Shown here: positions 1-32,379 of the stretch, piece after piece | Position numbering within the stretch: position 1 is the stretch's first letter | Layout: every line of letters starts with the position of its first letter | IMG/VR virus record: IMGVR_UViG_3300027861_000012 | Span: 1 to 32,379 of that record | Direction: 5' to 3' (one strand) | From: a virus | DNA length: 32,379 bases | Translations under genes and position numbers: made by a program | Notes under the pieces: model-generated | Database searches by the model: none | What the model saw: the letters and a program-made list of their open reading frames with translations, nothing else | What the model was told of the DNA's origin: nothing

Positions 1-336
1 CGGCTCGGCCGCCACGACGGGTTCCGGTTCGACTACCGGCTCGGGCTCCACGACGGGTTCCGGTTCGACTACCGGCTCGGGCTCCACGACGGGTTCCGGT
101 TCGACTACCGGCTCGGGCTCCGAAACTGGGTCGGGCTCTGAAACTGGGTCAGGCTCAGCAACGGGTTCCGGCTCCATGACCGGTTCAGGCTCCACGACCG
201 GTTCGGGCTCCACGACCGGTTCCGGTTCGACTACCGGTTCGGGCTCGACTACCGGTTCGGGCTCCACGACGGGTTCCGGTTCGACTACCGGCTCAGGCTC
301 CACGACGGGTTCCGGTTCGACTACCGGCTCGGGCTC
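1..336 (-). repeat. Tandem repeat coding for PEPVVE units
   Basis: An in-frame tandem array of 18-nt units, often as 36-nt pairs, continues to the window edge. On the minus strand it encodes alternating (V/A)-E-P-E-P-V-V blocks. In the middle (about 120-180) the units diverge to PDPVSE, PVAE and PVME. Near-identical DNA units imply recent expansion or recombination. The plus-strand view reads as a Gly-Ser-Thr repeat that is not expected to be translated. Confidence 0.9.
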
Positions 337-1617
337 CACACCAAGAGTCCAGAGTTCAAAGCCTGTGACATTATCATTGGCACGGAACAGCAATTGGCCA
401 TTCAAGTTGGTCAACGATGTGACACCTGGGCTGGCTGCGCCATCAATGATCTCCCCGACCAGGGACGTTGTGGTGCCATCAGTGGACCACAATTCCAAAC
501 CCGTGTTACCATTGGTGGCCACAAAATACATCGTATTCCCGAGCACCGTAGCATACGGGGCAGCGGCGAGTCCGTGGCCGTCAAGATTGATGTCTTGTAC
601 CACAGTGGTGCCCTCTGCTGTGCCATCCGAGCGCCAGAGTTCGCCACCGATTTCGGGGTCAAGTGCGCCAAAGTAGAGCACACCATTCATGTCGAGCATG
701 TTGATGCCCGCGATAGCTCCGCTACGAATGGCGCTAACCTTGCTTGTGTTGACCCCATCGGACTTCCAAAGGGCATATTGATCAACGCCATCGTTTGCGC
801 GGAAGAACAGGGTGTCACCGGACACGCAGAAACCGGTAGCCCCACCATGGGCACCGCCTGGATTGAAGTCCACAACCAGTTCGGTACCTACTTCGGTTCC
901 GTCCGTGCGCCATAGTTCAACGCCGTGAGTGCGGTCATCAGCATTGAAGTATAGCCGATCTTGGTAGACCACCATGTCAGTATCGCCAAATCCACCCAGG
1001 ATACCAGGTACAATGTCCTTGAGCAGTTCAACAGATCGACCGCTGGCTTTCCAAATCTCATGGCCAGTCTCTTCAGTGCGAGCACGGAAGAACAGGTCAC
1101 CGTTGAAAGCCGTCAAGCTCCGAATATGCTCCGAAGACTCACGCCCGTCATTGATGTTAAGCATCTCGGTGCCCTCAGCAGTGCCGTCAGTCACCCAGAG
1201 TTCGTAGCCGTTGACGTGATCCGTGCCACGGAAGTACAGAAGGTCACCAGCCACAGCGAGTTCACTGGGGTTGACGTTGTTGATCACCTGCTGTGACACC
1301 GCGCCGTCATACTTCCAGAGCGCCCCTGCGCTGGTGAAGTACAACGTGTCCTGGTAACTGGTGAGACAGCTAGGGGACACAATGGACTGTCCGTTGACCC
1401 GCACAGTGCCCTCTGTTGTGCCGTCCGTTTGGTACAACACTGGGCTAACCCCGTCTGCCTCGCGGGCTGCGAAGTAAGCGAGATCCCCGACAGTAATAAT
1501 GTCGTCGGGTCCCTGGTAAAGAGAGTCACCAGCACCCACATTGATGTCGGCAAGAAGGGTGGGCGATACAGAAAGGAGATTACGGCTCTCCAAGGGCTCG
1601 ATGCGTAAACTTCTCAT
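1..1617 (-). CDS. Large surface-type protein with LEPR-XLL-like N-terminus, ELWxxDGT repeats and PEPVVE repeats (C-terminus cut by window edge)
   Basis: The minus frame is open from ATG at 1617 to the window edge (539 codons, no stop). The N-terminus, [16 protein letters not shown], resembles the LEPR-XLL motif found at the start of very large exported proteins, especially in planctomycetes. Residues 40-425 hold about eight repeats of roughly 45 residues, each with a 'LYF' strand and then ELWxxDGTxxGT ([12 protein letters not shown] near 139, [12 protein letters not shown] near 234, [12 protein letters not shown] near 326, ELWSTDGT near 375), which suggests a beta-propeller-like fold. From about residue 428 the chain becomes PEPVVE repeats with PDPVSE variants, a likely rigid stalk. 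Another domain may follow beyond the window. A tail fibre, a host-derived surface protein and a secreted adhesin are all possible. The frame is certain, the role inferred. Confidence 0.85.
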
Positions 1618-1650
1618 AGTTCTGACGTGCCTTTTGTGTAGTAGACGTGC

Positions 1651-1672
1651 GTGATAGGTAATGAACTATCAC
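1651..1672. other. Perfect 7-bp inverted repeat with 8-nt loop in the spacer before the surface-protein gene
   Basis: GTGATAG at 1651-1657 is exactly complementary to CTATCAC at 1666-1672. It lies in the 69-nt gap between the stop of the HD-domain gene (1687) and the start of the large repeat protein (1617). No T-tract follows in the direction of transcription, so it is not a classic intrinsic terminator. An operator, an RNA hairpin in the leader or a processing site would fit. Confidence 0.45.
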
Positions 1673-1686
1673 AAGCTTAGCACATC

Positions 1687-2217
1687 TCAGGCAGAAGTCA
1701 AACGACAAAGTTCCAGAAGTTCTTCCTTCAGCGCTAAATCAACCGATCCTATGGCTTCTGCCAATAGGCGCGATTCTTCCAGGTACATCCGAATATAGGA
1801 GTTGGGCGGGTCCATTGGCATCTCACGGAGATTGTCAATCCGGTCATACATCTTGATGATCTTCGACTCATTCTCCCCGGCAGCAATCGAATGCCGCATG
1901 ATAGTTTTCCGCTGAGCACGCGGCACATCCTTGAAAGTAGGCCCAATAGCCGGGCATGTCGGATCAGTCAAGTCGATGACCATGTTTGTCACGATTTCAC
2001 CGAAACGATCTTCAAGACCCTGGATAGTCACACCTGTGTCTTCAATGGTGTCATGCAAGAAAGCAGCCGCAACCATCTCCTCGGTTGCGTCAATGTGGAC
2101 AGCTACGCGACCAGCCACACGGGCCGGGTGCGAGATATATTCCACACCCGTGTACTTACGTACCTGACCACGATGGGCTTTACGTGCAAACTGGGCAGCT
2201 TCAAGAATCAGGCTCAT
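1687..2217 (-). CDS. HD-domain protein of the SpoT/MESH1 type, probable (p)ppGpp pyrophosphohydrolase-like
   Basis: The protein has 176 residues from the ATG at 2217, chosen because GGAG lies six bases upstream; an in-frame ATG at 2256 would overlap the preceding gene more. The N-terminus has the RelA/SpoT hydrolase pattern: AHRGQVRKYTG...YISHP (His30), FLHDTIEDTG with the metal-binding His55-Asp56, and KMYDRIDNLRE with the second Asp (124). There is no synthetase or regulatory domain, so it resembles the small single-domain hydrolases (MESH1), which remove pyrophosphate from ppGpp or act on related nucleotides. It overlaps the hydrolase gene by 17 nt. Given the guanine-nucleotide enzymes in the same window, a role in blunting the stringent response is reasonable but inferred. 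Confidence 0.85.
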   Translation of the reverse strand: MSLILEAAQFARKAHRGQVRKYTGVEYISHPARVAGRVAVHIDATEEMVAAAFLHDTIEDTGVTIQGLEDRFGEIVTNMVIDLTDPTCPAIGPTFKDVPRAQRKTIMRHSIAAGENESKIIKMYDRIDNLREMPMDPPNSYIRMYLEESRLLAEAIGSVDLALKEELLELCRLTSA

Positions 2218-3025
2218 CGTTATCTCCAGTGAAAAGGTCAAACATCCCCGGAACATCCAGGTGGTCTTGTAAAGCGTGGCTGCGGCCTACGGTGGTACTC
2301 AGGTCCCACACCGTACAACTTGTTGCTTGCGTTGGACCATTCAGGCCCATAGCCGGTACGCCTCGTGGTCGAAACATCTGCGGATACAATTGCAAGATTG
2401 GGTCCAGGTGGTTACGTGTCACAGTTGTAGTGGCATGTGTAAGGACACGATCATTTGCACGCCCGCCCTCGAAACTGTGATCATCAATGGCAGCCGCCAG
2501 TAACACTAACCTGCGAATCTGCATGTCCTGGAGTGGGAACTGGCGGCCAGCAATCTCGCCTCCAGCCAGCAATTGAACCGTACCTGTGACAATTCGTGCC
2601 CCAAAGCTATGGCCCACTAAGGTAGTTGGCACATCAGCATCATGCAAATAGGTAGCCAGGTAATAGGCTTGGGTATCACAATGGCGAGCCTTCATTCTGG
2701 CATCATTGCGCGGCCCAGGGATTTTGTCGCTAGGCCATGACCAAATCACAAACTGGAATCGCTCTCGATCCTTGAGTCGCTGGTAGATACCCAATCCTGT
2801 TTGAATGGAGTCCTCACGGCTGGTTCGGTTACCATGGGCGAACACAATCAGAGGGCGTGTGGGGATCACGTCGCTACGTGACACCATCTTCCACTCCCTG
2901 TCATGCACCCAGTACCGCATCTCCGTAGTATCGGTTTGGCGAGTCGGAGCTTCCCGTGTACTAATCAGTACCAAGCGAGCTTGGGCCGACGCCGGGAAAC
3001 ACAACAGCAGCAAGACGTACTTCAT
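2201..3025 (-). CDS. Secreted alpha/beta hydrolase
   Basis: The protein has 274 residues. The start at 3025 (MKYVLLLLCFPASAQA) overlaps the upstream stop as ATGA and gives a good signal peptide with a likely cut after Ala-Gln-Ala; an in-frame ATG at 3043 adds six residues and is less likely. The fold is shown by VFAHGNRTS (oxyanion region, about 61-69), WSWPSD (95-100), the nucleophile elbow GHSFGA (Ser140) and LLAAAIDD (about 175-182); the catalytic His is not certain. The HGNR...WSWPS pattern matches a family I remember as common in planctomycetes. The substrate is unknown; it acts outside the cytoplasm. Placed after several tiny membrane proteins, it could help attack the cell envelope, but that is speculation. 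Confidence 0.8.
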   Translation of the reverse strand: MKYVLLLLCFPASAQARLVLISTREAPTRQTDTTEMRYWVHDREWKMVSRSDVIPTRPLIVFAHGNRTSREDSIQTGLGIYQRLKDRERFQFVIWSWPSDKIPGPRNDARMKARHCDTQAYYLATYLHDADVPTTLVGHSFGARIVTGTVQLLAGGEIAGRQFPLQDMQIRRLVLLAAAIDDHSFEGGRANDRVLTHATTTVTRNHLDPILQLYPQMFRPRGVPAMGLNGPTQATSCTVWDLSTTVGRSHALQDHLDVPGMFDLFTGDNDEPDS

Positions 3026-3195
3026 TCTCGATGGCACCACCATGAAAGAATGAATGCACCAAGCGAAACAATAGCGAGCCGATGGACCATAGGAGTTTCA
3101 CCAGCTTCAATGTAAACAAGGGCTCCCCAGCCACCTGCCAGTACAGCAACCAATACCAAGAGTGTGGCCAGTAGGGTACGTATTGTGTCATTCAT
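3022..3195 (-). CDS. Small two-helix membrane protein (57 aa)
   Basis: MNDTIRTLLATLLVLVAVLA begins a hydrophobic helix (about 7-28), and a second helix spans about 38-53 (HRLAIVSLGAFILSWW). GAGG lies six bases before the ATG, and the stop overlaps the hydrolase start as ATGA, which supports both genes. Short hydrophobic proteins next to an exported hydrolase could be holin- or spanin-like, but no family is recognised. Confidence 0.7.
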   Translation of the reverse strand: MNDTIRTLLATLLVLVAVLAGGWGALVYIEAGETPMVHRLAIVSLGAFILSWWCHRE

Positions 3196-3271
3196 ACTCG
3201 CCTCGCTCAGCCGCTTTGGCCCACTTGCGAAAACAATTACACAGGGCGGTACCGATTCCTAAGACGACCAT
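3188..3271 (-). CDS. Possible 27-residue peptide
   Basis: ATG at 3271 with GGGGTG just upstream opens a frame for MVVLGIGTALCNCFRKWAKA followed by AERGEYE and TGA at 3188. It overlaps the next gene by 8 nt and the preceding one by 13 nt, in keeping with the local style of coupling. Length and lack of homology keep this tentative. Confidence 0.35.
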   Translation of the reverse strand: MVVLGIGTALCNCFRKWAKAAERGEYE

Positions 3272-3420
3272 GACACCCCGGAACGCGCAGCGATATCCCA
3301 GCCACCAGCCATTACTGAAATCGCCGCTACAACCCCCGCAATGCAGGCAATGATAAGACAGATGCCAAACAGAATTTCCCAGATCGCGTTCATGTTAAAC
3401 CCCGCAGGTTCGTTACTCAT
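3259..3420 (-). CDS. Small membrane protein (53 aa)
   Basis: The start at 3420 is preceded by GGAGAAGGACG, a good ribosome binding site; an upstream ATG at 3450 in the same frame is less favoured. A hydrophobic helix covers about residues 14-37 (WEILFGICLIIACIAGVVAA). It overlaps the upstream 37-residue gene by 8 nt. No family recognised; one of three consecutive tiny membrane proteins. Confidence 0.6.
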   Translation of the reverse strand: MSNEPAGFNMNAIWEILFGICLIIACIAGVVAAISVMAGGWDIAARSGVSWSS

Positions 3421-3526
3421 CGTCCTTCTCCCCGGCTTTCGCCTTAGCATCTAGTTCACGTTGCTCAATAACACCCATCACCATACACAAGGTGAAGATT
3501 AACAGGATACAAGTTAGCTGTATCAT
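3413..3526 (-). CDS. Small membrane-anchored protein (37 aa)
   Basis: MIQLTCILLIFTLCMVMGVI forms one N-terminal helix, followed by a charged tail rich in Glu, Lys and Asp. AAGGAGG lies eight bases before the ATG, one of the strongest ribosome sites in the window, so the short frame is probably translated. It ends within the start of the next gene. Confidence 0.6.
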   Translation of the reverse strand: MIQLTCILLIFTLCMVMGVIEQRELDAKAKAGEKDDE

Positions 3527-3527
3527 C

Positions 3528-3914
3528 TCAGCAGCCTCCTTCTTGTTTCACGTCCCTAGTGAGCCAGGCGTTGCGACGTACCGCATCTAGCTCGTCTCGG
3601 GTTTCCTGAAGCTTAACCTTCAAGAACTCCATGTATGCAAAGTCGTGTGCCCGCTCCACACAGAACTCGACCGGCACTTCCTTCAGGTAGAGGTACACAA
3701 AGATAGCCGCAGACTTTCGAGCAACGATCTCGTCATCAAAGCTGCCAAGGTCAATGAAACCATGTTTCCAGACAAGCATCCAGGAATGACCGAAGGGATG
3801 CGGTGATTCGTTCCCATGGCCGTCAGTCACAGCGTCACAATCCTCCACCGCGACATCGTTGTCCTGGAGAACTTGTTCGTACTGCTCATCTAGGTAGAAA
3901 CCCAAATCACTCAT
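3528..3914 (-). CDS. Hypothetical protein (128 aa)
   Basis: An acidic soluble protein with no recognised domain. AAGGG precedes the ATG at 3914, four bases after the rtcB stop. It contains His- and Trp-bearing stretches (HPFGHSWMLVWKHGF, about 39-53) and a helical charged C-terminus. Its start region and ribosome site (3891-3918) are duplicated with one base missing just upstream of rtcB (5103-5129). Confidence 0.7.
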   Translation of the reverse strand: MSDLGFYLDEQYEQVLQDNDVAVEDCDAVTDGHGNESPHPFGHSWMLVWKHGFIDLGSFDDEIVARKSAAIFVYLYLKEVPVEFCVERAHDFAYMEFLKVKLQETRDELDAVRRNAWLTRDVKQEGGC

Positions 3915-3918
3915 CCCT
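3891..3918. repeat. Direct repeat copy 1 flanking rtcB (start of the 128-aa gene)
   Basis: This 28-nt stretch holds the ribosome site and first codons (MSDLGFYL) of the downstream gene. It recurs at 5103-5129 with a single A missing, in the same orientation, on the other side of rtcB. Confidence 0.8.
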
Positions 3919-5079
3919 TCATCCCTTCACCACTGCGATTGGTTGCAAACGTGTTTTGATGTCCACAAGATCCTGTTGGTTCTGCATCACTACTGTAATG
4001 TCCTTGTAGGCTCCGGGTGCCTCATCCAGATCCTTTTCTCCACGGATACTGTGAAGGATACCTGCCATGCTAGCTTGCTCATCTTCCAATGACAAAACTC
4101 GGCAGGCTTGTTTCCGGCCCATCTTCCGTCCGGCACCATGCGAACACGATTTGAAACTATCCGTGTGGCCCAGCCCCGATGTGATGAACGATGATGTCCC
4201 CTGGCTACCCGGAATGATTCCAATCTCCCCCAGCTTCGCTGACGTTGCACCCTTCCGATGAACCATGACATTCTGCCCAAAGTGATGCTCCATGCGAGCG
4301 TAGTTGTGCGCAATGTTGATGGTGTCAGAAGGTGCCACCAACGTGTCGCTAACTTCCTGCAAGACTTCAAGGACTTGTTCCATCATCTCTAGCCGGTTAT
4401 TCAATGCAAATTCGACACAGTATTCCATCTCGTCAATGTAACATCGACCACTCGGTGAATCCAGCGAGAGAAATGCCAGATCCACTGATGTGGGCACACT
4501 GGAATACCACTCCGCATTCAATTGCTTGGCAACCTTGTTGTAGTGGTCGGCGACCTTGTAGCCCAGGTTGCGTGATCCAGAGTGGATCATCACCCACAGG
4601 TCCCCCTCCTCTACATCCAGTTGAAGTTCGATGAAGTGATTGCCGCCACCGAGGGTGCCTAGCGACTTGCGAGCATTGAAATACTCCCTGTCAACAACCG
4701 GCATGTGCCGACCATTCATGTTTGGCATCAAGGTTTCTGGCCGTGCGGCTCGGTGCTTGTCGAAGCCAACGGGAATCCGCTTGCGTATCAAACCGAGAAT
4801 CTTTTTGAGTGTCCACTCGTCGGGGCGTTTCAGTTCCGTTTGTACGGCACACATTCCGCAACCGATATCGACGCCAACAGCATTAGGGACTACGACACCA
4901 CTGGTTGCCATAACACCGCCGATTGGCATCCCGTAGCCCATGTGGGCGTCCGGCATGAGGGCAATATGGCGAAAGGCAAATGGCAGGTTAGCAAGATTAT
5001 GTGCCTGCGTGAGCGCAACATCTTCAAGGTCCCCGAGCCACATCTTGATTGGCAGTTTTTGTGACGTGTCGATTTTCAT
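3919..5079 (-). CDS. rtcB: RNA 3'-phosphate / 2',3'-cyclic phosphate ligase RtcB
   Basis: RtcB joins RNA 3'-phosphate or 2',3'-cyclic phosphate ends to 5'-OH ends using GTP and manganese, as in tRNA splicing and repair. The 386-residue protein starts at 5079 (GGGGATCGC upstream; the frame extends to 5121 without a better site). Diagnostic motifs are intact: LMPDAHMGYGMPIG (41-54), VGVDIGCGM with Asp71 and Cys74, GGGNHF (His147), IHSGSRNLG (His166), VMVHRKGATS (His274), IPGSQGTSSF (289-298) and SHGAGR with the guanylylated His314. It is slightly shorter than E. coli RtcB. No archease gene is visible nearby. The flanking direct repeats suggest it was inserted here. Probable role: resealing tRNAs cut by host anticodon nucleases (inference). 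Confidence 0.97.
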   Translation of the reverse strand: MKIDTSQKLPIKMWLGDLEDVALTQAHNLANLPFAFRHIALMPDAHMGYGMPIGGVMATSGVVVPNAVGVDIGCGMCAVQTELKRPDEWTLKKILGLIRKRIPVGFDKHRAARPETLMPNMNGRHMPVVDREYFNARKSLGTLGGGNHFIELQLDVEEGDLWVMIHSGSRNLGYKVADHYNKVAKQLNAEWYSSVPTSVDLAFLSLDSPSGRCYIDEMEYCVEFALNNRLEMMEQVLEVLQEVSDTLVAPSDTINIAHNYARMEHHFGQNVMVHRKGATSAKLGEIGIIPGSQGTSSFITSGLGHTDSFKSCSHGAGRKMGRKQACRVLSLEDEQASMAGILHSIRGEKDLDEAPGAYKDITVVMQNQQDLVDIKTRLQPIAVVKG

Positions 5080-5102
5080 GCGATCCCCATGGATTAACGG
5101 AA

Positions 5103-5129
5103 TAGGTAGAAACCCAATCACTCATCCCT
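5103..5129. repeat. Direct repeat copy 2 flanking rtcB
   Basis: These 27 nt match 3891-3918 apart from one missing A, which puts the copied start codon out of frame after three codons. It lies between the stop of the zinc-ribbon gene (5122) and the rtcB start (5079), so it looks like a dead copy of the 5' end of the gene that now lies downstream of rtcB. Confidence 0.8.
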
Positions 5130-5355
5130 GCATCTCTCTGCTGTAGGTTTTGATCTTCTCGTCGGTGTCCGGGTCAAGCATAAATTGGAGTACCAAACGA
5201 TTCAGGATTACATCACAACTGAGACATATTGGTCGCCAGAGTCCACCGTCAGCGCAGGCCGCCCACTGTTGGGATGCTGGCTTCCCGCAGCGAACGCACT
5301 TCATTCGCTTGATCCCAATCTCAGTGTAGGGTTCTGTGCGGCCAGCCCTATCCAT
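5122..5355 (-). CDS. Small zinc-ribbon-like phage protein (77 aa)
   Basis: The start at 5355 has GGGAG upstream and overlaps the previous stop by 8 nt. Starting at MKCVRCGK (5304) is also possible, because the recognisable module begins there. The core is KCVRCGKPA ... CADGGLWRPICLSCD (two CxxC knuckles), followed by NRLVLQFMLDPD. I recognise this layout from small phage proteins of unknown function. Probably binds zinc; no reaction assigned. Confidence 0.75.
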   Translation of the reverse strand: MDRAGRTEPYTEIGIKRMKCVRCGKPASQQWAACADGGLWRPICLSCDVILNRLVLQFMLDPDTDEKIKTYSREMQG

Positions 5356-5548
5356 CCAACATCTCCCGTATGACGATGTCAACAAAGTCGGTGTTGATCA
5401 AACCCGTCATAGCAAATTCAGTCAATGCATCGTCTGGGATTGATATCTCCCGCCCGTAATGCATCCAAGTGACTTCCTCAATCGGAACTGCATTGATTCG
5501 ATGCCGCTCTTTGATGGCAGCAAATACCTCTTCTACATTGATGATCAT
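5348..5548 (-). CDS. Hypothetical protein (66 aa)
   Basis: A short acidic soluble protein without a recognised domain. The ATG overlaps the exonuclease stop (ATGA), which supports the start. The end overlaps the next gene by 8 nt. Confidence 0.65.
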   Translation of the reverse strand: MIINVEEVFAAIKERHRINAVPIEEVTWMHYGREISIPDDALTEFAMTGLINTDFVDIVIREMLDG

Positions 5549-6198
5549 CGAATCTGCTTCCCCTGAATTAGTCCGAGAGCCTTGGCTTGGCGGATCAACT
5601 TGATCACGATCTGGGCATCATCCACCGCCTTATGCGGAACCGGGCCAGGGATACCAGCACGCTCCATGCACGTATCCATGCTTGGAAGCCGGTTGCCATC
5701 GTCTTCGGGTCGCCAGTAGTACATCACCGGATCAATGGCACGATGCCGAAAGATCACCTTGTTCTCTTTCAGACTGGGGAACCGCTTCAGGAATTGCATA
5801 TCAAATGACGAAAAGTTCTTCCCAGCCGCTGTCTGATGATCACGAAGATCCATACCGTTATCTGTCAAGAAGGCTGCCAACGGCCTCCCGATAGCATCTG
5901 GATGAACGATAGGTACGTACTCCTCGAAGCCCATCTCCAGAGCTTCTTCTTCGTTCTTGGGTCGCATGGCCAGGTACCTGAAGATTTGGCTGTTCAACCA
6001 CAAGGCGTAGGGTTGACCATAGAAGAACGGCACCCCGTCGTTCTCGTCTTCGGAGTCAACATAGCATCGCCATGTGGGAAGCTCTTCAACAGGCGTCTCC
6101 CAATCTGCGATCACGACTCCGATTTCGAGCACCTGGCAATACTTGTCATTCAGCCCGGTGGTTTCCAAATCAATACTCAGGTAACGATGTTCTTTCAT
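5545..6198 (-). CDS. DEDDh-family 3'-5' exonuclease (DnaQ/RNase T/oligoribonuclease fold)
   Basis: The 217-residue protein carries the three exonuclease motifs: LSIDLETTGL (Asp10, Glu12), AAGKNFSSFDMQFL (Asp133) and PHKAVDDAQ (His189, Asp194). The His five residues before the last Asp marks the DEDDh type. As a free-standing domain it could trim RNA (RNase T or oligoribonuclease-like) or proofread for the phage polymerase, although the polymerase here has its own exonuclease-like domain. A 40-residue insert rich in Glu and aromatic residues (about 45-95) is unlike minimal family members. The start overlaps the preceding stop (ATGA). Confidence 0.92.
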   Translation of the reverse strand: MKEHRYLSIDLETTGLNDKYCQVLEIGVVIADWETPVEELPTWRCYVDSEDENDGVPFFYGQPYALWLNSQIFRYLAMRPKNEEEALEMGFEEYVPIVHPDAIGRPLAAFLTDNGMDLRDHQTAAGKNFSSFDMQFLKRFPSLKENKVIFRHRAIDPVMYYWRPEDDGNRLPSMDTCMERAGIPGPVPHKAVDDAQIVIKLIRQAKALGLIQGKQIR

Positions 6199-6584
6199 GG
6201 CTTGATAACTCCCTTGTAACGGTCAATGGCAATTCGTAAAGCGGTCGTCGCATCTTCGACTCTTCGGCTGGAAATATCAGGATCTCCACCACGGACACCC
6301 AGCGTAACGGCACCATGATGTACCTCTGCGGCCCGCCATTCAAAGGCGGCTTCCATCAGTGGGTCAAGACCATCCTCGCTCACGTTGCAACCACATTCCT
6401 TCACCTGGTCCCATAGCAGCGGTACCCCTTCGACATCATCCCAGTCATTGATACCCAGAAACTCACAGTATCCGCTTTCCTGCTCGGGCCGCGTAGGATC
6501 ATAGCCCCAATAGGGACACAGATGATCCTCGGCTTTGTTGTAGCAGTAAATCCCGCTTGGTATCCTGGCAGCTTTGTTACCCAT
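6195..6584 (-). CDS. Hypothetical protein with C-terminal WR-AID-Y module (129 aa)
   Basis: The N-terminal half has Cys pairs (YCYN...LCPYWGYD...YCEF...CGCN) that could bind metal. The C-terminal half (MEAAFEWRAAEV ... LRIAIDRYKGV) resembles the whole of the next protein (6584-6772), so the two genes share a homologous module. The start overlaps the preceding stop as TAATG. Function unknown. Confidence 0.65.
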   Translation of the reverse strand: MGNKAARIPSGIYCYNKAEDHLCPYWGYDPTRPEQESGYCEFLGINDWDDVEGVPLLWDQVKECGCNVSEDGLDPLMEAAFEWRAAEVHHGAVTLGVRGGDPDISSRRVEDATTALRIAIDRYKGVIKP

Positions 6585-6772
6585 TATGCCGGGTCCTTTC
6601 GGTATGTGTCAATGGCTGCACGTAAATTCTCCAAACAGTCTGTCCGTTGTTTGTCGGCCACCCCGATAGCCGGGAAACTCACGCGATTCAGTCCATTGAG
6701 AAGATTGAGTTCGGCTTCCCGCCACAATACAGCAGCCTCAATAAGGTCAGAAGGGATTTTGGTAATGGCCAT
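6584..6772 (-). CDS. Hypothetical small protein, paralogue of the neighbour's C-terminal module (62 aa)
   Basis: The start at 6772 (MAITKIPSDLIEAAVLWREA) is preferred, with GAGG upstream; an ATG at 6787 is also in frame. The helical sequence EAAVLWREAEL ... LRAAIDTYRKDPA parallels the C-terminal half of the adjacent 129-aa protein, suggesting duplication and divergence. No known function. Confidence 0.6.
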   Translation of the reverse strand: MAITKIPSDLIEAAVLWREAELNLLNGLNRVSFPAIGVADKQRTDCLENLRAAIDTYRKDPA

Positions 6773-6776
6773 ACCA

Positions 6777-7202
6777 TTAGTCCTCATTCAACAGGGTGAT
6801 CTCTTCTAGGTAATCAGGCATCTTACACTCGTTCGCTTTGAACCATCGCATACAGACACGCCGCTCAATGTACCCGATGCCAAGTTCTTTGAGCAATGCA
6901 ACAGGGACGGAGACCGCCTCGGTGCCAACGAATCGCCCGTCTAGGTACACAACGAATTCGTCTTCGCCAACGTTGACCACAGTGATGCGCTTAGTTGGTT
7001 TCCGAAGCACCAGCTTCGGAAACTTCCAGCAAGTATACCGACACGCTGTGGCTCCGATGTCGCTCAAACGATTCAGAAGTGAAACCAGTACGCGGCTGCC
7101 CACATACAGGCCACCCGCAAAGAACACCATGAACCCCAGCAACAAACAAATCTGCGGGAAGATGTCAACAAAGGTTGTCCAGGTCAGGTAATCAAGGGTC
7201 AT
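6777..7202 (-). CDS. Membrane-anchored hypothetical protein (141 aa)
   Basis: One strong hydrophobic segment at about residues 15-42 (ICLLLGFMVFFAGGLYVGSR), then a basic region and a beta-rich part (ITVVNVGEDEFVVYLDGRFVG). It would sit in the inner membrane with a soluble C-terminal domain. The ATG overlaps the previous stop. No family recognised. Confidence 0.65.
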   Translation of the reverse strand: MTLDYLTWTTFVDIFPQICLLLGFMVFFAGGLYVGSRVLVSLLNRLSDIGATACRYTCWKFPKLVLRKPTKRITVVNVGEDEFVVYLDGRFVGTEAVSVPVALLKELGIGYIERRVCMRWFKANECKMPDYLEEITLLNED

Positions 7203-7531
7203 GATAGCATTCCTTCCAGTTCTTGTTTGAATTCTTCGACAGACGGAGCCTCGGCGGCTTGGATGTTCAAGACCAGCTTGCCATTGCTAAGGTAGAACAC
7301 GTCTGCCCGATAGTACCGTACCAGCAAGCTTTCTTCTAGGTCATTCTTCATACACACCAGGAGTTTGGCCCAGTAAGCATCGAAGTCAGCATACTCTGCC
7401 TCGGATGGGGCGACCATGATCCACAGTTGCTCTGGGGCCAATTGAGGGTCGATTGGTTCAGTGAGCTTCTCGATATTGCAGGCGGCTACGGAAGCATCCA
7501 GCAACGGGGTGTATACGGTTGTGTCAATCAT
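7199..7531 (-). CDS. Hypothetical protein (110 aa)
   Basis: A soluble acidic protein, compatible with alternating strands and helices, with no recognised motif. The start overlaps the preceding 55-aa gene by 8 nt and the stop overlaps the next start as ATGA. Confidence 0.65.
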   Translation of the reverse strand: MIDTTVYTPLLDASVAACNIEKLTEPIDPQLAPEQLWIMVAPSEAEYADFDAYWAKLLVCMKNDLEESLLVRYYRADVFYLSNGKLVLNIQAAEAPSVEEFKQELEGMLS

Positions 7532-7691
7532 CAGCTTCCTCGATTGTTTCCATGATCAGTTTGTTGATGAAGGCATGATAGGCGGGGCGATCCTCAAATG
7601 GGGTCATCTTGAACGGAGGATAGTCGTCCCGATTACCATAGGCCCCATCGATCTTCCGTCGCAAAGCTTCCAGTGTCTCTTTGTTTGTCAT
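7524..7691 (-). CDS. Hypothetical small protein (55 aa)
   Basis: ATG at 7691 is preceded by AAGGAACCGCT, a good ribosome site, and the frame (MTNKETLEALRRKIDGAYGN and on) closes at 7524, overlapping the next gene by 8 nt. Charged and probably helical. Function unknown. Confidence 0.65.
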   Translation of the reverse strand: MTNKETLEALRRKIDGAYGNRDDYPPFKMTPFEDRPAYHAFINKLIMETIEEADD

Positions 7692-7700
7692 AGCGGTTCC

Positions 7701-7985
7701 TTATTCAAACGACTTCGGTGTTGGTACATCGTAATGGTCGCCAATAGACAACCCGTAGGCTGCCCGAAACGCCCCAATCAGTGTAAGGTGGTGCCCACAT
7801 TGTTCCCACAACACCGGGGCTGGTTCCCCACAGTCATCGCATGTTTCTCGTTCGTCCGGCTCGACATGGATAAAGCACGCCCAGTGACCACGTAGCCCAG
7901 CCTGGTGGTGCCCGGTGGCAAACTCGTAGCCACAGGCAACCCTGTTCTGGATCAACTCAAATATCGTGGGCTTTGTGTCACTCAT
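7701..7985 (-). CDS. Hypothetical zinc-knuckle protein (94 aa)
   Basis: The start at 7985 (MSDTKPTIFELIQN) overlaps the methyltransferase stop by 8 nt and has GGTGG upstream; the longer frame to 8045 only copies methyltransferase DNA. It contains ETCDDCGEPAP (CxxCG) and several His residues (HHQAG, CGHHLT) that could complete a zinc site. Role unknown. Confidence 0.65.
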   Translation of the reverse strand: MSDTKPTIFELIQNRVACGYEFATGHHQAGLRGHWACFIHVEPDERETCDDCGEPAPVLWEQCGHHLTLIGAFRAAYGLSIGDHYDVPTPKSFE

Positions 7986-8700
7986 TATCCACCTGTATAC
8001 GGCTTTGTGCCACCTTGAAGTAATCCGTGTCCAATTCAATACCAATACCCTGGCGTCCCAACTTCTTGGCCGCTACCATGGCAGTACCACTACCCATACT
8101 AAAGTCCAATACTGTTTGGCCTTTAATAGTGTAGGTTTGAATGAGGTATTCCATTAGGGCCACGGGTTTCTGTGTGGGATGCACCCGTTTCTTTGGGTCC
8201 ACGGCATTCATACGCAGAATGTTCACTGGGTATCGTGTAGTCTCCCCGCCGGGTGCGTTACGCACATTGGTGCCATGCCATAAACGTCCCTTACTAGACC
8301 CTCTTGCACTTTGAGTAGGGACGTGCCCTGTGGTTTTGATCGGGTAATAGAACGAAGCCTTCTTGAAAAAGACAACAATGTCCTCAGTCTTCCGCAACGG
8401 CTGCCGTTTAGCATGGAGGAAGTTAGTTGAGAAATTCTTTTCCCAGACCCAACAGTATTTGAACATCTTCCTGTTTGAAGCAATCAGTGTGGTGGTAAAT
8501 GGCTGACTGGCTGTCATTACTACACCGCCGGTGTGTGAAAGTACACGTTTCAAATGTTCCCACAGCGGTTCCAATGGAATCACGGAATCCCATTTACAAG
8601 CCGTGGACCCGTAGGGTGGGTCAGCCAAGATCATATCAATTGAACCATCTTCGATGTCTGACATCTTCTGAAGACAGTCGCCTTGCATCAATGTGATCAT
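7978..8700 (-). CDS. DNA methyltransferase, beta-class (N6-adenine or N4-cytosine)
   Basis: This enzyme moves a methyl group from S-adenosylmethionine to an exocyclic amine in DNA. The catalytic motif DPPY (27-30) comes before the cofactor-binding motif DFSMGSG (199-205), the beta-class order, with the usual HPTQKP (174-179) between them. At 240 residues it lacks a large target-recognition domain. No restriction endonuclease partner is adjacent, so self-protection against host restriction is likely. Asp-Pro-Pro-Tyr is compatible with adenine methylation; specificity cannot be read from sequence alone. Confidence 0.93.
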   Translation of the reverse strand: MITLMQGDCLQKMSDIEDGSIDMILADPPYGSTACKWDSVIPLEPLWEHLKRVLSHTGGVVMTASQPFTTTLIASNRKMFKYCWVWEKNFSTNFLHAKRQPLRKTEDIVVFFKKASFYYPIKTTGHVPTQSARGSSKGRLWHGTNVRNAPGGETTRYPVNILRMNAVDPKKRVHPTQKPVALMEYLIQTYTIKGQTVLDFSMGSGTAMVAAKKLGRQGIGIELDTDYFKVAQSRIQVDNE

Positions 8701-9260
8701 TTCTTTGCCTTTACCTTGTAGAACTCATGGCCGCAGTCGCACTGGGCCTTCCTGGACCCGACCTTGACTTTGCACTTTGGGCACGCCTTCATGGCTGCCT
8801 TCCGCTTCTTTTTCTTCGCAGGTTTGTCCGAGGGTTTGCCGGTAGAAGTACATGAGGCGCGGGTCTTTCGCTTGAGCGTATGAGTCTGACATCGTTCGGT
8901 TCCTTCAATGGCTTGCTTACGGCAACCCTTCTTCTCGCACCGACCCATGAGAGCCGCCGCTTCTCGCTGGAAGTGTTGTCGAAAGTGAGTCTCACATAAC
9001 CTCTGGGCTGCATTTAGCGTGCGATTCAGTTTGTACTGTGACTGGGATAGTTTATCCCACGTAAGACCGTCATCTGGATTTCCTCTGGTGGTGGGATAGA
9101 ATCCCGCATCAAGGCTGATCTTGTTGTATGTGTTACGCCAAAAGACTCGATACCTACCACAAGTGGTTCGCCACTCTTTGTAATGGCGATCCTTCCCTTG
9201 CTGATAACAATTTGGGACTTGTTTCCCACGGTAGCGTCTCCACTTCAGGAGTTCTCTCAT
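8697..9260 (-). CDS. Basic zinc-finger protein (187 aa)
   Basis: A strongly basic protein, likely to bind nucleic acid. It has a CxxxxC...C..H cluster (CEKKGCRKQAIEGTERCQTH, about 109-128), then a Lys-rich linker (KPAKKKKRKAAMK) and a C-terminal zinc ribbon (CPKCKVKV...CDCGHEF, about 160-181). It ends in ATGA overlap with the methyltransferase, suggesting co-expression. Similar zinc ribbons occur in regulators and homing-type proteins; no definite family. Confidence 0.7.
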   Translation of the reverse strand: MRELLKWRRYRGKQVPNCYQQGKDRHYKEWRTTCGRYRVFWRNTYNKISLDAGFYPTTRGNPDDGLTWDKLSQSQYKLNRTLNAAQRLCETHFRQHFQREAAALMGRCEKKGCRKQAIEGTERCQTHTLKRKTRASCTSTGKPSDKPAKKKKRKAAMKACPKCKVKVGSRKAQCDCGHEFYKVKAKK

Positions 9261-9445
9261 CCACGGCCTCGACCGACCCTGGGGTGCATCGGACTATACC
9301 GCATGTGCAAGGCTGGTGCCGGAAACTTCCGTTTCAGCCTCATCTTATCACATTCCGGGCACTTCTTCTGAGCCTTGGTGTCCTTCTGGAGGGCCTCAAA
9401 CGTGTGGCCACAAGCTTCACATTCGTAGTCGTAAGTTCGGAACAT
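9257..9445 (-). CDS. FmdB-like zinc-ribbon protein (62 aa)
   Basis: MFRTYDYECEACGHTFEA followed by KKCPECDK matches the FmdB-type single zinc ribbon (Y-x-C-x-x-CG ... CPxC), a small regulatory-type protein known in bacteria and phages. The basic Arg/Gly-rich tail may touch nucleic acid. Start and stop overlap the neighbours as TAATG and ATGA. Confidence 0.75.
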   Translation of the reverse strand: MFRTYDYECEACGHTFEALQKDTKAQKKCPECDKMRLKRKFPAPALHMRYSPMHPRVGRGRG

Positions 9446-9702
9446 TACCAGTCCTCCGGGATGATGACACAGCGGTGGGTTCGGGTGATCTTGACTTTGG
9501 TGCCATCGCTCTCCCGGTTACCCTCCAGAATCTGGGTCTTGCGTTTGTATGGGTCATCGGGGTCCGAGGGGAGTAGGGCAGTGACTCGCATCACTTGCAA
9601 TTCTACTACCCCGTGCCGCACGGCATACAAGACTCGCATTCCAACTTCAATCTTGCGACTGAAATGGTCATACGGTCTGTCTTTTCCCTCATATTGGCTC
9701 AT
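9445..9702 (-). CDS. Hypothetical beta-rich protein (85 aa), paralogue of the protein at 26988-27242
   Basis: The sequence DHFSRKIEVGMRVLYAV ... VMRVTALLP ... KVKITRTHRCVII aligns with the 84-aa protein at 26988-27242 (DYFEQEIKVGDLLVYPG ... HLTVTAVVI ... KVSITELGRTVVV). The pattern of a 'KVGD/GMxVLY' strand pair suggests a small beta barrel, SH3-like. Function unknown. Confidence 0.65.
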   Translation of the reverse strand: MSQYEGKDRPYDHFSRKIEVGMRVLYAVRHGVVELQVMRVTALLPSDPDDPYKRKTQILEGNRESDGTKVKITRTHRCVIIPEDW

Positions 9703-9910
9703 GCATCACCTCTTGCATTTGATAGTGTTCGATGACTAAGTCTAACTCACCCTGGCTACGTTTCCTGGCAGCATTCGACGCCCCGATAGGTCCCCGGCGG
9801 TGAGTCCAAATAGATGCTTCACTCTGAGGGACCCACACCGTACCGCCCTTGCCAGAGGTTCGTTTGTAATACAGATCAGTGTCCTTCTTACGTAGCATGT
9901 AGACTATCAT
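9689..9910 (-). CDS. Hypothetical protein (73 aa)
   Basis: MIVYMLRKKDTDLYYKRTSG begins a small basic protein. Its start lies inside the end of the preceding gene, and it overlaps the next gene by 14 nt. No domain recognised, although the N-terminal strand pattern is common in small phage proteins. Confidence 0.65.
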   Translation of the reverse strand: MIVYMLRKKDTDLYYKRTSGKGGTVWVPQSEASIWTHRRGPIGASNAARKRSQGELDLVIEHYQMQEVMHEPI

Positions 9911-10160
9911 ATCGCCTTTGCCTTTCCTTCAAGTCAGCTTCTGCTTGCCGCAGTCGGCGGTGCCAATCAGCCATGGCTCGCGCTACATGTCGTTGCTTAG
10001 CCATCTCTGCTTGCTCAATAGTGCATCGACAGTGCCAAATCGTCCCACAAGCGGGGCATCGTAAACGAGCCCGAAGCATCTCACCTGCGTATTCGTCATC
10101 CCGTTTCTCACGAGCTATCTCGGCTTGAAGAAACGCCTTGCATTCAGCGTCGGTTATCAC
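9888..10160 (-). CDS. Hypothetical zinc-knuckle coiled-coil protein (90 aa)
   Basis: The best start is GTG at 10160, with GGAG eight bases upstream and a GTGA overlap with the methyltransferase stop; the frame stays open to an ATG at 10319, but that extension merely reads methyltransferase DNA. It has RCPACGTIWHCRC (35-47, two Cys pairs) followed by a long charged helix (about 48-86). Function unknown. Confidence 0.65.
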   Translation of the reverse strand: MITDAECKAFLQAEIAREKRDDEYAGEMLRARLRCPACGTIWHCRCTIEQAEMAKQRHVARAMADWHRRLRQAEADLKERQRRYDSLHAT

Positions 10161-10951
10161 AGTCGCCACTCCTGGTATTGGAGCTTGGTGTCCGGTGTAT
10201 GTTTGTGAAGACCGTTTTCCTTGGCAATCTTGGTACAATAGGTACGGTCGTATTCGATGGTGGTGCAGTTTCGCTTGAGCCGTCTGCATACCCGCAGGGT
10301 GGTACCGGAGCCGCCACATGGATCAATCACTCTGTCACCTTCCTTGGTACACAGCAGGATACATCGTGTGACCAAGTCTTCATGAAGTTGGGTTGGGCAC
10401 CACTTACGCCGCTGCGCGCTGTTCCCAGTCACGCGAGTGAAATCAAACACGTCGCCAGGGACCCTGCCCCGTGGATCGGCGCGCTTGTCACCGTGTAGTT
10501 GCCGCCATGATGGCACCCTAATCTGATCCGGATAGAGGGTAGCATCCTTGCGTGTGAATCGCCATAGCGGACGATGGTTGTTTCCAAGGTCGTGATGGTT
10601 GTGCTGCCCGAACGTAAAGGTCTGCACACATGGCTTCACTGGCAACCAGGGTTCAAAACCCTGGGCACCTACAGCAACACGATTCCACCGGTCGATGATT
10701 TGATTGAATAGTTCACCAAAGTCCAACGTGTACTTGACATTGAAAGACACCCAAAAGACCTGGGTCTGACGCATCAGTTGCCAGGTAACCTTTGACATCC
10801 AGTTCAGGTAAGCTTTATGCTTGGTCTTGTCCTTGTACAATCGGTAAGCAAGCCCGATGTTATCCGGCGGGTCCCAGAATCCCATGACTGCGGGTTTCAA
10901 CGAGGTCAAGACATCTTCGCACTCGGCGTTGATCAAACGGTATCGACTCAT
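10157..10951 (-). CDS. DNA methyltransferase with DPPD motif (264 aa)
   Basis: A second methyltransferase in beta-class order: DPPD (27-30, in FWDPPDNIG) before the AdoMet motif IDPCGGSGTT (209-218), then TIEYD. The catalytic motif is DPPD rather than the usual DPPY/F/W, so the aromatic residue that stacks on the flipped base is replaced by Asp. The same 'PPDNIGL' form occurs in some phage methylases as I remember them, so it may define a sub-family rather than a defect. The start overlaps the upstream zinc-ribbon stop as ATGA. Confidence 0.85.
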   Translation of the reverse strand: MSRYRLINAECEDVLTSLKPAVMGFWDPPDNIGLAYRLYKDKTKHKAYLNWMSKVTWQLMRQTQVFWVSFNVKYTLDFGELFNQIIDRWNRVAVGAQGFEPWLPVKPCVQTFTFGQHNHHDLGNNHRPLWRFTRKDATLYPDQIRVPSWRQLHGDKRADPRGRVPGDVFDFTRVTGNSAQRRKWCPTQLHEDLVTRCILLCTKEGDRVIDPCGGSGTTLRVCRRLKRNCTTIEYDRTYCTKIAKENGLHKHTPDTKLQYQEWRL

Positions 10952-11076
10952 CGTGACTCCCTACAGGGTCTACAAATCCAAAACTCAAACGGTGGTGATC
11001 CGAATCGCTCCAACTGTCTGCCACAATCAGGGCAGTGGTGTCTCCCCGTCAGGAGATTCCAAAGTTTGCGTATCAT
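10948..11076 (-). CDS. Tiny zinc-ribbon protein (42 aa)
   Basis: ATG at 11076 (AGGAACTAGCTG upstream) reads MIRKLWNLLTGRHHCPDCGR ... FWICRPCRESR to TGA at 10948, with two CxxC knuckles 21 residues apart. It overlaps the upstream 123-aa gene by 50 nt in a different frame and the methyltransferase by ATGA. A strong promoter-like site lies 30 nt upstream, which supports expression. Confidence 0.65.
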   Translation of the reverse strand: MIRKLWNLLTGRHHCPDCGRQLERFGSPPFEFWICRPCRESR

Positions 11077-11398
11077 CAGCTAGTTCCTCTCCAGAGCTTT
11101 CTTCAAGTATACCATCCATTTCCTCTAATGTCAAATCCGTTTTTCGATCCATGATGGCCTGAACCTTCTGAACCACCAGTGTTAGCTGGGGTATATAGTG
11201 CTCCTTCTCTAGTGGGGGATCATCTTCGTCACACCAAAGCAGATCGGTCATCACTACAGGCTCGTCCATAGTCTCAGCTTGGGCAACGAGCATATCGAAT
11301 AGCGAAGCCAACCGCTCGCCAGTCATGTTGTTGCTGATCATTCGCTTCCGGTGTGCTGGTACCAACAAGCTCTCTGCTGGTTGTTCTGGTTCACTCAT
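11027..11398 (-). CDS. Hypothetical acidic protein (123 aa)
   Basis: The start is ATG at 11398 (MSEPEQPAESLLVPA), overlapping the upstream stop by 8 nt. The last 50 residues are rich in Glu and Asp. No domain recognised. A sigma-70-like promoter and the next gene's start lie inside its 3' third. Confidence 0.65.
   Translation of the reverse strand: MSEPEQPAESLLVPAHRKRMISNNMTGERLASLFDMLVAQAETMDEPVVMTDLLWCDEDDPPLEKEHYIPQLTLVVQKVQAIMDRKTDLTLEEMDGILEESSGEELADDTQTLESPDGETPLP
11106..11134 (-). promoter_or_regulatory. Sigma-70 promoter-like site inside the 123-aa gene
   Basis: On the minus strand: TTGACA at 11134-11129, a 17-nt spacer ending in TGG, and TATACT at 11111-11106. That is an exact -35, a 5/6 -10 and an extended -10 (TGn). 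The expected start point, about 11099, lies just before the tiny zinc-ribbon gene (start 11076) and the DPPD methyltransferase. Confidence 0.7.
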
Positions 11399-11735
11399 CA
11401 ATCACCCTGGCTTTCTCCATGAGAATATCATCTGGTAACCGTTTGTTCTTGGACAATCCCAGGGCCTTCTTGACGGCTGCCCGTGCTTCACCTTTGGTAT
11501 GGGCTTCCACAATACCGCTGCGATGCTTATCTGGGTCCAAGTTGCTCATATCACACCAGTCCCATTTTGTGGGTTGCTTGGGCACCGGGGCGGCGATGAA
11601 ACCCATCTCAATCAATGCGGCCTTCTGGAGCTTCAGGGCGCGTGCTCTAATTTCCAGTGTGGTAAGCGGGCGTTGAACCAACCACTGCTGTGGACCGTGT
11701 TGTGATTTCTTCCTACGACTTGCACTTTGACTCAT
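11391..11735 (-). CDS. Hypothetical basic protein (114 aa)
   Basis: A Lys/Arg-rich soluble protein beginning MSQSASRRKKSQHGPQQW, with AAGGAG before the ATG. Mostly helical. A phage nucleic-acid-binding role is possible, but no family is recognised. Confidence 0.65.
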   Translation of the reverse strand: MSQSASRRKKSQHGPQQWLVQRPLTTLEIRARALKLQKAALIEMGFIAAPVPKQPTKWDWCDMSNLDPDKHRSGIVEAHTKGEARAAVKKALGLSKNKRLPDDILMEKARVIDE

Positions 11736-11745
11736 CTCAATCTCC

Positions 11746-12228
11746 TTATGATGGTCCTGGACCTAGAAAAATGTACGCATCCTCTTTTTGGCCATAACTC
11801 TCGAAGTGGTTGCTTTTTGTACCCACTGCGTGCAGGCTATGTTTCAGTAGCCATTGGCTGACATCATCTTTGTGCCCCGGAAAGCAAAGTCGCTCAGGCA
11901 CCAGTAGCATAAGCTGTGTCAACCCCGCCGTCCTCGCAGCAATCGTCGTGTCCCTGAGCAACATTGTCCCGGCACCCTTACCACGAAATGCTGGTTTCAC
12001 AGCCAGTCGTTCTATTCTCGCCACCGGCTCTTTCTTGTATGCACCGGTCTTCCAAACAACAAAACCAATGGGAACTTGGTGTACAGCGGCTGCCATGGAG
12101 TAGTGTTGCTTATCCTTGATGACCTCACGCCACCATTCAAGACCTCTGACATCTTCGTAGCATTTGATCTCAATGTCAAATAGATAGTTGATGTCTTCTG
12201 GCTCAATTGGGCGAATGGTGATTTCCAT
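11746..12228 (-). CDS. GNAT-family N-acetyltransferase (160 aa)
   Basis: Transfers an acetyl group from acetyl-CoA to an amine. The N-terminus (ITIRPIEPEDINYLFDIE) and the acetyl-CoA loop RIERLAVKPAFRGKGAGTML (71-90, RGKGAG at 82-87) are typical of GNAT enzymes of the RimI type, which acetylate protein N-termini; the substrate here is unknown. GGAGG precedes the ATG. The PD-(D/E)XK gene ends just upstream. Confidence 0.88.
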   Translation of the reverse strand: MEITIRPIEPEDINYLFDIEIKCYEDVRGLEWWREVIKDKQHYSMAAAVHQVPIGFVVWKTGAYKKEPVARIERLAVKPAFRGKGAGTMLLRDTTIAARTAGLTQLMLLVPERLCFPGHKDDVSQWLLKHSLHAVGTKSNHFESYGQKEDAYIFLGPGPS

Positions 12229-12231
12229 ATC

Positions 12232-13245
12232 TTATCCTCCGAAGTAGTTGTGAGAACGTGTGATCTCATTCATGAAGTTGCCCAGGTTCGTTCCAGCGTG
12301 TGCATTGAGTGCGTCAGCTTGACCTGTGAGCAATTCACAGCGAGCCTTATTTTCTTCTTCCGTAAGTTCTGAGAAGATCAGTCCGCTTTTGATACGATTC
12401 CATGAAGTCTGCAATCGCTGCAAGAGACACTCTTGGTAGACTTTCGAGATACGACCGGCATGGTTTGCAACCCGTATCAGTGGCTTGTTGCCAGGCCCCA
12501 TGGGTTTAGCAACCAGTTGGTCAATGCGGACGATCAGTTTCTCTTCACCAACTTCCTCGCCCATCATCCAGCCGTACATGCAACACTGATCGGCCCAAGA
12601 GGCATAGTTTGCTTCTAGGTAGCCTTCACCGATGCTGACACCATGCCAATGCAGGGCTTTATGGAGCTTGTGCGGTCTGTTACACCCACGGCTGGGCTTC
12701 GCAGTTTCCTTACCCCAGCCGTCTCGCACCATCATGTAACCCTTGGCTGGGCTGGTGCCGCTCTTGGCGCTGCAATACCCGTTGACTTTCCAGTCAAGAA
12801 TCACATGCGCACCAGATTCATGAATGAAACGGCAATCCGGTTTCCCAAAGATCGGTACGCCACCGATGGTGGCATCGGCGTCAAACTCAAACTGCGGATC
12901 TTCTTTAGCCGCTTGCAACAGTGTCAGAAGCTCATCAAACGAACCAGTCTTCTTGTATGCCTGGAATACATAGAATCCATTCTCGAAAGCCCATTCGTGG
13001 TTCTGTGGCTCCACTTGGGTTTCAAACAGCGCGTCGAGTGTGTATTTCGGGTTGCTGTTTGTCCCAAACAATGCAGCATACAATGCGGCCTTGCAGTATG
13101 CATCAAAGGCCGATCCGATGGCCATGTAATGGTTCTGGGGGACCTTTGGCGGACGATTGTCTACCAGGTGCTTGATAGCATACTCTTCTGGATCTTTCTC
13201 GAAAAGAGCAAGCGATGACGGTGACATATACTTAGGTTTTCTCAT
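12232..13245 (-). CDS. PD-(D/E)XK nuclease of the RecB/Cas4-like group (337 aa)
   Basis: The start at 13245 overlaps the CAP-gene stop (ATGA) and has GGGAG upstream. The N-terminus MSPSSLALFEKDPEEYAIKHL is typical of RecB-like nuclease domains. The active-site pattern is GKPD (134-137) followed by ILDWKVNG (149-156), with Asp137, Asp151 and Lys153. Four iron-sulfur cysteines are not clearly present, so it is not a canonical Cas4. It probably acts as a DNA exo- or endonuclease in phage recombination or host DNA breakdown. Confidence 0.8.
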   Translation of the reverse strand: MRKPKYMSPSSLALFEKDPEEYAIKHLVDNRPPKVPQNHYMAIGSAFDAYCKAALYAALFGTNSNPKYTLDALFETQVEPQNHEWAFENGFYVFQAYKKTGSFDELLTLLQAAKEDPQFEFDADATIGGVPIFGKPDCRFIHESGAHVILDWKVNGYCSAKSGTSPAKGYMMVRDGWGKETAKPSRGCNRPHKLHKALHWHGVSIGEGYLEANYASWADQCCMYGWMMGEEVGEEKLIVRIDQLVAKPMGPGNKPLIRVANHAGRISKVYQECLLQRLQTSWNRIKSGLIFSELTEEENKARCELLTGQADALNAHAGTNLGNFMNEITRSHNYFGG

Positions 13246-13685
13246 GGTCTCTCCCAAACTGCTATGATGCAAATGTAGTAGATGCCCTTACGACTTCTGG
13301 CCATCCCTACCCCGTACAAATCCGGCTTCCCGTTTGCGACACTCCAGTGTCCTGGGCTAGTTTTCCACTCATCCCAGCAACCGGCGGCTGCTTCTTTCAC
13401 ACTGTCACCAGGCCATGACTCGGCACAAATTTCCCGAGCTTCAACACCTGGCATCTCGATTTGAATGTCCCAGAATCTACCCATTTGACGACCATTGTCC
13501 CAGTCCTTATGATCCTGATGCCGCCGTGTAGCCATACTTCTGGCGTGCTTCTCAGCAAGCATCCTCAGACAGTTATTCGAGATCGCGTGCTTAGGCAAAT
13601 TGTATTCCATACCAGCTTCGATCACTGGGTGAGTATCAAAGATGCTGGTCAGGAGCATCACTGCGGGGAACATGAGTTCTACCAT
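13242..13685 (-). CDS. CAP (SCP-like) domain protein (147 aa)
   Basis: Residues about 38-147 follow the CAP superfamily: NNCLRMLAEKHARSMATRRH, REICAES (the usual GEN/AEN position), KEAAAGCWDEWKTSPGHWSV with the conserved SPGH, and YGVGMARS...GIYYICIIAVW. The predicted catalytic-like His and Glu residues are present. Bacterial CAP proteins are usually secreted, but no signal peptide is visible here, which is odd. Start and stop overlap the neighbours. Function uncertain. Confidence 0.75.
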   Translation of the reverse strand: MVELMFPAVMLLTSIFDTHPVIEAGMEYNLPKHAISNNCLRMLAEKHARSMATRRHQDHKDWDNGRQMGRFWDIQIEMPGVEAREICAESWPGDSVKEAAAGCWDEWKTSPGHWSVANGKPDLYGVGMARSRKGIYYICIIAVWERP

Positions 13686-14701
13686 GCTTCGTTTCCAAAC
13701 ACTTGGTTATGGGTTCGGTTGGCACGTACAAAGGTCGCACACCTTGATAGGTCTTTCAAGCGTTCGGCTCCAACATAGGAACACGCTGATCGAAGCCCGC
13801 CTGTGATCTGTTGGAGAATATCAGCTACCGGTCCAGCATATCCAACATCAACGCACTTACCCTCTGGGGTCGAGTAGTCCTTTGCCGCATCGGAGTAATG
13901 AGTTTCCTGGGCCTTCTTGCTGGCCATCCCATAGAAATGGTCGCCTTGGCTCTCATCAGTTCCGGCTAACATGCCTCCCAGCATCACGAAATCGGCACCG
14001 GCTCCCATAGCCTTAGCTACATCACCTGGATAGACACACCCGCCGTCAGCACAGATATGGCCCTTGAGACCGTGGGCTGCCTCGGCACATTCAATCACGG
14101 CTGAAAGCTGTGGGTAGCCCACACCAGTGACAATCCTAGTCTCACAAACACTACCTGGCCCAATGCCGATCTTCACGATGTCGGCCCCAGCCAGCAGCAA
14201 TTCCTGTGTCATCTCAGGTGTTGCTACGTTACCGGCCATGATGATAGCAAACGGAAACCAGTCACGAAGCTTCTTGACATGCTCAACAAAATACTCGGTG
14301 TAACCATTGGCAGCATCCAAACAGATTCGATCCACCGGAGCCTTTGCGCCAGCCACATCTTCGAGCTTGTCCCAATCAGCAGGTTGTAGACCCAGTGTGA
14401 GAAATGAGAGACTGGCGTCGATCCCCTCATCGCGGAAGAACGTTACCAAATCTAGCACCGACATGAACTTGTGCAGACATGTAGCCATGTTGTAATGCTG
14501 CATGGCACGCGCCATCGAAAGCGTACCGATGGTATCCATGTTGGCAGCAATCACCGGAATGCAGTTCAACGTGAGATTGCTGTGCCTGAACTCAAAGTTG
14601 CGCATCAGATCAATACGCTTGCGACTTGGTACATCCGACCGCTTTGGTCGAAGCAGCACATCACAGTAATCCAGTTTGGTTTCAGTCTCAACTTTGTTCA
14701 T
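13679..14701 (-). CDS. guaC: GMP reductase
   Basis: GMP reductase turns GMP into IMP and ammonia with NADPH, feeding guanine nucleotides back towards adenine. The 340-residue protein matches E. coli GuaC closely: [13 protein letters not shown] at the start, [27 protein letters not shown] with the catalytic Cys186, [48 protein letters not shown] and [10 protein letters not shown]. There is no CBS pair, so it is not an IMP dehydrogenase. Start at 14701; an ATG two codons earlier is possible. GuaC is unusual in phages. It sits one gene from a purine-type phosphoribosyltransferase. Confidence 0.95.
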
Positions 14702-14954
14702 CGGCATCTTCTTTAGGCATGAGTTGGTGGATTTGTTTCACACATTGGGCATTCGTCCTTATCAGTTCCTGACACATAGCACACATACGGTCAAGCTCGC
14801 GTTTACCGCTAGCTATCTGATCCTTGTGATGGTGTATCTCCCAACGTAGTCGATGGTTGATATCACGAATCTCCAGCAGGTCTTGCATTAGCATTTTGGG
14901 GTCGTTGTAACCTGTCAATGCCACAGTAACACGATCTCTGCCGACTTCGTTCAT
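14688..14954 (-). CDS. Hypothetical coiled-coil protein (88 aa)
   Basis: The start at 14954 (MNEVGRDRVTVALTGYND) overlaps the phosphoribosyltransferase stop as ATGA. Residues about 22-80 form a long charged helix with a CAMC pair, probably a coiled coil. It lies between the two purine enzymes, but nothing in it suggests catalysis. Confidence 0.65.
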   Translation of the reverse strand: MNEVGRDRVTVALTGYNDPKMLMQDLLEIRDINHRLRWEIHHHKDQIASGKRELDRMCAMCQELIRTNAQCVKQIHQLMPKEDADEQS

Positions 14955-15388
14955 TCTTCCTCCCAAGGGAAGACCAACCATGCCATTGGTTTGACTTCGT
15001 TGTAATATGCCTTGGGTGCCCCTGGACTATGATAAAGCACAGCGACCTTGTTTCCTTGTAGCCCGAAATGTTTGTCGAAGAGATCAAGTGTCTTGCCCTC
15101 ATCCACAAGGTCGTCTATAACGAGATTTCCTGTAGCCTGTGTCAATTCCCCTTCAATAATCGGTTCTTCGCGCTTCTGCTCGCCGTCGTACCGACTGATA
15201 CGAACCGACTCATGTGGCACATTGAAGAAGTTAGCGACTGCCTGACCAACGTACTTCCCGCCGTTTGCAATGCTTACGACACGATCAAATTTCCATTCCA
15301 TGAACGCGATCTTGATGCACAAGGAACGAATCTTGGCATCAACTTCTTCCCATGAAAGATGTAGCTTCTCGGGGGCGATGACTTTCAT
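14951..15388 (-). CDS. Purine-type phosphoribosyltransferase (145 aa)
   Basis: The PRPP-binding motif NLVIDDLVDEGKTLD (88-102) is the hallmark of type I phosphoribosyltransferases. The final AWLVFPWEEE resembles the C-terminal signature of xanthine/guanine or hypoxanthine enzymes. The substrate is therefore probably a purine base, turned into a nucleotide with PRPP. RVVSIANGGKYVGQ (36-49) is the usual PPi-loop region. Together with GMP reductase it suggests a phage-encoded purine salvage route. AAGGAACTCAG precedes the ATG. Confidence 0.88.
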   Translation of the reverse strand: MKVIAPEKLHLSWEEVDAKIRSLCIKIAFMEWKFDRVVSIANGGKYVGQAVANFFNVPHESVRISRYDGEQKREEPIIEGELTQATGNLVIDDLVDEGKTLDLFDKHFGLQGNKVAVLYHSPGAPKAYYNEVKPMAWLVFPWEEE

Positions 15389-15397
15389 CTGAGTTCC

Positions 15398-15628
15398 TTA
15401 CAGGGTTATGATCAACCAAATCAAACCAAACACCACGGCCACACACATTGCAGCGATGCGTCCACGCTTTACGTCCTGAGCATCCTGAAGCTCACAAGCC
15501 TGTATGATGCTCTTGCAACCCCACTTCGGATGCCATACAGCTTGAGTAACGGAACTCTTCTCCCAGCCCGCTGCTTCGAGATCGTCCCATCGTTCATCCC
15601 AGCATCGTTGTATGATAGCGGTTTTCAT
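15398..15628 (-). CDS. Small tail-anchored hypothetical protein (76 aa)
   Basis: A Trp-rich soluble part (CWDERWDDLEAAGWEKSSV) is followed by a C-terminal membrane helix (AAMCVAVVFGLIWLIITL, 59-76). The start overlaps the ligase stop as ATGA. Function unknown. Confidence 0.6.
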   Translation of the reverse strand: MKTAIIQRCWDERWDDLEAAGWEKSSVTQAVWHPKWGCKSIIQACELQDAQDVKRGRIAAMCVAVVFGLIWLIITL

Positions 15629-16734
15629 TCAACTGGCCTCTTGCGAAAGTATCTGGCTTCCTTCGGGATGCCGTCATCCGAGAGTTCACGATACTTGAAG
15701 GTGATGATGTCACCACGCTTGAAATCTTTTCCGTCAAAGTCTTCAGGCATCAGTTCACCGGGATGCTCGGCGGCATAGTTGGTTTGGGCATCCGTAGAAA
15801 ACAATCGTTCATGGTGCTTGAATCCACCACAACTGACTTTGAATTCCTTATCTCCCCACTGGACAAACATGGCACCAAACTTACCCAACATCTGACCCGT
15901 TTTCCCTTGTTCACCTGAAGTGAATCGGATGATCTTACCCTCAGCGTCATCAAAGGGTTTGTACTTCAAAACTGCTTTGCATCGTTTTGGAATCCAACTT
16001 GCCAGCGGGTCACGAAGAACAATGCCTTCCCCACCGGCATCCAAAATCTTCGTCAGTCTTTCTTCAACTTGAGCTTTGGCTTCATCCTCATCCATACTCA
16101 GACGAATTTGTCGGTGGAGAAAAACAAGCTGACCGTCAGATGAAATGTTCTCACGTAACATCGCCAACTCGTTATCAAAGCTTGCCTGATTGGGCAGATA
16201 CTGATAATCGACTCTCGCCCGTTCCGGTAAGGCTTGAAACCAACCCACAATACGCCGTAACACAATCGTCTCATGCATGTTGCTGTTTTTGATTTCCCCG
16301 TCACGAAATACCGACTCAAATGGTGGCGCGCTGAACACACAGTATTGAATCTGTTCCCAGCGATCATCCGCTGTGTCACCAGCACAGATGGAACGACAAA
16401 GCTGGAAGTTTCCACGACCTGCCCATAGCTCACCGTCCAATGGCATACATGGAAGTTTGTTGAGAAACCAGTCCGGAGCCATAATTGGATTACCGTACCG
16501 TGACCACAGTCCAGTAGCTATGGGTTTGATCTTTGCCTTCATGCCACCCTTCTTTGGGTGCGTAATCCCAGCCCATGGCACATCAATAGTCTTGCAACCA
16601 CGACTCAGACCACCATCCCAAAAGCATCGCGTCCCATCCAGTTTCTCAGACAGATAGTACCCGGCAATCTTGCTTTTTTCGGGGTTGTATTTATGGGCCT
16701 GCGTCAAAAATTCGCGGCGGTTTGAGTTCTTCAC
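15625..16734 (-). CDS. ATP-dependent DNA ligase
   Basis: The nucleotidyltransferase motifs are all present: SEKLDGTR (motif I; Lys31 takes AMP), LDGELWAGRGNFQ (motif III, 99-111), GGEGIVLRD (motif IV, 234-242) and KAVLKYKP (motif V, 253-260). The region after 260 is an OB-type domain ending RYFRKRPVE. At 369 residues it has the compact size of phage and DNA-repair ligases. It seals nicks during replication or repair. The start is a GTG at 16734 overlapping the previous stop (GTGA), so the true first residue is Met from GTG. The polymerase and nuclease genes lie upstream. Confidence 0.93.
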   Translation of the reverse strand: MKNSNRREFLTQAHKYNPEKSKIAGYYLSEKLDGTRCFWDGGLSRGCKTIDVPWAGITHPKKGGMKAKIKPIATGLWSRYGNPIMAPDWFLNKLPCMPLDGELWAGRGNFQLCRSICAGDTADDRWEQIQYCVFSAPPFESVFRDGEIKNSNMHETIVLRRIVGWFQALPERARVDYQYLPNQASFDNELAMLRENISSDGQLVFLHRQIRLSMDEDEAKAQVEERLTKILDAGGEGIVLRDPLASWIPKRCKAVLKYKPFDDAEGKIIRFTSGEQGKTGQMLGKFGAMFVQWGDKEFKVSCGGFKHHERLFSTDAQTNYAAEHPGELMPEDFDGKDFKRGDIITFKYRELSDDGIPKEARYFRKRPVE

Positions 16735-17243
16735 AATTCAAGTTCCTTGTCAGTTCTGTATCCTAGTGCTAATTCAACCCATTCACGAGTTTCCGGGTGG
16801 AGATACAATATCTCGCGGTTACGTTTGTACCAGTCTATGACGTTCCCCTTTTGCACCCTAGCCGCCCCCATCCAGTCAGCAGCCATTTCTCGCCGGGCAC
16901 CGTCTGACATCGGGAGTGCTGTCGAGCGACCATTTGGGTGACAGACAGTCCACCATTGCCAATGATGATTGTTACGCCGCTGATGCTTGAGCCAAGCCAT
17001 ATCAAAGGCTGCATCACCGGTCTTGGATGGTTTGCCCTTCTTCGGGTCATAGGTATCTTTGATGATGTAGAAATACCGCACATACGGGAACCACTCGTCA
17101 GGCAGGAACTTGCTCCAATCATGGAACAAGCCCCGGATTGGAATATCCAACCGCACGGACTCAAGAAACACATACCATTTGTGTCTTATGAGGTACCAAG
17201 CATAGTACCAGTGTGCCAGTGGATTCAAGTAACGCCACATCAT
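16731..17243 (-). CDS. DUF5662-family phage protein (170 aa)
   Basis: The pattern IRHKWYVFLESVRLDIPIRG, LFHDWSKFLPDEWFPY and NHHWQWW matches DUF5662, a family of catalytically plausible but uncharacterised proteins widespread in phages. The HD-like HDWSKF and NHHW residues could bind a metal. The ATG overlaps the previous stop (ATGA). Confidence 0.8.
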   Translation of the reverse strand: MMWRYLNPLAHWYYAWYLIRHKWYVFLESVRLDIPIRGLFHDWSKFLPDEWFPYVRYFYIIKDTYDPKKGKPSKTGDAAFDMAWLKHQRRNNHHWQWWTVCHPNGRSTALPMSDGARREMAADWMGAARVQKGNVIDWYKRNREILYLHPETREWVELALGYRTDKELEL

Positions 17244-18205
17244 GCAACCTTTTTACCCTGGTTGAAGAACCGACTGGTACGCTTCCGTTGATGATAGCGA
17301 CCAGCGACTTCGTCCATGACATCAATGGTGCTGCCAAGCCAGCTATCAGGACCGAGTTCCCCCAGTCCGTCATCGTCATCACATGGAACAATGATGGTAG
17401 GCACACCCTCAGCATCGGGCGGTGTGGGTGTACTGAGAACGTCATCTACATTCTCGTACAGCCACAAATGGCTAGAGAGCAAATTGATGACAGCCTGAGC
17501 GTCCTCAAGGTCCCACTCCAGATTGGTAATCTTGTCATTGAGCCGATAGACTACACCACGGGCCTCATGCACGGTAGACCACAGGTAATCAATCTCAGCT
17601 TGTTTGTTGCTAATAGCCTCTGTTTGGTCAGAAACAAGCTGCACTTGATTCTCAAACTGGTAGGTCAGACGCTTCACTTCTTCTTTGAGACCCTTAGCTA
17701 GCGTCACCATTTCAGCAAGCGACTTTTCAGCGGCTGTGGCACGTTCCCCCTCGGCAATGGCAAAGGTTCCAAACCGTTCGGCTGCCAAGATGACTTCCTC
17801 ACGATTAAACTGGGCTTCTTCAGCAATACGAAGCTGTTCATCCATTGCCGTCTGGTAATCCGCCATTAGTTGCTCTGATTTCTGTTCATACTGCATCTTG
17901 AGTTCCACCCAGGCAGTTTCCAGTTCAACAGCCCTGGCCTTATTGGAATCAATCACTGCCAGGATGCGTTCCTCATCGAGAGCTTTGACAGCCTCAATAC
18001 GGGCCGTCTCGCGTTGGTTGAAGTTGTAGCCGTCGATCATCTCTTGCTGCCATGTGTCAGCTACATAACGATCATAGCACATCACTGCAAGCAGTGTGAA
18101 CACTAGACCCAACCAGAAAGCATTCCAACCTGATCCACGCAGGGGCCTCGAAATCACGTCACCGCATGTTTTTTTGACCGCAATGTCAACATCACCGATG
18201 TCCAT
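17240..18205 (-). CDS. Membrane-anchored coiled-coil protein (321 aa)
   Basis: The start at 18205 has GAGGAG upstream; an in-frame GTG at 18229 lies before that site. A short cytoplasmic N-terminus precedes one membrane helix (28-46). Then comes about 200 residues of Glu/Gln/Lys-rich heptads (coiled coil, about 58-255) and an acidic tail with CDDDDGLG. This topology would place a long rod against one side of the membrane. Possible roles include a membrane-tethered scaffold, superinfection exclusion or host-membrane remodelling, none shown by sequence. Confidence 0.7.
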   Translation of the reverse strand: MDIGDVDIAVKKTCGDVISRPLRGSGWNAFWLGLVFTLLAVMCYDRYVADTWQQEMIDGYNFNQRETARIEAVKALDEERILAVIDSNKARAVELETAWVELKMQYEQKSEQLMADYQTAMDEQLRIAEEAQFNREEVILAAERFGTFAIAEGERATAAEKSLAEMVTLAKGLKEEVKRLTYQFENQVQLVSDQTEAISNKQAEIDYLWSTVHEARGVVYRLNDKITNLEWDLEDAQAVINLLSSHLWLYENVDDVLSTPTPPDAEGVPTIIVPCDDDDGLGELGPDSWLGSTIDVMDEVAGRYHQRKRTSRFFNQGKKVA

Positions 18206-18229
18206 AACAAATCTCCTCAAGGGGTACAC

Positions 18230-18895
18230 TTATCGAATACGATGTGATGGCACATCGAGACGGGCTTCAGCTAGCATGAAACGAGAATAAATATCCTGGA
18301 GCAGAAGATAGACTGTAGACGGAGCCATGCTTAACAGTGCTCCAATGTCCTCGTAGGAGCACCCCTCTTCACGCATTCGCATAATGGTGTGCTCTTCGAC
18401 TGTCGCCGGGATGGAGTCCAGAAAATCACGTACTGCCAGCATATCGTTATCAGTCTCAAAGTAAGCACCTTCGGGACACGGTATGCTATGGAATTTTACC
18501 ACACCACTGTCCCCTCCCAGTTGGAATTGTTTCCTCTGTGTCTTTGCTGACCCTAGACTATGTTGCTTTGTGGCCCAATCGCCAATAGCATGAAAAGCAC
18601 AAACTCGGAGAAAAGCCGAGATGTTGTCATGCTTTTGCATAGCGGTACCGGCGGCGATTTCGTGGACTTTCTGTGTAATAATCATGATGCCTTCAGAAAT
18701 CATGTCATCATACAGATATGCTGCTGACCAGGTGGCAGCATAGTAACCTGCGATCTCTTTAGCAAGCGACCAGTGGGCAAGAATCATTTTGTTAATGGCT
18801 GACTTGTCACCCGCCCGTACCAGTGGTAACAAGGTATCAATATCGTCAGGCGACAAACGAGCAGAATCAATTTCTTGTAGTGTGGTATCAAACAT
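18230..18895 (-). CDS. RNA polymerase sigma factor, sigma-70 family
   Basis: The protein has 221 residues from ATG at 18895 (GGAG upstream; longer frames to 18973 are not needed). Region 2 (about 25-112) includes VRAGDKSAINKMILAHWSLA, DDMISEGIMIITQKV and FLRVCAFHAIGDWATK, the core-binding and -10 part. Region 4 (about 155-208) has SIPATVEEHTIMRMREEGCS and a helix-turn-helix YEDIGALLSMAPSTVYLLLQ for -35 binding. Regions 1.1 and 3 are absent, as in small or ECF-like sigma factors. It probably redirects host polymerase to late phage promoters. Confidence 0.88.
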   Translation of the reverse strand: MFDTTLQEIDSARLSPDDIDTLLPLVRAGDKSAINKMILAHWSLAKEIAGYYAATWSAAYLYDDMISEGIMIITQKVHEIAAGTAMQKHDNISAFLRVCAFHAIGDWATKQHSLGSAKTQRKQFQLGGDSGVVKFHSIPCPEGAYFETDNDMLAVRDFLDSIPATVEEHTIMRMREEGCSYEDIGALLSMAPSTVYLLLQDIYSRFMLAEARLDVPSHRIR

Positions 18896-18908
18896 GGTAG
18901 TTACTCCG

Positions 18909-19394
18909 TTAGTTAGCTGGTGTGATCCACCAAAAACAATCCACTCGAAAACCCGATGTCTCCAAATCCTCACCAGAAAACGCTGAGCCCATCAGACCGG
19001 CAGGGTCAAAGAAATACGAACCATTCCAAGCCATGGCATGACCATTACCAACGTGGTTGATTCCAATCACGACACCCCTTTTGCCCTTCATGATATTCAG
19101 AACGCGCTGTCTGCGTTGATCTTCTGTAAGACCCATGGTGACCAGGTAGGATTCGTTATCCGCATTGGTGCTGATGATGTTGACTTCAAACGGTGTGCAT
19201 GTGTAGCCATAGGCGGCTAGAATGATGATGCATTCGTGTGGGTTGAATCCTGCACTCTGGCCGTTCTTAAAAACCATTTCGCTACCGTCATGACGCAATA
19301 TCCCAAATATCTTTCTCACTGGGAGTTCAAGTACCATTGCAAATGCTGCTGCGACACAAGAGTATTTATTCGGACTAGCTTGAAGTTTCATCAT
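18909..19394 (-). CDS. Papain-like/C39-like cysteine-peptidase-fold protein (161 aa)
   Basis: A Cys-His-Asp arrangement fits the C39/papain fold: KYSCVAAAFAMVLEL (Cys13 at the head of a helix), GNGHAMAW (His119) and FFDPAG (Asp130). This is seen directly; the peptidase call is inference, and some members use the fold for other chemistry. There is no signal peptide, so it would act in the cytoplasm, for example on a host or phage protein. The TGATG start overlaps the nuclease stop by one base. Confidence 0.6.
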   Translation of the reverse strand: MMKLQASPNKYSCVAAAFAMVLELPVRKIFGILRHDGSEMVFKNGQSAGFNPHECIIILAAYGYTCTPFEVNIISTNADNESYLVTMGLTEDQRRQRVLNIMKGKRGVVIGINHVGNGHAMAWNGSYFFDPAGLMGSAFSGEDLETSGFRVDCFWWITPAN

Positions 19395-19804
19395 CAGTCT
19401 TCTACTGTAGGAGTGATCGTCATCTCGTCGATGATTTCGTTCAGTTCGGCCATCTCGTCGTCCCACGCTGGGTTCCAATAGTCCCGCATGTTTGGCGGTT
19501 GAAACAGACGGTCATATTGCTCCACGGTGGCCGCAGTGATGATCCAAATTCCAACACCATGTTTCTCCCAAAGAGGCCACTTACGACGTTGGGCTTTTGT
19601 GAACACATAGTGCCCTTCAACCTTGACATCAATCCAGCGGTCACCATACTTTTTGTGCGCCACATACAAGTCAGGAATACCACGTTGAAACATATTTCCA
19701 ACCATACGTTCAACCAACCACTGGCGTGCCTCAAGGAAGTCAACCAGGTCGCGTTGAATATAGTATTCAGGTCCATGGGAAATATGCTTGCGAGGTTTCT
19801 TCAT
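19394..19804 (-). CDS. VRR-NUC-like PD-(D/E)XK nuclease (136 aa)
   Basis: Residues about 12-92 follow the small VRR-NUC pattern: EYYIQRDLVDFLEARQW, RGIPDLYVAH (Asp45) and RWIDVKVEGHY with Asp59 and Lys61. The usual second acid, Glu, is Asp here. Such domains cut branched or flapped DNA, and phage examples are thought to resolve junctions. The acidic C-terminal tail is unlike the core. It lies in the replication region, between the polymerase and the sigma factor. Confidence 0.78.
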   Translation of the reverse strand: MKKPRKHISHGPEYYIQRDLVDFLEARQWLVERMVGNMFQRGIPDLYVAHKKYGDRWIDVKVEGHYVFTKAQRRKWPLWEKHGVGIWIITAATVEQYDRLFQPPNMRDYWNPAWDDEMAELNEIIDEMTITPTVED

Positions 19805-19974
19805 GCTTGAACTGGTACTTCCACACCTTCAATGACTTCCAAGGCAGAGAATAACCCTTTGATGGATTTTGTCCGCCAGTCTTTGATCTTGCGCTGGCAA
19901 GCCAAAGCACGAATCTGTGGTTCCGTGAGAGTACGGAACCAAATACAACGTCGAGTTGGGGTCTCAAGTGGCAT
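19801..19974 (-). CDS. Hypothetical small basic protein (57 aa)
   Basis: ATG at 19974 has GGAGACTGCTA upstream and lies inside the end of the polymerase gene (11-nt overlap). The stop overlaps the nuclease start as ATGA. Basic, helix-prone sequence (ALACQRKIKDWRTKSIKGL). No family recognised. Confidence 0.6.
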   Translation of the reverse strand: MPLETPTRRCIWFRTLTEPQIRALACQRKIKDWRTKSIKGLFSALEVIEGVEVPVQA

Positions 19975-22654
19975 TAGCAGTCTCCATTGGTGGCGGGACG
20001 TAGTTGTCGGGTTTCATAATGGATCGAAGATGTTTCTCTTCAGCACCAGTCATGTTGATCTTGATTATCGCCAGATGTTTTCCAAGTGTAACCTTCAGGG
20101 CTGTCTCGAAGTCTTGTGACTGTCGATGATAGACTGCCATGACTTCCTCATTATCTTGTTCCTTGGGTTTCTTTGGTTTCTTCACGTCATTCTCGGCGAG
20201 TTCACTCAGGGCAAGTTCCTTGGCTTTGTCTTTCAGATATTCATCATAGGTGGGCATCAACGCTAAGGGTCTAATGAGTTCGGTATCCGAGCCACCCTTC
20301 TTCTCTGCCCAGTTAGCCTGCACTTTGTTCCAAGTCATCCCGATCAATGAGACATGCTTCCGATAGGACTCAGTAACCTGGCGCACCGCAGCCGCCACAG
20401 GGTCTACGTAATCGGGATGGGTGACACACATAACTTCGTCATGGATATTCATCGGAGCCACCATTAGATCATGGATGCCCGTTGGCTGGAGGTCCCAGAT
20501 AGCTCGTTGAACATCCTTAGTGATCATGGCACCAGGGGATTGAATCAAGTGATTGGATGCAGCCCTGGTATTAGCAGCTTGAATCTGGAATGCTGCCCCA
20601 TATAGTGCTGAGGAAGCTGCCCCGCCTGCTGTTTGCACACCACGAGCCTCATTGCGTATCACATTCATTTTGACGTTACGCCATTCCTTTGGTACGCCTT
20701 GTGCCAACTTGAACAGTGCTTTGATGACTTCATTTTCGAGTGAGAAGTATCGACGGAACCCTAAGAATGTCTCACAGTAGTCATCCGGGTCTTTCCAGAC
20801 GACTTGTGTTCCTATACCCTTGGGTTGGGACATGGCGCAAAAAGACTCCTGCACTGCTTCGCGTGCTGTCTTGACACCTGGGAACCGTTTATCAAACCCG
20901 TTGAAAGCCGCTTCCCCGATATCAAGCGGGATGCCGCTGTTCTGATACAATGTGTTATGGTCGCCGCCGTACAGCATAGCAAAAATCGCCGACTTACCGG
21001 GACCATACATGTCCTCTTTGGTTCCATCCGATGCCAGGATGTCTTCATACGAGTTGCCTGGAAAAATCTCCATAGCAAACATCGCGTGAATCTTTCGGCC
21101 TTCTAACAAAACCTGATGCAGTGCCGGGTCCTTGAATACAGCATCGGCAATTGTAACCTCGAATGAATCAAAGTCACCACCGCACAAGACGTTATCGCCC
21201 TCAGTGAGTGGGAACATACAACGTACTGCTTTGTCATGCTTGATACCTTGAGCATTAAGACCATCGCCGCCTGACATACGAGAACTCAATGTACCAATGA
21301 CTTTGAAACTGGCATGGAATCTACCAGCTTTCAAAAGCTTGGCATAAAGTTCGACTTCCTTAGCGGCAATCTTGGCGTCCAGAATCTCTTGAGCACGTAC
21401 CGCTGCTGGATGCAACCCGGCCTTGAGTGTTCCGGCACCGCCGCAGCACTCGCATGGTTGCTGTGTTTCCAGGTTGACACCCATACCCATACACATGAAA
21501 CAAGCTTCGCCCTCATCACATTTCATCTGGGCAACAATTTCTTTGAGTACCTTTTTCTTTGTGCTCTTATCCAACGGCACCGCTTGCACATCAGTCATCA
21601 CCGCACGAATATATTTGCGGACTGCGGAGGGCTTGTTGATATTCACAGGTGAGTGGGAGAGCACATTAGCAGCATTTGCCATCAGCTTACGGATACCTGG
21701 AATGTTGATCTTGAAACCACGCCAACGTACCACGGCCACCATGCACGCCAGTTCGCTGTCGTTATCGCCTGGTTCTGGTGAGTCAAAGTGGTAATAAAGA
21801 TCGCGGGTGTAGACAACATCATCTGTTGCGTATTCACGCGCCATCTCATGGTTGTGCCAATGATCAATGTGCCGTTGAATCAAAGCAGGCCAAGCGTATC
21901 CCTTGAGTGTCCCGTCCGGAGCATGAACTTCCCAACCCTTCTCGGCACTGGAGAGCGCTGATGCGTATGGAGCATAGCCAAGCTCAACGGGGCGGTACTT
22001 CTTATCAAGCTCGATGTCCGAGAAATGAGCCTTGGGTTTCTTCCCCAAGGCATACTCGGCTAGAAACTTCAAACCACCAGCAGGGTTGAACTTGAGAACG
22101 ACATCTTTGAGGCAGGGGTCTACCAGTCCAGACTTTTTGTCCATGACATCAAAGACCTTCCAACGTGGCCCTGATTTGTCCTTGGTCCTGGCAAACATGA
22201 TGTCATCAAACTTGACTCGATTTTCGAGTTCCAAGGCCATGGCATAAGCTAGTGGGGTGGGGACCCGCCGGATACGAATGTCCTTCCTTGACATCAGTTT
22301 TTGGTATGGCCCTCTGCGAGAATGCAAAAGAAGGTCACAGGCTGCTTTAGGCTTCAGGCCCTTTCCAAAGCAACCCTCTGACTCACGGGCAGCAATCTCT
22401 TCGATATGTTCCTCTGGAATCCAATCCTTTGGAAACAGAGAGAAAATGGTGTAGGTCTTGGCCAGTTGGAACCAGTCGAATACGAGATTGAATCCACAAA
22501 TCTCATTGTTGACAATGAATTCAATCAGTGCCAGAGTTTCATGGATGGGCCGCTTCCATACCTCATATAGGTGGATCGGGCCATCATCTTCGGCCCATTG
22601 GAGCAGCACCATTTGACCGTGCAGACCGCACGTCTCAGTATCGAAAAAGATCAT
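19964..22654 (-). CDS. DNA polymerase I-like (family A) with 3'-5' exonuclease-like domain and a DnaJ-type zinc insert
   Basis: The main phage replicative polymerase candidate, 896 residues. The N-terminus is a DnaQ-like exonuclease domain: FFDTETCGL (Asp5, Glu7), GFNLVFDW (Asp60) and YATDDVVY (Tyr275, Asp279). Polymerase motifs follow: A, GGDFDSFEV (Asp494, Glu499); B, GPGKSAIFAMLYGG (Lys554, Phe558, Tyr562); C, NIHDEVMC (His738, Asp739, Glu740). Phe at 558 is the position that sets ddNTP discrimination. Residues 379-408 hold two CxxCxGxG knuckles (CFMCMGMG, CECCGGAG), a DnaJ-like zinc finger inserted just before the palm, which is unusual. The C-terminal 100 residues are a charged extension. 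No Shine-Dalgarno sequence is visible upstream, but a consensus promoter is. Confidence 0.96.
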   Translation of the reverse strand: MIFFDTETCGLHGQMVLLQWAEDDGPIHLYEVWKRPIHETLALIEFIVNNEICGFNLVFDWFQLAKTYTIFSLFPKDWIPEEHIEEIAARESEGCFGKGLKPKAACDLLLHSRRGPYQKLMSRKDIRIRRVPTPLAYAMALELENRVKFDDIMFARTKDKSGPRWKVFDVMDKKSGLVDPCLKDVVLKFNPAGGLKFLAEYALGKKPKAHFSDIELDKKYRPVELGYAPYASALSSAEKGWEVHAPDGTLKGYAWPALIQRHIDHWHNHEMAREYATDDVVYTRDLYYHFDSPEPGDNDSELACMVAVVRWRGFKINIPGIRKLMANAANVLSHSPVNINKPSAVRKYIRAVMTDVQAVPLDKSTKKKVLKEIVAQMKCDEGEACFMCMGMGVNLETQQPCECCGGAGTLKAGLHPAAVRAQEILDAKIAAKEVELYAKLLKAGRFHASFKVIGTLSSRMSGGDGLNAQGIKHDKAVRCMFPLTEGDNVLCGGDFDSFEVTIADAVFKDPALHQVLLEGRKIHAMFAMEIFPGNSYEDILASDGTKEDMYGPGKSAIFAMLYGGDHNTLYQNSGIPLDIGEAAFNGFDKRFPGVKTAREAVQESFCAMSQPKGIGTQVVWKDPDDYCETFLGFRRYFSLENEVIKALFKLAQGVPKEWRNVKMNVIRNEARGVQTAGGAASSALYGAAFQIQAANTRAASNHLIQSPGAMITKDVQRAIWDLQPTGIHDLMVAPMNIHDEVMCVTHPDYVDPVAAAVRQVTESYRKHVSLIGMTWNKVQANWAEKKGGSDTELIRPLALMPTYDEYLKDKAKELALSELAENDVKKPKKPKEQDNEEVMAVYHRQSQDFETALKVTLGKHLAIIKINMTGAEEKHLRSIMKPDNYVPPPMETANAT

Positions 22655-22701
22655 TGGGAGCCAGTATAAGGGGATACAACTACTTCAACCGTTATATCTC
22701 T

Positions 22702-22730
22702 ATTATACCAAGCCACCAAAGGGGTGTCAA
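22702..22730 (-). promoter_or_regulatory. Consensus sigma-70 promoter for the DNA polymerase gene
   Basis: On the minus strand: TTGACA (22730-22725), a 17-nt spacer ending in TGG and TATAAT (22707-22702). Both hexamers match the sigma-70 consensus exactly. The -35 contains the stop codon of the ParB gene. A leader of about 40 nt would follow before the polymerase ATG at 22654. This implies early recognition by host RNA polymerase. Confidence 0.88.
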
Positions 22731-23518
22731 GGGGCTTTCCCAGAACGTCCAGACATGTCGGCTCGCAGTTCCTCTGTAGGGAGGGACTTAACCACCCATG
22801 CGAGGGCCCTAGCCGCTGTTACAGGGAAGGGGGCCGTCATTACGTCGGCAATCATCTCTTGGATCTCATGTTTACGGCGTAGCCCGAAACCCTGCTCTGC
22901 ACATTGGATAGAATGGACGGTCTCGCCCGCAGCTTTTCGTTCTTGGAGCACCTGAAAGAAATCATCTGGCCGGTTTTGCACGATGAACAATGTAATGTCA
23001 CTATACGTGACGGCACCCGCCGCAGCGGCCTGTTGTATGTCTTCCGGTAGCTTTAGAAGCTCCAGTCGTGCTTCAACCCACCGACGCCCACGATTCAACT
23101 TGGCCCGGATGTATGCTATCGTTTTGCCATTGAAAACCTGCCCGATTGCCAGCGCCTCCTCGTACAGATTCAAATCTTGGCGATCCAAGTTTTCAACGAG
23201 ATTCAACAAACGAGCCGCTTGCTCTGACAGCCCTTCGCGGATAAGGGCAGGAATTGCTCGCCAATGCAGGATATTAGCACAGGCGAGGAATCGACGATGA
23301 CCAGCAATGATGCGCCATCTGAATGGGGGGTCAATTCCCTTAGCCACGTCACATGCTGGTTGGACCACGATAGGTGATTCCAAACGCGAAGTATCGATGC
23401 TGTGAGCAAGATCATTCACAGTATTGAGGGGTATTGCCGACCGACAATTGAAATCGTTGTCCAGGTAGATTTCGTCTATCGGGATTTCGTAGACAGTATA
23501 GCCAAGAGCTTGTTGCAT
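22727..23518 (-). CDS. ParB/Spo0J-like nuclease-domain protein (263 aa)
   Basis: The start is ATG at 23518; the frame runs upstream to a GTG at 23551 with a Cys-rich extension, which is less likely. ParB box features are YEIPIDEIYLD (10-20), IAGHRRFLA (71-79; usual GERR/GHRR) and VENLDRQDLNLYEEALAI (108-125), followed by a helix-rich DNA-binding part. In bacteria ParB binds centromere sites and CTP to segregate DNA; phage versions also act as nucleases or transcription factors. No ParA partner is visible in the window. The stop codon is part of the polymerase promoter. Confidence 0.88.
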   Translation of the reverse strand: MQQALGYTVYEIPIDEIYLDNDFNCRSAIPLNTVNDLAHSIDTSRLESPIVVQPACDVAKGIDPPFRWRIIAGHRRFLACANILHWRAIPALIREGLSEQAARLLNLVENLDRQDLNLYEEALAIGQVFNGKTIAYIRAKLNRGRRWVEARLELLKLPEDIQQAAAAGAVTYSDITLFIVQNRPDDFFQVLQERKAAGETVHSIQCAEQGFGLRRKHEIQEMIADVMTAPFPVTAARALAWVVKSLPTEELRADMSGRSGKAP

Positions 23519-23519
23519 G

Positions 23520-23789
23520 TTAGGACATCCCGGACATGTTTCCCTGCACACTATTCCCAGTGCGACGGACCCATTCCACTTTCACCGGATGTGTGGCATC
23601 CAGCGAATTTCGATGGATGCTCAAAAGTACGTTCGGAGCATGGATCATAATTTCCAGGGCGGCATCTGCCAACCATTGCGGGCTACGCCGGAACACCATG
23701 CAACATGCTTTGAACAACGTCGGGGTTCGATATTCCCCAGTTTGACGCACGTATTTCACAACGATCTTCTCTGCTTGTCTCAATCTCAT
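23520..23789 (-). CDS. Hypothetical basic protein (89 aa)
   Basis: MRLRQAEKIVVKYVRQTGEY begins a small basic protein with conserved-looking hydrophobic stretches. No family recognised. It ends one base before the ParB start and overlaps the next gene by one base. Confidence 0.65.
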   Translation of the reverse strand: MRLRQAEKIVVKYVRQTGEYRTPTLFKACCMVFRRSPQWLADAALEIMIHAPNVLLSIHRNSLDATHPVKVEWVRRTGNSVQGNMSGMS

Positions 23790-24136
23790 CAGTCATCTCC
23801 CATCTCGTCAAATATCCATTCGTGTAGGTGGTCCTCATTCTCTTCCATCCATACCCAAACAGTATGCAACAAAAGGGCCAACCAGCCTGAGTCCAAATCT
23901 TCACCATCTACATGGTACGCTGTTTCCCCATCCCTGGTGTAACCCTCAATCGACCGGATGAGGACATCCGTGAATTCGATCTCAGGAGGCGATCCGGGGT
24001 AGCCTGACCCATCGGGGTAGTACATGACCATTTCTTCGCCTGGGCTGTAGTCGTACTCGACTTCAACCTCAAGAAGCTTCCAAGCCTTGGTGCCGGTCCC
24101 CAGTTCGATTTCAAATTCGATGCTACCGCTGCTCAT
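23789..24136 (-). CDS. Hypothetical acidic protein (115 aa)
   Basis: A very acidic beta-rich protein (IEFEIELGTGTKAWKLLEVE, then a Tyr/Gly-rich loop and a C-terminal acidic helix EENEDHLHEW). Start and stop overlap neighbours (ATGA). No known family; a DNA-mimic role would be speculation. Confidence 0.65.
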   Translation of the reverse strand: MSSGSIEFEIELGTGTKAWKLLEVEVEYDYSPGEEMVMYYPDGSGYPGSPPEIEFTDVLIRSIEGYTRDGETAYHVDGEDLDSGWLALLLHTVWVWMEENEDHLHEWIFDEMGDD

Positions 24137-24417
24137 TCTGGTAGTCCCTCTTCAAGATCGGTCCAAGCCTCAGTGTCATCAACGGGGGTGGCTGGCGGCA
24201 CAGGGATCTCCAGATCATTGCCAGCCGGTACATCATGGATACGAATGGTGACCGGATACTCGGTGCCGTCCCCAAGAGTCAAGAGACCCACTGTCTCTAT
24301 GTCTTGGACCTCTCGTTCAGTGGGGTGAAAACGACTCATGCATCGAGCCCATGCAATCAGTTGCACTCGTTCCTCGAAAATCCTGCGGGCTTCGGCAGGC
24401 GGGTTATCAAATCCCAT
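24133..24417 (-). CDS. Hypothetical protein (94 aa)
   Basis: The start is ATG at 24417 (MGFDNPPAEARRIFEERV). The frame stays open to 24708, but that stretch lies over two other well-supported genes and a promoter, so the longer form is rejected. A helical N-terminus precedes an acidic Pro-rich tail. Function unknown. Confidence 0.65.
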   Translation of the reverse strand: MGFDNPPAEARRIFEERVQLIAWARCMSRFHPTEREVQDIETVGLLTLGDGTEYPVTIRIHDVPAGNDLEIPVPPATPVDDTEAWTDLEEGLPE

Positions 24418-24547
24418 CTTCTTCAAGCTCCTTGGTAATGAGGGCTTCCAATTCGTCCAGTGTAAACCCCTCGGGGTCACAGAACTCCTCAGCAGCCTCG
24501 TGTGTTTGATCTGGTTCAGCAGCAACAACGCGATACGGATCGACCAT
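24407..24547 (-). CDS. Hypothetical acidic small protein (46 aa)
   Basis: ATG at 24547 has GGAGGACCA directly upstream, a strong ribosome site, and follows a promoter-like site at 24594-24567. Sequence MVDPYRVVAAEPDQTHEAAE and on, rich in Glu. First gene of the run that ends with ParB. Confidence 0.65.
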   Translation of the reverse strand: MVDPYRVVAAEPDQTHEAAEEFCDPEGFTLDELEALITKELEEDGI

Positions 24548-24566
24548 TGGTTGGTCCTCCTACTAA

Positions 24567-24594
24567 AACATACCACACTTTCAGGTATTGTCAA
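24567..24594 (-). promoter_or_regulatory. Sigma-70 promoter-like site before the 46-aa gene
   Basis: On the minus strand: TTGACA (24594-24589), a 16-nt spacer ending TGG, then TATGTT (24572-24567). The -35 is exact, the -10 matches 4 of 6. It overlaps the last codons of the upstream gene and lies about 20 nt before the start at 24547. Would transcribe the run towards ParB. Confidence 0.65.
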
Positions 24595-24796
24595 GCCACA
24601 ACCGTTCGATTTCAGGCATAATCTTGTCCCGCTTCGCCCGATCAATAGCTTTAACCCTGGTAACCTCCCCAGGTGGGAAATCATCGGTAAATGCTTCCAA
24701 CCCATCAAGGAGAGTCCGAAAGGTCACTTCCACCGAGACAATTCGCCGTGGGAGCCAGGTTTCGTCTCGCTGAATCTCAATCAAGTAGTATGCCAT
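24581..24796 (-). CDS. Hypothetical protein (71 aa)
   Basis: The start is ATG at 24796 (MAYYLIEIQRDETWLPRR), overlapping the upstream gene by 20 nt; the longer start at 24838 is less likely. No domain recognised. Its 3' end contains a -35 element for the next gene. Confidence 0.6.
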   Translation of the reverse strand: MAYYLIEIQRDETWLPRRIVSVEVTFRTLLDGLEAFTDDFPPGEVTRVKAIDRAKRDKIMPEIERLWLDNT

Positions 24797-25160
24797 CAGG
24801 TCCGTCCAAAACAACAATGATTCGTGCCGACACGCCATCTTCTATGGGAATGTAACCCACAGCATGGAGTTGACCGTCTCTACCATGCGTCCAAGTCTGG
24901 ATACGAAATGCCGACCCTAATTGTTGCCGCAGAACCTGTGCTGCATCTGTTGTTCCTGCCCAATACTTCACGACAAACCCCGCACTGGAGGCCGGGAGAA
25001 TATCATGGGGTATGGCAACATCCAATGGCATTGGCCAATACGGCAACACCTCCAAGAAAGATTGCCCCGCCGCTGTCCATTGTGACGCTTGTTTGAAACA
25101 ACTCTTCGCGTGATCTAACATCACTGCAAAGGTATCTTTGTCAAGTGCAGTTTGGCTCAT
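24777..25160 (-). CDS. Hypothetical protein (127 aa)
   Basis: The start is ATG at 25160 (AGAGGAATACCA upstream). A soluble protein with a helical N-terminus and a beta-rich C-terminus (ARIIVVLDGPDGILLD). No family recognised. Confidence 0.65.
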   Translation of the reverse strand: MSQTALDKDTFAVMLDHAKSCFKQASQWTAAGQSFLEVLPYWPMPLDVAIPHDILPASSAGFVVKYWAGTTDAAQVLRQQLGSAFRIQTWTHGRDGQLHAVGYIPIEDGVSARIIVVLDGPDGILLD

Positions 25161-25485
25161 TGGTATTCCTCTCAAAAACAAGTGTTCGCATGTCTTCCAA
25201 ATGGGCTTTCATCGCCCGTACTGTATCGCTGTGGTCGCGTGACTCAGCGGGGCGTACCCCTGCATCCCATAGTGTGTCCATGAGTACCTGAGCTTCCTGG
25301 TCATCCAAGACAAAGGCTGGCGGTGTGTAGTTCCCCTGGCACTCATCTCTTGGTTTTGTTTCAAGGGTGACATTGGTAACTATCATCTCAGGACAGTCGG
25401 CTTTGCCAGTCAAGATGTAGATGCAAGTCGCCTGCTGTGCCATGTCATACTGGGCATAGAAACGTGTATTCAGTCGGTTAAACAT
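25141..25485 (-). CDS. Hypothetical protein (114 aa)
   Basis: ATG at 25485 has CAGGAG upstream. The C-terminal half (DDQEAQVLMDTLWDAGVRPA ... MKAHLEDMRTLVF) resembles a small helical module I recall from phage proteins of unknown role, but no name can be given. Confidence 0.65.
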   Translation of the reverse strand: MFNRLNTRFYAQYDMAQQATCIYILTGKADCPEMIVTNVTLETKPRDECQGNYTPPAFVLDDQEAQVLMDTLWDAGVRPAESRDHSDTVRAMKAHLEDMRTLVFERNTNEPNCT

Positions 25486-25503
25486 CAGGAAACTCCTGTA
25501 TCA

Positions 25504-25800
25504 TTATTGGGCCACACATAACTCGCTGTACCGGCAATAACGGTCATGGATTTTACACCAGTCTCGTGACATGGGGTCATCAGTTACGGTACGATTTTGA
25601 CAACTGATTTGTCCGCTGTAGTCTGTCTCGAATTCAGTAGCCTTCATGGACTTGGGTATGTATGGTCGGTTCTCTCGGCAACCGTCTTTCCAATTGGCCA
25701 CAGGTTCAATGTTCTCGCCATGTTGACCACAACTGTAACAGATCCATCCGTCTTCAACGATGGTAACCGGTCGATTGCAATGCCAACATAAAAGGATCAT
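25504..25800 (-). CDS. Zinc-ribbon protein (98 aa)
   Basis: The start is ATG at 25800, overlapping the Thg1 stop as ATGA. CWHCNRPV ... WICYSCGQHG (5-26) is a classic zinc ribbon. A second set of Cys/His residues near the C-terminus (WCKIHDRYCRYSELC) may bind another metal. It follows Thg1 directly and could be a partner, but no function is known. Confidence 0.65.
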   Translation of the reverse strand: MILLCWHCNRPVTIVEDGWICYSCGQHGENIEPVANWKDGCRENRPYIPKSMKATEFETDYSGQISCQNRTVTDDPMSRDWCKIHDRYCRYSELCVAQ

Positions 25801-26519
25801 AGCGGCATCACCCTTTCCCAACGGTTGCTAATCTCTCCAAAGCCAGGCAGCACAGCTTCATTGATCTCGATCCCAGATTTGCCAATACCCCAGTCTGATT
25901 TTTTCAAAAGGAAAGTACCATTCTTGGCAACATCATCAAGGTGTGCCCAATTGACACCCTCGTTGTGCAACATCTCATGCATATCGGCTTGAGTCTTTTT
26001 GTGTAGCTGCTTGTGGGAGAAGTGGGCTCCGGCAAGCATCTGCACCGAGTTACGCTTCCAGTCGAGTGCCCGAGCCAGGAAGTAGTTGACTACTTCATCC
26101 TCTGGGATATTGAAAGCACGCGCATCAAAGACCGCCGGGGTCGTTATGCCCATGAGACGCATGTTGCGACCGAAATTTGCAGTCATCAGGGCTGCGGAGA
26201 TGCTCTCCACCTTGTTCTGCACATAACCGAACCAAGCATCCGTATCCAGGTTGTCATAGTCTGTGAGAACAAAACTGGCTTCATCGCTCTGAACATAGCC
26301 CATCTTGAAACCCTGCATCTCGTTGGCTACCCCGATGGCTGCACCTTGCATGGATTCAATGAGCTTGTAATCAAACGGCTTCTTGAACCCATGTTGTTTA
26401 GTGAATGTGTGAAACGCTCGGCCATCGACGCGCACAATCACAGGGGTGCGGCGAGTAAGGAACCGGCGAGCCGGTAACTCGTAGTTACGCTTCATGCGGT
26501 CCATGATGGATTCACTCAT
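25797..26519 (-). CDS. tRNA-His guanylyltransferase-like 3'-5' polymerase (Thg1 superfamily)
   Basis: Thg1 and Thg1-like proteins add nucleotides to RNA 5' ends in the 3'-to-5' direction, maturing tRNA-His or repairing truncated tRNAs. The 240-residue protein has the catalytic VIVRVDGRAFHTFTK (27-41, metal Asp32), GYVQSDEASFVL (74-85, Asp79), the FDARAFNIP block (131-139) and ARALDWKRNSV (149-159). Bacterial and phage members are usually repair-type Thg1-like proteins rather than true His enzymes, but this one cannot be placed by eye. With RtcB and phage tRNAs it suggests tRNA maintenance during infection. Overlaps the HNH remnant (ATGA). Confidence 0.93.
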   Translation of the reverse strand: MSESIMDRMKRNYELPARRFLTRRTPVIVRVDGRAFHTFTKQHGFKKPFDYKLIESMQGAAIGVANEMQGFKMGYVQSDEASFVLTDYDNLDTDAWFGYVQNKVESISAALMTANFGRNMRLMGITTPAVFDARAFNIPEDEVVNYFLARALDWKRNSVQMLAGAHFSHKQLHKKTQADMHEMLHNEGVNWAHLDDVAKNGTFLLKKSDWGIGKSGIEINEAVLPGFGEISNRWERVMPL

Positions 26520-26782
26520 ATCAAGCCTCCCTGTAGGTAAAAACGATTATCACAAGCATGACATACCTGTTGGTCCCCAGGATCAACACCATAATGCAGC
26601 TTGTAAGCAACCCTATGAGCATAGAAAATGGCTGACTGACCACCGATTCCAACCTGCCCGTAACCAACTCCTTGTTTGATAGATGCTGTCCAGTTCCAAC
26701 AATTTCCATTTGATTGCTGATCAACTTTAGCCCAAAACCGTTGAACTTCTTCGTCAGTCATGTTTGGAATTGGTTTACTCAT
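26516..26782 (-). pseudogene. Truncated HNH endonuclease (88 aa)
   Basis: The start is ATG at 26782 (GAGGATAGC upstream). The sequence NCWNWTASIKQGVGYGQVG ... YAHRVAYKLHYGV ... VCHACDN matches the HNH family common as homing endonucleases. The frame then ends within YLQGGLI, before the expected C-x-NP-x-HL-xx-GT part, so the second His and the Asn of the active site are missing. It is probably a decayed or very short HNH protein; it may still be translated. It lies beside a tRNA gene, a frequent site for such elements. Confidence 0.7.
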
Positions 26783-26794
26783 GCTATCCTCAAG

Positions 26795-26868
26795 CTCCGG
26801 AGGCTGGACTCGAACCAGCAACCCCACGGGTAACAGCCGTGTACTCTACGCAATTGAGCTACTCCGGA
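26795..26868 (-). tRNA. tRNA-Asn (GTT)
   Basis: A full cloverleaf on the minus strand: acceptor TCCGGAG pairs with CTCCGGA, anticodon stem CACGG/CCGTG encloses loop CTGTTAC (anticodon GTT), and the T arm is GCTGG-TTCGAGT-CCAGC. Discriminator G; the 3' CCA is not encoded. Confidence 0.92.
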
Positions 26869-26880
26869 ATATGACTCGAC

Positions 26881-26991
26881 TTAAAGAGCCAGCAGGTTAA
26901 AAAACAAATCAACAAGCCCGTAGACTACAGCTACGTACCCAACCACGGCCGCAATGGACCACAACGCAATCAGTTTCCATGATATTCTCAT
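26881..26991 (-). CDS. Tiny membrane protein (36 aa)
   Basis: MRISWKLIALWSIAAVVGYV starts a strongly hydrophobic peptide with one or two helices. AAGGAGAATC precedes the ATG, which overlaps the previous stop as ATGA. It ends just before tRNA-Asn. Function unknown. Confidence 0.65.
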   Translation of the reverse strand: MRISWKLIALWSIAAVVGYVAVVYGLVDLFFNLLAL

Positions 26992-27242
26992 GATTCTCCT
27001 TGTTCAGTGAGTTGGCGCTGCACCACAACAGTGCGGCCAAGCTCGGTGATACTGACTTTCTTGCCACTCTCTTTGATGCCTTTCACCACGGCATAAGGCC
27101 CTCTGCTGCTCCATTCGTCTTCCTGAATGACCACGGCAGTCACCGTCAAGTGACTCATCCAGAGAGATGAGCCCTGGCGGCCGGGGTAAACCAATAGGTC
27201 GCCCACCTTGATCTCTTGTTCAAAGTAATCTCGGGCAACCAC
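26988..27242 (-). CDS. Hypothetical beta-rich protein (84 aa), paralogue of the protein at 9445-9702
   Basis: The start is probably GTG at 27242, because a stop lies a few codons upstream in frame; no good ribosome site is seen. DYFEQEIKVGDLLVYPG ... HLTVTAVVI ... KKVSITELGRTVVV matches the layout of the 85-aa protein at 9445. The shared 'KVGD' pattern resembles SH3-like barrels. Function unknown. Confidence 0.6.
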   Translation of the reverse strand: MVARDYFEQEIKVGDLLVYPGRQGSSLWMSHLTVTAVVIQEDEWSSRGPYAVVKGIKESGKKVSITELGRTVVVQRQLTEQGES

Positions 27243-27264
27243 AGCCGGGCATCAAGCAAATTGA

Positions 27265-27771
27265 TCATAATGATTCCTTCACAGAAAAGGTAACAGTTCT
27301 TGGGGAGAAACACTCTGTCTCGTTACACAGTGCATATCGGATGGTGCCGCTGATGATCAGCGGGTTCTTACTCAGTCTGGTGATAGGGGCGTTGCAAGTC
27401 ACCTGCCCGGTGTGGTAATAGACCAAGTCTCCACGTATCACAGTCATCAATGGAGGCGGGCCGATAGTCTGAAACTCGCCCACCGTGTATTTCGCTGACC
27501 GGTTTGGGGTGACCTTCAACGGGCTGGCATGGCTGCCCGTTTCCTGCCCAAATGAACACAGCATCATGTTCTCTGGGATCGTGATGCGAATCCACAGGTA
27601 TGGTGGCTGGGAGCCCTCTGCATCCGATATGAATGCTTGAACATCAAATGGGGCTGTGGTTATTTCTGGCTCAGCAGCGTTTGAAAGACCCACAACCATG
27701 GCCATCATAGCCATAACCAATGCGAGCCCAAGACCTACAAAAATGTCGCCACACTGTTGCTTGGTGATCAT
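27265..27771 (-). CDS. Secreted protein resembling the DsbD N-terminal domain (168 aa)
   Basis: The start is ATG at 27771, overlapping the radical SAM stop (ATGA); the longer frame copies radical SAM DNA. A signal peptide or anchor covers 9-33 (FVGLGLALVMAMMAMVVGLS). The mature part ends with GTIRYALCNETECFSPRTV (Cys149 and Cys154), which recalls the Y-x-A-C-x(4)-C-x-P pair of the DsbD N-terminal (DsbC-like) domain that carries disulfide exchange outside the cytoplasm. The immunoglobulin-like strands fit that. The match is by eye and could be to another Ig-like family. A redox role in the envelope is inferred. Confidence 0.6.
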   Translation of the reverse strand: MITKQQCGDIFVGLGLALVMAMMAMVVGLSNAAEPEITTAPFDVQAFISDAEGSQPPYLWIRITIPENMMLCSFGQETGSHASPLKVTPNRSAKYTVGEFQTIGPPPLMTVIRGDLVYYHTGQVTCNAPITRLSKNPLIISGTIRYALCNETECFSPRTVTFSVKESL

Positions 27772-28601
27772 AGCAGGGTTGCTCCCTTGTGCTGCCAAGA
27801 ATATGCGATCCGTCCGTCTGGGAAATAGATCAACTGCCGTTGTTGATCCGGGTTGGTTGATTCGGTGAGACAGTTGGTAATGGCGATGTTCTGGCCGTGA
27901 TAATCGTACACCCGTGCCCCATGTGGAAGATGCAAGAGTTGGATGGCCCCGTATTGTTGCAAGCAATTCTCTAACTGATCAAGTTTGAGAAAGTTGTCCT
28001 TATTCCATTGCGAATCACCGCCAAGCTCACGTAGCGTGACTTGATGTACCGAGGGTTGCCCCGCACAGGCTGATAACATCCTGAGCATCTGCCTGGTGGA
28101 TTCACCTACCTCTGGTGGATGATCAAAGGCCGTCTTGGTGACAATCACTGAAAGGCGAGTAGAGAAGCCAATGTCCCGAAGCTCGGCACAGAAACTCAAC
28201 GGGTTGGGTACATCGGCCTGCATGATGCTGTTATTGATTGTCCGGTCAGCGTGACATACTGAGAGAGCTACACGCGATAGCCCCGCATCATAGAGTTCCT
28301 TGGCATACCCTGCGTCCTCGGCCAACTTGATACCGTTGGTCTGAAGAGTGATGATTGGAAACCCAGCGGCATAAAGTTGCTTGGTGATCATGCCCAGCCC
28401 GGTGCGATCCAAGGTGGGTTCACCGATTCCGGTGATGATCACTTCATCAAATCCACGCGCAAGCCGGATCGCGGTCTCCAACCTACGATAGTTGTAGGAG
28501 ACCTTCTCCGGTTTGTTGCATGTGATCTTGGAGACACAGAACTTGCAATTTGCATTGCAAGCTCTGTCCCCCACGACTACGCTGAAGGTTTCAAACTTCA
28601 T
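27768..28601 (-). CDS. Radical SAM enzyme (277 aa)
   Basis: Radical SAM enzymes cleave S-adenosylmethionine at a [4Fe-4S] cluster to start radical chemistry. The cluster motif CNANCKFC (Cys15, Cys19, Cys22) and the AdoMet motif IITGIGEPTL (about 55-64) are intact, and LQTNGIKLAED follows as in MoaA-like folds. No second cluster motif (SPASM) is clear, although Cys residues occur near the C-terminus. No substrate can be named. The start is at 28601, where the stop of the VWA gene overlaps by one base (TGATG); GGAG upstream. Confidence 0.87.
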   Translation of the reverse strand: MKFETFSVVVGDRACNANCKFCVSKITCNKPEKVSYNYRRLETAIRLARGFDEVIITGIGEPTLDRTGLGMITKQLYAAGFPIITLQTNGIKLAEDAGYAKELYDAGLSRVALSVCHADRTINNSIMQADVPNPLSFCAELRDIGFSTRLSVIVTKTAFDHPPEVGESTRQMLRMLSACAGQPSVHQVTLRELGGDSQWNKDNFLKLDQLENCLQQYGAIQLLHLPHGARVYDYHGQNIAITNCLTESTNPDQQRQLIYFPDGRIAYSWQHKGATLL

Positions 28602-29251
28602 CAGCACTTCTCCTCGATACCTTTGACGGCCGCACATGCACCGACTCGGTCCCCACTACGGAGCATCCCGGTAGCTAGGCTGATCCCAGAGAAGGTCTGC
28701 CGAGTACCTCTTTGGGAATCCTTGTAGGTCGCAGCCAAGGCTGTGTCCATGCCGAGTTTCGCACCGGCCAAGCAGGCATCTTGGTTAGCGGCCGTGAACA
28801 CGAATTCCCACTGGTACGCATCCCGTTGGTGTTCCACCATCTCACGTACACGGGGTGGTGAGTATTTTTCGCTATCGTTTTCTTCACCGTCTGTCATGAT
28901 CGCAAAGATGACCTTGCTTGGGCGGTGTGCCGGAAGCATACCAGCCAACCGAATGCCAACCTTGTCGATGGTGCTGCCGATGGCATCTCGCAGGGCTGTC
29001 CAACCACGGATGACATAAGTCCTGGCCGTCAGAGGCTCGATGCTGTTAATGTCACGGTTAGCGAAGATCGTTCGCTGTTGCCCGTGTGTGGAAAACTGGA
29101 TCAGTGTGACAAGGCATTCGCCCGGCAATTTCTTCTGGTCTTCGATCAACATGTTGAAGCCTTCAATGACTTCATCTCTGACTTTGTTCATGGACGTTGA
29201 AGCATCCAAGATAACGATCAGTTCAGTAAGATTAGGATCGGTAGTAAGCAT
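28601..29251 (-). CDS. von Willebrand factor A-domain protein (216 aa)
   Basis: A cytoplasmic VWA domain with an intact metal-ion-dependent adhesion site: ILDASTSM (Asp16, Ser18, Ser20), GWTALRDAIG (Thr85) and IMTDGEEND (Asp121). Such proteins bind partner proteins through a bound Mg/Mn. The correct start is ATG at 29251 with AGGAG upstream; the frame further upstream only reads the tRNA-Thr gene. It precedes the radical SAM gene with a one-base overlap, so the two are probably translated together. Confidence 0.87.
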   Translation of the reverse strand: MLTTDPNLTELIVILDASTSMNKVRDEVIEGFNMLIEDQKKLPGECLVTLIQFSTHGQQRTIFANRDINSIEPLTARTYVIRGWTALRDAIGSTIDKVGIRLAGMLPAHRPSKVIFAIMTDGEENDSEKYSPPRVREMVEHQRDAYQWEFVFTAANQDACLAGAKLGMDTALAATYKDSQRGTRQTFSGISLATGMLRSGDRVGACAAVKGIEEKC

Positions 29252-29274
29252 TGGTACTCTCCTGGGTCTAATGG

Positions 29275-29347
29275 AGCCGCCGGTGGGACTCGAACCCACA
29301 ACCTTCGGATTACAAATCCGACGCTCTGCCAATTGAGCTACAGCGGC
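29275..29347 (-). tRNA. tRNA-Thr (TGT)
   Basis: A full cloverleaf: acceptor GCCGCTG/CGGCGGC (one G-T pair), D arm GCTCAATTGGCAGAGC, anticodon stem TCGGA/TCCGA around TTTGTAA (anticodon TGT), T arm GTGGG-TTCGAGT-CCCAC. No 3' CCA encoded. It lies in the 100-nt space between the VWA gene and the 101-aa gene. Confidence 0.94.
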
Positions 29348-29352
29348 GATGA

Positions 29353-29658
29353 TTACATGACGGGCATCCGAACACGGTATTCGTACAAACCGGGGACAAC
29401 CTTGTTACCCAGTGTTACTTTGCGGCGATCCACAATATAGCTGCCAAACTTCTCTTTGCGGAGGTCACGTAGTCGGGCTGACACACTGGGAGTGGTCGCT
29501 GCCCTACCCACTGCATTCAGTCTGTTCTGAATGTCCTCCAGTGTATGCCACATACTGTCATCCATGATCTCAAAGACAGCCAGAAGCTGACCGCGCAAAC
29601 GGGGTTGATCTGCCGTCTGAAGTGTGGCACCATCAAAGGTCGCATCGGGGAGTGACAT
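29353..29658 (-). CDS. Winged-helix-like DNA-binding protein (101 aa)
   Basis: LRGQLLAVFEIMDDSMWHTL ... ATTPSVSARLRDLRKEKFGS ... LGNKVVPGLYEYRV has a helix-turn-helix with a following beta wing, and SVSARLRDLRKE is a good recognition helix. It may regulate transcription or bind DNA ends. AAAGG precedes the ATG. The family is not certain. Confidence 0.65.
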   Translation of the reverse strand: MSLPDATFDGATLQTADQPRLRGQLLAVFEIMDDSMWHTLEDIQNRLNAVGRAATTPSVSARLRDLRKEKFGSYIVDRRKVTLGNKVVPGLYEYRVRMPVM

Positions 29659-29677
29659 AATAGCCTTTCAAAGGGGT

Positions 29678-30139
29678 TCAATTGATACAGGGAGTCTTCT
29701 TGTCTTCGTTTTGGTCTCGCCATATGGCCTGACATTCCGTATCACAGAAATACAGATTTCGCCCAAAGCCAGCCGTGTAGATGACACCTTCGGTCTCAGG
29801 GTATTCTTCGTGGCAGTATTCGCAACACTTAGTGGAACTGTCGTCCCATACATCAAGCGGATGGAGTTCAATCAGTCGGGGTAGATAGTTACCCCACTCG
29901 TCTGTTCCAACCGGGAACGGATTCACTACATGGAACGCATTCCATAGCGCGTCAAGCAAGCAGGGGTGATCATTGCTATCGGCAACACCTTCGTACCCGT
30001 GGCCAGGAATCACGAAGCTCTCGAATGTGAACCAGAAATCCTCGAATGTGAACCAGAAATCCTCGTAATGCGGGGCCTTGTTAGGCGATCCAACATTACG
30101 TCGAACGCACGCTGTGTACCTGTACTGCTGATCGCCCAT
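29678..30139 (-). CDS. Hypothetical protein with FCS-like zinc finger (153 aa)
   Basis: The C-terminus has CCEYCHEEYPE ... YFCDTECQAIW, an FCS/TRASH-type zinc finger common in phage small proteins. Near residues 27-46 the motif EDFWFTF occurs twice in a row because of an exact 21-nt duplication (30020-30061). The start is ATG at 30139 with AAGGGAAG upstream. Function unknown. Confidence 0.65.
   Translation of the reverse strand: MGDQQYRYTACVRRNVGSPNKAPHYEDFWFTFEDFWFTFESFVIPGHGYEGVADSNDHPCLLDALWNAFHVVNPFPVGTDEWGNYLPRLIELHPLDVWDDSSTKCCEYCHEEYPETEGVIYTAGFGRNLYFCDTECQAIWRDQNEDKKTPCIN
30020..30061. repeat. Exact 21-bp tandem duplication within a gene
   Basis: Two identical 21-nt units (30020-30040 and 30041-30061) duplicate seven codons in frame. 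A third partial copy begins after 30061. Confidence 0.85.
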
Positions 30140-30158
30140 AGTCTTCCCTTGTAGTAAG

Positions 30159-30505
30159 TGGAGGTGGCCGGAATTGAACCGGCGTCCTGTGATAAATTCT
30201 TCGCTTGCGTCTACATGTTTAGTCGTTTTGCTTTACTCGCCCGTAGTCAAACGACGAACTTGTGGGATCGAGTTTTTACTGGACAATCTTTTCCCGTGAC
30301 AACCCAGCAGAGGTCAGTGGGAGCATCCGGAATGGCGACCCATGAAACATCTCTCCGGAAAAGTGTTACATGGGGACTGCTCACGCAGCCGTTGCAAATA
30401 AAGGTTTGGCAGTTAAGCCTTTTGGACGGCTTTTAACGTAGGCCACCGACCAACTACGACATGCAGCAATACGGGTCCCTTACCCAGTCGAAACCTGTCA
30501 CCCCC
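30159..30505 (-). ncRNA. ssrA: tmRNA (ssrA) with tag AKPLFATAA
   Basis: The 347-nt minus-strand RNA has the tmRNA ends: 5' GGGGGTGACAGGTTTCGACT and 3' GCCGGTTCAATTCCGGCCAC then CTCCA. The acceptor stem GGGGGTG/CACCTCC has the G3-U70 pair required by alanyl-tRNA synthetase. The tag frame, GCC to TGA at 30410-30381, encodes A-K-P-L-F-A-T-A-A, with a non-polar end like the ALAA degradation signal. The 3' CCA is not encoded. It rescues stalled ribosomes and marks the peptides for destruction. A phage-encoded copy could keep the host translating or alter tagging. The first bases overlap the stop of the 85-aa gene. Confidence 0.95.
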
Positions 30506-30755
30506 GTGGTTGTGGTACGGTTATTGTTACTTCTGCTCCAGGGTAGAAGCAGAAACGACGTTGTTTCGCAAGCGGGCGTCCTTTTCGCAAGCACGCATTC
30601 CAAATCGGACCTACATGTCCTGGCTCAGCCCACAGGTTGCTAAAGGCACACGAGTCTTGTTCCCTTTGATACTTCAATCCGTGGTGCTCAAATTCCCAGC
30701 CGTCTGGGACGGCCTCAAAAGTCGTGTGGATTCGGCGTCCATGTGGTAGTACCAT
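30498..30755 (-). CDS. Hypothetical protein (85 aa)
   Basis: The start is ATG at 30755 (GGGAG upstream, one-base overlap with the HExxH gene stop, TGATG). A basic, beta-rich protein (MVLPHGRRIHTTFEAV ... AEVTITVPQPRG). Its TGA lies in the first bases of the tmRNA, so mRNA and tmRNA may come from one transcript that is cut to free the tmRNA end. Function unknown. Confidence 0.6.
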   Translation of the reverse strand: MVLPHGRRIHTTFEAVPDGWEFEHHGLKYQREQDSCAFSNLWAEPGHVGPIWNACLRKGRPLAKQRRFCFYPGAEVTITVPQPRG

Positions 30756-31120
30756 CAGTCTGTCTCCCTCACTAAACGAGTAGTCACAGGTGGTTTCTCC
30801 TCCAGTGTCATCAGCCCATTCTCCACCAAAAACTGTGCCACGTCTATCGCCAGGGTGTGTACGAAATCTTCTTCCGACCCTCTGATGCAAGCTTTCAGAG
30901 TCCGATTACGGTTAAGAATAGCATGTATCACCTCGTGTACCAGAGTGTCGATCACTTCCATCGGAGCTTGGTCAGTATGTACTCGAAGCGTATAGGTCAC
31001 GTTGTCACATACACCCGCAAACGATGCTGAATCAAAATCTGTTTGCACCTCGCGTGAGTTTGTTACATACTCAACCGAGTAATGAACACCCCGTATCCAC
31101 AATTCCGATGGGTAGCTCAT
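30755..31120 (-). CDS. HExxH metalloprotease-like protein (121 aa)
   Basis: IDTLVHEVIHAILNRNR (58-73) has the zinc motif HEVIH, with a candidate third ligand among the following acids (EEDFVH). Proteins of this type include SprT-like and ImmA/IrrE-like peptidases, but the match is too short to choose. No signal peptide, so cytoplasmic. Both ends overlap neighbours. Confidence 0.75.
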   Translation of the reverse strand: MSYPSELWIRGVHYSVEYVTNSREVQTDFDSASFAGVCDNVTYTLRVHTDQAPMEVIDTLVHEVIHAILNRNRTLKACIRGSEEDFVHTLAIDVAQFLVENGLMTLEEKPPVTTRLVRETD

Positions 31121-31359
31121 TCAGTATCCTTCATCATGGACACGTTGGGATGCAAAGCGTGCGGATGTATGTACTCTGGCTCAGGCTCTGGCTCTGGCTC
31201 TGGCTTGGTTATTACCGGAGGCTCAGGCTTGGGCTCAGGCTGCCATGGTTCGTTCATACACTCGTTGACGAACTCGACCGGTTGGCCTGGCATGGCGTCA
31301 ATCGGTTGGAACCACGAGGGGTCGCCGTTCATGGCTGCAATCTCTTCGTTCTTCATCAT
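31117..31359 (-). CDS. Pro/Glu-rich hypothetical protein (80 aa)
   Basis: The centre is a run of PEPEPEPEPE, with the DNA showing short GGCTCT-type repeats near 31180-31230. AGGAGACA precedes the first of two in-frame ATGs. This rigid spacer style recalls the PEP repeat of the protein at the left edge. Function unknown. Confidence 0.6.
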   Translation of the reverse strand: MMKNEEIAAMNGDPSWFQPIDAMPGQPVEFVNECMNEPWQPEPKPEPPVITKPEPEPEPEPEYIHPHALHPNVSMMKDTE

Positions 31360-31454
31360 TGTCTCCTGGGAAACAGTTTGAAACCAACCAGCAGCCCTGC
31401 GATCAGGGCTACTGGTGTAAGCATCAGGTCAATCTGGAGCAGTTGCTCAATCAA
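31356..31454 (-). CDS. Possible small membrane peptide (32 aa, or 22 aa from ATG)
   Basis: A TTG at 31454 with AAGGA eight bases upstream gives 32 residues; an ATG at 31424 gives 22, MLTPVALIAGLLVGFKLFPR then RQ. Hydrophobic centre, basic end. The stop overlaps the next start as ATGA. Weak evidence. Confidence 0.4.
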   Translation of the reverse strand: MIEQLLQIDLMLTPVALIAGLLVGFKLFPRRQ

Positions 31455-32106
31455 TGTCGATGTCCTTGAAGGCTCGATCTGAGATGGCCTGCAACACGCC
31501 GCCAAGCTGATCATAGGCCCAGTTGAAGAACCGTCGAATCGGATCATTGATGAGTGTCCACAAACCACTCCAGGGCCACCAGGTCATCCAACCCGTGATT
31601 CGACTCTTGTTCTCACTAACCATTGGCTTGGCAATCCGACGACCATACCAGCCCTCACGAGCTTTCTTCCATTCGGCCTTGATGTCGTCCGGAATCACAC
31701 CGGTCTTCAGGGCTTGTTGGTATCGCGCGTGTTCGAGATCATCGCCAGTCGCAGTTCTGTCTCGCAGTTTGTCGCACTCACTAGCCAACCATTCCCGCCG
31801 CCTCGCGCGGTGACGGATTGCGACATCGCGCACATACACCCACCATTTGCCGACGCCATACACGACACCGACGCCGAGGTAGCCTGCTATGTACCCCACT
31901 GTGGACCAGGGATTCTCGATGAGCCAAGTCAGCCACCCGGTGTTCCCAAAGAAGAGGATGGCCGCCAGTGTGCCCAGAGTGAGTATGCAGGCCGTGCCCT
32001 CACGTTCATGCTCCAATGAGAGGATGATCAGCAACGAAACAACACCAAGCAGACCCCAAAACCAGAATCCACCAAACGCAAACAAAATGAGCAAAGCTTC
32101 AAACAT
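31447..32106 (-). CDS. Multi-pass membrane protein (219 aa)
   Basis: About three to four hydrophobic helices in residues 1-95 (LLILFAFGGFWFWGLLGVV, IILSLEHE..., TLGTLAAILFFGNTG, TVGYIAGYLGVGVVYGVG), followed by a basic cytoplasmic domain (VRDVAIRHRARRREWLASE) and a Trp-rich end. GGAGAATACT precedes the ATG; a promoter lies 18 nt upstream. No named family, though membrane proteins of this kind occur in large phages. Confidence 0.7.
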   Translation of the reverse strand: MFEALLILFAFGGFWFWGLLGVVSLLIILSLEHEREGTACILTLGTLAAILFFGNTGWLTWLIENPWSTVGYIAGYLGVGVVYGVGKWWVYVRDVAIRHRARRREWLASECDKLRDRTATGDDLEHARYQQALKTGVIPDDIKAEWKKAREGWYGRRIAKPMVSENKSRITGWMTWWPWSGLWTLINDPIRRFFNWAYDQLGGVLQAISDRAFKDIDID

Positions 32107-32123
32107 AGTATTCTCCTATGTCA

Positions 32124-32151
32124 AGTATACCATGAATCGTGTTAAAGTCAA
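32124..32151 (-). promoter_or_regulatory. Sigma-70 promoter-like site before the membrane protein gene
   Basis: On the minus strand: TTGACT (32151-32146), a 16-nt spacer ending TGG, then TATACT (32129-32124). The -35 includes the stop codon (TGA) of the upstream gene. The predicted start point is just before the ATG at 32106, giving a very short leader. Same arrangement as the polymerase promoter. Confidence 0.75.
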
Positions 32152-32372
32152 ATGAAATCGTCCGGTGTGGTCAAATCAGGGATGGGGACCGGAACTGGGT
32201 TCTCCGGAAATGCAAACCCGTCTTCGATCTGAAGATTGATCCCATCAATGAGTCCCTCTAAATAGCTACTCTCATGTAGCCGTTCGGAGTAGTCCATCAA
32301 GTTGATGGTGGTTAGTATGCTCACGAACACAATGTTCAGAGCAAGCATCACAGAGAAGATCCAGATTTTCAT
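32148..32372 (-). CDS. Signal-anchored hypothetical protein (74 aa)
   Basis: An N-terminal helix (MKIWIFSVMLALNIVFVSIL, 1-22) precedes a soluble acidic tail with PVPVPIPDLTTPDD. Probably a membrane-anchored protein. Too little of the upstream region lies in the window to see its ribosome site. Confidence 0.65.
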   Translation of the reverse strand: MKIWIFSVMLALNIVFVSILTTINLMDYSERLHESSYLEGLIDGINLQIEDGFAFPENPVPVPIPDLTTPDDFI

Positions 32373-32379
32373 CGGCGTG

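Follow-up and report, generated by a model that had tools for sequence, protein, structure and literature searches.

Phages constantly gain and lose accessory genes, and the joints between old and new DNA are usually too worn to show how this happened. In the mycobacteriophage LRRHood, a 1.35-kb segment (genes 43-46) lies between 29-bp direct repeats, and the repeat is single in relatives; whether the segment was gained or lost was left open by its authors (Pope et al. 2011, PMC3029335). Classical morons are inserted genes that carry their own promoter and terminator (PMC3029335). In T4-like phages, PeSLs (promoter early stem-loops) are described as promoter-terminator motifs that are dense in shuffling regions (PMC4503421).

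Here, we analyze a phage rtcB gene, encoding an RNA ligase, that resembles the LRRHood segment in being accessory DNA between direct repeats of nearly equal length, with a single copy in phage that lack it. The two cases differ in that LRRHood gained or lost four genes and this locus holds one, and in that the repeat here is the boundary of two overlapping genes, one copy of which is decaying. The rtcB insertion is the same kind of event as the LRRHood case, so the kind is already known. What our locus adds is one gene of clear function, a decaying copy, and an argument for the direction of change. As in phage morons and other single accessory-gene insertions, one complete gene stands in the orientation of its neighbors, which are intact and lie adjacent in the relative. 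Boundary duplication, however, is no part of the moron definition, and the insert, consisting of rtcB and a 23-nt leader, has little room for a promoter or terminator. PeSL cassettes, as described there, are similar in having repeated boundary sequence next to a shuffled gene, but here there are only two copies, which consist of a ribosome site and coding sequence. The literature searched contained no account of a duplicated boundary around a phage rtcB, which is weak evidence given its partial coverage.

Results

The window, that is, the whole stretch of DNA analyzed (32,379 nucleotides), comprises bases 1-32379 of a 177,656-base virus record (G000). Its genes are of phage-type replication and metabolism, and nearly all lie on the minus strand. 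They include a family A DNA polymerase, a ParB-like protein, a DNA ligase, two DNA methylases, an IMPDH-type enzyme, Thg1 and RtcB, together with two tRNAs and a tmRNA. The rtcB gene stands between genes for a zinc-ribbon protein, for which an alternative TTG start at 5385 is possible, and a 128-aa protein (Table 1). Neither of these two proteins has a match in Pfam or PHROG.

Table 1. Features of the rtcB locus and RNA-related genes of the window. G001 is the relative without rtcB.
Feature	Window position	Strand	Basis
128-aa gene, downstream member of the original overlapping pair	3528..3914	-	ORF; 47% identity homologue G001:851-1183
Copy A: Shine-Dalgarno, start codon (3912-3914), and first codons of the 128-aa gene	3891..3918	-	sequence
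rtcB, RNA ligase, 386 aa, inserted gene (1161 nt)	3919..5079	-	Pfam PF01139, E 4.2e-108; PHROG 1075
23-nt leader between copy B and the rtcB start, Shine-Dalgarno-like GGGGA	5080..5102	-	sequence
Copy B, ancestral junction: zinc-ribbon gene end and orphan frameshifted 5' end of the 128-aa gene	5103..5129	-	sequence; G001-like ATGA overlap
Zinc-ribbon protein gene, 60 aa from ATG 5304	5122..5304	-	ORF; 53% identity homologue G001:1201-1371
Thg1 homologue	25797-26519		
tRNA-Asn	26794-26868		
tRNA-Thr	29272-29347		
tmRNA, tag AKPLFATAA	30158-30505		

The first-pass annotation had described a direct repeat of 27/28 nt flanking rtcB, in the same direction and with one base deleted, and the sequence confirms it. 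Copy A is AGGGATGAGTGATTTGGGTTTCTACCTA (28 nt) and copy B is AGGGATGAGTGATT-GGGTTTCTACCTA (27 nt); the sole difference within the strict repeat is one T deleted in B. Upstream of the strict repeat, weaker similarity extends for about 8 nt more, giving a local score of 29 over ~36 columns. Copy A begins immediately after the rtcB stop TGA (3919-3921), where AGGGATGAGTG... supplies the 128-aa gene with its ribosome site and start, read as AGGG ATG AGT GAT TTG GGT TTC TAC CTA (3918-3891, minus strand). In copy B, by reading frame, the zinc-ribbon gene ends ...CAG GGA TGA, and its stop (TGA, 5122-5124), which falls within the first 8 nt of the copy, overlaps an orphan ATG (5123-5125) as ATGA. Copy A is the live start of the 128-aa gene, and copy B is the old junction with a dead fragment of that start.

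Both ends of rtcB can be placed by comparison with its relatives. Since these begin near ATG 5079, this is the most likely start, leaving the 23-nt leader after copy B; an alternative GTG start at 5121 would add 14 aa and run through copy B. The leader is unique to the insert side. The terminal AAG GGA TGA is the gene's own, since other viral RtcBs likewise finish in codons for KG or close to it. Base composition gave no signal of foreign origin, as the GC (52%) and GC3 (59%) of rtcB equal those of its neighbors.

The repeat is neither a chance match nor a dispersed element. Beyond the two copies, the best match in the window to a 38-nt copy-A query scores 13, and 60 random 38-mers of the same genome reach at most 17 within the window, against 29 for the repeat; the copy-B pattern had no match in 100 shuffles. 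A scan of the whole 177,656-base record scored the copies at 28 and 25 and no other site above 12, so the prospect of a general repeat, raised by the first-pass annotation as an argument against insertion, did not materialize, and no third copy of the 28-nt sequence was found. A 99.94% identical record (IMGVR_UViG_3300027996_000012) holds both copies unchanged, which argues against mis-assembly of a single contig, although the two samples may not be independent.

The activity that defines RtcB ligases is GTP-dependent ligation of RNA with a 3'-phosphate or 2',3'-cyclic phosphate to 5'-OH RNA. The phage protein, a putative enzyme of this type, matches the PF01139 RtcB family (solved structure: P. 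horikoshii RtcB, PDB 1uc2) over its full length with conserved catalytic-site residues; at 386 aa, it is shorter than the P. horikoshii enzyme (481 aa). Invariant columns over 10 RtcBs include D71, C74, N147, H148, H166, H258, and H314, and the conserved Asp, Cys, Asn, and His positions form the metal and guanylylation site of the family. The phage RtcB thus looks intact. Judging from the protein families, its probable role is to repair tRNAs that host ribonucleases have cleaved, together with Thg1, tRNAs, and tmRNA of the phage. All of these share the window with rtcB, as an RNA-repair and ribosome-rescue set in one phage, and this agrees with what has been described of RNA repair in large phages (PMC7824862). 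No donor was found: The nearest RtcB, from another phage, is 65% identical, and the RtcB tree is poorly resolved around the G000 protein, with virus and genome rows intermixed.

An empty site occurs in G001 (IMGVR_UViG_3300007764_000001; 128,458 bases), a relative found via its polymerase, which is 82% identical. The two records are syntenic, with 90 reciprocal best hits. No rtcB was detected in the G001 record, which is possibly incomplete although the locus itself is intact. The homologues of the zinc-ribbon and 128-aa genes are directly adjacent there, with one junction only, as the first-pass annotation had expected of relatives lacking rtcB; no rtcB-less relative with two copies was encountered. 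At the G001 joint (...CTTGGAATGAGCGGTTTTCATTTGGCC...), the stop of the zinc-ribbon gene and the start of the gene after it overlap as ATGA, the same arrangement as in copy B. The relative is too diverged for the letters themselves to be preserved (best match to the 28-mer, score 13), and the single copy was judged by flanking coding homology together with the shared overlap. Because the undivided junction of G001 has the same ATGA overlap, copy B preserves the old joint, with rtcB placed between two copies of it. In short, an insert present in G000 is absent at the same place in syntenic G001, and a direct repeat on both sides of the insert corresponds to one homologous junction. Protein alignment searches with the zinc-ribbon and 128-aa proteins returned, for the pair, only G001 and the near-identical record; the collections searched contain a single empty-site relative for this locus, and it is diverged.

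The similarity of the two copies bears on the age of the event. Four-fold sites are 36.8% identical between G000 and G001 (5,101 sites in 49 genes), which is saturation. If the duplication were as old as the split between the two phages, then the free part of copy B would be expected to differ from copy A by ~45%, and a similarity of 27/28 would have a probability of ~1e-6 (28 sites) to 1e-4 (20 sites). This estimate presupposes that gene conversion has not occurred and that copy B, which carries the zinc-ribbon stop in its first 8 nt, is free of selection. Since the copies are this alike while four-fold sites are saturated, the comparison places the insertion later than the split, within these assumptions. 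To the first-pass annotation, rtcB had seemed a recent addition to an older gene pair: The addition to an older pair stands, while “recent” holds only in the sense of younger than the split of G000 and G001, and not absolutely.

G000 and G001 differ by 29 gain/loss blocks, each of at least ~250 bases. The rtcB block has a repeat score of 29, against no more than 15 in 200 shuffles. The sole other block above its shuffles is a paralogue array (129.6-130.9 kb; score 21), which derives from a tandem array of ~220-aa ORFs (G000:127621-130919), some of which lack a reciprocal counterpart in G001. A general repeat-scar mechanism in G000 is therefore unsupported: Because no block exceeds its shuffles other than rtcB and the paralogue array, the scar is not a general mark in this genome, or older scars have faded.

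Several further differences and repeats were noted in the two phages. The 128-aa and HD-domain genes, whose homologues are neighbors in G001, are separated in the window by an alpha/beta hydrolase-like gene (DUF900) together with small ORFs (2201-3527), a block that has no flanking repeat. An array of 18-nt units fills window positions 1-350, and a similar repetitive stretch is found next to the HD-domain gene where the G001 record begins. Divergent operons are separated by a region with two copies, ~190 nt from each other, of a 37-nt repeat that contains a palindrome, GGTGACTTTTGGTAGTGAAAAGTCACC (G000:67306-67342 and 67497-67533; L038). It is kept in G001 at a spacing of ~200 nt (53042-53069 and 53243-53270), and this repeat pair is likely a regulatory or origin element. 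Last, a diverged partial copy of the first ~95 residues of the polymerase is fused in frame before the ParB-like gene of G001 (G001:13172-17005; L020:10001-13834). As that gene lies directly upstream of the true polymerase, this is another orphan gene start ahead of an intervening gene.

The same anatomy is found at other loci. In G011 (IMGVR_UViG_3300038461_000042), the leader CTTTCAAGAGAGGATG lies immediately ahead of rtcB and recurs ~9 nt past its end; the 65.5 kb contain exactly these two copies. Its syntenic relative G017 (IMGVR_UViG_3300023311_000098), in which no rtcB was detected, has one copy of the leader before the same 64-aa gene. The gene further upstream differs between these two phages, and the empty site comprises the leader and downstream gene only. 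This shows that a second phage pair, unrelated to G000 and G001, repeats the rtcB anatomy together with an rtcB-less relative. At a further locus (L193:3917-5215), rtcB is flanked by a 59-nt promoter-like direct repeat (55/59 identical), the second copy of which begins at the rtcB stop codon, and at another (L159) by a repeat of ~25 nt with its second copy at or just after the stop; no empty-site partner was found for either. The boundary-repeat pattern is not confined to rtcB, because a control gene (L140:184-670), by sight resembling the YopX family, lies between copies of a 43-nt repeat (41 matches) formed by an orphan start of the gene that follows.

At a loose threshold, flanking repeats occur at 7 of 48 rtcB loci and 5 of 296 control ORFs (Fisher test, P = 3e-4; 1.3e-3 without the window), and at a strict threshold, at 3 and 4 of these, respectively (P = 0.06; 0.19 without the window). 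Among conserved genes of two phage pairs, the count is 1 of 183. Several versions of the test and several thresholds were tried, the starts assigned to the control ORFs are approximate, and AT-rich start sites raise the counts at the loose threshold. An rtcB-specific enrichment of flanking repeats, significant at the loose threshold but not at the strict one, is thus suggestive only.

Discussion

We consider it highly probable that rtcB was inserted at the boundary of the zinc-ribbon and 128-aa genes after the split from G001, duplicating that boundary. The ancestor, judged from G001, would have had the two genes as a pair, with the stop of one overlapping the start of the other (ATGA). After the split, a complete rtcB with its 23-nt leader entered exactly at this boundary, and about 28 nt of it were duplicated, one copy on each side, as the anatomy and the empty site show. 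Copy B still holds the original stop of the zinc-ribbon gene, together with a start of the 128-aa gene that no longer serves and has since lost one base. Copy A furnishes the 128-aa gene with a ribosome-binding site of its own and undamaged first codons. The two old genes would thus remain translatable, and rtcB would be read in the direction of the operon. Boundary duplication leaves both neighbors readable, which may be why such events survive.

Two readings dispute that the repeat is the scar of an insertion in the G000 lineage. If rtcB and both repeats were ancestral, looping out between the 28-nt direct repeats would restore the undivided junction of G001 exactly; one relative alone cannot polarize the change, and the same ambiguity was left open for LRRHood (PMC3029335). 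The copies, however, differ at only 1 of 28 positions while neutral sites are saturated, so that the duplication must postdate the split unless gene conversion has occurred, and we regard ancestral presence followed by loss as very unlikely. It is more improbable still that selection has maintained both copies as a functional element of translation start or regulation. Each copy does contain a Shine-Dalgarno sequence and a start codon, and similar start-region repeats flank rtcB in some other phages; yet the one-base deletion shifts the shared letters into different reading frames, some 20 shared nucleotides come after the start codon, rtcB is equipped with a leader and start of its own, and no other place in the genome resembles the repeat.

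Insertion with boundary duplication could have proceeded by more than one route. A transposon or insertion sequence does not fit, as the insert holds rtcB only, with no transposase gene, and no inverted-repeat pair was found at its ends. Nor does a homing endonuclease or intron: The inserted gene matches RtcB only (Pfam and PHROG), with no endonuclease domain. The first-pass annotation had suggested a short-homology insertion or a tandem duplication. The boundary duplication is borne out, and both routes are still compatible with the locus, neither being singled out. The most likely route, which we put forward tentatively, is homology-poor recombination during phage DNA replication or repair, in which an rtcB fragment would be captured at a break and the boundary copied twice. 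Also compatible is homologous capture from a donor phage in which rtcB already preceded the same junction, with a crossover within the 28 nt. It has a precedent in LRRHood with its 29-bp repeats, for which it was proposed as one option (PMC3029335), but no record was found with rtcB beside a diverged copy of the junction, and we think this route rather unlikely. The boundary and 128-aa gene might instead have been duplicated in tandem, with rtcB then replacing most of the first copy and sparing its first 24 nt. Copy B, as an orphan start of the 128-aa gene, agrees with this, and in G001 the start of the polymerase gene has been partially duplicated in a comparable way, in front of parB. Such a history nevertheless requires two events, leaves no remnant of the 3' end of the 128-aa gene ahead of rtcB, and has to accommodate a repeat that stops exactly at the rtcB stop codon; we judge it improbable.

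The locus combines a scar, an empty site, and an age argument for one gene of clear function, and the pattern recurs in a second phage pair. A common boundary-duplicating route for phage cargo genes is now testable, as is the dropping out again of genes via the repeats. That the rtcB of tailed phages repeatedly moves as a precise one-gene cassette to the boundary before a recipient gene, duplicating 17-59 nt and leaving the downstream copy within ~9 nt of the rtcB stop, is a broader proposal that we hold to be doubtful. If true, it would point to a shared and undescribed insertion route for rtcB and other small accessory genes.
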